A stretch of DNA of 50,904 bases from Minisyncoccota bacterium (GTDB lineage Bacteria > Patescibacteriota > Patescibacteriia > Patescibacteriales > UBA12465). The translations under genes and the position numbers were made by a program. Position 1 is the first letter of the stretch. Each line of letters starts with the position of its first letter. Under the pieces are notes generated by a model. The model worked only from the letters and a program-made list of their open reading frames with translations, did no database searches and had not been told where the DNA came from. Positions 1-50,904 of this stretch are shown piece after piece. The DNA lies in the NCBI GenBank assembly GCA_021734405.1, contig JAIPJA010000004.1, forward strand, positions 1-50,904, written 5' to 3'.

Positions 1-14
1 TAAATATTCTTTTC

Positions 15-36
15 GAGTGTTTATACTCATTTTTTC
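15..36 (+). terminator. weak terminator-like hairpin at left edge (GAGTG..TACTC + T-run)
   Basis: GAGTGTTTATACTC followed by ATTTTTT; would end a transcript entering from the left. Confidence 0.35.
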
Positions 37-142
37 TATAACCATAACTTAAAGCCTTAATTATTAATCGTTTATGGTTACATTTTACAATCATTTATCG
101 TATAGGAGTATAGTTACATTTTGCATCATTTAATTCGTGCCT

Positions 143-172
143 GTTGACATCTAAAATTATTTATAATATAAT
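143..172 (+). promoter_or_regulatory. sigma70-like promoter for rpoBC
   Basis: TTGACA (143-148), 18-nt spacer, TATAAT (167-172). Confidence 0.7.
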
Positions 173-225
173 TTAAAATACTTTTAATTAACTTAACTTT
201 AAGTGACAGAAAATACAAATCTATT

Positions 226-275
226 AAAACGGAATAGGTTGGACTTAATTTGCCTATAAGACCGTTTTTTTGTTT
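226..275 (+). promoter_or_regulatory. attenuator/terminator-like hairpin in rpoB leader
   Basis: AAACGG...CCGTTT outer stem with nested ATAGG/CCTAT, followed by T-rich run. Confidence 0.5.
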
Positions 276-331
276 TTTATATATTTTACAGTTTATTATA
301 AATACCTAGTTTTAGCGGATTATTTTTAAAA

Positions 332-361
332 CCTTAATATATCTTCCCCATTATATTAAGG
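332..361 (+). promoter_or_regulatory. perfect 10-bp hairpin in rpoB leader
   Basis: CCTTAATATA-tcttccccat-TATATTAAGG. Confidence 0.5.
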
Positions 362-412
362 CAAAAATTGTCGTGATTTTTACAGCAATAAACAAATAAA
401 TAATTTATATAC

Positions 413-441
413 TCTCAACTTAAAAGGCTTGAGAATTTTTT
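413..441 (+). promoter_or_regulatory. terminator-like hairpin just upstream of rpoB
   Basis: TCTCAA-N10-TTGAGA followed by ATTTTTT, about 30 nt before the rpoB ATG. Confidence 0.45.
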
Positions 442-471
442 AGTAATAAAGAATAATAAATTTAAAAATAT

Positions 472-3400
472 ATGGCGCAAAAGAAAAACTCCACCTTGGA
501 GCTGGCACAAAGAAAGTATTTCACGGATTTTGTTCAGGCTGTGCCTATGCCTGAGTTAATTGAAATACAAAAAGATTCTTACAACTGGTTTTTAAAAGAG
601 GGCTTAGCTGAGCTTTTTGATGAAATCTCTCCAGTAATTGATTTTAGTGGCAGAGATTTAGAACTGTATTTTGAAGATTATTATTTAGATGAACCAAAGT
701 TTAGTGAATTAGAGAGTCGTAAGAAAAATATTAGTTATGAAGCGCCTTTACGTGTAAAAACTAGATTATTAAATAAAAAAACTAAACAAGTTGTAAATCA
801 AGAAGTCTTTTTAGGTGATTTTCCGGTTATGACTGATAACGGAACTTTTATTATTAATGGTATTGAAAGAGTTGTCGTCTCTCAGCTTATAAGAAGTGCT
901 GGAGTTATGTTTACAGCTGAATATATAAAAGAAAAGAAATGCTATGGCGCTAAAATTATTCCTAATCGCGGAGCTTGGCTAGAAATTGAAACCGATGCTA
1001 ATAAAGTGCTTTGGGTTAGAATTGATAGAAAAAGAAAAGTAGCTGTAACTTCTTTGCTTAGAGCTTTTGGTTATGAAACTGATGAAGAAATTAAAAAACT
1101 CTTCTCTGATGTTGATTTAGTTAAAGGTGACGACGATGTTTCCTATATTGAGGCTACTATTGAAAAAGATTTAGCCAAAAATGAGGCTGAAGGTTTGCAG
1201 GAAGTTTATAAAAGAATTAGACCAGGTGATCTAGCCGCCACAGAAAATGCCAGACAACTTATTTATTCTATGTTTTTCCGTTTTGATCGCTATGATTTTG
1301 GTTCAGTTGGTCGTTATAAATTAAACAGAAGATTTAAACTAGATTTAGCTAATGTTAAAGAGAATAGAATTTTAAGAAAAGAAGACTTAATTTTAATAAT
1401 TAAAGAAGTTATTAGATTAAATATAACTCAAGAGCCAGAGGATGACATTGATCACTTAGGTAATAGAAGAGTCAGAGCCATTGGTGGTTTAGTGCAAAAC
1501 AGATTTAGAGTAGGTTTAGCCAGAATGGAAAGAATTATTAAAGACAAAATGAGTACTACTGATTTAGGTAATTTAAGTCCAACTAAACTTATTAACGCTC
1601 GTCCAGTAATTGGTGTAGTCAAAGAATTTTTCATGTCTTCTCAATTGTCTCAGTTTATGGATCAAACCAATCCCTTGGCTGAATTAGAGCACAAAAGGAG
1701 ATTGTCAGCTATGGGTCCAGGAGGTTTAACTAGAGAAAGAGCCGGCTTTGATGTTCGTGATGTACACGCTACTCATTATGGTAGAATTTGTCCGATTGCT
1801 ACCCCAGAAGGTCCAAATATTGGTTTGGTGGGCCACTTAGCCAGTTATACTAGATTGAATAAATATGGATTTTTAGAAACTCCATACAGAAAAGTTAAAC
1901 ATGCTAAAACTGGCAGTATTATTACTGATGAAATTGTATATTTAGATGCTTTTGAAGAAGAAAAATATATTACTGTTGCTTCAACTATACCTACTGACAA
2001 AACTGGTAAGATTTTAGTAAATAGTTATGAAGCTAGAAAATATGGTCAGCCAGCTAAAGCTGATGTTAAAGATATTGACTTGGTTGGCGTTGCCGCTAAT
2101 CAAATAATTTCTATTGCTACTTCTTTAATTCCTTTTACTGAACACAATGATGGACAAAGATCACTTATGGGAACAAACATGCAACGTCAAGCAGTCCCTT
2201 TAATAATTTCCGAAGCACCAGTGGTTGGTACTGGCGTTGAGGAAAGAGCAGCTAGAGATTCTGGGCATGTAATTATTGCCCCAGAAGCCGGTGAAGTTAT
2301 TAAAGCTGATTCTAAGAGTTTAGAAATTAAAACAGCTAAGGGGAAAATATATAGATATAGTTTAAATAAATTTTTACGTTCGAATTCTTCTACTTGTATT
2401 AATCAAAGGCCAACTGTTGACAGAGGGGATAAGGTTAAAGCTGGACAAATTTTAACTGATGGCCCAGCTATTGCTGACGGTGAGCTTTCTTTAGGTAAAA
2501 ATGTTTTAGTAGCTTTTATGACTTGGGAAGGATATAACTATGAAGATGCTATTATTATTTCTGAGCGTTTAGTTAAGCAAGATGTTTATACTTCTATCCA
2601 CATAGAAAATTATACTATTGATGTTAGAGATACCAAGCTTGGACCAGAAGTGGTTACTAATGATATTCCTAATATTAGTGAAGAAAAATTAAAGAATTTA
2701 GACGAAGAAGGTATAATTAGAATTGGTGCTGAAGTTTCTTCAGGTGATATTTTGGTGGGTAAAATTACTCCTAAAGGAGAAACTACTCTTTCAGCTGAAG
2801 AGAAATTGCTTAGAGCAATTTTTGGAGAAAAAGCTAAGGATGTTAGAGATTCTTCTTTATATTTAGAGCACGGAGAACATGGCAAAGTAGTAGATGTAAA
2901 GATTTTTTCTCGTGATGAAGGTGATAAGTTAGCTGCTGGGGTTTTAACCTCCATTCAAGTATCTGTAGCCAATTTAAGAAAAATACAAGTTGGAGATAAA
3001 ATGTCTGGACGTCATGGTAATAAAGGTGTTATTTCTAAAATTGTTCCAGCTGAAGATATGCCTTATTTAGAAGATGGTACTCCAGTGGATGTTATTTTAT
3101 CTCCTTTAGGTATTATTTCTCGTATGAATTTGGGTCAGCTTTTAGAAACTCACTTAGGGTTTGCTGTTAAGAAGTTAGGTTATAAGGTGGCTACTCCGCC
3201 TTTAAATGGTATTAATGAGCAAGAAATCAAAAATCAGTTAAAACTAGCTGGGTTACCTGAAGATGGTAAAGTGACTTTATATGATGGGAAAACCGGCGAA
3301 CCTTATGATAATAAGATTACTGTGGGTTATAAATATATGTTGAAATTAAATCACATGGTTGAAGATAAAATTCACCAACGTTCTATTGGTCCTTACTCTC

Positions 3401-3783
3401 TTATCACTCAACAGCCTTTGGGTGGAAAAGCTCAATTTGGTGGACAGCGTTTTGGAGAAATGGAAGTTTGGGCTTTAGAGGGTTATGGGGCTGCTCACAC
3501 TTTACAGGAAATGCTAACTATTAAATCTGATGATGTTCCTGGCAGAAGTAAAGCTTATGAATCTATTATTAAAGGAGAGGAAATAGAAAAACGTAATGTT
3601 CCAGAGTCTTTTAATGTTTTAATTAGAGAATTAAAAGGTCTAGGATTAAATGTTGAACTTTTGGGTGGAAGTAAAGAAGAAGATAATGATAAAGAGGAAA
3701 AAGATGAAGATAATTTAAGTTCTAAAGAAGAGGTGGAAGAAAAAAAATTAGACGAAGATGATATTTCGAAGAAAAAATCATAA
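472..3783 (+). CDS. rpoB: DNA-directed RNA polymerase subunit beta
   Basis: 1103 aa; motifs RRLSAMGPGGLTRERAGFDVRDVH, GPNIGLVGHLA, KMSGRHGNKGV, GGKAQFGGQRFGEMEVWALEGYGAA. Confidence 0.98.
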   Translation: MAQKKNSTLELAQRKYFTDFVQAVPMPELIEIQKDSYNWFLKEGLAELFDEISPVIDFSGRDLELYFEDYYLDEPKFSELESRKKNISYEAPLRVKTRLLNKKTKQVVNQEVFLGDFPVMTDNGTFIINGIERVVVSQLIRSAGVMFTAEYIKEKKCYGAKIIPNRGAWLEIETDANKVLWVRIDRKRKVAVTSLLRAFGYETDEEIKKLFSDVDLVKGDDDVSYIEATIEKDLAKNEAEGLQEVYKRIRPGDLAATENARQLIYSMFFRFDRYDFGSVGRYKLNRRFKLDLANVKENRILRKEDLILIIKEVIRLNITQEPEDDIDHLGNRRVRAIGGLVQNRFRVGLARMERIIKDKMSTTDLGNLSPTKLINARPVIGVVKEFFMSSQLSQFMDQTNPLAELEHKRRLSAMGPGGLTRERAGFDVRDVHATHYGRICPIATPEGPNIGLVGHLASYTRLNKYGFLETPYRKVKHAKTGSIITDEIVYLDAFEEEKYITVASTIPTDKTGKILVNSYEARKYGQPAKADVKDIDLVGVAANQIISIATSLIPFTEHNDGQRSLMGTNMQRQAVPLIISEAPVVGTGVEERAARDSGHVIIAPEAGEVIKADSKSLEIKTAKGKIYRYSLNKFLRSNSSTCINQRPTVDRGDKVKAGQILTDGPAIADGELSLGKNVLVAFMTWEGYNYEDAIIISERLVKQDVYTSIHIENYTIDVRDTKLGPEVVTNDIPNISEEKLKNLDEEGIIRIGAEVSSGDILVGKITPKGETTLSAEEKLLRAIFGEKAKDVRDSSLYLEHGEHGKVVDVKIFSRDEGDKLAAGVLTSIQVSVANLRKIQVGDKMSGRHGNKGVISKIVPAEDMPYLEDGTPVDVILSPLGIISRMNLGQLLETHLGFAVKKLGYKVATPPLNGINEQEIKNQLKLAGLPEDGKVTLYDGKTGEPYDNKITVGYKYMLKLNHMVEDKIHQRSIGPYSLITQQPLGGKAQFGGQRFGEMEVWALEGYGAAHTLQEMLTIKSDDVPGRSKAYESIIKGEEIEKRNVPESFNVLIRELKGLGLNVELLGGSKEEDNDKEEKDEDNLSSKEEVEEKKLDEDDISKKKS

Positions 3784-3831
3784 TTTTAATTCTTAGTTAA
3801 ATAATTTTAAATAATCTTCAATATAAAAAAT

Positions 3832-6800
3832 ATGTTAAATCCAATTAAAACTAGCGATTTTGATGCTATCCGCCTCAAAGTAGCCTCTCCGGAACAGATT
3901 TTGGAATGGTCAAATGGCGAAGTTGTCCGCCCAGAAACTATTAACTATAGAACACAAAAACCGGAAAAAGATGGACTTTTCTGTGAAAAGATATTTGGGC
4001 CCACTAAAGACTGGGAATGTGCTTGCGGAAAGTATAAGAAAATAAGATACAAAGGTATTGTTTGTGATAAGTGTGGCGTAGAAGTAACTCGCTCTATTGT
4101 TAGACGTGAAAGAATGGCTCATATAAATTTACAAATTCCCATTACTCACATTTGGTTTTTACGTGGCATTTCTTCAAAAATTGGTTTACTTCTAGATTTA
4201 AGCATGCAATCCTTAGAAAAGGTGGTTTATTTTGCTAGCTTTGTGGTTATTGATGTTGATGAACAGTTAAAAATAGCTACTTTAGATCAGATCAAAAAAG
4301 AATATAAGAGTAAAGTAAAAAGTATTGAAAATGAATATCAGCAGAAATTAAAGAAAATAGAAACAGAAGAGGATAAAAGCATAACTATTAAAGATTTAGA
4401 CAGAGAAAAAGAAGAAAAATTAGAATCTTTAAATGAAAATTTTGAACTTACTCAAAAAGAATTAAAAGACTTAAAGCCAATGAGTATTATCTCTGAACAG
4501 GCTTATCAAAGTTTAAGTCTTAAGTTTGGTCATTTATTTGAGGCTGGTATTGGTGCTGAAGCAGTTAGAGATTTGCTTGCTAAAATTGATTTAGAAAAGA
4601 AAATTGAAGAGCTAGAAGCTCAACTTAAAAAAGCAGTTGAGTCAAAAAGAGATAAACTTATTAAACGTTTAAAACTTTTAAAGAGTTTAAAAAATAATGA
4701 TATAAGACCAGAATGGATGGTAATAACTACCTTGCCCGTGATACCTCCAGATTTAAGACCAATGGTAGCTTTAGACGGTGGTCGTTTTGCCGCTTCTGAT
4801 TTAAACGATTTATACAGAAGAGTTATAAATAGAAACAATAGATTAAAGCAGCTAATTGAATTAAATGCTCCTGAAGTTATTTGTAGAAATGAAAAAAGAA
4901 TGTTGCAAGAAGCTGTTGATGCTTTAATTGATAACTCAGCCAGACATTCTAAAACTGTAACTGCTTCAACTGGTCAAAAAAGACAATTAAAATCTTTAGC
5001 TGATTCTTTGAAAGGTAAACAAGGAAGATTTCGTCAAAATTTGCTGGGAAAACGTGTAGACTATTCTGGTCGTAGTGTAATTGTGGTTAATCCTAAACTG
5101 CGCTTAGATCAATGTGGTCTACCTAAGAGTATGGCTTTAGAATTATTTAAACCTTTTATTATTAGTCAATTAATAAAAAAAGAAATTGTGCATAATGTTC
5201 GTAGCGCTTCTCGTTATATGGAAGCTGGTCATGACGAGGTCTGGGATATTTTAGAAAATATTGTTAAAGAGGCCTATGTGCTTTTAAACCGTGCTCCAAC
5301 CTTGCATCGTTTAGGTATTCAAGCTTTTAAACCTACTTTAATTGAGGGTAAAGCTATTCAAATTCATCCCTTGGTTTGTAGTGCTTTTAACGCTGACTTT
5401 GACGGAGACCAAATGGCTGTGCATGTGCCTTTAACTAAAGAAGCTGTAGCTGAGGCTAGAGATTTAATGCTTTCTTCTCACAACCTATTAAAACCGGCCA
5501 CAGGTGATCCCATTGTTGCTCCTAATCAGGATATTGTCTGGGGAGCTTATTACATTACTGTAGAAGACAAAGAAACAGCTGAAAAAGACAATAAGGATTT
5601 ACGTCATTTTGCCAGTGAGAAAGATGCTAAGCTAGCTTATGATAATAGCCTTTTAACTTTACATGAAACTATTATTATTAGAAAAAAAGACACTGGGGAA
5701 AGACTTAGAACTACTATTGGTAGATCAATTTTTAATAGTATTTTGCCAGAAAAATTAAGATATATAAATGAAGTGGTAGGCAAGGGAAAACTAAAAAATC
5801 TAATTAAAGATTGTCTATATGTTTATGGTGAAGAAGCTACAGTTAAGTTTATTGATGATTTAAAAGATAAAAGTTTTAGCTTTATTACTCGCTCTGGTCT
5901 TTCTTGGGGATTTGGTGACTTACCTTATTTTGCTGAAAAAGACGAACTTATAGACACTGCTAATAAGAAAGTTGAACTTATTCAAGATCAGTTTGAAGAA
6001 GGTCTTTTAACTGAGTCAGAAAGATATAGTAAGGTAGTAGAGACTTGGACTGAGACTAAAGATAAGATTGCTGAGATTTGCAAAGCAGGCCTTATTAACG
6101 TTTTACCAGTGTTTTCTATGATTGAATCAGGCGCTAGAGGTTCTTGGGCTCAGCCAGTACAGATTTTAGGCATGAAAGGTTTAGTGACTTCTCCTTCAGG
6201 ATCAATTATTGAATTGCCAGTTAAAGGAAACTTTAAGCAAGGTTTTGGAGTTTTAGAATATTTTATCTCTACTCACGGTGTGAGAAAAGGTTTATCTGAT
6301 ACAGCCCTTAGAACTGCTAATGCCGGCTACTTAACCAGACGTTTAGTCGATGTTTCTCAAGATATTATTATTACCTCTGAAGATTGTAAAGATGATAAGG
6401 GCATGTTTATGAGTAAAGCTGAAAGTGAAAAAATTGGTACTGATATTATAAAAAGATTAGCTGGTCGTTATTTAGCTAAAGATTTGAAAAATGCAACTGG
6501 AAAAACCTTATTTAAAGCTGGGGAATTAATGGATGAAGAACATGTTAAAAAGATACAAGGTGAAGATATTGAAGAAGCTTATGCTCGCTCAGTTTTAAGT
6601 TGTAAGCTTCCTAAGGGTGTGTGTAGTAAATGTTATGGTTATGATTTAGCCTTTAACAAACCAGTAAAAATTGGCACTACTGTAGGAACCATTGCCGCTC
6701 AATCTATTGGTGAGCCTGGTACTCAGTTAACTATGAGAACTTTCCACAGTGGTGGTGTAGCTGGACAAGAAGATATTACTCAAGGTTTACCTAGAGTAGA

Positions 6801-7749
6801 AGAGATTTTTGAAAGTCGTCCTCCTAAAAAGAAAGGTTTATTATCTGAGCATGATGGAAGAATTACCATTGAAACAGCTAAGAAAACTATTGTTGATAAA
6901 AATGGTAAAGAAATTTTAGTTGATAATCCTAAAACTAAACTTTTGAACCTTCACTTTAAAGGTACTACTAGTGATAAATATTATTTTTCAGAAGCTATTA
7001 ATGAATATAAGTTAGAGTCTGGAAAAACTGGAGTTAAAAAGGTAGAGCCCAAAGTAAAGATAAAAGATGGTGATAAGGTTAGCAAAGGTGAGGACTTATT
7101 TACTGTGGGAGCTAAAGCTACTAAAGCTAAGGCTGGAGGTATTGCTCAAGTAACTGATAAATACATTGGTGTCTTAAGGGAAGTGGAAAAAATTCAACAA
7201 TTTTCTATTCCTAGGGGCACAGTGTTGTTTGTAAAAGATGGTGAGCAAATTAAAAAAGGCGATCAGCTTACTGAAGGTAGTTTAGATCTAAAAGAACTTT
7301 ATCGTTTAAGAGGAAGACTAGATACGCAAAAGTATATTATTAAAGAAATTCAATACGTTTATTCTTCTCAAGGTCAGCCTCTAAATGATAAGCATATTGA
7401 AATAATTGCTAAACAGATGTTCTCTCGTCATTTAATTATAGATTCAGGTGATACTAATTTACTGCCAGGGGAAGTAATAGAAGAGGGCGTATTAATAACC
7501 GCCAATAAAGCTGTTAAAAAGCCAGCTAAAACTGAAAGACTTCTTTTAGGTATTACTAAATCATCTCTTACCACTGACAGCTTCTTGTCAGCTGCTTCTT
7601 TCCAAGAAACTCCAAGAGTTTTAATTGAAGCTGCTATAAATGGCAAGATAGATTACTTAGACGGTCTAAAAGAAAATGTTATTATTGGTTGTTTAATACC
7701 AGCCGGAACTGGTTATAAGGGAAGAAAGAAAAGAGAAGTTTATGAGTAG
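3832..7749 (+). CDS. rpoC: DNA-directed RNA polymerase subunit beta'
   Basis: 1305 aa; NADFDGDQMAVHVPL, zinc-binding CACGKYKKIRYKGIVCDKCGVEV, TQLTMRTFHSGGVA. Confidence 0.98.
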   Translation: MLNPIKTSDFDAIRLKVASPEQILEWSNGEVVRPETINYRTQKPEKDGLFCEKIFGPTKDWECACGKYKKIRYKGIVCDKCGVEVTRSIVRRERMAHINLQIPITHIWFLRGISSKIGLLLDLSMQSLEKVVYFASFVVIDVDEQLKIATLDQIKKEYKSKVKSIENEYQQKLKKIETEEDKSITIKDLDREKEEKLESLNENFELTQKELKDLKPMSIISEQAYQSLSLKFGHLFEAGIGAEAVRDLLAKIDLEKKIEELEAQLKKAVESKRDKLIKRLKLLKSLKNNDIRPEWMVITTLPVIPPDLRPMVALDGGRFAASDLNDLYRRVINRNNRLKQLIELNAPEVICRNEKRMLQEAVDALIDNSARHSKTVTASTGQKRQLKSLADSLKGKQGRFRQNLLGKRVDYSGRSVIVVNPKLRLDQCGLPKSMALELFKPFIISQLIKKEIVHNVRSASRYMEAGHDEVWDILENIVKEAYVLLNRAPTLHRLGIQAFKPTLIEGKAIQIHPLVCSAFNADFDGDQMAVHVPLTKEAVAEARDLMLSSHNLLKPATGDPIVAPNQDIVWGAYYITVEDKETAEKDNKDLRHFASEKDAKLAYDNSLLTLHETIIIRKKDTGERLRTTIGRSIFNSILPEKLRYINEVVGKGKLKNLIKDCLYVYGEEATVKFIDDLKDKSFSFITRSGLSWGFGDLPYFAEKDELIDTANKKVELIQDQFEEGLLTESERYSKVVETWTETKDKIAEICKAGLINVLPVFSMIESGARGSWAQPVQILGMKGLVTSPSGSIIELPVKGNFKQGFGVLEYFISTHGVRKGLSDTALRTANAGYLTRRLVDVSQDIIITSEDCKDDKGMFMSKAESEKIGTDIIKRLAGRYLAKDLKNATGKTLFKAGELMDEEHVKKIQGEDIEEAYARSVLSCKLPKGVCSKCYGYDLAFNKPVKIGTTVGTIAAQSIGEPGTQLTMRTFHSGGVAGQEDITQGLPRVEEIFESRPPKKKGLLSEHDGRITIETAKKTIVDKNGKEILVDNPKTKLLNLHFKGTTSDKYYFSEAINEYKLESGKTGVKKVEPKVKIKDGDKVSKGEDLFTVGAKATKAKAGGIAQVTDKYIGVLREVEKIQQFSIPRGTVLFVKDGEQIKKGDQLTEGSLDLKELYRLRGRLDTQKYIIKEIQYVYSSQGQPLNDKHIEIIAKQMFSRHLIIDSGDTNLLPGEVIEEGVLITANKAVKKPAKTERLLLGITKSSLTTDSFLSAASFQETPRVLIEAAINGKIDYLDGLKENVIIGCLIPAGTGYKGRKKREVYE

Positions 7750-7788
7750 AAATAGCTAAAGATTTAGAAAATTTAATTGTATAGAAAA

Positions 7789-7820
7789 AACAGCTCCTAA
7801 TAAAGGGGCTGTTTTCTTTG
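7789..7820 (+). terminator. intrinsic terminator after rpoC
   Basis: AACAGCTCCT-AATAA-AGGGGCTGTT then TTTCTTT. Confidence 0.8.
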
Positions 7821-7900
7821 CAGATATATTTTAAGTGTTATTATAATATAATATAGTTTTTTAAAAATAAATATTTATTTAACTTCAAATTTATTTAGTC

Positions 7901-9908
7901 ATGAAAAATAATCAAGAAATTAGAAAGGCTATGGAGGTTAGACTTTCTGATCAGTTGCCGTCACCTCCGATTTTTGACGAAAAGTATAATAGAGCGCCAA
8001 AACGTGTTTGTGCTTTAACTAAAGATGAAATGGAATTATCTTTGCGAAATGCTTTAAGGTATGTTCCTGAAAATCTCCATCATGTATTAGCTCCAGAATT
8101 TTTGCAAGAATTAAAATCATTTGGGCGTATATATGGTTATCGCTTTCGTCCACAGGGCAGGATTTATGGTAAGCCCATTGATGAGTATGAAGGTATTATA
8201 GAAGCCAGGGCTATGCAAGTTATGATTGATAATAACCTTGATTTTGAAGTAGCTTTGTATCCTTATGAATTGGTGACTTATGGTGCGAATGGGCAGGTGT
8301 TTCAAAACTGGATGCAATATCGTTTGGTCAAGAAGTATCTATCAATTATGAGGAAAGATCAAACTTTAGTGGTTAGCTCTGGTCACCCCTTAGGACTTTT
8401 CCCTTCTTCTGAGAATGCTCCCAGAGTAATCATCACAAACGGTCTGCTTGTTGGTCATTGGGACAATGAAGATAATTTTAAAAAGTTAGCTGCATTAGGC
8501 GTTAGTAATTATGGACAAATGACTGCCGGTGGTTGGATGTATATAGGTCCTCAAGGAATAGTGCATGGCACTTTTATTACTATTTTAAATGCGGCTAGGA
8601 AATATCTAAAAATACAAGGTAGCTCTTTAGCTGGTGTGAATTTTGTTTCTTCTGGTTTGGGCGGCATGTCTTGTGCTCAGCCTAAAGCCATGAAGATAGC
8701 TGGTGGCGTAGCTGTGATTGCCGAAGTGGATAAAAAGAAAATTGATCTACGCTTACGTCAGGGGTGGATAGACACATACACTGATAGTTTAGATGAAGTT
8801 GTCAGGCAATTAAATAAAAACACTAAAGAGAAGAAGCCCCTGGCTCTCGCGTATCATGGTAATGTGGTTAGCCTCTTGGAACATCTAGCTTCTAGGAATG
8901 TAAAAGTTAATTTATTATCAGATCAAACTTCTTGTCATGCTATGAGTGAGGGCGGGTATATGCCGGTGGATCTAGAATTTGAATCTAGTAAAAAATTATT
9001 AGATATTGATTCTGAAAAATTTGAAGTTTTTGTAAACAAATCATTGTCGCGTCATTTTCAAGCTATAAAAAAATTAGTTGCCCAGGGCTCGTTTTTTTGG
9101 GATTATGGTAATAATTTTATGAGTTCTATTTTTGCAAGCGGTGAAAAGGCTATTACCAAAAATGGAGTTGATTTAAGTCAGGGGTTTATTTGGCCTTCCT
9201 ATGTAGAAGATGTTATGGGACCCATGTGTTTTGATTATGGCTTTGGTCCTTTCCGGTGGGTTTGTTTAAGTGGTAAACAGTCAGATTTAGACTTAACAGA
9301 TAATATCGCTTTAAATATTATTAATCCCAATAAATCATCTATGCATGCAGACAATTATAACTGGATTAAATCAGCTAAAGAAAATGAATTAGTAGTAGGT
9401 ACTAAAGCACGTATTTTTTATAGTGATGAAGAAGGTAGAGTTAAAATTGCTTTAGCCTTTAATAAAGCTGTGCGTGAAAATAAAACTGGACCTATTATGA
9501 TTGGCAGAGATCATCATGATGTTTCCGGAACTGACTCTCCCTTCAGGGAAACATCTGACATAAAAGATGGCAGTCAAAGTACAGCTGATATGTCTGTACA
9601 ATGTTTTGCTGGCAATGTGGCTAGAGGAATGAGTATAGTAGTTTTGTCTAATGGAGGAGGAGTAGGAATTAGTAGGGCCAGTAATGGGGGGGAATGGTAT
9701 CGTTTTAGATGGAAGCACTGAGACAGATAAAATTATTAAACTTGGTTTGTCTTGGGACGTGATGGGCGGAGTAGCTAGAAGAAGTTGGGCAAGAAGTAAA
9801 AATGCTATTAATACTGCTAAAGAATGGAATTTGAAGATGTTGGGAAAAGGGCAAATAACCTTGCCTTATACCGTGTCAGATGAAGTTTTATCTGATTTAA
9901 ATTTATAA
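7901..9908 (+). CDS. hutU: urocanate hydratase, long animal-like form, interrupted by +1 frameshift at G7 (9686-9692)
   Basis: ORFs 7901-9721 and 9684-9908 join across GGGGGGG; motifs SGHPLGLFPSS, YGQMTAGGWMYIGPQGIVHGT, GFGPFRWVC, RDHHDVSGTDSPFRETS, and in the second frame NGIVLDGS..LSWDVMGGVARRSW. Confidence 0.93.
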
Positions 9909-9920
9909 TTTTACAAAATT

Positions 9921-9948
9921 AAAACCTCATTAATATATGAGGTTTTTT
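9921..9948 (+). terminator. intrinsic terminator after hutU
   Basis: AAAACCTCAT-TAATAT-ATGAGGTTTT then TT. Confidence 0.8.
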
Positions 9949-9971
9949 AAATGTAATTTATTAAAAAAGAC

Positions 9972-10011
9972 TTGACAGTTTAAAATTAATGCTTTAGTAT
10001 GATAAAGTATT
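9972..10011 (+). promoter_or_regulatory. promoter with overlapping inverted repeat upstream of TrpR-like gene
   Basis: TTGACA 9972-9977, 17-nt spacer, TAGTAT 9995-10000; near-perfect palindrome AATGCTTTA-N6-TAAAGTATT at 9988-10011. Confidence 0.6.
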
Positions 10012-10026
10012 AGTATAATTTATTTT

Positions 10027-10323
10027 ATGCAAAAATGTAAAATCAGGCAATTAGAGGCATCAACCAGGGATTTATATGAAGCTATTTTGTTAATTGATAA
10101 TTTAGAAGAAGCTACTAGTTTTTTTAGAGATTTATTAACAGAGCAAGAAATTATTGAGTTTAGTCGTCGTTGGCAAGCAGCTAGGTTATTAGACAAGAAA
10201 GTATCTTATATAGAAATTTCTAAGATTACTTGTTTGAGTTCCACTACTATAGCTAGGATATCTCGTTGGCTTAAAAATGGTTGTGGAGGCTACAAGAAGA
10301 TGTTAAATAAAATGAAAAAATAA
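10027..10323 (+). CDS. YerC/YecD-type TrpR-like transcriptional regulator
   Basis: 98 aa; FFRDLLTEQEIIEFSRRWQAARLL.KKVSYIEISKITCLSSTTIARISRWL matches the TrpR/YerC helix-turn-helix architecture. Confidence 0.85.
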   Translation: MQKCKIRQLEASTRDLYEAILLIDNLEEATSFFRDLLTEQEIIEFSRRWQAARLLDKKVSYIEISKITCLSSTTIARISRWLKNGCGGYKKMLNKMKK

Positions 10324-10374
10324 AATTAAAATAATAAAGTTCTTTTAAAATTAATTAAATAAAAAATAAAAGTT

Positions 10375-11142
10375 ATGAACAGTAAAAACATTAACAAAGT
10401 TTTTGTAATTAATGCTGCGGGTGGCAATGCCACAGCTATTATGTTACTTAAAGAGCCTCTTAGCAGAGAAGAGTATGCTAAAATCGGTAAAAGAATGATG
10501 AATGATTTTGAGTCGTTTCAGGTTGAACAAGCAGGTTTTTTGCTTTTAGATACGATGCACTTTGAAATGAGTGGTGGTGAATTCTGTGGAAATGCTGCTA
10601 GAGCAGCTGCCATGTTGTTTTTTGATTTAAGACAATCAAATAAATTTACCATGTCAGGATTTTTAGGTGAAATAGTATCAAGAGTTAAATATACCTCTAC
10701 TGATAAAAAGATAGCTGAAGTAAGTTGTGACTTTCCCTCTTTAAATCCAGTGCCCCAATTAACCGACATTAAAAATACCAAGATAGTTGATTTGGGAGGG
10801 ATTGTGCATATAGTTGTTAATGATAATTTTCCAAAAGAAGATTATCAGCAAATTCATACAAAATTGACCGAGAGATTTAACTTGCAGAACAAAGCGGCTG
10901 TTGGGGTTGTTTGGTACAATATTTCAGGCAATGATGCGCGTATTGATCCAGTCGTTTGGGTAAAAGATATTGATAGTTTTTTTTATGAGACTTCTTGCGG
11001 TTCAGGTTCTATTGCTGTTGCCAGCGTATCTGGTGCAGAAAATATTTTTCAGCCTAGCGGTGAAAAAATTATTGTTAAAATTAATAATGAAGGAGTAAAT
11101 TTAAAAAGTGATATGGAGGTTATCTATGAAAGCGATGATTAA
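10375..11142 (+). CDS. DapF-fold amino acid racemase/epimerase, CntK (histidine racemase)-like
   Basis: 255 aa; two catalytic-Cys motifs MSGGEFCGNAARAAA and ETSCGSGSIAVASV resemble CntK more than canonical DapF. Confidence 0.7.
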   Translation: MNSKNINKVFVINAAGGNATAIMLLKEPLSREEYAKIGKRMMNDFESFQVEQAGFLLLDTMHFEMSGGEFCGNAARAAAMLFFDLRQSNKFTMSGFLGEIVSRVKYTSTDKKIAEVSCDFPSLNPVPQLTDIKNTKIVDLGGIVHIVVNDNFPKEDYQQIHTKLTERFNLQNKAAVGVVWYNISGNDARIDPVVWVKDIDSFFYETSCGSGSIAVASVSGAENIFQPSGEKIIVKINNEGVNLKSDMEVIYESDD

Positions 11143-11719
11143 GCAATTTACAGGTGATATTAATGGCCCTGTCTCTCGAGATTTTGTTAATCTTTACAAA
11201 AAGGTGTTTGCTGAGCCACCTTACTTTGAAAGCTATGAAGACTGTTGGATTTTTGAGAATATTTGGCATTATCATTTAGTTAAAGGATGTATTTTTTTGG
11301 CTTTTGATAAAGATAAATTGATTGGTTTTGGTTGCGGGGTAGGCATGGATAAAGTAGAAAAATTTTTGCCACAAAGCTCTGCCTTAGATCCACTCTTTAA
11401 AGTTAAATGTTTTTTACGGGACGAGGCTAGTGAGTATATTAACGGGAACTCTTTTTTTTATATGTCTGAAATAGGGGTAGATTCTAAATATAGAAGACAA
11501 GGGGTGGGTGGTTTACTTATAACTAGAAGATGGCTATGGGCTGCTCATAACAATTATAAGAATTATCTTATGAGAACTGATGAATTAAATAGTAATTCAC
11601 GTTCTTTGTACGAAAATTTAGGAGCAGAAATTTTACCCATCAAACAAGATGTCTCCGATCATGCCGCTATTATTAATTCTGCTAGCAAAACCAGAATTTA
11701 TTTGCATGGTTCATTGTAA
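11126..11719 (+). CDS. GNAT-family N-acetyltransferase
   Basis: IGVDSKYRRQGVGGLLITRRW acetyl-CoA motif; ATG at 11126 follows GGAGG; ORF track start is an upstream GTG at 11108. Confidence 0.8.
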   Translation: MKAMIKQFTGDINGPVSRDFVNLYKKVFAEPPYFESYEDCWIFENIWHYHLVKGCIFLAFDKDKLIGFGCGVGMDKVEKFLPQSSALDPLFKVKCFLRDEASEYINGNSFFYMSEIGVDSKYRRQGVGGLLITRRWLWAAHNNYKNYLMRTDELNSNSRSLYENLGAEILPIKQDVSDHAAIINSASKTRIYLHGSL

Positions 11720-11726
11720 CTTTTAA

Positions 11727-11760
11727 AAGCCTGTTATTTTTTACAGGCTTTATTTTTTTT
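11727..11760 (+). terminator. intrinsic terminator after GNAT gene
   Basis: AAGCCTGT-N8-ACAGGCTT then T-rich run. Confidence 0.8.
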
Positions 11761-11783
11761 AAATTTTTATTTAAAATATTAAT

Positions 11784-12500
11784 ATGGATAAAAAAATTTT
11801 AACATATAAAGAATTGCAAAAGATAAGAGCTGGTGAAAATGATGATGCTTTAGTATCATTGAATAATTATTTTCCTACAGCAATATTTTGTAAATATGAA
11901 AAATTAGACATGTTGCCTTGGTCTGGTAATCATATTTTAATTAGAGAATCTATAGCTGAAAAACTTAAAAAAGCAGCTTTTAATTTACAAAAAATAGATA
12001 AAACTTTGCAGTTTAAAGTTGTTTATGGGTATAGGCATCCCACTATTCAAAAAAAATATTTTTTAAAACAAAAAAAATTATTATCTTTAAAATATTCTAA
12101 ATTAAATAATAAAGAATTAATTAATTTAACTCATAATTTTGTAGCCTCTCCAGATGTGGCGGGTCATCCCTGTGGAGCCGCCATAGATTTAACAATAATT
12201 AAAAATGGCAAGCCCCTAGCTATGGGAACTAAAATAGCTGACTTCAATAATCCCGAAGCCATTAAAACTTTTTATAAGAAGCTTACAGAAACCCAAAAAT
12301 TAAACAGATTAATGTTAAGAAAACTTATAATGGATCAAGGGTTTGCTCCTTTTAATGGTGAATGGTGGCATTTTTCTTATGGAGATAAGGAGTGGGCATT
12401 TTATTATAAACAAAAATCCTCTCTATATTCATCTTTATCATTGACAAAAAAAGAAATATATAATATTATAAATAAAAATAAGATAAAATCGGGTGTGTAG
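11784..12500 (+). CDS. VanX/DdpX-like D-Ala-D-Ala dipeptidase (M15 family)
   Basis: 238 aa; zinc motifs AGHPCGAAIDL (SxHxxGxAxD-like) and EWWHF. Confidence 0.8.
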   Translation: MDKKILTYKELQKIRAGENDDALVSLNNYFPTAIFCKYEKLDMLPWSGNHILIRESIAEKLKKAAFNLQKIDKTLQFKVVYGYRHPTIQKKYFLKQKKLLSLKYSKLNNKELINLTHNFVASPDVAGHPCGAAIDLTIIKNGKPLAMGTKIADFNNPEAIKTFYKKLTETQKLNRLMLRKLIMDQGFAPFNGEWWHFSYGDKEWAFYYKQKSSLYSSLSLTKKEIYNIINKNKIKSGV

Positions 12501-12564
12501 CTCAGTTGGCTAGAGCAATAGATTGTGGATCTAAAGGTCGCGGGTTCGAATCCCGTCATACCCT
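12491..12564 (+). tRNA. tRNA-His (GTG anticodon)
   Basis: cloverleaf: acceptor GGGTGTG/CATACCC, D-stem GCTC/GAGC, anticodon loop TTGTGGA, T-arm GCGGG-TTCGAAT-CCCGT, position 73 = T, no encoded CCA. Confidence 0.93.
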
Positions 12565-12567
12565 CTT

Positions 12568-12595
12568 GACCTGTAAACTTACAGGTCTTTTTTTT
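12568..12595 (+). terminator. intrinsic terminator after tRNA-His
   Basis: GACCTGTA-AACT-TACAGGTC followed by TTTTTTTT. Confidence 0.9.
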
Positions 12596-12622
12596 GACAA
12601 TTTATATTTCTTTTGATAAATT
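12594..12622 (+). promoter_or_regulatory. promoter upstream of hisS
   Basis: TTGACA 12594-12599, 17-nt spacer, TAAATT 12617-12622; -35 overlaps the terminator T-run. Confidence 0.6.
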
Positions 12623-12664
12623 GAAATAATAATTTAGTTCATTGATAATTTAATACTTATAAAC

Positions 12665-14062
12665 ATGGAAAGAATAATCAAGCCAGAAAGACCGGCTGGG
12701 TTTATTGATTATAATACAGAATATTTTTTAGCCAGAGAATCTATGGTTAATAAAATAAGTAAAGTTTTCAGATCTTTTGGTTATAATCCAATTGAAACTC
12801 CATTAGCTGAATTCCTTAAAACCTTAGTTGGTACTGATGAAACTTCTAAAAATATTTTTTCATTAAGAAGTTTAAATTCGTCTTCAGGAGACGATGATAT
12901 TGCTTTGAGATTTGATCACACTGTGCCTTTCGCTCGTTTTTTAGCGGCTAATCCTTACAATAAAGAAAATCAATCAGGCATTAAATTGCCATGGAGAAGG
13001 TCCGTCTATGGTCCAGTGTTTCGTGGTGACACCCCCCAAAAAGGCAGGTTTAGGCAGTTTTATCAATTTGATATTGATGTGGCTGGCTCTTCTTCTATGC
13101 TTGCTGACGCTGAGATAGTTGCTGTTATCTATAACACATTAAAAGAGCTATCCATTTCTAACTTTGTTATTAAAGTGAATAACAGAAAAATATTAAATGG
13201 TTTTATTGATCTTCTAAACATAAAAAAAAGAGGGGAAATTAGTGCTAATGAAATTGCTATGGAGATAATGAGAATTTTAGATAAAATTCAAAAAAATTCA
13301 TGGGACATTGTAAAACAAGAATTAGCGCAAAAACCAGTTAATAAATTTGATGTTAGCCCAGGGCTTATTAAGGAAGATATTGTGAAAATTGAAAGATTCT
13401 TGCGCTTACAGGGTAGCAATGATGAAAAAATTACTCAATGTTTTTCTTTATTTTCTGGAATTAAAATTGCTGAGGATGGCTTAACAGAGTTAAGAAAAAT
13501 GTTAGAATTTTTATCATGCCAAACCGTAGATCTCGATTATGTAAAAATAGATTTTTCTGTTGCTAGAGGCTTAGATTATTACACTGGCCCAGTATTTGAA
13601 ACATTTATTAATTCAGCCCTCGAATTTGGTAGTATTTTTTCTGGTGGTCGTTATGATGAATTGTTTTCTAGATTTACAGGAAAGAAATTACCTGCCGTAG
13701 GGGCTTCGATTGGTGTTGATAGATTTTTTTCAGTTTTAAACCATTTAAATCTTCTAAACCTGAAACAAAAAAAAGTTGCCGATGTAATTATTTTACGATT
13801 ATCGGATGATGATAAATTTATTCAGGATTATCTATTTTTCGCTGATAGCTTAAGAAAATTAGGTGTAAACGCCGAGATAAGCTTATTGGAAAATAAAGAT
13901 TTTTCTGCTCAATTTAATTTTGCTATTAGTCAAAGTTATAATTACGCTTTAATTTTTGGCGAAAGAGAGCGGGAGAAAAATGTTGTTGTTATCAAAGATT
14001 TAATAAAAAGAGAACAGAAAGAATTAAAATTTTCGGAATTTAATAATTTTTTTAAATCATAA
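12665..14062 (+). CDS. hisS: histidyl-tRNA synthetase (class II, divergent motif 2)
   Basis: 465 aa; RFDHTVPFARF, FRGDTPQKGRFRQFYQFDIDVAG, ARGLDYYTGPVFE, GGRYDELF, GASIGVDR. Confidence 0.93.
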   Translation: MERIIKPERPAGFIDYNTEYFLARESMVNKISKVFRSFGYNPIETPLAEFLKTLVGTDETSKNIFSLRSLNSSSGDDDIALRFDHTVPFARFLAANPYNKENQSGIKLPWRRSVYGPVFRGDTPQKGRFRQFYQFDIDVAGSSSMLADAEIVAVIYNTLKELSISNFVIKVNNRKILNGFIDLLNIKKRGEISANEIAMEIMRILDKIQKNSWDIVKQELAQKPVNKFDVSPGLIKEDIVKIERFLRLQGSNDEKITQCFSLFSGIKIAEDGLTELRKMLEFLSCQTVDLDYVKIDFSVARGLDYYTGPVFETFINSALEFGSIFSGGRYDELFSRFTGKKLPAVGASIGVDRFFSVLNHLNLLNLKQKKVADVIILRLSDDDKFIQDYLFFADSLRKLGVNAEISLLENKDFSAQFNFAISQSYNYALIFGEREREKNVVVIKDLIKREQKELKFSEFNNFFKS

Positions 14063-14073
14063 AAATTTATATC

Positions 14074-15738
14074 ATGAATGAAATTGTAATAAATGGCCAA
14101 AATTTAAGTATCCAAGATACAATTTTGGTTGCTCGTGGTTATCACGATGGTTATCGACATCATTTTCCTTTAGTAGTTTTAGATGAAGAGATAAAAGAAA
14201 AGCTTAAAATATTTCGTGAAGCTTTAGAAGAGAGAATTGCTGCTAAAGACATTATGTATGGCGTCAATACGGGTTGCGGAATAAAAAAAGGAACTGTTAT
14301 TTCTGCTGATGAAATTAACAATTATCAGAAGCATTACATTCCTGCGCATTGTGTTGCTATTGGAGAATTTTTTCCAGAAGAAGTAGTGAGGGCAGCTATG
14401 ATTTTTAGGGTAAATTCTTTTGCCCTTGGACACTCTGGCGTTAGACTTGAGTTGTGTGAGAAAATTTTGGAATTTTACAATAAAGGTATTATTCCTTGCG
14501 TACCTTCTCAAGGCTCAGTAGGTTCTAGTGGTGATTTGTGCTTTTTAGCTCATATTTCAGCGGCATTGATAGGTTTAAAAGAACAACAAGTTTTTTTCGA
14601 GGGAGAAATAATGTCTTGTGAAGTGGCTCTTGAAAAAGCTAGAGTGCAACCGATTAGTCTAAAAGCAAAAGAGGCCATGGCTCTTACCAATGGGTCGACC
14701 TTTATTTTGGCTCAGGGTATATTAGCTATTTATGACATTGAAAATTTGATTGATACTGCTAATATAGCAGCAGCTTTGTCGTTAGAAGCTATTAGAGGAG
14801 AGATTGATGCTTTTGACGAAAGAGTTCATGCCATTAGAAAAAGCGAAGGAGCTAATAATTGTGCTCAGGTGATTAGAGATTTATGTTGCGAATCGAAAAG
14901 AATGAGTAAAGCCTCACAAGATAAAACCTTGCCAGCCGAAAAACACATCAAAAAATTTGATGTTCAAGGGAAACCTGTTCCTAGAGTCCAAGATGCCTAT
15001 TCATTTAGAGCACATGCTCAGGTTATGGGATCTGTTATGGAAGCTTTTGATTTTTGTAAAGAAATTTTTAAGAGAGAATTAAATGCTGCCACTGACAATC
15101 CTTTAATTTTTGAAGAAGGTGACGGTTTTAGAGCTATATCAGGGGGCAATTTTCATGGAGAGCCTTTAGCCCAAGCAGCAGATTTTTTAAAAATTGCTGT
15201 ACAACAATTAGCCAATATTTCAGATCGTCGCTTTTATGCGCTAACCATGCCCAGTACCAGCTACGGCTTACCAGCTGATTTAGTTGGTTTGAGTAATCCA
15301 GATTTAAATACTGGCTTAATGATTTTGCAGTATAGTACGGCTGCATTGGTAAATGAAAATAAAAGCCTTTGCCATCCAAGTGTTATTGACTCTATTCCAA
15401 CCTCAGCTAATCAGGAGGACTATGTTTCCATGGGGGCAACTTCTGCTAAGTTTTTACGTAAAGTTGTAGAAAATACGACTTATGTTGTTGCGGCGGAATT
15501 ATTAGCCGCTGCCCAAGGAATTTCCTGGACTGAAGAAGATTTAGGACCTGATTTAAGTCCTTTAGGCACTAAAACGAAACGGGCTTATAATTTTATTCGT
15601 CAATATGTAAAAGTCATGGATGATGATAGATTTATTCAAGCAGATTGGCTTAAAATCATTGAGCAGATCAAAAACCAGGAATTTGTTAGATATGTTTATG
15701 ATGACAACCCTGGTTGTCGTTATTTGCACATACATTAA
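14074..15738 (+). CDS. hutH: histidine ammonia-lyase (MIO family)
   Basis: 554 aa; YGVNTGCG, GSVGSSGDL MIO region, GGNFHGEPLAQAAD, SIPTSANQEDYVSMGA. Confidence 0.92.
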   Translation: MNEIVINGQNLSIQDTILVARGYHDGYRHHFPLVVLDEEIKEKLKIFREALEERIAAKDIMYGVNTGCGIKKGTVISADEINNYQKHYIPAHCVAIGEFFPEEVVRAAMIFRVNSFALGHSGVRLELCEKILEFYNKGIIPCVPSQGSVGSSGDLCFLAHISAALIGLKEQQVFFEGEIMSCEVALEKARVQPISLKAKEAMALTNGSTFILAQGILAIYDIENLIDTANIAAALSLEAIRGEIDAFDERVHAIRKSEGANNCAQVIRDLCCESKRMSKASQDKTLPAEKHIKKFDVQGKPVPRVQDAYSFRAHAQVMGSVMEAFDFCKEIFKRELNAATDNPLIFEEGDGFRAISGGNFHGEPLAQAADFLKIAVQQLANISDRRFYALTMPSTSYGLPADLVGLSNPDLNTGLMILQYSTAALVNENKSLCHPSVIDSIPTSANQEDYVSMGATSAKFLRKVVENTTYVVAAELLAAAQGISWTEEDLGPDLSPLGTKTKRAYNFIRQYVKVMDDDRFIQADWLKIIEQIKNQEFVRYVYDDNPGCRYLHIH

Positions 15739-15752
15739 AATGTATGTAATTT

Positions 15753-15780
15753 AAATCCCACCGTAATAGTGGGATTTTTT
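15753..15780 (+). terminator. intrinsic terminator after hutH
   Basis: AAATCCCAC-CGTAATA-GTGGGATTT TTT. Confidence 0.85.
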
Positions 15781-15843
15781 ATTTCGAACTTTTAATATAT
15801 TTTTTGGTGTGATAAACTCTAAATATAATAATATTTATTAAAT

Positions 15844-16839
15844 ATGAAAAAAATAATACCAGAAAAATTAAAAGTAGGAGATGAAATACGAGTTATAGCC
15901 CCGGCTAGTAGCTTGTCTTTGGTTTCTAAAGATGTAAAAGAATTGGCACTGAAGAGATTAGAAGACATGGGTTACAGCGTGACTTTTGGAAAATATTGCA
16001 AGGAAAATGATATTTTTTCCTCTTCATCTATTGAATCGAGAGTAAAAGATATACACGAGGCTTTTAAAGATAAAAAGGTAAAAGCTATCTTAACTGTTTT
16101 GGGAGGTTTTAACTCAAATCAACTTTTAAAATATATTGATTATAAATTAATTAGAGATAATCCTAAAATAATTTGTGGCTTTTCTGATATAACAGCTTTA
16201 AATAATGCCATATTTCAAAAAACTAAAATGATTACATATATTGGTCCCCATTTTTCAAGTTTTGGCATGAAAAAAGGATTAGATTATACTAGAGAATATT
16301 TTGTAAAATGCTTAACCTCTGATAATAGCTATAAAGTTGAACCATCAAAAAAATGGAGTGATGATGCTTGGTTTTTAAATCAAAATAAAAGAGAGTTTAT
16401 TAATAATAAAGGTCCCTTAGTAATTAATGCGGGCAGTGCGGAAGGTGTTGTTTTTGGTGGAAATTTATGCACTTTAAATCTCTTACAAGGAACAGAGTTT
16501 ATGCCTGGTATCAAAAATTCTGTATTATTTATTGAAGATGATGATTTAGTTGAAGATTCTTTTAGCATGGAATTTGATCGCAATTTACAGTCTTTAATTG
16601 ATCAGCCTATATTTAAAAATGTAAAGGCTTTGGTCATAGGAAGATTTCAGAAAAAAACTGATATTAATTTTGATAAATTAAAATATATTATAAAATCAAA
16701 AAAAGAATTAAAAGATATTCCAGTGATTGCAAATCTTGATTTTGGGCATACCACGCCTATGATTACATTTCCAATCGGAGGCAAGGTAAAAATTACTGCT
16801 AGAGGTCAGAAACTTTCTTTAGATATAATAGAGCACTAA
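15844..16839 (+). CDS. S66 family peptidase, MccF-like (LD-carboxypeptidase superfamily)
   Basis: 331 aa; LGGFNSNQLLKYIDYKLIRDNPKIICGFSDITALNNAI..TYIGPHFSSFGM. Confidence 0.85.
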   Translation: MKKIIPEKLKVGDEIRVIAPASSLSLVSKDVKELALKRLEDMGYSVTFGKYCKENDIFSSSSIESRVKDIHEAFKDKKVKAILTVLGGFNSNQLLKYIDYKLIRDNPKIICGFSDITALNNAIFQKTKMITYIGPHFSSFGMKKGLDYTREYFVKCLTSDNSYKVEPSKKWSDDAWFLNQNKREFINNKGPLVINAGSAEGVVFGGNLCTLNLLQGTEFMPGIKNSVLFIEDDDLVEDSFSMEFDRNLQSLIDQPIFKNVKALVIGRFQKKTDINFDKLKYIIKSKKELKDIPVIANLDFGHTTPMITFPIGGKVKITARGQKLSLDIIEH

Positions 16840-16870
16840 TTTAGTATTTAAAATATTATATAGTATTACG

Positions 16871-16893
16871 GCTCTCAATTAGAGAGCTTTTTT
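16871..16893 (+). terminator. intrinsic terminator after S66 peptidase gene
   Basis: GCTCTC-AATTA-GAGAGC then TTTTTTT. Confidence 0.75.
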
Positions 16894-16946
16894 ATTGACT
16901 CCCTACCTTTTTCTAGCTAATATAAGTATATATTAATATTTTTACC

Positions 16947-18149
16947 ATGAATAACTTAGACAAAGAAAAAAAAGCAGAGGAAATTGTACAAAGAGGTATA
17001 ATTTCTCAAATATTGCCTGATAAAAAAGATTTTAAAAATAAACTTGTAAAAGACAAGCTTCGCTTTTATATCGGGGCTGATCCAACTTCTACGGCTCTAC
17101 ATTTAAGCCATGCTAAAAATTACATGCTTTTAGAAGAGTTTCGACAGTTAGGACATGAGGTTATTGTTTTAATTGGAGACTTTACTGCTCGTATTGGCGA
17201 TCCTACAGATAAGGGCTCAGCCAGAGTGCAACTGAGTAAAGAAGATGTTGAAAAAAATGTTGTAGATTGGGTTAAACAAATTAAACCACTTTTAAATTTT
17301 GATGACAAAGATAATCCTGCCAAGATTATGTATAATAGTGCTTGGCTGTCTAAGTTGACCATGGAAGATGTAGTTGAATTAGCTTCTAATACTACGGTTC
17401 AACAGATGCTGGAGAGAGATATGTTTGAGAAAAGAATGAAGGAGAATAAACCCATATTTTTACATGAGTTTATGTATCCTTTAATGCAAGGTTATGATAG
17501 TGTAGCTATGGATGTAGATGTTGAGCTTTGTGGAACTGATCAAATATTTAATGCTCTAATGGGCAGGACTTTACTTAAAAAATTAAAGAATAAAGATAAG
17601 TTTGTGGTAGCTGTTAATTTAATGGAAAATCCTGTAACTGGAGAATTAATGTCTAAAAGCCGGGGCACAGGTATATTCTTGAATTTCTCTGCTAAAGAAA
17701 TGTATGGAGCAATTATGTCTCAGTCAGATGAGATGATAAAGGTGTTTTTAATAAATAATACTAGAGTTCCCTTACAGGAAATTGAGGAAATTATGAAAGC
17801 GGAAAACCCTAGGGATGCAAAAATGAGAACTGCTTTTGAAGTTGTTAAAGTTTTCCGCGGAGACAAGGAAGCTAAAGAAGCTCAAGATGATTTTATAGCT
17901 AAATTTCAAACTAAAGAAGTGCCTGATAATTTAGAAGAAATTAACTTAGGTAAAGATGAGGCCGAATTGTTTGAAATTTTAAAAGCCGGTCTTTCTAATT
18001 TAAGTAATAGTGATATTAGAAGATTAGTAGATCAAGGAGCTATTAAAATTGATGGGGAGGAGAAGAAGGATATAAAAGAGGTAATTGATATTTCTTCAGG
18101 AGTGGTGGTAAAGGCTGGGAAGAAGAATTGGTTTAAGACGGTTGGGTAG
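16947..18149 (+). CDS. tyrS: tyrosyl-tRNA synthetase
   Basis: 400 aa; GADPTSTALHLSHAKN, MSKSRGTGIFL, C-terminal S4-like domain. Confidence 0.93.
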   Translation: MNNLDKEKKAEEIVQRGIISQILPDKKDFKNKLVKDKLRFYIGADPTSTALHLSHAKNYMLLEEFRQLGHEVIVLIGDFTARIGDPTDKGSARVQLSKEDVEKNVVDWVKQIKPLLNFDDKDNPAKIMYNSAWLSKLTMEDVVELASNTTVQQMLERDMFEKRMKENKPIFLHEFMYPLMQGYDSVAMDVDVELCGTDQIFNALMGRTLLKKLKNKDKFVVAVNLMENPVTGELMSKSRGTGIFLNFSAKEMYGAIMSQSDEMIKVFLINNTRVPLQEIEEIMKAENPRDAKMRTAFEVVKVFRGDKEAKEAQDDFIAKFQTKEVPDNLEEINLGKDEAELFEILKAGLSNLSNSDIRRLVDQGAIKIDGEEKKDIKEVIDISSGVVVKAGKKNWFKTVG

Positions 18150-18251
18150 TTTTTATAAGTTATATATAATTTAAATATTATTAAAGTTTTGGCTGATGTC
18201 AAGGCTTTTTTCATTTGTTCCCCAGTTTTAAATCAGGTATAATATAAGTGT

Positions 18252-19691
18252 ATGAAAAAGGGGAAACTATTTAAATTAAGAACTTTTTTATTATTTCTAT
18301 GGCTAGTTTTGATGGCTTTTTTTGTTTATCAAAAAGTTGTTCCTTTGGGAGAAGCTAAATATTGTGGTAATTTGCTTGATAAGGATTATTTTGTAGCTAA
18401 TTTAACACCTAGTGAAAGGATTAATAATGTTAATGGTAGAGCTGGTATTTTAGGAGAGCCAGTATATTTTTCTCTGCAGTTGCCTCGTCATTTTCAAAGG
18501 GCTGAGTTTGAGTTGAAATATAGAATAGATGAGAGGAGTAAGCTTTTTAAAATTGGTATGTTAGCTGATGACAAGTTTTGGCGCTATAGAGAAGAGCCTT
18601 TAGAAAATCAGTTGATTGAGGAAGCTATAGAGAGCTGGGAAGGTGTTGAGATTGAGGAGGGTAAATTATTTTTGCAACGCGAAAAAAAGTTTTCTAATTT
18701 AAAATCTTATCTGGATAGCAATCCTTCTCTATTTAATTTAGGAATATATAATTTATCTGAAAATGATTTAAATTTACCAGAGTTTAGCTTAGAAGCAGAG
18801 GAAAGAGCAACTTTAGCAACTGATTGGTCTTTACCAGCACCTTTAAGGGGAGATCATCAATTATTTGTCTATAGTTTTGGTGAAAACATTAGTTTAGATT
18901 TGAGTTATTTTGATTTAAACCAAAATAAAGATGAGGATAGTTTAGATCTTAATTTATACTACCGAGATAAACTGCTTAGTTCAGAAGTTTTACCTGATGA
19001 TGGTAGTAGCCAAGATAATGGCGAAGCTTCTGAAATCAAGAATTTTAACTGGAATTTAGGTTATTTACCTGAAGGAGTATATAAGTTAGAAATACGTGCC
19101 AGTAGTGATATAGTTATAGCTAATTTAAAAAGCTCTACTAATTATTTGGTGTTTGTAAATAAAGTTAATATTTATAAAAGTGATGAGCCTATAACTTTAC
19201 AAAATAATGGCAGTTTTTTACGAGCAGAAACAGTTTATCCGGCTTATTTGCAAACTATAAATTTCAAAGATAGACAATTAGAAGTTAATAAAACATATAA
19301 TCAGTATTATTTAAACAATATTGAAAGCAATAATTTTTTAGGTGATATAACGTTAGAAAAAGGTGGTATTCAATTAGCTAATAATGGTGTGTTTGCTTTT
19401 AGAGGGGCTTACTTTTTTGACCCTAGAGTTAAAACTTTAGATCAAAGCACTAAGTTGTCTGAGGTGAGCTATGTTATCGCTGATTACATTCCAGTTAAAA
19501 AAGAAGGTTCTTGGCGCATAGCTAGGGCAAGGTTTGATTTGTCTAGTGTCTGGAGTAAAGATAATAAATATAATGTGGTATTGTCTGTTCCAGGAATACA
19601 ACTTAATGATATACCAGCCATTACTATAGACAATCTTTGTGTTAGAGTTAAAGGCAAAAATATATGGCAGAAAATAAAAGAAGTTTTTTAA
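18252..19691 (+). CDS. membrane-anchored extracellular protein of unknown function
   Basis: 479 aa; N-terminal TM FLLFLWLVLMAFFVYQ then long beta-rich predicted extracellular region. Confidence 0.7.
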   Translation: MKKGKLFKLRTFLLFLWLVLMAFFVYQKVVPLGEAKYCGNLLDKDYFVANLTPSERINNVNGRAGILGEPVYFSLQLPRHFQRAEFELKYRIDERSKLFKIGMLADDKFWRYREEPLENQLIEEAIESWEGVEIEEGKLFLQREKKFSNLKSYLDSNPSLFNLGIYNLSENDLNLPEFSLEAEERATLATDWSLPAPLRGDHQLFVYSFGENISLDLSYFDLNQNKDEDSLDLNLYYRDKLLSSEVLPDDGSSQDNGEASEIKNFNWNLGYLPEGVYKLEIRASSDIVIANLKSSTNYLVFVNKVNIYKSDEPITLQNNGSFLRAETVYPAYLQTINFKDRQLEVNKTYNQYYLNNIESNNFLGDITLEKGGIQLANNGVFAFRGAYFFDPRVKTLDQSTKLSEVSYVIADYIPVKKEGSWRIARARFDLSSVWSKDNKYNVVLSVPGIQLNDIPAITIDNLCVRVKGKNIWQKIKEVF

Positions 19692-19870
19692 GACTAAAAC
19701 TTAGACTTATTTTTAGGGAAATATTTTATTTCTTGCTTTTGTCTTTGGTTTCTTTTTCTCTTTTAGAAATTATTTGGCCAGGCTCTGTTTTAGCCTATTT
19801 TAACCTTAATTTACTATTGCTTATTTGCCTGCTCGTTGCTATATTATTAATATATTGGCCTAAAAAATAA
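19664..19870 (+). CDS. small two-TM membrane protein
   Basis: 68 aa, overlaps the preceding CDS; two hydrophobic segments. Confidence 0.65.
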   Translation: MAENKRSFLRLKLRLIFREIFYFLLLSLVSFSLLEIIWPGSVLAYFNLNLLLLICLLVAILLIYWPKK

Positions 19871-19880
19871 TATATAATTT

Positions 19881-20954
19881 ATGAAGATTATAAATGAAAG
19901 TGACAAAACAAAACTATATTTGGGTCTAGGTTTTGCCATTTTTTTAATTTTAATTATCTTAGGAGAAAAAGCTTTTTGGCCCTTAGTCATTATAGCTTTA
20001 GTTGTTCTAACGATAAAGAAAAATTTTCCTACTTTGTTTAAAAATCAAGCTTTGAATTTTAATATTTTCAAGGCTAAAACTAATAATATTATGGATACAA
20101 TTAATGTTAGCCAAAGAGAGGCTACAAAAAAAATCAAAAAATTATTTATTTGGATTATCGGAGTAATTATTGTAATTTGGCTTTTTGCCTCCTCTGTGGT
20201 GGTGGTAGAGGCTGGGCAAACTGGCGTTTATTCTTTATTTGGTAAAGTTAGAGACAGAGAGCTTGCCTCTGGTTTTTACCTTATTAACCCTCTAGCTAAG
20301 GTTACGCAAATGAGCATTAGAACTGAGGAATATACTATGAGTATTATGCAAGGTGAGGGTAAAAAGCAAGGGGCTGATTCTATTAAAGCTTTAACCAGCG
20401 AAGGGCTAGAGGTAGATTTAGATATTACAGTTTTGTATCATTTAGAAGAAAGTCAGGCTTCAGGTGTTTATAAGGATGTGGGTCTGCAATATGAAGATAG
20501 AATTATTAGACCTTCTATCAGAAGTACAATTAGAGAAGTGATTGCTAATTACAACTCTAAAGATATTTATTCTAGTAAAAGAGAAGAGGCAGTGGCCAAT
20601 ATTTTTTCTAATTTACAGGAACCTTTAGGAAACAGAGGCATTATTTTAGAGGAAGTACTGCTTAGAAATGTTCAGTTACCAGCTAATTTAGCTCAAAGTA
20701 TACAAGAAAAACTACAAGCTGAACAAGAAGCACAAAAATATGAATATTTACTACAAACAGAGAAAAAAGAAAAAGAAAGAAAAATTATTGAAGCTGAAGG
20801 ACAAAGAGATGCTCAAACAATTATTAACTCAAGTTTAACCCCTAATTATCTTTATTACCTATATGTAAGTAATTTAGAGGAAAGGGAGGGAACTATTTAT
20901 GTTCCTACTAATCCTGAGACTGGTTTACCTATGTTTAGAAATTTAGGGCAATAA
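19881..20954 (+). CDS. SPFH/prohibitin (band 7) domain membrane protein
   Basis: 357 aa; VVVVEAGQTGVYSLFGKV, GLEVDLDITVLYHL, IRPSIRSTIREVIANY, coiled-coil AEQEAQKYEYLLQ. Confidence 0.9.
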   Translation: MKIINESDKTKLYLGLGFAIFLILIILGEKAFWPLVIIALVVLTIKKNFPTLFKNQALNFNIFKAKTNNIMDTINVSQREATKKIKKLFIWIIGVIIVIWLFASSVVVVEAGQTGVYSLFGKVRDRELASGFYLINPLAKVTQMSIRTEEYTMSIMQGEGKKQGADSIKALTSEGLEVDLDITVLYHLEESQASGVYKDVGLQYEDRIIRPSIRSTIREVIANYNSKDIYSSKREEAVANIFSNLQEPLGNRGIILEEVLLRNVQLPANLAQSIQEKLQAEQEAQKYEYLLQTEKKEKERKIIEAEGQRDAQTIINSSLTPNYLYYLYVSNLEEREGTIYVPTNPETGLPMFRNLGQ

Positions 20955-20959
20955 TTTTT

Positions 20960-23002
20960 ATGAGTTTAAAAAGTTTTTTTAGCCCTCAAAGCCTAGCTGT
21001 TGTTGGAGCTTCTTCAAACCCTGAAAAGATTGGTTATCAAATTGTTTCTAATCTTAAACAAGCAGGCTATCAGGGAAAAATTTATCCTGTTAATTTAAAT
21101 AGTTCTAAAATTTTAGGACTTAAAAGTTATTCTTCTCTTTTAGAGATAAAAGCTAAAGTTGATTTAGTAGTTATAGCTATTCCAGCTCCTTTAGTGAAAT
21201 CAGAGGTGGAAAAATGTGTTCAGCTAAAAATTAAAAATGTGGTTATTATTAGTGCTGGTTTTAAAGAGTTGAATAAAGAAGGGGCTAAAATGGAAGCAGA
21301 AATTTTTAACTTAGCTAAAGAAAACAACTTAAATATTTTAGGCCCTAATTGTTTAGGCTTTATAGCTAAAGAAAATCATTTAAATGCAACTTTTGCTAAA
21401 GTAGATTTAAACAGTCAAAGCAGTCAGATTTCTTTAGTTAGTCAATCAGGCGCTATTGGTAGCGCTATGTTAGACTGGTTTGCCGAGAGTAATTTATCTT
21501 TAGCTAATTTTGTTAGTTTAGGTAATAAGGTGGATATAGCTGAAGATGAAGTTTTTGATTATTTAAAAGATGATAAAGAAATTAAATTAGTAGTAGCCTA
21601 TTTAGAAGAAATTAAAAACGGCAAAAAACTAAGACAAAGCTTATCGGCTTTAGCTAAGAAAAAACCAGTGATTGTTATAAAGGCGGGTAAAAGTCAGGCT
21701 GGTACAAAAATGGCTTTAAGCCATACGGGCAGTTTAGCTGGATCCTTTAAAACGGTTAAATTAGCCTTAGAGTCTAGTGGAGCAATTTTAATTGATAATT
21801 TAGAAGAGTTGTTTGAGCTATTAAAACTATGGCCTAGCTTAAAAGATAAGTCTTTATCTAAAATATTTAATGACTTAGAAGTGATGTTAGTTTCTAATGC
21901 TGGTGGTCCTTTGGTTATAGCAGCTGATTTATTGGAGGAATATAAACTGTCTCTGGCTAAGTGGTCTAAGAGTATAAAAAGCTTAAAAGACTTACCTAAA
22001 GGTATTAGTTTAAAAAATCCTTTAGATATCTTAGGAGACGCTCCAGCTTCTCGCTATTTTTCAGCTTTAAAGCCTTTGCTTGAATATAGTCAAGAAAAAG
22101 TGTTTGTGATTGTTTTTACTCCGCAAAGCGTTAGCGAGCCTAAAAAAACTGCTGAGATTATAGTTAATTTTAAAAAGCAATATCGAGATAAATTATTTAT
22201 ACCAGTCTTTATTGGTGGTAAAGCTGTGGGAGAGGCTAAAAAAATCTTTGCCCAAGAAAATATGGCTTATTATGATTGTTTAGAGCCAGCACTATTTGCC
22301 TTAGCTAAATATGGAGATTATATAAAGAGACTAAAGAGTTTGCAGAGTTATCAAGCTGACAAAGACATAAGTCTTATACCTAAAAATCAGCAACTTGATT
22401 ATTTAAAATCATTTAAGTTACTGAAAAAGTATGGTTTAAATATAGTTGAAAATAAAAAGATAAGTTCAGTTAAAGATTTAGATAAATTAAAGTTTCCAGC
22501 AGTTTTAAAAGCTACGGGAGAAAAATTAATTCATAAAACTGAAAAAGAAGCCGTGGTAGTGGGCATAGAAAATACCTTAGAAGCTCAGTCTGCTTACAAA
22601 AAATTACAAACTCTTTTTAGTAAAGGAGCTGATACCATTGTTTTCCAGCCATTTATTAAAAATAATTTAGAGTTAATAGCGGGCTTTAAAAGAGATAAAG
22701 ACTTTGGCATTATGTTCATGCTGGGCTGGGGAGGTATTTATGCTGAAGTTTTGCAAGATACAGCTTGGCATTTAGGTTATTTAAAAAAAGCTGATGCTTA
22801 CAAAATGTTAAAGAGTTTAAAAGTATATAAAATCATTTCTGGTTTTAGAGGCAAGAAATACAGTCAAGAAAAAATTGTAAATTTTATGCTAGCTTTATCT
22901 AGGTTAGCTCAAGACAATTTACAAATACAAGAATTAGATATTAATCCTTTATTTGTTGATGATAAGTCTGCTAAAGCCGGAGATGTTAGAATTATTATAT
23001 AA
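20960..23002 (+). CDS. acetate/acyl-CoA ligase (ADP-forming), fused alpha-beta
   Basis: 680 aa; SLAVVGASSNPEKIGYQI, LGPNCLGFI, LVSQSGAIG, SHTGSLAGS, C-terminal ATP-grasp. Confidence 0.92.
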   Translation: MSLKSFFSPQSLAVVGASSNPEKIGYQIVSNLKQAGYQGKIYPVNLNSSKILGLKSYSSLLEIKAKVDLVVIAIPAPLVKSEVEKCVQLKIKNVVIISAGFKELNKEGAKMEAEIFNLAKENNLNILGPNCLGFIAKENHLNATFAKVDLNSQSSQISLVSQSGAIGSAMLDWFAESNLSLANFVSLGNKVDIAEDEVFDYLKDDKEIKLVVAYLEEIKNGKKLRQSLSALAKKKPVIVIKAGKSQAGTKMALSHTGSLAGSFKTVKLALESSGAILIDNLEELFELLKLWPSLKDKSLSKIFNDLEVMLVSNAGGPLVIAADLLEEYKLSLAKWSKSIKSLKDLPKGISLKNPLDILGDAPASRYFSALKPLLEYSQEKVFVIVFTPQSVSEPKKTAEIIVNFKKQYRDKLFIPVFIGGKAVGEAKKIFAQENMAYYDCLEPALFALAKYGDYIKRLKSLQSYQADKDISLIPKNQQLDYLKSFKLLKKYGLNIVENKKISSVKDLDKLKFPAVLKATGEKLIHKTEKEAVVVGIENTLEAQSAYKKLQTLFSKGADTIVFQPFIKNNLELIAGFKRDKDFGIMFMLGWGGIYAEVLQDTAWHLGYLKKADAYKMLKSLKVYKIISGFRGKKYSQEKIVNFMLALSRLAQDNLQIQELDINPLFVDDKSAKAGDVRIII

Positions 23003-24639
23003 TGTTAAAAAGATTTTTTTCTAAACCTATACACACAATTACTTCAGCTGCAGCTTTAGTGGCTTTATTTTCTTTGTTTTCTAGAATTTTAGGAGTTGTA
23101 AGAGATAGAGTTTTAGCTGGTCAATTTGGTGCTTCTGAAATTACCGATGCCTATTATGCCGCCTTTAGAGTACCTGACTTACTTTTTAACTTAATAGTTT
23201 TAGGAGCGCTGTCAGCTGGTTTTATACCAGTTTTTACTAAGCTTATAAAAGATTTTTCTCTTAGCTATCAAGATAGTTATAGAAAGAATATAAAAGCTTG
23301 GAACTTGGCTAATAGCATTTTAAATTTAATGACTTTGTCTCTTTTAGCTTTGTCAGTTTTAGGAATAATATTTGCTCCAGAGCTGGTTAAGCTGGTGGTG
23401 CCAGGTTTTAGTGCTTCTTTGCAAGCGACCACAGTTAAATTAACCAGAATAATGTTTTTATCTCCTATATTTTTAGGTATTTCTAGTGTTTTAGGCAGTG
23501 TTTTACAGTCTTATAGAAAGTTCCTGGCTTATTCTCTAGCGCCGATATTATATAATTTAGGTATTATTTTTGGCATTATTTATTTAGTGCCACTTTTAGG
23601 AATTACTGGTTTAGCCTGGGGCGTGGTTTTAGGAGCTTTTTTACACATGCTTATACAACTGCCATCAGCCGTATTTTCAGGCTTTTTCTATCGCTTAAAA
23701 CTTTCTTTTAAATTTGAAGGAGTAATGAGAATTTTAAAGATGATGGTGCCTAGAACCATGGCTTTAGCAGTAGGGCAAATTAATCTTTTAGTTATAACTA
23801 TTATTGCCTCAACTTTAATTTCAGGATCTTTGGCTGTTTTTAATTTCGCTAATAACCTGCAATCTTTTGCTGTTGGTATTTTTGGCATCTCTTTTGCTGT
23901 GGCAGCTTTTCCTACTTTTTCTAGATTAGGAAATAATAATATTAAATTAGTAGATAGTTTTTTAAAAACTTTTAGACAAATACTTTTCTTTATTATCCCC
24001 TCTACGGTTTTGCTTTTAACTTTAAGGGCCCAGATTATTAGAGTTATTTTAGGAACGGGAAAATTTAATTGGCAAGATACTATTTTAACTATAGATACTT
24101 TAGGCTTTTTTGCTCTGAGCTTATTTGCTCAAGCTACTATATCACTCCTGGTAAGAGTTTTTTATGCTAAAGAAGACTCTAAAACTCCCTTTTATTCAGC
24201 TTTAATAGCTATGGTTATAAATATTATTTTGGCTACTTATTTTTCTGCTATCTTTGGTGTAGCTGGTTTAGCTTTAGCTTTTTCTTTGTCCACGGTGTTA
24301 AATTTTTTAATATTGTGGTTAATTTTAAACTGGAAATTAGGCAGTCTTTATCAAAAAAACTTACTCTTAACTATAGTTAAGATGTCAGTAGCTGCTATTT
24401 TAGCTGGAGTAGTAGTACAAATAGCTAAAGTAGTTATTTGGCCTTTTATTGATATGACTACTTTTAAGGGTGTGTTTTTACAAGGTTTAGGGGCTGGCTT
24501 GGCAGGACTAGCTTTTTATCTTTTACTATGTTATATATTTAAAGTCGAGGAAATGTTTGCTATATTTTCTAGTTTGCGTCGCAGGTTGCCTTGGAAGAAA
24601 ATAGAAACTGAGAATTCAAGTCAGGCTAGAGAGGTTTAG
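23002..24639 (+). CDS. murJ: lipid II flippase MurJ (MviN)
   Basis: 545 aa multi-TM; LFSRILGVVRDRVLAGQFGASEITDAYYAAFRVPDLLFNL. Confidence 0.93.
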   Translation: MLKRFFSKPIHTITSAAALVALFSLFSRILGVVRDRVLAGQFGASEITDAYYAAFRVPDLLFNLIVLGALSAGFIPVFTKLIKDFSLSYQDSYRKNIKAWNLANSILNLMTLSLLALSVLGIIFAPELVKLVVPGFSASLQATTVKLTRIMFLSPIFLGISSVLGSVLQSYRKFLAYSLAPILYNLGIIFGIIYLVPLLGITGLAWGVVLGAFLHMLIQLPSAVFSGFFYRLKLSFKFEGVMRILKMMVPRTMALAVGQINLLVITIIASTLISGSLAVFNFANNLQSFAVGIFGISFAVAAFPTFSRLGNNNIKLVDSFLKTFRQILFFIIPSTVLLLTLRAQIIRVILGTGKFNWQDTILTIDTLGFFALSLFAQATISLLVRVFYAKEDSKTPFYSALIAMVINIILATYFSAIFGVAGLALAFSLSTVLNFLILWLILNWKLGSLYQKNLLLTIVKMSVAAILAGVVVQIAKVVIWPFIDMTTFKGVFLQGLGAGLAGLAFYLLLCYIFKVEEMFAIFSSLRRRLPWKKIETENSSQAREV

Positions 24640-24748
24640 TTTTATTTATAAACTATATATAAGATTAAACCTTATATACACTTTAAATTTGTAATAATTA
24701 GTAGCTATAAATAAGCATTAATTTAAAAGCATAGAAATATATTTATTT

Positions 24749-26557
24749 ATGAATTATCAAACTGATAAAATTAGAAACTTTTGTATAATTGCCCATATTG
24801 ATCATGGCAAGAGCACTTTGGCAGATAGAATGTTGCAGTTAACTAAAACTGTGGAAGACAGAAAAATGAAAGAACAGCTTCTAGATGCCATGGATTTAGA
24901 AAGGGAAAGAGGTATAACCATAAAATTACAACCTGTGAGCATGGAATATCAAGATCATCTTTTAAATTTAATTGATACTCCCGGTCATGTTGATTTTGGT
25001 TATGAAGTTTCTCGTTCTTTGGCAGCCGTGGAGACAGCTATTTTATTAATCGATGCTACCCAAGGCATTCAAGCGCAAACTCTAGCTAATTTATATTTAG
25101 CTTTAGAGCAGGATTTGTATATTATTCCGGTGATAAACAAAATTGATTTGCCAGCCGCAGATATTGAGGGAAGTCAAGAGGAAATAATTAAGCTTTTAGG
25201 TTGTGATAAAGAGGATATAATTTTAGCCTCAGGGAAAACCGGGCAAGGTGTAGAAGAAATTTTAAACCGAGTCATAACTAAAGGTGCTCAACCTGAAAGC
25301 AGTCAAGCTAACACTAATAGAGCTTTAATTTTTGATTCTAATTATGATAAATATAAGGGGGTAGTTACTTATGTGAGGGTAGTTGATGGCAGTTTTTCTA
25401 AAGGAGATGAAATCAGTTTAGCTATTAGCAAATCTGAGAGTGAAATTTTAGATATTGGAGTTTTTAAACCTCAATATAGTCCAACTGGAAAATTAAGTAC
25501 AGGCATGATAGGCTATATTGTTACTGGTTTTAAAGAAGTTAGTCAGACAAAAGTAGGTGATACCATTACTTTATCTAGCCAAGCTAATGATTGTAAGGCT
25601 TTACCTGGATACAAGGAAGTAAAGCCTATGGTATTTGCTGGTATTTTTCCTAAAGAAGGTGATGATTGGCAGAGTTTAATTGAGGCCGTAGAAAAACTCA
25701 AGTTAAACGATGCTTCGCTTACTTATGAAACTGAACATTCTGAAGCTTTGGGTTTTGGTCTTCGTTGTGGTTTTTTAGGACTGCTTCATTTAGAAATATT
25801 TCAAGAAAGACTCAGAAGAGAATATGGGTTAGATATAATTGTTACTATTCCTAGTGTTGCCTACAGAGTAATTAGCACTAATTTGGAAGAAAATATTATT
25901 AGAACTCCACAAAAGATGCCTAGACCTGATCAAATAAATAGCATTGAAGAGCCTTGGGTTACTTTAGATATTATTACCCCACAGACATATATTGGCTCTA
26001 TCATGCAACTTACTCAAGAAAAGAGAGGTGAGTATAAAAATACTGAATATATAAATACTGGTGATAAACATACAGCCAGAGCTATTTTACACTATAATTT
26101 ACCTTTGTCTTCGATTTTAACTGATTATTATGATAAGATAAAAAGTGTCAGCTCTGGTTATGCCTCTATAAACTATGAATATTTAGGCTATAGAGAAGCT
26201 GATGTAGTAAAAATGGATATATTAGTAGCAGAGGAGCCAATAGAGTCTTTAGCTTTGATGGTATATAGAGATGAAGCTTTTTCTCAAGGTAAAGAAATTG
26301 TTAAAATTTTAAGAGATTCACTGCCTAAACAAATGTTTGTAGTTAAATTACAAGCAGCCGTGGGAGGAAAAATTGTGGCCGCTGAGAGATTATCAGCTAT
26401 GAGAAAAGATGTAACAGCCAAGCTTTATGGTGGAGATGTTAGCAGAAAAAGAAAGCTTTTAGATAAACAAAAGCAGGGTAAAAAGAAAATGATGAAAGCT
26501 GGTAAGGGTAGCGTTGATATTCCTCCAGAAACTTTTGTTAAAATTTTAAAAAGATAA
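24749..26557 (+). CDS. lepA: elongation factor 4
   Basis: 602 aa; AHIDHGKSTLADRML, DTPGHVDFGYEVSRSLAAVE, NKIDLPAAD, C-terminal RKRKLLDKQKQGKKKMM. Confidence 0.98.
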   Translation: MNYQTDKIRNFCIIAHIDHGKSTLADRMLQLTKTVEDRKMKEQLLDAMDLERERGITIKLQPVSMEYQDHLLNLIDTPGHVDFGYEVSRSLAAVETAILLIDATQGIQAQTLANLYLALEQDLYIIPVINKIDLPAADIEGSQEEIIKLLGCDKEDIILASGKTGQGVEEILNRVITKGAQPESSQANTNRALIFDSNYDKYKGVVTYVRVVDGSFSKGDEISLAISKSESEILDIGVFKPQYSPTGKLSTGMIGYIVTGFKEVSQTKVGDTITLSSQANDCKALPGYKEVKPMVFAGIFPKEGDDWQSLIEAVEKLKLNDASLTYETEHSEALGFGLRCGFLGLLHLEIFQERLRREYGLDIIVTIPSVAYRVISTNLEENIIRTPQKMPRPDQINSIEEPWVTLDIITPQTYIGSIMQLTQEKRGEYKNTEYINTGDKHTARAILHYNLPLSSILTDYYDKIKSVSSGYASINYEYLGYREADVVKMDILVAEEPIESLALMVYRDEAFSQGKEIVKILRDSLPKQMFVVKLQAAVGGKIVAAERLSAMRKDVTAKLYGGDVSRKRKLLDKQKQGKKKMMKAGKGSVDIPPETFVKILKR

Positions 26558-26567
26558 AATAAATAAC

Positions 26568-26672
26568 ATGAAAACAAGAACCAAGAAAGCTATAAATAAA
26601 ACAGTTTGGATACTGGTGTCTGTAATGGTTATTTTTTCTATGGTAGCCTGGACGTTTGGCTCTAGCTGGTAA
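26568..26672 (+). CDS. 34-aa single-TM small protein
   Basis: ATG..TAA: MKTRTKKAINKTVWILVSVMVIFSMVAWTFGSSW; sits in the lepA-recJ gap; absent from ORF track. Confidence 0.5.
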   Translation: MKTRTKKAINKTVWILVSVMVIFSMVAWTFGSSW

Positions 26673-26680
26673 GTATTTTT

Positions 26681-28417
26681 ATGAAAAAAAATTGGTATTT
26701 AGCTCCGAAAGTAAACAAAGAATTAATAGATAAATATAAGCAAATTCCTGAGTTTTTGCTACAGTTTTTAGTTAACCGAAAAGTACTAGAATCAGAATTT
26801 GTAAGCTTTTTAGAAAATAATGAAGTTAATTTTTTAGATCCTTTTTTATTTTCTGACATGGAAAGAGCTGTAGAGAAAATTATTTATCATATTAAATCTC
26901 AACATAAAATCTTAGTTTACGGAGACTATGACGCAGACGGCATTACTTCAACCTCTCTGCTTTTTGATGTACTCTCTACTTTAAAAGCCGAGGTTGATAC
27001 CTATATCCCTGATAGAGTTAGTGAGGGTTATGGTTTAAATGAGCAAGCTATAAGGGAAGCTCAGAGCCGAGGAGCTAAATTAATTATTACAGTTGACAAT
27101 GGAGTGAGAAACAAAAAAGAAATAGCTTTAGCGCAAAAATTAGGAATAGAGGTAATAGTTACTGATCATCATAGTTTTCCTGAAAACAAAGAAGATTGGC
27201 CAGAGTGTTTGATTATAAACCCTTCTAATCCTGAAGACGGCTTTCCCTATAAAAAATTAGCTGGCGTAGGCACAGCCTTTAAGTTAGCCCAGGCTTTAGT
27301 CAGTAGTTCTAAACTAAAAACGGAAGATAAAAATAAATTATTAAATAAACAATTAGATTTAGTAGCTTTAGGCACTATAGCTGATTTAGTACCTTTAACT
27401 GGAGAAAACAGAGCCTTGGTAAGAGAAGGTTTAAAAGTAATAAATAAAAGTTTAAGCTCACTAGGAAAAGGCAGGCAAGGTCTTTATCAATTAGCTAAAC
27501 TAGCAGGACTTTCTAGTGAGAAAGATTTAGAAAGTTGGAATATTGCTTTTCAGTTAGCACCACGACTCAATGCTTCTAGTCGCATAGAGCACGCTGATAC
27601 AGCGGTAAAGCTTCTTACCACTTCTAATCGTCAAGAAGCTAGAAGTTTAGCTCAGGAATTAAATTTAAAAAATCAAAAAAGACAATTAATTACTGAAGAG
27701 ATTTTTTCAGAAGCAGAAGAAATTTTAAAAGATGATAAAAACTTAGCTAAAGTAGCCCTTTGCCCAGAAACTAAGAAGTGGAATGAAGGAGTGATAGGTT
27801 TAGTTTCTAGTAAGTTAACCTCTAAACATTATTTACCTTCTTTAGTTATTACTAGAACTGAAGAGGAAAATGGAAAAGTAGGTTTTAAAGGTTCTGGCAG
27901 AAGTATTGAAGAATTTAATTTAATGGAGGCCTTGGAAGACTTAAGCGATTATTTAGATAAATATGGTGGTCATCCTTTGGCTTGTGGATTTTCTATTTAT
28001 AGTGAAGACAAGTTAGATAAGTTTATAGCTGGCTTTATAGACATAGCTAATAAAAAGTTAAAAGATAAGCATTTAGAACCTAAGTTAGAAATTGATATTG
28101 AGTTAGATCCAGAAATGATTACTGAGGATCTTATGCTAGAATGTGATAAAATGAGGCCCTACGGAAAAGATAATCCACGCCCACTTCTTATTAGTAAAAA
28201 ACAAAGAGTTGATGATATAATGACTATGGGAGATAAAGGTCAGCATGTAAAAATTAAAGTACAAGATTTTTGGGCTATTGCTTTTTCTCAGAGTGAAAAG
28301 TTTAAAGATGTAAAACCTGGAGATATAATTGATTTAGTTTTCTATCCGGAATATAATCATTTCAATGGTAAAAAAACTATACAATTTAAAATAATTGATT
28401 TCTACAAACATGGATAA
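26681..28417 (+). CDS. recJ: single-stranded-DNA-specific exonuclease
   Basis: 578 aa; VYGDYDADGITSTSLL, VTDHH, GGHPLACGFS. Confidence 0.95.
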   Translation: MKKNWYLAPKVNKELIDKYKQIPEFLLQFLVNRKVLESEFVSFLENNEVNFLDPFLFSDMERAVEKIIYHIKSQHKILVYGDYDADGITSTSLLFDVLSTLKAEVDTYIPDRVSEGYGLNEQAIREAQSRGAKLIITVDNGVRNKKEIALAQKLGIEVIVTDHHSFPENKEDWPECLIINPSNPEDGFPYKKLAGVGTAFKLAQALVSSSKLKTEDKNKLLNKQLDLVALGTIADLVPLTGENRALVREGLKVINKSLSSLGKGRQGLYQLAKLAGLSSEKDLESWNIAFQLAPRLNASSRIEHADTAVKLLTTSNRQEARSLAQELNLKNQKRQLITEEIFSEAEEILKDDKNLAKVALCPETKKWNEGVIGLVSSKLTSKHYLPSLVITRTEEENGKVGFKGSGRSIEEFNLMEALEDLSDYLDKYGGHPLACGFSIYSEDKLDKFIAGFIDIANKKLKDKHLEPKLEIDIELDPEMITEDLMLECDKMRPYGKDNPRPLLISKKQRVDDIMTMGDKGQHVKIKVQDFWAIAFSQSEKFKDVKPGDIIDLVFYPEYNHFNGKKTIQFKIIDFYKHG

Positions 28418-28835
28418 AAATAACAACAATTTAGAACTAATAATTTTTTGTGATGGTGGTGCTAGAGGCAATCCTGGACCAGCGGGTTTAGGCGTAGCTA
28501 TTTATGATAAAGATAAAAATATTTTAGAACAGATGTCTGAGTATTTAGGAGTTACCACTAATAATCAGGCAGAGTACAGAGCGGTGTTAAAAGCTATAGA
28601 GCGGGTTAAAGAATTAGGAGCTTCTAAGCTAACTTTTTATCTAGATTCAGAGTTAATTGTTAAGCAAATGTCTGGGGAATATAGGGTTAAAAATAAAGAA
28701 CTATTGCCAATATATTTAAAAATTAGACAACTTATTTTAAATTTTGAAAAAGTAGACTTTTTTCATGTTAGAAGGGAGGCAAATAAAGAAGCTGATAGAT
28801 TAGCTAATATAGCTATGGATAAAAAAGGGAATTAA
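28410..28835 (+). CDS. ribonuclease HI-like protein
   Basis: FCDGGARGNPGPAGLGV, NNQAEYRAVLKAIE, DSELIVKQMSGEYRVKN; ATG at 28410 preferred over the track start 28395. Confidence 0.92.
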   Translation: MDKNNNNLELIIFCDGGARGNPGPAGLGVAIYDKDKNILEQMSEYLGVTTNNQAEYRAVLKAIERVKELGASKLTFYLDSELIVKQMSGEYRVKNKELLPIYLKIRQLILNFEKVDFFHVRREANKEADRLANIAMDKKGN

Positions 28836-28869
28836 ATATTTACTAATTATGTTTAGTAAAATATAATTA

Positions 28870-28895
28870 AATTACTAATTATAATTAGTAATTTT
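28870..28895 (+). terminator. intrinsic terminator after RNase H gene
   Basis: AAATTACTAATTATAATTAGTAATTTTTT. Confidence 0.6.
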
Positions 28896-28928
28896 TTAAA
28901 GCTTACTTTCAAGCCAGTTTTAAATAAG

Positions 28929-28961
28929 AAAAAGCAGTTAATTTATATAACTGCTTTTTTC
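28929..28961. terminator. bidirectional terminator between convergent RNase H gene and porB
   Basis: AAAAAGCAGTTA-ATTTA-TATAACTGCTTTTTT. Confidence 0.75.
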
Positions 28962-28975
28962 TTTATAATATTTAT

Positions 28976-29869
28976 TTATAGTCCGTATCTTTCTATATTC
29001 TTATCAGCTAGTTTTTGAATTTCTTTAATTTGTTCTTTACCTTTTTTATCTTTAAATAAATGAGCAAACCTACCTTGGGGCTCTAAGTAATCTTTAACAG
29101 GTTTTTTGTTTTTACCTAAAACTGACTTGTTTACTAATACTCCATTTTCATATTCCAGAAGTGGATAAAGTCCGGTTTGAACCGCTAACTGTCCCATACT
29201 TAAACCCTCATCAGGTTTAATCTTCCAACCAGGAATGCAAGGTGAAAGTATTTGAATGTAAGCAGGTCCACTGTGAGAAATAGCCTTTTTAACCTTATTA
29301 GTTATATCACTGGGATAGCCAGCTGTGCTTTGAGCAACGTAGTTTAAGCCATGAGCTAGAGCAATAGCTATCATATCTTTTTTTACTTGACTTGAGCCAA
29401 GAGAGTTAGAACCAGCAGGAGTAGTAGTAGTGCTGGCTGATATGGGAGTAGCCCCTGAAGCTTGAATACCAGTATTGGAGTAAGCTTCAGTATCATAGGC
29501 GATATATAGTATATTTTCTCCTCTTTCCCACATGCCACTAACTAAACCAAAACCAATATCAAAAGTACCTCCATCACCACCTTGAGCAATAACTTTAGTT
29601 TTTTTATCACCTTTAGTATTTAAAGCTGCTCTAATTCCTGAAGCTACAGCTGCAGCATTTTCAAATAGAGAGTGTATCCAAGGCACGCCCCAAGCGGTTT
29701 CTGGATAGGGAGTAGTGGTTACCTCTAAACAACCTGTAGCATTGGCAATTATAATATCTCTGCTCATGCCAGAGGCAACAGCCATAGCAGCAATCATTTG
29801 ACCACAACCAGCACAGGCTCGATGGCCACTGCCTAGGATTGGTTTTTGTTTTTTAGTATTTTTTGTCAT
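28976..29869 (-). CDS. porB: pyruvate/2-ketoacid:ferredoxin oxidoreductase, beta subunit
   Basis: 297 aa; GHRACAGCGQMIAAMAV, GCLEVTTTPYPETAWGVPWIHSLFENAAAVASGI, AQGGDGGTFDIGFG. Confidence 0.95.
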   Translation of the reverse strand: MTKNTKKQKPILGSGHRACAGCGQMIAAMAVASGMSRDIIIANATGCLEVTTTPYPETAWGVPWIHSLFENAAAVASGIRAALNTKGDKKTKVIAQGGDGGTFDIGFGLVSGMWERGENILYIAYDTEAYSNTGIQASGATPISASTTTTPAGSNSLGSSQVKKDMIAIALAHGLNYVAQSTAGYPSDITNKVKKAISHSGPAYIQILSPCIPGWKIKPDEGLSMGQLAVQTGLYPLLEYENGVLVNKSVLGKNKKPVKDYLEPQGRFAHLFKDKKGKEQIKEIQKLADKNIERYGL

Positions 29870-29900
29870 AATATTTTTTTTACAGCACTAAGAAATTTTG

Positions 29901-31148
29901 TTAAGGTGCTACATAATAACAGCAGGCTAAAGGTTCTTTACACATCCTGCCTGAGCCAAAAAAAATGTTTCCAATCTGATAGCTACTAACAAAATCATTA
30001 TACCAATGATTGTTCTTATCACAACCTTGAGAGTTTGTTTGCTCGCCATTGTTTAAAGCATAACATTTTGAACCTCCTTGGGCTCCACAGCTTTCACCCA
30101 TAGTTCCCTTACCAAAGAATGGTTTGCCACTATAGCAGTAGCAGTAATCAGAGCCTGAGTAATTATCACAAGCTTTACCGTCAGTTTTTTGTGCACAGTC
30201 AACTACAACTCCACTACATTCGCTTAGTCGCGAACAGTTAGCTCCTTGTTCAAACACTGGTCTGCTAGAAAGACCAGAGCCAATAATGTTAAAGCAGACA
30301 TCATTGTTAGTGGTTTGACAGCTAGAAGCGGAGTTTATATTACTTCCTACCAAATTTTGACAGTCTTGACAGACCTTTTCCATGAATTGGCAAGGTGGTC
30401 TACCTTCAGGACAACATTGTGTTTCACATGCTTGGTAAATAAGTTCGCTATAACTTAATCTGGGTATATAATATTTTTGTTGTTCACTGGCAGAAGTTGC
30501 TATTTTACAACAACCATTAGCTTCACAATGACTATAATCACTATTTGGGCCATAATTTTCTAACCATGCACCATTTTGAGCTTCACAGTCAGGTTGTGTC
30601 ATGTTTGAAGCAGTTTCACCTATTTGACAACAACCATAAACTATATTTGTTAATAAGATCGTTTCTATAGGCTTTAATTTAGTTAAGTCAGTATTTATAC
30701 TGTTTAATATGACATAAGCTCCTACAAGCAGGATTACGCCTAAAGTCGCCCCAGTTATATATGATTTAGCTTGGCTTATTTTATCTGGACTACCAGCAGA
30801 AGTTAGCCATATTACACCTCCCACAGCTATCATTACTACTGCTAAAGTAATACCAACCCCTATGGCATAGTCATAAATAGATATTATGTATTTTCCTAAT
30901 AAGTCGCTTGTAACTATCCATATTTCTGTAGGTATAATGCCAAAGGGGTCTTTTTCTGCCTCTTCTCCTAAATGTCCCGCAGGGACATTTTTTCCTTTTT
31001 CAAAATCTGATCCAGGAATAGTCACAGAGGGTTTAAATTCCACGCTATCAAAAGATGGCTCTGTTTGAGCTAGCGTGGTTTGAGGAAGGGCTACAAAGGG
31101 GCTAATGATTATTAATAAAAGAAAAATTTTTAAAAAAGTTTTTTTCAT
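29901..31148 (-). CDS. VirB2/TrbC-like pilin N-terminal region fused to Cys-rich C-terminal domain
   Basis: 415 aa; signal peptide; two TMs around GGVIWLTSAGSPDKISQAKSYITGATLGVILLVGAYVILNSINTDL; about 26 Cys in the C-terminal part. Confidence 0.7.
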   Translation of the reverse strand: MKKTFLKIFLLLIIISPFVALPQTTLAQTEPSFDSVEFKPSVTIPGSDFEKGKNVPAGHLGEEAEKDPFGIIPTEIWIVTSDLLGKYIISIYDYAIGVGITLAVVMIAVGGVIWLTSAGSPDKISQAKSYITGATLGVILLVGAYVILNSINTDLTKLKPIETILLTNIVYGCCQIGETASNMTQPDCEAQNGAWLENYGPNSDYSHCEANGCCKIATSASEQQKYYIPRLSYSELIYQACETQCCPEGRPPCQFMEKVCQDCQNLVGSNINSASSCQTTNNDVCFNIIGSGLSSRPVFEQGANCSRLSECSGVVVDCAQKTDGKACDNYSGSDYCYCYSGKPFFGKGTMGESCGAQGGSKCYALNNGEQTNSQGCDKNNHWYNDFVSSYQIGNIFFGSGRMCKEPLACCYYVAP

Positions 31149-31149
31149 A

Positions 31150-32334
31150 TTAGCTTATAAAAATAGCTTTGTTAGTGTCTTGGCTATTTATGTTAATAAT
31201 TTTATTTATTTTCTTTTTAGTAATATCTCTACCTCCTAGCCCAGCGATGATGCTATAAATTTTAGCTGGAGTTTTTCCTTGCAGTGCGCTTTTTAGTTCA
31301 CTTGCCATTGGACCAACGTTGCCTAAACTAATAGCTTTTTCAATTACTATTATTTTCTTGGCGTTTTTAAGATTTTTTATAATTTGCTTGTAGGGAAAAG
31401 GTCTGATGACTTTTAACTTTAAAACAGCCACCTCTTTATTTTCATCTACCACTTCCTTTATAGTCCCTACTACTGAGCCCATAGCTACAATTACAGTCTT
31501 AGCCTTCTTTTTACCATAATACTCTATTAGGGCACTACTATCTTTAGTAGCAATATCTTTGCCTAAGGTTTTTTGTAGTTTTTTGTATTCTTTTTCAATT
31601 AAGTCTATTGAATTTGAGAGGTCGTCTTGTAGAGATTGTCTAATTTCTTGGTAATAGGCGGGTCTAGCAAAAGATCCCATGGTCATAGGCTCTTTAGGGT
31701 TTAAATATGAGCCTTTTGTAGGGCTGTATTTAGGTAAGTATTTTTTTATCTGGGCTTTAGTAGGAATAATTACTGGTTCATAGGAATGAGTTAAAATAAA
31801 GCCATCAATATTTACCATAGCTGGGATATTTAAGGTTTCAGCTAGTTTGTAGGCTAGTAAATGTTGAGCTACAGCTTCTTGATGATTTTCAGCAAAAAAC
31901 ATTAACCAACCAGCATCCCTGACAGTCATAGCATCTTGATGGTCATTCCAAATAGTTATGGGGCTAGAAACACCTCTATTAGCTATAGTTAAAACTATTG
32001 GCAGTCTTAGCCCAGCCATATTAAAAATTACTTCAGTCATAAGCAGTAGTCCTTGAGAACTAGTAGCGCTATAGGTTCTAACGCCAGTAGCACTAGCTCC
32101 AACTACAATTGAAGCAGCCGCAAACTCACTCTCAGCTCTGACGTATTCATAACTAGCTTTACCATCAGCTTTAAACTTAGCCAAGTCTTCTACGATATGA
32201 GTTTGAGGCGTAATAGGGTAAGCTGAAACTACATCTGGCTCAATATTAGCCACTGTTAAAGCGACTGCTCTAGAACCTTCTAAAATATTAGAGCCTTTAG
32301 GTATTTTTATTTTTTTCTTGTTATTATTTTTCAT
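31150..32334 (-). CDS. porA: pyruvate/2-ketoacid:ferredoxin oxidoreductase, alpha subunit
   Basis: 394 aa; YPITPQTHIVEDLAKF, ESEFAAASIVVGASATGVRTYSATSSQGLLLM. Confidence 0.95.
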   Translation of the reverse strand: MKNNNKKKIKIPKGSNILEGSRAVALTVANIEPDVVSAYPITPQTHIVEDLAKFKADGKASYEYVRAESEFAAASIVVGASATGVRTYSATSSQGLLLMTEVIFNMAGLRLPIVLTIANRGVSSPITIWNDHQDAMTVRDAGWLMFFAENHQEAVAQHLLAYKLAETLNIPAMVNIDGFILTHSYEPVIIPTKAQIKKYLPKYSPTKGSYLNPKEPMTMGSFARPAYYQEIRQSLQDDLSNSIDLIEKEYKKLQKTLGKDIATKDSSALIEYYGKKKAKTVIVAMGSVVGTIKEVVDENKEVAVLKLKVIRPFPYKQIIKNLKNAKKIIVIEKAISLGNVGPMASELKSALQGKTPAKIYSIIAGLGGRDITKKKINKIININSQDTNKAIFIS

Positions 32335-32614
32335 CTCTTTTCATAATTATGGCTTTAACTGGGCAATGCTTAGCGCAGACTGCACAGCCTTTGCAATAGT
32401 CATAGTTAACCTCAGCCTTATCTTGGCCCTTTATTTTTTTCATAGAAATAGCTCTTTCCGGACAAATTTGACTACATAACTTACAGCCAATACATTTATT
32501 TTTATCTATTTCCGGTTTAAAAGTACGCCAAGAACCAGTCAAATTTCTATCAGTTGTGCCTGGTTGAGCATTTATATCTAAGTTGTTTTTTTTCTGTTTT
32601 TTCTTATTTATCAT
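32324..32614 (-). CDS. porD: pyruvate:ferredoxin oxidoreductase delta subunit (2[4Fe-4S] ferredoxin)
   Basis: CIGCKLCSQICPERAI and CKGCAVCAKHCPVKAI. Confidence 0.95.
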   Translation of the reverse strand: MINKKKQKKNNLDINAQPGTTDRNLTGSWRTFKPEIDKNKCIGCKLCSQICPERAISMKKIKGQDKAEVNYDYCKGCAVCAKHCPVKAIIMKRDEK

Positions 32615-33161
32615 AAGCTATACTTACTGCTTTTAAATTCTTTTTTACTATTTCCTGATTTTTTTCAGAAAACTTTTCTGAAATAGCCTGTTTTAGTCCT
32701 TTTAAAGTAATAATTTCAGTTTGTTTAGCTAAAGCGCCTAAAATAACAGTATTGGCTAAGTTTTTTCCTAAAATCTTTAAAGCAATGCCAGTAGCGTCTA
32801 TAGTTAAAAGACTATTTTGCTTATTTTTTAAATTAGGATATTTTTTAATAATCTCCTGTGGGTTTAAAGTGGTATTTATTAGTATCTTGGTGTTATTGTT
32901 TACACCACTTTTAACTGCTTCTGAACCTAAAAGACTAGCATCTAAAATTATTACTATATCAGGATTATATATTTGTTCCCGGGTGCGAATAAAGTTAGTA
33001 TCTATTCTAGCAAAAGCTTCAATAGGAGCTCCAGTCCTCTCTACGCCAAAAGAAGGGAAGGCTTGAGAAAAAAAACCATCTTTAAAAGCGCTAATAGCAA
33101 TTATTTCTGAGGCCGTAACTACTCCTTGCCCGCCTCGACCATGTACGCGTATTTCTTTCAT
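32604..33161 (-). CDS. porC: pyruvate:ferredoxin oxidoreductase gamma subunit
   Basis: 185 aa; RVHGRGGQGVVTASEIIA, SFGVERTGAPIEAFARI. Confidence 0.95.
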   Translation of the reverse strand: MKEIRVHGRGGQGVVTASEIIAISAFKDGFFSQAFPSFGVERTGAPIEAFARIDTNFIRTREQIYNPDIVIILDASLLGSEAVKSGVNNNTKILINTTLNPQEIIKKYPNLKNKQNSLLTIDATGIALKILGKNLANTVILGALAKQTEIITLKGLKQAISEKFSEKNQEIVKKNLKAVSIAYDK

Positions 33162-33194
33162 TATATTATTTATTGATTTATCTAATTGTTTATA

Positions 33195-33902
33195 TTAGTT
33201 TTGATTTTTCAAGTTCTCTAACATAGACTCTACAGTAGCTTCAAAACTTTCTTTAGGCATTAGGCCAGAAGCCTTGTACTCTTGAAAGAAATAAGTGGGG
33301 GTGGCTTTTATATCTAAAATAGCTGCATCTTCTATATCTTTTTGTATTTCATTTAAATATCTTTGCTCTTCTAAGCAAGTTGAAAATTGTTCTCTGTCTA
33401 CTCCAATAGACTCAGCCATATCTGGCAACTCCGTTAACTCAAAGACACCTTGGTTTTTATACATTATCTCAGCCATTAACCAAAACCTGCCTTGTTCTCC
33501 AGCGCATCGGGCTGCTAAAGCTAAAGTAGGCGACTCTTGACTGATAAAAGGAAAATCACGATGAATAATGCGTATATTATTAGGATATTTTTGATAAATT
33601 TCTTTCATAACATAATAGCCTTCTTTGCAATAAGGGCAGTTGAAATCTTCAAATACTACTAAAGTTAAAGGTGCATCCTTTTTACCTAAAGAGTATTTAA
33701 CCTCCCCTTGACGTAAAAGGGTGGGATCATAAATTTCACCAGAACGAGCATAAAACTCCCCTTTTCCAGAGAGTATTTTTTGTCGGGCTTGATTATAGTA
33801 TAATAGGGAGGAAATAGCTACAATTAAAAAAAGAAGTATAAAAACAATAATTAATAGGCCCCACCATTTTTGGTACCAACGTCGGCTATAGTATGATTTC
33901 AT
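33195..33902 (-). CDS. membrane-anchored DsbA-like thiol:disulfide oxidoreductase
   Basis: 235 aa; N-terminal TM; FEDFNCPYCKEGYYVM (CPYC), IHRDFPF, KATPTYFF. Confidence 0.9.
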   Translation of the reverse strand: MKSYYSRRWYQKWWGLLIIVFILLFLIVAISSLLYYNQARQKILSGKGEFYARSGEIYDPTLLRQGEVKYSLGKKDAPLTLVVFEDFNCPYCKEGYYVMKEIYQKYPNNIRIIHRDFPFISQESPTLALAARCAGEQGRFWLMAEIMYKNQGVFELTELPDMAESIGVDREQFSTCLEEQRYLNEIQKDIEDAAILDIKATPTYFFQEYKASGLMPKESFEATVESMLENLKNQN

Positions 33903-34009
33903 AATTTTTACTATTTCAAATTTATGTTAAAATAGAATTATCTTCTATATTATATAAGGTGTTTATATAGAATATTATAGCATAAAAAATTGATAAGCAA
34001 AATTAAAAC

Positions 34010-34783
34010 ATGAAAATAATTTCTTGGAATATTAATGGCATTAGAGCAGTTTTAAAAAAGGGTTTTTTGGATTTTTTAAAAACAGAATTGCCTGATATTT
34101 GTGGCATTCAAGAAATAAAAATATCAGAGACTGCTAGAGCTACAGAAAAGTTGGACTTTCCTGGTTATAGAGAATACTTTAATAGTGCTAAAAGACCAGG
34201 CTATAGTGGCACAGCTATTTTAATTAAAGAAAATTTAGTTAAAGAAGTAGTGAGTATAAAAAGTGGTTTTGGTAAGGAAGAATTTGATTTGGAAGGTAGA
34301 GTACAAATATTAGAACTTAAAAACTATTATCTTTTAAACATTTATTTTCCTAATGCCAATCACGAATTATCTAGGTTAGACTATAAGAGGGAGTTTAATG
34401 ATTATATTTTAACTAATGTAAAAAAATTAGAGACAAAAAAACCCGTTATAGTTATGGGAGATTTTAATGTAGCTTTTTCTGAAATAGATTTAGCCAGACC
34501 TAAAGAAAATATAGGCAACCCTGGTTTTACTTTTGAGGAAAGAGAAGATATGGGCAGGTTTTTAGGTTCAGGTTTAAAAGACACTTTTAGAGAAGTAAAT
34601 GGTGATAAAATACAGTATTCTTGGTGGAGCTATAGAGCTATGGCTAGAGTTAGAAGTGTGGGTTGGCGTATTGATTATTTACTAGTTTCTGCTAAATTAT
34701 TAAAATCAGTAGAACAAGCCCTTATTTTAGATAAAGTCATGGGTTCAGATCATTGTCCTGTGGGTATTACTATTAAAGATTAA
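34010..34783 (+). CDS. xth: exodeoxyribonuclease III
   Basis: 257 aa; SWNINGIRAVLKKGF, QEIK, GDFNVAFSEIDL, GSDHCPVGI. Confidence 0.95.
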   Translation: MKIISWNINGIRAVLKKGFLDFLKTELPDICGIQEIKISETARATEKLDFPGYREYFNSAKRPGYSGTAILIKENLVKEVVSIKSGFGKEEFDLEGRVQILELKNYYLLNIYFPNANHELSRLDYKREFNDYILTNVKKLETKKPVIVMGDFNVAFSEIDLARPKENIGNPGFTFEEREDMGRFLGSGLKDTFREVNGDKIQYSWWSYRAMARVRSVGWRIDYLLVSAKLLKSVEQALILDKVMGSDHCPVGITIKD

Positions 34784-34788
34784 AAAAT

Positions 34789-37227
34789 ATGGGAAATTAT
34801 AAATATAATCCTAAGGAAATAGAGCCAAAATGGCAACAGTGTTGGGAAAAGCATCAATCTTTTAAAGCTGAAGATAATTCTTTAAAAGAAAAAAAGTTTA
34901 TTTTAGTAGAGTTTCCTTATCCTTCAGGAGCCGGGCTTCATGTTGGTCATGTCCGTTCTTATACAGCTTTAGATGTTTATTCTCGTTTGTTAAGACTTCA
35001 AGGTTTTAATGTTTTATACCCTATGGGCTGGGATGCTTTTGGTTTGCCTACAGAAAATTATGCTATAAAACATAAAATTAAACCCCAACAAGCTACTAAA
35101 GACAATATAGAAAAGTTTAAAAAACAACTAAAAAGTTTAGGATTGTCTTATGATTGGTCTAGAGAAATAAATACAACTTCTCCTAGTTATTATAAATGGA
35201 CACAATGGATATTTTTACAGTTATATAAAAAAGGTTTAGCCTATAAACACAAAATGCCTATAAACTGGTGTCCTAGTTGTAAAACAGGTCTAGCTAATGA
35301 AGAGGTAATAGATGGTAAATGTGAGCGTTGTGGAGCTCAGACAGAAAAAAAAGAAAAAGAACAATGGATGCTTAAAATAACTGAATATGCTGATCGGTTA
35401 ATTGAAGATTTGGAAACGGTTGATTTTTTAGAAAAAATAAAGATGCAACAAATTAATTGGATAGGTAGAAGTGAGGGAGCCGAAATTACTTTTAATATAG
35501 AAGACAAAGAAGTTAAGGTGTTTACTACTCGTCCTGATACTATCTTTGGTGCTACTTATTTAGTTTTAGCTCCAGAGCATGAATTAGTGTCTGAAATTGT
35601 GTCAAAAGAGCAAAAACCAGCAGTTGAAGATTATCTAGACTTAGCTAGAAAAAAATCTGATTTAGAAAGAACTCAGTTACAAAAAGACAAGACAGGAGTT
35701 TTTACCGGTGCTTATGCTGTAAATCCTGCCACTAAAGAAAAAATTCCAGTTTGGGTGGCTGACTATGTTTTAGCTAGTTATGGTTTTGGCGCCATTATGT
35801 CAGTACCTGCTCATGATGACAGAGATTTTGACTTTGCTAAAAAATATAATTTAGCCATAAAAGAAGTGGTTAAAGACTTGAAAGATAGTCAAAAACAAGA
35901 TGATGATTTGGATAGTACTTTTACTGGTGAAGGAGAGGTAATAAATTCTGACTTTTTAACTGGACTTACAACTTCTCAAGCTAAAGCTAAGATTATCACT
36001 TGGTTAGAAGAAAATAATTTAGGTAAAAAAACTGTTAATTACAAGTTAAGAGATTGGATTTTTTCTCGTCAACATTATTGGGGCGAACCTATTCCTATTG
36101 TTTATTGTAAAAAATGTGGGGAAGTGCCAGTACCAGAAGAAAATTTACCTATAACTCTACCAGAAGTAGAAAATTATGAACCCACTGATACTGGCGAGTC
36201 TCCTTTGGCTAAAATTGCAAGCTTTGTAAATACTGTTTGCCCTAAATGTCAGGGTGAAGCTAAAAGAGAAACTGACACCATGCCTAATTGGGCTGGTTCT
36301 AGCTGGTATTGGCTTCGATATACTGACCCTCAAAATGATAGGTCTTTAGCCTCAAAAGAGAAAATGAATTATTGGTTGCCAGTGGATTTGTATAACGGGG
36401 GCATGGAGCATACCACTTTGCATTTACTTTATTCTCGTTTTTGGAATAAGTTTCTATATGATATTGGTATTGTGCCTAGTTTAGAGCCGTATAAGAAAAG
36501 AATTTCTCACGGTATGATTTTGGCTGAAGATGGTAGAAAAATGAGTAAATCTTTCGGTAATGTTATAAACCCTGATGATATGGTGGAAAAATACGGAGCT
36601 GATTCTTTAAGATTATTTGAAATGTTTGTGGGGCCTTTTTCTGAAACTATACCTTGGAGCGAACAGGGTTTGTCTGGTTGTCGTAAATTTTTAGATAAAG
36701 TTTTTAATTATTTTTATGATTTTAGAGAAACAGCCTTTAGTGAAAGTGATCTTAGCGAGGAGCTTTTAACTTTACTGCAAAAAACTGTTAAAAAGGTGGG
36801 AGAGGATATTAAGGCTTTTAAATTTAATACAGCAGTTTCTGCTCTTATGATTCTTTTCAATGAGTTAAAACAAGGAGATAATTGGTATTTTTATAGCTTA
36901 AAGGATATGAAGAAAATTGCTATTATTTTATATCCTTTAGCTCCTCACTTAGCTTCGGAAGTATGGTCTTTTATGGAAAAAGATAACAAATTAGAAAAAG
37001 TAGCTTGGCCCCAATATGATGACAAGCTAATAGCCCAGGAAAAGATAAATTTAATTGTTCAAGTTAATGGAAAACTTAGAGCTACACTCACAGTAGAAGG
37101 TGATATAGAGGAGTCACAAGCTAAACAATTAGCTCTAAAAGAAGAGGCAGTTAAAAGGCAATTAGAAGGTAAGGAAATTAAAAAAGTTATTTTTGTACCA
37201 GGACGTCTGATTAATTTTGTAGTTTAA
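34789..37227 (+). CDS. leuS: leucyl-tRNA synthetase
   Basis: 812 aa; FPYPSGAGLHVGHVRSYTALD, TTRPDTIFGATY, KMSKSFGNVINP. Confidence 0.97.
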   Translation: MGNYKYNPKEIEPKWQQCWEKHQSFKAEDNSLKEKKFILVEFPYPSGAGLHVGHVRSYTALDVYSRLLRLQGFNVLYPMGWDAFGLPTENYAIKHKIKPQQATKDNIEKFKKQLKSLGLSYDWSREINTTSPSYYKWTQWIFLQLYKKGLAYKHKMPINWCPSCKTGLANEEVIDGKCERCGAQTEKKEKEQWMLKITEYADRLIEDLETVDFLEKIKMQQINWIGRSEGAEITFNIEDKEVKVFTTRPDTIFGATYLVLAPEHELVSEIVSKEQKPAVEDYLDLARKKSDLERTQLQKDKTGVFTGAYAVNPATKEKIPVWVADYVLASYGFGAIMSVPAHDDRDFDFAKKYNLAIKEVVKDLKDSQKQDDDLDSTFTGEGEVINSDFLTGLTTSQAKAKIITWLEENNLGKKTVNYKLRDWIFSRQHYWGEPIPIVYCKKCGEVPVPEENLPITLPEVENYEPTDTGESPLAKIASFVNTVCPKCQGEAKRETDTMPNWAGSSWYWLRYTDPQNDRSLASKEKMNYWLPVDLYNGGMEHTTLHLLYSRFWNKFLYDIGIVPSLEPYKKRISHGMILAEDGRKMSKSFGNVINPDDMVEKYGADSLRLFEMFVGPFSETIPWSEQGLSGCRKFLDKVFNYFYDFRETAFSESDLSEELLTLLQKTVKKVGEDIKAFKFNTAVSALMILFNELKQGDNWYFYSLKDMKKIAIILYPLAPHLASEVWSFMEKDNKLEKVAWPQYDDKLIAQEKINLIVQVNGKLRATLTVEGDIEESQAKQLALKEEAVKRQLEGKEIKKVIFVPGRLINFVV

Positions 37228-37337
37228 TTTATAGTTATATAAGCAAAGAAATTAGAGCTTAATGATTTAATTTTTAGTTAAGCTTTATTAATGTTATAGT
37301 GATAGGTAAATAATAGTTCAGAAATAATTTATAACTT

Positions 37338-38588
37338 ATGAAATACTTTTCCTCTAAGCTGTCAGCCGGCTTTGTTGCTATTTATTCAGGTAGAATGATT
37401 TTAACTGTCAGTGGGCAGTTGTTCGGGTTATTTTTACCGATTTTTTTATATCAATTATTTGGTTTTAATTTGATTTGGGTTTTAGCCTATTATTTTTTAC
37501 GTGATGGTGCCTATTTTTTATCCCTACCTTTTGGTTGTCGTTTTTTTATGAACCGTTTAGGGCTGAGAGATTCTTTGAGATTGGCTGTGGTTCTAGGTAG
37601 CGTTTTTTATTTGTGTTTTTATATTATCCAAGAAATGTTTGGTTTGACTCAGCCTAGTTTTGAAGGAGCTATTTGGATAATGTCTATTTTAGGAGTTAAT
37701 TTAATAATTTTAACCTTATTTAGATTAAATTATTGGGTGCCACTGCATACTGATATTACTAAGTTTACTAATAAAAGAGATAGAGCCAAACAACTTAGTT
37801 TAATGGCTATTACGCAAGTAGTTTTAGGAGCCTCTATGCCACTTTTAGCTGGTTGGATTTTAAATTATTATAATTATGGTGTTTTATTTCTACTAGGCAC
37901 TTTAATATATCTTTTAGCTTTAATTCCTTTTGCTAAATTACCCGAAGTAGCTGAAACTTTTTCTTGGAGTTATGGCCAAACTTTTAAAGAGTTCGTTTCT
38001 TCTAAAAGACAAAAAATGATTAGCGCCTATGTTGGTGATGGAGCAGAAAGTATAGTAGGTTTAGTTATTTGGCCTATATTTATTTGGGAGTTATTAGAAG
38101 GTAATTATTTTGAAGTCGGAGTTATATCTTCTTTAATAGTGGTGGTTACAGTAGTTTTACAGTTTGTGGCAGGAAAGTATATTGACAAAGGAGATAAAGG
38201 AAAAATGTTAAAATATGGATCGGGGTTGTATGCTATAGGGTGGATTTTTAAGATATTTATAACTACAGCTTTTCAAATCTTTATAGCCTCAACCTATCAT
38301 AATTTAGTTAGAGTTTTTGCTCGTACTTCTTTCGATACCTTAAATTATGAAATGGCCGCAGATCAAGGGCATTATGTTGACGAATATACTGTGCTTCGAG
38401 AAATGGCTGTTTCTCTAGGCAGAATGCTGATGAGTCTTTTAGTGGCTTTTTTGATTTTAAACTTTAACTTAGAATGGTCCTTTATCTTAGCTGCTTTAGC
38501 CGCTTTAACTATGAATTTTTTAGCTGGAGTAGGCGATGCTGAGGAAGAAAAAAGAATTAGTAAAAAACTTGATTTAAAGATAAAATAA
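37338..38588 (+). CDS. MFS-like multi-TM transporter
   Basis: 416 aa with about 12 hydrophobic segments; LRDSLRLAVVLGS. Confidence 0.7.
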   Translation: MKYFSSKLSAGFVAIYSGRMILTVSGQLFGLFLPIFLYQLFGFNLIWVLAYYFLRDGAYFLSLPFGCRFFMNRLGLRDSLRLAVVLGSVFYLCFYIIQEMFGLTQPSFEGAIWIMSILGVNLIILTLFRLNYWVPLHTDITKFTNKRDRAKQLSLMAITQVVLGASMPLLAGWILNYYNYGVLFLLGTLIYLLALIPFAKLPEVAETFSWSYGQTFKEFVSSKRQKMISAYVGDGAESIVGLVIWPIFIWELLEGNYFEVGVISSLIVVVTVVLQFVAGKYIDKGDKGKMLKYGSGLYAIGWIFKIFITTAFQIFIASTYHNLVRVFARTSFDTLNYEMAADQGHYVDEYTVLREMAVSLGRMLMSLLVAFLILNFNLEWSFILAALAALTMNFLAGVGDAEEEKRISKKLDLKIK

Positions 38589-38598
38589 AAGTTTTTCT

Positions 38599-39444
38599 AT
38601 GATAGATTTACTTAAAACTACTAGACATTTATGTTCAGTCTATAATTTAGAGCCTAAAAAAAAGCATGGACAGAATTTTTTAATTTCAGAAACAGCTTAT
38701 GAGCATATTTTAAAAGCAGCTAATTTAAATAGTAAAGATATTGTTTTAGAAGTAGGGCCAGGCTTAGGTTTTTTAACCGCTAAACTTTCTGAGTTGGTAA
38801 AAAAAGTAATAAGCGTAGAGATAGATTCCAGTTTAGCTGAAGTTTTAGAAACCGCTACTAAATCTTTAAAAAACAATAATATTGAAATTGTGCGTGGTAA
38901 TATCTTAGATTTTACAGAAACAGATTTATCTAAAGGGTATAAGGTGGTGGCTAACTTACCATATAACATTACCTCAATATTTTTAAGAAAATTTTTGTCT
39001 TCCTCTAATTCACCTCAAAGCTTAACTTTAATGTTACAAAAAGAAGTAGTAGAGAGAATTTTAGCTAGTGCTGGTAGCCATAGCTTGCTTTCACTTTCAG
39101 TTCAATACTATAGCCAGCCACAACTTATTACTTATGTTCCTAAAGAAAGTTTTTGGCCTCAACCTGAGGTAGATAGCGCTGTTATATATATAGAAGTAAA
39201 GAATAAAAAACAATTACCTTTTAAAGAAAAAGAAGAAAAACTTTTTTTTCGTTTACTTAAATTCGGTTTTAGCGCTAAAAGAAAAAAATTAAAAAATAAT
39301 TTAGCTGGAGCTTTGCGTTTAGAAACAGAAATCATTGTTAAGGAATTAAAAACTCTAGGAATAACAGATTCTGTTAGGGCTCAAGAGTTGAGCCTAGAGG
39401 ATTGGTTAAAATTGTTTGCCCGCTTAAAGCCCTATATGCTATAA
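38599..39444 (+). CDS. rsmA: 16S rRNA adenine dimethyltransferase
   Basis: 281 aa; KKHGQNFLI, VLEVGPGLGFLTAKL, VVANLPYNITS. Confidence 0.96.
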   Translation: MIDLLKTTRHLCSVYNLEPKKKHGQNFLISETAYEHILKAANLNSKDIVLEVGPGLGFLTAKLSELVKKVISVEIDSSLAEVLETATKSLKNNNIEIVRGNILDFTETDLSKGYKVVANLPYNITSIFLRKFLSSSNSPQSLTLMLQKEVVERILASAGSHSLLSLSVQYYSQPQLITYVPKESFWPQPEVDSAVIYIEVKNKKQLPFKEKEEKLFFRLLKFGFSAKRKKLKNNLAGALRLETEIIVKELKTLGITDSVRAQELSLEDWLKLFARLKPYML

Positions 39445-39470
39445 TATTGTATATTATAATAACAGACTAA

Positions 39471-40127
39471 ATGTCTAGAAATTTTTCAAAACATTCTTCT
39501 AAGAGCTCAGATTTTAAGAATCAAAAAGTAGCTATTATTATTTTAGCTGTGTGTTCTTTAGCTATTATTTTATTTAGCTTTTGGCAATTAAAGGATTCTA
39601 TTTATGGTCCTTTTTCTTTTGAAGATCAGTATCAGCAATTAGCTAGTTTGGATAATTTACCTCAAGGTACTTGCCAAGGAGAAAACTGTGTCAATGAAGA
39701 AGAGTTGAAAAATAAAGATACAGATGGAGATGGCTTAAATGACTGGGAAGAGTTAAATTTTTATATGACCTCTCCTTATTTAGAAGACACTGATAGCGAT
39801 GGCATAAATGATAAGCTGGAAGTTGAAAGCAATTCTAACCCCAATTGTCCCAGTGGGCAAAATTGTGATCAAGCAGAAATAGTAAGCACTAATAATGATT
39901 TACAAAATGCATTACTTGATTTACAGCTTCAAGATGAGCAAATACAATTAGACCTTAATACTACTGGAGATAATCCTTTAGAAGCTATTATAAGCGGGGA
40001 GGCTGATGCTAATTCTTTAAGAAGTCTTTTAATTGAAGCTGGCATGGAAGCTGATATGGTCAACGCTTTTACTGATGAAGAACTATTAACCATTTATAAC
40101 GAGACTCTCTCTGAACAGTCTTTTTAG
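39471..40127 (+). CDS. membrane-anchored protein with TSP3-type calcium-binding repeats
   Basis: 218 aa; TM near N-terminus; DTDGDGLNDWEELNFYMTSPYLEDTDSDGINDKLEVESNSNP. Confidence 0.75.
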   Translation: MSRNFSKHSSKSSDFKNQKVAIIILAVCSLAIILFSFWQLKDSIYGPFSFEDQYQQLASLDNLPQGTCQGENCVNEEELKNKDTDGDGLNDWEELNFYMTSPYLEDTDSDGINDKLEVESNSNPNCPSGQNCDQAEIVSTNNDLQNALLDLQLQDEQIQLDLNTTGDNPLEAIISGEADANSLRSLLIEAGMEADMVNAFTDEELLTIYNETLSEQSF

Positions 40128-40146
40128 TATTTTTTAAATAAAAACA

Positions 40147-43100
40147 ATGAAAAAACAAGAGCGTAATTTTTTTAGAAAAAAAGTAATTGTTAAAGTACTT
40201 ATTCTTTTTATTTTATCAGTTTTAATATTTTCACCAGCTAAACCCGCTAAAGCTCAGGCTGCTGTTGGTATTTTAAGCTCTATTCCGCAAACCTTTAGTG
40301 ATTTATGGAAAAATGCTAAACAGTTGGCAAAAGACGCCCTTAATCAAACGGCTTCTATGGCTTTAAATAGGACAATTAGAAATACTTTAAATAGATTAGC
40401 TTATGATGCTGCTGAAGATTTAATGAGTGGGGGAGAGGGGCAACAACCTAAAATAGTTACTAAAAACTGGGGTGATTATTTTAAAGATATAGGTGATGCA
40501 GCTGCTGGAGATTTCTTGGATGGTTTAAATTCTTGGACTAAAATGGATTTATGTGAACCTAATTTAGATGTTAAATTAGGTATTGGTTTAGGTTTAGAAA
40601 GACAAATAAGGCCAGCAGAGCCAAATTGTAAAGCTAGTACTATGGTAAATGCCTGGAAAGATGAATATCAAAGGCTTCGTGATATGCAAAGCGAGGATTT
40701 TATGCAAAAATTTATGGGGTTTTTAAAACCTGAAGCTAATAGTTTAACTGTGAGTTTAAGCGTTTTTCAAGGTTTAGAAGAAAAGAAAACTGTGGCTTAT
40801 GAAGATGCCAAAAATTATACTACTGCTACTCAAGGGGAAAGCCAAGATGCTACTACTGATGCCGGAGATCAACAAACTGATTTAGCTGGCAGGGCTCGTT
40901 GGAAATCATTATCAGCTGAAGAGCAATTAAATGAGAGTATAGGTAAATTTACTGGTAATGCCTTAGTGGACGCTGCTAATGTCTTTTTAAATCAATTGGC
41001 TTTAAAAGCTTATGAAAAAGGGATGAAGGCTTTAATGGATAGAGGCGATAATAGTTCAGTGGCCTCTAATGTTACGAGGGAGTCTAATTTTTTAAATCCT
41101 GAAGCAGACAGTTCTAGTGTTAATAGAGCCAAGGTTCAAGCTGAGCTTAGAGAAATTCTTGAACCCCGTTTCGATACTAGGGGTGATTTTGATATTTTAG
41201 CCACACTTTCAACTTGTCCAGATTTGGGTAACACTAAAAATCCTATATCAGCTGATAATTGTGTTATTGATGAAGACTTTAGAGAAGCAATAGCTGATCA
41301 AAAAACTGTAGGTGAAGCCATGGAAAGTGGCTATCTTCATAAAGACTGGGTTTTTGGTGGAGCCGTAATTAGTTCAAAAATAAACTATAATGAGGGTTAT
41401 TCAGCTAGATCACTGATGATACTTAGGAAATATAGAATTATTCCTTTAGGCTGGGAAGAAGCTTTAAATAGAGCTTATAAAACAGGAGGCGTGACTGCTA
41501 CCTTACAAGACTTAGTGTCCTGTTTTGATCCTAATGATAAATATAATACCTTTAGCCAGGGATTTCCTGTAAATGCTGGTTGGTGTCAAGGACTGGTTGA
41601 TCCAAAATGGGTCTTAAAGGCCCCGTCTAATTATTGTGCTAAGCTAGGTAATGGTTATGTTTTATCTGAAGAAGTAATGCCAGCTACAGGGGATGAAGAA
41701 AATAGGGAAGACAGTCAGTTACATGTAACTAGAAATACAGATTATTGTGCTGATAGTCAAAGCTGTATTAAAGAAAAAAGTGATGGTACTTGTGAGGCCT
41801 ATGGCTATTGTACTGAAGAAAAAAGAACTTGGAATTTTAATAGTGATGATTGTGAGCCAGTCTATAACACTTGTGAAACCTTTAAGAAGGTAGGGGATGG
41901 ACAAAGCGTGTCTTATTTAAAAAATACTTTAAATTATGCTGGTTGTGATGCTGACAGTGTAGGTTGTAAGAGTTATGCTGATACTGGTATATATTTTGCT
42001 GATAATGATAATTTAAAATGGAATTCTAGTAGTTTGTTATTTTTAAATCATAATACTGAGAGTTGTATAGAAGAAGATGAGGGCTGTGATGAGCTTATAC
42101 GAATTAGAGATAATTACGGTCATAACTTTATAACTAACGGTAATTTTGAACAGACTGATGAAAAGTATTGGTGGAATTGTGAGCAGGGTACCTATGATAA
42201 TTGTTTAGATTCAGGCTATAGAAGCCTTAAGTCAGGTATTATAGGTACTAATTATTTAGATGATTTGATAAGTGATTTTGAAGTTGAGGTTGGTCCTTCA
42301 GACTATAACATCTCTGGCAATACTTATACTTTTTCTTTTTATGCCAAAGATTGTTCGGATGATGATGCTTTTGGTTTTAAAGGTACATTTAACAATAATC
42401 CTATAATTTTAACAGAAGATAATTTAACTGATAGTACTTCTTGGAAATATTATCGACTTTCCTATACTTTTCCAGCTGGTCAGTATTTAGGCAATACAGT
42501 TAGAGTTTTTATTACCCCTGACAGTGAGTGTACTGTTGATCAATTAAAGTTAGAGTTAGGTAATAAAGGTACAGTTTATACTGAATATGGATATAGTAAT
42601 TTGTTTTATCAAAAAATGTTGCCTGAGTATATGTGGGAGACTTGTTATGTTAACCCTTATTCTGGTAATACTGATTTTAGTTTGAAAAATGATGCTCCTG
42701 ATGTTTGTGATGATTTTGCTAGAATGTGTAATGAAGATGAGGTTGGTTGTGATATGTATACTTCAGTTAAAAACCCGACTGATCAAGTAGCTGCTAAAGT
42801 AGCCACTTCTGATTATTGTAGGGAAGAATGTAATAATTACGACTTATATATTCAGCAAGATAATTATTTATTTTCTAAAAAAACGGAAACTTTTATTCTA
42901 GAAACAGCCGATACTTGTTCGGCTTCAGTTGTAGGTTGCAGTGAGTTTACTAACTTAGATAAATTAGCTCAAGGCGGAGAAGCTAAAGAGTACTATAAAA
43001 CTCTAAGGCAATGTATTGAGCCAGCTTCAGGCTCCTGTGCTAATTTCTACACCTGGGAAGGCTCAGCAGAAAGTGGTTATCAATTAAAGTCATATACTTT

Positions 43101-46100
43101 AAAAACAGGCGCTGGTAATGAACCAGCTGTGACTGAAATAGACAATGCTTTATGTAATGAAACAATATTTAAACGTTTACCAGGTCATCCTGAATATAAT
43201 CCAGATTGTTATGAGTTTTATAATACTGATGGAGATACCAGTTATCATTTATATTCTAGAACTATAACCTGTTCAGATAATTGTCACCCCTATAGATTAA
43301 GTGATAAAAATATTGATTATGAATATAGTCAAGCTGAGTGTAATGCTTTAGGAAATCAGGCAAATTGGAATAGCAATGAGGAAGTTTGTTATTACTGTAA
43401 AAATAATGGCAAATGGGATAGTGCTCAACAGGCTTGTATATATCAAGCTGTCCCAGGACTAGGAGAAAGTTGTTTGGCTAGCGATAATAAGTGTAGGGAA
43501 TATAATGGTAACAGTGGTAGTAATGTTAGAATAGTTTCCAGTTATGATTTTAATGTTAGTAAGGAAGGGTGGTATACTCCTAGTTGTTATTTAGGCACTG
43601 TTCTTTCTTCAGAGTCTTTAAATAGAGGAGGTAAGTCTTTAAAGTTTCAATATGTAACTGACTGTGGGGAGACTCCAGCTAAAGCGCATCCTATTATAAA
43701 AACAGCTTTAGCGGCAGGAATGACAAATCCTATTATAGTAAATAAAGTAGGCACTAGCGTCAGACAAGGAAGATCTTATGTAATTAAATTTTTAGCTAAA
43801 GCCACAGAGGACATAAACTTAAAGGTTTATTTTGAAAATCAAGCTGAAGACACTCAAGAATTTAATGTGTTAGGAGGTGGTGAAGATGGTGTTACTGTTA
43901 TAGGGGATAATAACTGGCATTCTTATGAGCTTAACTTAGCTTCTTTAGATCACTCTGTAGGCCCAGATGAATTATTAGTGATAAAGGATGCAAATAATCC
44001 TTTTGTTGATGACTTTTTCTATATAGACGATATTGTCCTAACTGAAGTAACTGATAAGTATTATTTAATTGCTGATTCTTGGAATACACCAGAGAGTTGT
44101 TATTATGACATTATAGGTAACTATCAAGGGGTAAACTATAATTTAGGTTGTAGCTCTTATTTAAGTGGAGACAATTCCCTAGTTTATTTAAGACAGTTTA
44201 GTAAGCTGTGCCAGGATTCAGCCGTGGGCTGTGATTTAATGGTTGATACTAAAAATACCTCTGATTATTTAAGTAGTACCTATAATGATGAAGATGGTAA
44301 TGGTTGTGATAATGATGGAGAAGATTGTGTAGAAATAGAAGCAGATGAATATATTTACGCTGTCTATAGCCCAGATAAAACTTGCTCCGAAGGTGATAAA
44401 GGTTGTCAAAGACTAGGTGCTAGCTATAACTTAGGCGATGGTTTAACTTTTAGAGATATATATTTAAAAAATAATCCTGATAAATACGATAGCATTTTAT
44501 GTAGCGCTAGCACTGTTGATTGTGAGTCTTGGATAAACGATAGTGGTAATACAGTTTTCTTTAAAGATCCAGGCGAGCAAGTTTGCGAGTGGCGGCCTGA
44601 TAGCACTGGACAAAATTGGTCCTGGTTTAAAAAGACTAGCAAGCGTTGTGATGGTAATAATAATAAGATAGCTGATGAGTTTGAAAATATTTGTGTAAAT
44701 AGTTCTGATTGCTATATTAGCAATGCTACTTTAGATGAATGTAGTAGTGATGAAGATTGTCGCTTAAATGTTTGTAATAATGCAAGTGTTTGCACTTTAA
44801 GTGGTGTTAGTTGCGACCCTAATAATCCTTGTGATAATACTAATATTTGTGTCTCTGGCCATTGTGCTAATTCTTGTATAGGTGCTACTGAAGATTTTGA
44901 GTGTGACGTTGAGAGTGAAAAAACTTTTGGCTTTGGTGGTAGAGGTAATTTAGTTTATCAACCATCTGAGTGGACAGGGCTTTGTGAGGCTTCAGCTTCA
45001 ACCTGTACTGAATACATTGATCCTTTAAGTTCTTATGTGGTTGATGAGATTGTTAATCCTACTTTTTCTGATATGAATGGGGATGGTCAGTTGGGTGATT
45101 TTTGGAATCCTAATGTTAATAATGACTATGATCAAAATTTAGCTTTAAGAGCAAATAAAATTTATACCTTTGGTTTGGAGGTTTCTCCTAATCTTGTTGA
45201 CGATATTTCAGCTATTCCAGATAATATTATTAGTATTCAATGTGGTAATGGTGCGACTATGAGGCAAATAAAAACAGATAATACCTTAGATATAGTAACA
45301 CAAATTCTTGGTATAACTGGTGAGCAAGCTAATAATCATATAAATTTTAAATTTATCTCACCTCAAGAGGATGGCGCTTGCAAGGCTCATATATATACTA
45401 ATAATTTAGATGAGAATCAACAGAGAGGTATAAAATTTATATTAAAAGAGTCAGTTATTGATTATAGGTTAGCTAAAGAGTTAGATAGAAATTCTTGTAA
45501 CGGAATTACTGATATTGAAAATGGTTGTATATTATTTAATGAAAGAACTACTAGTGGGGATAGTTATAAGGAATTAACTTGGACCGCTTATGATAGCTAT
45601 ATTAGTTTTAACAAGGCTCCGCAACCAGGTGGCAGTTATGATGTCAAGAATGCCAATAGTTTAATAAAGGTGAGACCAGATAGAGTTTGTGCTTCTTGGT
45701 TAGCTTGTGAGAGTAGAGGTTTTGATAAAAATGGTAATGAAGTTTGTTATGACGTTATAGACTGTGATAGTTTAGATGTAAATGGTAATTGTGCTAATAG
45801 ACTTGAGTCACCAGAAGGTATTAGAACTTTTAATAGTTCTAGAGACAAAAATGCTTCTGGCTATAGTTTACTTGGCAGTTTCTTTATTAGCAACATGAAA
45901 GAGTTGGGTAATAATTTAGATAGTGCTCATTATGATTTTGAGACAGGTGAAGACCAATCTTTTACTGGTGATGATATTAGAATAATAATAGAACCTATAC
46001 CTGACCCTAGCATTGCAGTTAGTTATCCAGCTCATGGTTTAGGATTTTTAGAAATAAAAGGTAGTCAAGGAGCTTCTTCTTCAGTTTTAGCCGTGCAAAG

Positions 46101-48489
46101 GAACAAGAAGTATATAATAAATTATTTAGTAAATTCTTCTTCCTTAGTTTCAGGTGATAAGGTAGTTATGTCTATTATGGGAGTTGATAATTCTGGCAAT
46201 GAAGATACCATGTTCCAGGTGGAGCATGCAACTAGAGGCTGGGAAAGAAAGGTTTACGAATTTACTCCTACTTTTGCTGATAAAATAAGGATTAAGTTCA
46301 ATACCAAGACTGGAGTTCCTAACAATCCTTTCTACATAGATGATGTAAATATTGAAACAGCTTTAGTTTATAAAGAAGAAAATGGTAATAAAGACTATAT
46401 TTCTAAATCTTGTCGTCTTTATCCTAAGCAAGATAGTTTGAGTTGTCAGAGTACAGCTCAAAGTGTGATTGCTAATGGTTGGGAGGGTTATTGTCTACAA
46501 AGAGACCCTTATCACCCAGATATATGTTTAATGTGGTATCCAGTTGATGTTATAAGTAGCCAAACTGGCTCTACAGCTGAGAAGAATTCAGGTTATAAGG
46601 GTAAAACCCCTCTTTGGTATTGTACTGAGGCTGATGCTAATTTTGTGTTGGCGGAGAGGAGGTTGGGGGTTGAGATTGGTTATACTTTTTCCGATATATA
46701 TAATAATGGTCCTAATGGTTGTCCGGAGTATGACTGTGATATAAAGCCTCGTGAGAATTTTTCAGGTGGTACCTGGAATTGTCCAGACACCTCAACAAAT
46801 TGGCCTCAAAAAATTATATGTGAAGACAACTGTGACTCTAAATGTAGATCAGTTGCATCTAGTTTTTATGCTCCAGGGTTTAATTTTGAAAATGGTAGTG
46901 GGTGTGATAATTGTCAAAGTGCTCAGATAGTTGTGTATTGTGCAAGTCAAGAGGTCTGTGACACTATTGATCCTAATAATAATAATTTTTCAAAAAATTG
47001 GATAGTTAGTGCTCCAGGCAATGAATATCAGGAATATGTTTCCCCTGGGCATGTTGAATATTATTGCGGTAGCAATGAATATGTATTCATCCATGCACAG
47101 AGACCTAAATGCGCAGGAACAACTGAAGCTAATATAAATAGAGTTTGTTTGCCAGATGGACAGGATTTATTACAAGAAATAGATAATTTAAATTTTGAAG
47201 ATCCTGATTTTGAAATTTGTCAAGATCCGCAGACTCCAGATAATAATATTGATCATTTTATTTGTGAGAGAGGACAAAAATGTAACCAAATTCCACGTTT
47301 TAATGAAGGCTGGTATCCTTATGAGGGAGATATAGAGCAACTATTGGAAGAAATAAGACCAGAAGATGTTTATTATGGCGAAAGTATTCCCGGGGAGGAT
47401 AAGCTTAAAGTTTATGATTATAATACAAGTAGTTTATATAATCTAAACCAATATGAGTTTGAATGTAATAAGATGGTGCAAGTAGTTGAGTCTAATGGTA
47501 ATAATACAGCTTGGGCAGTTAGATCTCAAGATAGCACTGTTACTTCAACTCCAGCTTTTTTCTTAAATCCATATTATACTGATTTACAAGGTTACGGCTA
47601 TGATGCTTCTGACCCTCCTTTTGGTTCAGCCTCTTTACAATCTGGCTGGAATGACAATGCTGTGAATTTTAGAGTAAGGGTTAATTATCAAAATAGTACT
47701 TCGTTTGCTGGCTTGCCTTACGGTTGCAATGACCAAGGCACTGGAAGCTGTGCAAGGCTGGGATTTTGTAGTGATGCCCCTGAAGTTTTATGTATATATA
47801 ATGATAATAAGGTGGATGAGCTAGTTTGTGCGAATGGTACTTGCGAACTGTTAGGTTTGAAGCCTAGTTATACCTTTGATAATGCTAAAGAGATTTTAAA
47901 AACCTTTTTCTTAAAAACATATAGCACTTTAGAGTTTAATGACAGTAAATGGGTGGCTGACAATGATCCTAATAGTGGCTTTGATTTCAGTTATCCAGGA
48001 AGCCCCACTACAACTAGTATTTTTGCTGTTGGGGGTATGTGTGAAGATGGAGAAAGGACTGACCAAAACGCTTGGTGTTATATACCTCCGGAAATAGAAA
48101 ACATTAGACTGGAAAAAGATGGTGCTACAGTTGATTTAGTACAAGAAGGAGCAACCAGTGGCTACGACGTTGTACAATCAGGTGAATATCAGTTGAAGTT
48201 TAATACTATAATTGATAGAGAGCAAGCACCTTTAGGAGATATTATTATTGATTGGGGTGAAGGACCGGCTCAGACTATTTCTAATCAAGACTATCATCCT
48301 GACCCAGATTTCCCTCATATTATTACTCATAGCTACATTAACCCTAGTGGGCTTAAGAATATAAAAATTCAGATATCAGATAACTGGGGCTTTAATCGTT
48401 GTTGTGCTCCGTCACACGATACACCTTGTACATATAGAGATCTTAATAGTGTCACTTGTCCGGATCAGTGTCCTTGCGACGCTAGTTAA
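40147..48489 (+). CDS. giant secreted Cys-rich modular surface protein
   Basis: 2780 aa; signal peptide VKVLILFILSVLIFSPAKPAKAQA; recurring C-x6-C motifs; several jelly-roll/CBM-like modules; PKD-like C-terminus. Confidence 0.75.
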   Translation: MKKQERNFFRKKVIVKVLILFILSVLIFSPAKPAKAQAAVGILSSIPQTFSDLWKNAKQLAKDALNQTASMALNRTIRNTLNRLAYDAAEDLMSGGEGQQPKIVTKNWGDYFKDIGDAAAGDFLDGLNSWTKMDLCEPNLDVKLGIGLGLERQIRPAEPNCKASTMVNAWKDEYQRLRDMQSEDFMQKFMGFLKPEANSLTVSLSVFQGLEEKKTVAYEDAKNYTTATQGESQDATTDAGDQQTDLAGRARWKSLSAEEQLNESIGKFTGNALVDAANVFLNQLALKAYEKGMKALMDRGDNSSVASNVTRESNFLNPEADSSSVNRAKVQAELREILEPRFDTRGDFDILATLSTCPDLGNTKNPISADNCVIDEDFREAIADQKTVGEAMESGYLHKDWVFGGAVISSKINYNEGYSARSLMILRKYRIIPLGWEEALNRAYKTGGVTATLQDLVSCFDPNDKYNTFSQGFPVNAGWCQGLVDPKWVLKAPSNYCAKLGNGYVLSEEVMPATGDEENREDSQLHVTRNTDYCADSQSCIKEKSDGTCEAYGYCTEEKRTWNFNSDDCEPVYNTCETFKKVGDGQSVSYLKNTLNYAGCDADSVGCKSYADTGIYFADNDNLKWNSSSLLFLNHNTESCIEEDEGCDELIRIRDNYGHNFITNGNFEQTDEKYWWNCEQGTYDNCLDSGYRSLKSGIIGTNYLDDLISDFEVEVGPSDYNISGNTYTFSFYAKDCSDDDAFGFKGTFNNNPIILTEDNLTDSTSWKYYRLSYTFPAGQYLGNTVRVFITPDSECTVDQLKLELGNKGTVYTEYGYSNLFYQKMLPEYMWETCYVNPYSGNTDFSLKNDAPDVCDDFARMCNEDEVGCDMYTSVKNPTDQVAAKVATSDYCREECNNYDLYIQQDNYLFSKKTETFILETADTCSASVVGCSEFTNLDKLAQGGEAKEYYKTLRQCIEPASGSCANFYTWEGSAESGYQLKSYTLKTGAGNEPAVTEIDNALCNETIFKRLPGHPEYNPDCYEFYNTDGDTSYHLYSRTITCSDNCHPYRLSDKNIDYEYSQAECNALGNQANWNSNEEVCYYCKNNGKWDSAQQACIYQAVPGLGESCLASDNKCREYNGNSGSNVRIVSSYDFNVSKEGWYTPSCYLGTVLSSESLNRGGKSLKFQYVTDCGETPAKAHPIIKTALAAGMTNPIIVNKVGTSVRQGRSYVIKFLAKATEDINLKVYFENQAEDTQEFNVLGGGEDGVTVIGDNNWHSYELNLASLDHSVGPDELLVIKDANNPFVDDFFYIDDIVLTEVTDKYYLIADSWNTPESCYYDIIGNYQGVNYNLGCSSYLSGDNSLVYLRQFSKLCQDSAVGCDLMVDTKNTSDYLSSTYNDEDGNGCDNDGEDCVEIEADEYIYAVYSPDKTCSEGDKGCQRLGASYNLGDGLTFRDIYLKNNPDKYDSILCSASTVDCESWINDSGNTVFFKDPGEQVCEWRPDSTGQNWSWFKKTSKRCDGNNNKIADEFENICVNSSDCYISNATLDECSSDEDCRLNVCNNASVCTLSGVSCDPNNPCDNTNICVSGHCANSCIGATEDFECDVESEKTFGFGGRGNLVYQPSEWTGLCEASASTCTEYIDPLSSYVVDEIVNPTFSDMNGDGQLGDFWNPNVNNDYDQNLALRANKIYTFGLEVSPNLVDDISAIPDNIISIQCGNGATMRQIKTDNTLDIVTQILGITGEQANNHINFKFISPQEDGACKAHIYTNNLDENQQRGIKFILKESVIDYRLAKELDRNSCNGITDIENGCILFNERTTSGDSYKELTWTAYDSYISFNKAPQPGGSYDVKNANSLIKVRPDRVCASWLACESRGFDKNGNEVCYDVIDCDSLDVNGNCANRLESPEGIRTFNSSRDKNASGYSLLGSFFISNMKELGNNLDSAHYDFETGEDQSFTGDDIRIIIEPIPDPSIAVSYPAHGLGFLEIKGSQGASSSVLAVQRNKKYIINYLVNSSSLVSGDKVVMSIMGVDNSGNEDTMFQVEHATRGWERKVYEFTPTFADKIRIKFNTKTGVPNNPFYIDDVNIETALVYKEENGNKDYISKSCRLYPKQDSLSCQSTAQSVIANGWEGYCLQRDPYHPDICLMWYPVDVISSQTGSTAEKNSGYKGKTPLWYCTEADANFVLAERRLGVEIGYTFSDIYNNGPNGCPEYDCDIKPRENFSGGTWNCPDTSTNWPQKIICEDNCDSKCRSVASSFYAPGFNFENGSGCDNCQSAQIVVYCASQEVCDTIDPNNNNFSKNWIVSAPGNEYQEYVSPGHVEYYCGSNEYVFIHAQRPKCAGTTEANINRVCLPDGQDLLQEIDNLNFEDPDFEICQDPQTPDNNIDHFICERGQKCNQIPRFNEGWYPYEGDIEQLLEEIRPEDVYYGESIPGEDKLKVYDYNTSSLYNLNQYEFECNKMVQVVESNGNNTAWAVRSQDSTVTSTPAFFLNPYYTDLQGYGYDASDPPFGSASLQSGWNDNAVNFRVRVNYQNSTSFAGLPYGCNDQGTGSCARLGFCSDAPEVLCIYNDNKVDELVCANGTCELLGLKPSYTFDNAKEILKTFFLKTYSTLEFNDSKWVADNDPNSGFDFSYPGSPTTTSIFAVGGMCEDGERTDQNAWCYIPPEIENIRLEKDGATVDLVQEGATSGYDVVQSGEYQLKFNTIIDREQAPLGDIIIDWGEGPAQTISNQDYHPDPDFPHIITHSYINPSGLKNIKIQISDNWGFNRCCAPSHDTPCTYRDLNSVTCPDQCPCDAS

Positions 48490-48589
48490 ATAGAGGTTGT
48501 GGATAAAAATCTTTACACATTTTTAAATATGTGGTAAATTATATTTAGAAATAGATTCTTTAACATAAAATAAAAAAACGGAGGTTAAA

Positions 48590-48979
48590 ATGAAAACTAT
48601 ACTTGTTGTATTTCTTAGCTTTATAATGATGTTTCTGGGTTGCGGTAAAGATGAGCCAGTCAACCCGGACCCACCTGTTCCCAACCCGGAGTATATTATT
48701 ATCACGGTCAGAGCTGTTGATTCGCAGCTATTTGATTCTAAAATAGCCGTGCCAGCTTTAAACATGGAAAATAATTCGATGTCACGTGTAAATGATGACG
48801 ACCCTACTAGGGAGAAAAAAGTCGTATTCTCTTATGACGATTTCCATAACACCAGTCAGCTGGTTAAAGTCATGCTGATATTAGACCCTAATGGTGATGG
48901 AAAATCCCCTTGGGAGATTGTAGAACTCGAACAAAACATTTTAATTGACGAGGACAAGGTAATTGTCTTTAGTCAATGA
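48590..48979 (+). CDS. small lipoprotein, copy 1
   Basis: 129 aa; lipobox MMFLGCGK; DPNGDGK; preceded by GGAGG. Confidence 0.75.
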   Translation: MKTILVVFLSFIMMFLGCGKDEPVNPDPPVPNPEYIIITVRAVDSQLFDSKIAVPALNMENNSMSRVNDDDPTREKKVVFSYDDFHNTSQLVKVMLILDPNGDGKSPWEIVELEQNILIDEDKVIVFSQ

Positions 48980-49006
48980 AATGAGAAACATGTAACCCTC
49001 CTTTAT

Positions 49007-49038
49007 AACCCAGGTTGTTTTTTATACCTGGGTTTTTT
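49007..49038 (+). terminator. intrinsic terminator, lipoprotein copy 1
   Basis: AACCCAGG-N12-CCTGGGTT TTTT. Confidence 0.85.
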
Positions 49039-49120
49039 CCTGCCAAAAATTAATGTATTGTGATATTATTTAACTAATTAAAATAGATTCTTTAACATAA
49101 AACAAAAATGGAGGTATATT

Positions 49121-49510
49121 ATGAAACTTATATCTATTGTATTTTTGAGCTTTATGATGTTGTTTATGGGTTGCGAAAAAGATCCCGTGGATCCCGATCC
49201 ACCGGTTCCGCCTAATCCGGAGTTTATTACCTTAACGGTAAGAGCTGTTGATTCACATTTGCTTACTTCTAAATTAGCTGTGCCAGCTTTAGGCATGGAG
49301 AATAGAGTGATGCCAGCCGTGAGTCTTGACCCTGTGGTCACCGAGAAAAAGATTTTTTTTGATTATGAAGATTTTCATAACACTAGCCAGCTGATTAAAG
49401 TAGAGTTTATTCTCGATCCCGACGGTGACGGTAAAGCACCTTATGAGGTGTTTGAACTCGAACAAACGGTTCTTATTGACGAAGATAAGGTAATTGTCTT
49501 TAGTCAATAA
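49121..49510 (+). CDS. small lipoprotein, copy 2
   Basis: 129 aa; lipobox MLFMGCEK; DPDGDGK; C-terminal ELEQTVLIDEDKVIVFSQ shared with copy 1; preceded by GGAGG. Confidence 0.75.
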   Translation: MKLISIVFLSFMMLFMGCEKDPVDPDPPVPPNPEFITLTVRAVDSHLLTSKLAVPALGMENRVMPAVSLDPVVTEKKIFFDYEDFHNTSQLIKVEFILDPDGDGKAPYEVFELEQTVLIDEDKVIVFSQ

Positions 49511-49528
49511 CATGTAATCCTCCTTCAT

Positions 49529-49560
49529 AACCCAGGTGTTTCTTATACCTGGGTTTTTTC
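49529..49560 (+). terminator. intrinsic terminator, lipoprotein copy 2
   Basis: AACCCAGG-N11-CCTGGGTT TTTT. Confidence 0.85.
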
Positions 49561-49614
49561 TTGCCAAAAATGGTTTAAGCATGATATTATTTAACTAATT
49601 AAAATAGATTCTTT

Positions 49615-50705
49615 AGGTTTAATGGTCAAAAATGGTTGGTGAAAAACAGGTTTTATGCTGTAATAATAGTATTAATATTAACATCAATTTAAACTTGTTT
49701 AACTCTATGACTATTTTTTTAAAAGAATTGTCCAGTTTGTAGGACTAATAAATGGTTAATAAAGTGGGGGATAAGAGATAATCGACAACGATTTAAATGT
49801 CAAAAATGTTGTCGATTTTTTGTTTGCAAAATTAAAAGTAATTCCATTAATAGACAAAGAATATGGTTTAAAAAGTGGGTATTTAAAAAAGATACCTTAG
49901 AAGATATAGCTAAAGATAAAAAATGTTCTGTTAGCACTATTCAAAGATTATTTAAAAACTATTTAGAAAGCCCACCAGTTCCACAAGTTAAAGAAAATAA
50001 TTGTAGTTATTTAATGATAGACGGAACCTATTTTAGTGATTTTTGTCAGTTAAACTATTTTGATAATGATTTAAAATATTTGCAATATTTCGACATAGTT
50101 AAAAAAGAAAACTATCTAGACTACAAGATGGGCTTAGAGTTATTAAAGAAGGCAGGGTTACAAGTTTCTAGTATTACCTGTGATGGCCATAAAGGGCTAC
50201 TGAACGCTATTTCTGAGATTTTCCCCAATACTACTATACAACGTTGCGTAGTTCATATAATTAGAATGAGTAATATATATTTAAGACAAAAACCTAAATA
50301 CCCAGTTGCTATTGAACTCAAAGAAATAGTTAAAAAACTTAGTCTAGTAAATAGCTATGATGAGAAGGAAATGTGGATTCAATCATTTAAAAACTGGGAA
50401 CAAAAATATTATCATTTTTTACAAGAAAAAACTGAACATATCTCTGGCAGAAAAAGATATACCCACAGACTACTTAGAAGAACCAGATCACTTATCTCTC
50501 ATGCTATGCCTAATTTATTTCACTATCTAGATGATAGAAAAATACTTAAATCAAACAATGGTTTAGAGTCTAGATTTTTTTATTTAAAAAATAACCTCCG
50601 AACACATAGAGGCTTATCTAGAAAACATACAAAAAACTTTCTTAGCTGGTATTCATATTTTAAATATAGGGGTTAAATTACCAACCATTTTTGACCATTA
50701 AACCT
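49615..50705 (+). mobile_element. IS256/IS1249-like insertion sequence
   Basis: perfect 26-bp TIR AGGTTTAATGGTCAAAAATGGTTGGT (49615-49640) / ACCAACCATTTTTGACCATTAAACCT (50680-50705) flanking a transposase. Confidence 0.88.
49707..50676 (+). CDS. IS transposase (zinc ribbon + MULE-like DDE domain); needs frameshift near 49713-49724
   Basis: in-frame upstream extension encodes NCPVCRTNKWLIKWGIRDNRQRFKCQKCCRFF; DGTYFSDF, CDGHKGL, QRCVVHIIR, NNGLESRFFYLKNNLRTHRGLSRKH. Confidence 0.8.
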
Positions 50706-50796
50706 TAATTGACAAATTTTCTGTCAATATTAGACTAATTATGGTATTATTTTAATAACTCTAAAAACCCGCATTCCACCCCCAAGTGCAACTTTT

Positions 50797-50823
50797 ACAT
50801 CCTCAATTAAGGATGTTTTTTTG
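50797..50823. terminator. intrinsic terminator-like hairpin
   Basis: ACATCCT-CAATTA-AGGATGT followed by T-run. Confidence 0.55.
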
Positions 50824-50904
50824 TTATTTATCTATTAAAAGTTCGTTTTCTACCATAACCTCTAATGGGGTATAGTAGTTTAATGATTTTCTAGGTTTAC
50901 TATT
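50824..50904 (-). CDS. C-terminal fragment of IS30-like transposase, running off the window
   Basis: reverse strand reads NSKPRKSLNYYTPLEVMVENELLIDK*, typical integrase-core C-terminus (RKxLxYxTPxEV). Confidence 0.75.
   Translation of the reverse strand, partial: NSKPRKSLNYYTPLEVMVENELLIDK

Follow-up and report, generated by a model that had tools for sequence, protein, structure and literature searches.

The G-1:C73 end pair marks tRNA-His in nearly all bacteria. What, then, is to be made of a gene which has the GUG anticodon and the full cloverleaf of a canonical bacterial tRNA-His, yet encodes C at position -1 and T at position 73? Such a gene is located in a stretch of 50,904 nucleotides of DNA from a Minisyncoccota bacterium, here called the window. 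According to the literature a single bacterial group, the Alphaproteobacteria, is known with tRNA-His lacking G-1; reviews hold that C73 is otherwise universal in bacteria. The window is one contig (C48) of a draft genome of 1.01 Mb in 51 contigs which is 95.6% complete. Related named loci are from Moraniibacteriota, Paceibacterota and Nomurabacteria, which most probably places the organism in the Candidate Phyla Radiation (Patescibacteria).

The tRNA-His gene and its ends

The tRNA gene, its promoter and terminator and the genes of its cluster are all on the forward strand. ARAGORN calls a tRNA-His(gtg) at 12491-12565, and Rfam RF00005 matches 12491-12564, i.e., tRNA positions 1 to 73, with 68.2 bits (cut-off 29). 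Read from the T-arm, positions 1-7 of the acceptor stem are GGGTGTG and positions 66-72 CATACCC, with seven of seven pairs formed, one of them G.U. The encoded base at -1 (12490) is C, not G, and position 73 (12564) is T, corresponding to U73 in place of C73. CTTG follows; a CCA end is not encoded. This bears out the first-pass annotation, which had read exactly this stem and these flanking bases. A register error is ruled out as the T-arm and T8-A9 anchors yield identical ends. A further irregularity is an A27.A43 mismatch in the anticodon stem. A base other than G at -1 is ordinary in other tRNAs (122 of 131 here have A, C or T); the departure is the loss of a feature specific for tRNA-His.

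The gene looks transcribed from a unit of its own, judging from a predicted promoter and terminator. A promoter-like element, TTGACA-N17-TATTAT, is positioned at 12441..12469 within the 3' end of the preceding peptidase ORF and agrees with the consensus at 11 of 12 positions. The same two hexamers with the same spacing precede the tRNA-His genes of the corresponding clusters in G003 and G100, two genomes from other genera of the same family; the hexamers are thus conserved in three genera. Downstream, at 12568..12595, an intrinsic terminator consists of an 8-bp hairpin and eight T (-11.7 kcal/mol, z -5.3). The score of 68 bits, the promoter and the terminator rule out a pseudogene on structural grounds. 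Rfam scans returned no T-box or other known leader RNA above threshold, and a scan of viral contigs gave no match to the tRNA.

A cluster of histidine-use genes

The tRNA gene is embedded in the order hutU, epimerase, GNAT, M15 peptidase, tRNA-His, hisS2, hutH-like. The urocanate hydratase gene hutU (7901..9721; TIGR01228 398 bits, above cut-off, and tblastn with the HutU of relatives) is thrown out of frame by +1 within seven consecutive G (9686-9692), beyond which the remaining frame extends to about 9899; this is possibly real or possibly an assembly error. The DapF-like epimerase (10375..11142) is nearest to the histidine racemases HisR and CntK, with an NF052224 score of 80 bits (E 1.9e-22), below the cut-off of 400; the gene is also present in the clusters of G100 and G035. 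A GNAT acetyltransferase (11108..11719; PF00583, E 4e-10) and a VanX/VanY-like M15 peptidase (11784..12500; PF01427, 59 bits) follow. The frame of the latter reads across the promoter and into the tRNA gene, where T8-A9-G10 supplies the stop codon.

Downstream of the tRNA, hisS2 (12665..14062) encodes an accessory histidyl-tRNA synthetase of 465 aa, HisRS2, so assigned by its score (TIGR00442, 325.9 bits against a hisS equivalog cut-off of 286.75), by its position in the tree and by motif 2. Its residues Q125 and R130 are the counterparts of Q118 and R123 of E. coli HisRS. The next gene (14074..15738) is of the histidine ammonia-lyase family and hutH-like (PF00221, 518 bits), with scores for PRK09367 (504 bits) and TIGR01225 (477 bits) both just below the cut-offs. 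Neither a His T-box leader, as judged by Rfam scans, nor a histidine decarboxylase was seen in the cluster.

The cluster recurs in altered order in G100 (epimerase, GNAT, M15 peptidase, tRNA-His, hutU, two other genes, hisS2, hutH) and in G003 (tRNA-His, hutU, hisS2, hutH). The cluster tRNAs of both genomes keep G-1 and C73 and are 82-87% identical to that of the window. A shared origin of the window gene with the housekeeping tRNA-His of the family was rejected, the identity being merely 54-57%.

HisRS2 and its linked tRNAs

In a tree of 71 HisRS sequences the HisRS2 of the window belongs to a clade of ten members (UFBoot/SH-aLRT 100/98) which are scattered over several families of the phylum. 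Seven of the ten (window, G003, G100, G255, G199, G443, G269) have a tRNA-His gene adjacent to that of the synthetase or close by. In G443 and G269 this tRNA gene is positioned about 15-20 nt 3' of hisS2; in G255 and G199 it is directly upstream of hisS2, next to a bona fide hutH. The ends of these tRNAs differ: C-1/U73 in the window, G-1/C73 in G003 and G100, C-1/A73 in G255, T-1/A73 in G199, C-1/C73 in G443 and T-1/C73 in G269. All seven acceptor stems start with GGG, those of the 31 distinct tRNA-His unlinked to HisRS2 with GTG. G-1 is not encoded in five of the seven linked genes against none of the 31 unlinked ones (Fisher p 4e-5, uncorrected for shared ancestry and therefore overstating the evidence, as the seven loci share ancestry). 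Further, all 31 unlinked tRNA-His have both G-1 and C73 while both positions depart in the window; neither chance nor one sequencing error is thus a likely cause. The two bases are known from a metagenome assembly only, for which reads were not at hand. The seven linked tRNAs keep the cloverleaf, with 18 double-sided changes in eight pairs; -1 and 73 pair in only 43%.

Does the enzyme vary along with the tRNA ends? In E. coli HisRS, R123 contacts G-1 (PMC10100707). G255 and G199, the members with A73, have Asn at the matching residue of HisRS2. The enzymes of the window, G443 and G269 keep the R123 counterpart; hence the apparent co-variation of enzyme and tRNA end is partial only. The branch of the window HisRS2 is longer (0.53 versus 0.24 and 0.18).

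As a separate observation, a SLOG-family gene (LDcluster4/TIGR00725) and an unassigned gene similar to phosphoribosyltransferases are repeatedly present in the vicinity of genes for HisRS2 or a related HisRS, in four distant genomes (L238:9090-10706, L239:4150-7301, L237:3068-6403, L144:11356-13135).

Is there a housekeeping tRNA-His?

Three genes of the window's genome exceed the hisS equivalog cut-off, i.e., hisS2 and one each on contigs C31 and C40. The C31 gene is family-wide and intact. The C40 product (G000:C40, L138:962-2308) and its orthologues in the family (L217-L230) represent a vertically inherited HisRS of bacterial type with altered signature motifs: RGL[N/S/A]YY instead of RGLDYY, and a motif 2 without the usual Pro. 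Nearly all family members examined have a second HisRS of another type, either C31-like or, in G002, G009 and G016, window-like; the G003 copy of the C40 type is split over two frames. The old, vertically inherited HisRS may be changing its role.

G003 and G100 each possess, beside the cluster copy, a second, housekeeping tRNA-His of very different sequence. In 14 of 14 family loci checked the housekeeping gene adjoins tRNA-Arg(UCU), and the two are usually accompanied by the gene of a SpoU methylase. In the draft assembly of the window's genome a second, canonical tRNA-His, as envisaged in the first-pass annotation, was found neither by pattern nor by DNA search nor via the flanking SpoU gene. 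The SpoU gene and tRNA-Arg(UCU) were not found in this assembly either, the SpoU search having been run without a positive control. Of 482 Arg codons counted in twenty window genes, 308 are AGA, by far the most frequent. With the whole block absent despite this preference for AGA, the locus most simply lies in an assembly gap; the negative searches are not taken as true absence of the housekeeping copy. Further, some tRNA genes of this genome have introns which hide them from scans. On C51 (G000:C51, L130, reverse strand, about 1546-1880) a tRNA-Phe appears to be split by an insert, several hundred bases long and probably a group I intron, which follows the anticodon region; ARAGORN miscalls the gene as tRNA-Ser. 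From the presumed gap and the hidden genes we infer that the window tRNA-His is most likely an accessory copy, not the housekeeping tRNA-His of the cell.

The enzyme Thg1 (PF04446), the other item to look for according to the first-pass annotation, was not detected in the window's genome and 39 relatives; a control genome, Methanosarcina, was detected. Repair of the Thg1 type is ruled out by its absence from these 40 genomes, and U73 would not template G-1.

A proposed linked accessory pair and competing explanations

The explanation which we favor, with somewhat better than even confidence, is that HisRS2 and its tRNA-His constitute an accessory pair which is maintained as a linked unit, is charged with a relaxed requirement for G-1:C73 or none, and keeps histidyl-tRNA available where HutH consumes histidine. 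The unit would move among the small-genome bacteria of the phylum and, here, would have settled inside a histidine-use cluster. The tRNA would be transcribed from its own promoter. RNase P presumably cuts at +1 because C-1 is unable to pair with U73, and addition of CCA would complete the molecule. HisRS2 would then charge the tRNA by way of its anticodon, probably together with the GGG acceptor stem, and the pair would secure histidyl-tRNA when HutH draws histidine down. This proposal is suggested by the seven linked loci, the GGG stems, the loss of G-1 in five of seven, the Asn in place of R123 in G255 and G199, the cloverleaf kept by double-sided changes, the conserved promoter hexamers, the Hut and racemase-like genes, with HutH adjoining the HisRS2 unit in G255 and G199 too, the lack of Thg1, and the precedent of the second hisS beside histidine decarboxylase in lactobacilli. 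Against it, the window HisRS2 retains Q125 and R130, the counterparts of the E. coli residues that read C73 and G-1, so that a compensating change is not visible in the enzyme, and G-1:C73 is retained by the closest orthologous tRNAs. The first-pass annotation had considered U73 without G-1 an unusual identity scheme. As a hypothesis this holds for the linked pair, given a gene that looks transcribed and G-1-less HisRS2-linked relatives in other families; what it implied for the general histidine identity of the organism is unsupported in view of three hisS genes, the housekeeping G-1:C73 tRNA-His of relatives with the same cluster, and the missing block.

The main rival is decay. The cluster tRNA would be a dispensable extra copy while the housekeeping HisRS and tRNA-His do the work; G-1 would have been lost as the distance to the preceding peptidase gene shortened, followed by C73 and the 27-43 pair. 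Such a course fits the orthologues in G003 and G100, which have retained G-1:C73 as well as a spacer, and the unchanged motif 2 of HisRS2; the A27.A43 mismatch, the longer HisRS2 branch and the hutU frameshift are compatible with it. Against decay stand the intact cloverleaf at 68.2 bits, the conserved promoter and terminator, the intact HisRS2 ORF, and four other HisRS2-linked tRNAs without G-1. We regard decay as unlikely, though deserving of serious consideration. Improbable, in our judgement, is a takeover in which the old tRNA-His is gone and the whole cell runs on a C-1/U73 scheme with the window gene as its sole tRNA-His. The assembly yielded no other tRNA-His, and the altered motifs of the vertically inherited HisRS, e.g., RGLNYY, would agree with this; yet the joint absence of tRNA-Arg(UCU) and the SpoU gene speaks for a gap, the apparently split tRNA-Phe illustrates that introns can hide tRNAs, and the family-wide hisS on C31 is intact. 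Still more doubtful is a role in biosynthesis dependent on histidyl-tRNA, e.g., transfer of histidine by the GNAT of the cluster, for which a ribosomal housekeeping identity would not be needed. GNAT, racemase-like, M15 peptidase and deacylase genes do recur beside HisRS2, but none of the genes found belongs to a known family of transferases that use aminoacyl-tRNA, and the GNATs match ordinary acetyltransferase models.

Beyond the linked accessory pair we tentatively suggest a more far-reaching possibility, in which the second HisRS/tRNA-His pair of the phylum is naturally orthogonal to the housekeeping pair, leaves G-1:C73 unread, tolerates U, A or C as base 73 and is linked with histidine catabolism. 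If true, bacteria would have departed from the G-1:C73 rule a second time, independently. Repeated loss of G-1 and variation of position 73 in a linked accessory pair would illustrate how histidine identity becomes free to drift when there is a backup pair; the co-evolution of HisRS with the tRNA end would become testable in natural pairs, and ready-made orthogonal HisRS/tRNA pairs could be supplied. In the literature searched, mostly without subscription papers, we found no description of a linked pair of the HisRS2 type in this phylum.

Comparison with known systems

The G-1-less tRNA-His/HisRS of Alphaproteobacteria (Caulobacter, Rhizobiales and relatives) resembles the present case in that G-1 is not encoded, Thg1 is not found and a HisRS is dedicated to the tRNA. 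The tRNA there has A73, whereas among the HisRS2-linked tRNAs A73 is limited to G255 and G199 and the window has U73. In the alphaproteobacterial HisRS the Gln of motif 2 is replaced by Gly (PMC3937112); in the window HisRS2 (position 125) and in all aligned relatives Gln is kept. Finally, the alphaproteobacterial pair is the sole pair of a vertical clade, that of the window an accessory, linked one. The window pair works in part like the alphaproteobacterial case but falls outside that group, since both A73 and the replacement of Gln by Gly are missing.

In the histidine-decarboxylase islands of lactobacilli an extra HisRS gene accompanies a histidine-consuming enzyme and peptidases; the second hisS was proposed to keep His-tRNA available despite the consumption of histidine, and for one island a tRNA gene is listed next to hisS (PMC5313534, PMC4122935). 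Similarly, in the window an extra hisS, one of three in the genome, adjoins the gene of a histidine-consuming enzyme (hutH at 14074). The enzyme is a decarboxylase there and an ammonia-lyase here; the islands are under T-box control, which was not found here, and no change of tRNA-His identity is reported for them. The tyrS of tyramine (TDC) clusters likewise is a synthetase gene that accompanies an amino-acid-degrading cluster (PMC3315439), yet for tyrosine and, as far as described there, without a dedicated tRNA. One archaeon possesses two PylRS/tRNA-Pyl pairs which are separated by the discriminator base (PMC9071458), i.e., a single genome has two pairs with the same specificity that differ at N73. 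There, orthogonality is demonstrated and the amino acid is pyrrolysine; here, orthogonality is suspected and the amino acid is histidine.

Other genes of the window

Genes similar to subunits of 2-oxoacid:ferredoxin oxidoreductases are located at 28976-33161, two of them separated by an unrelated membrane-protein ORF (29901-31148). Tandem paralogous ORFs for small lipoprotein-like products (48590-48979 and 49121-49510) come after the gene for a Cys-rich protein of 2780 aa, with a transposase-like ORF next in order at 50014.
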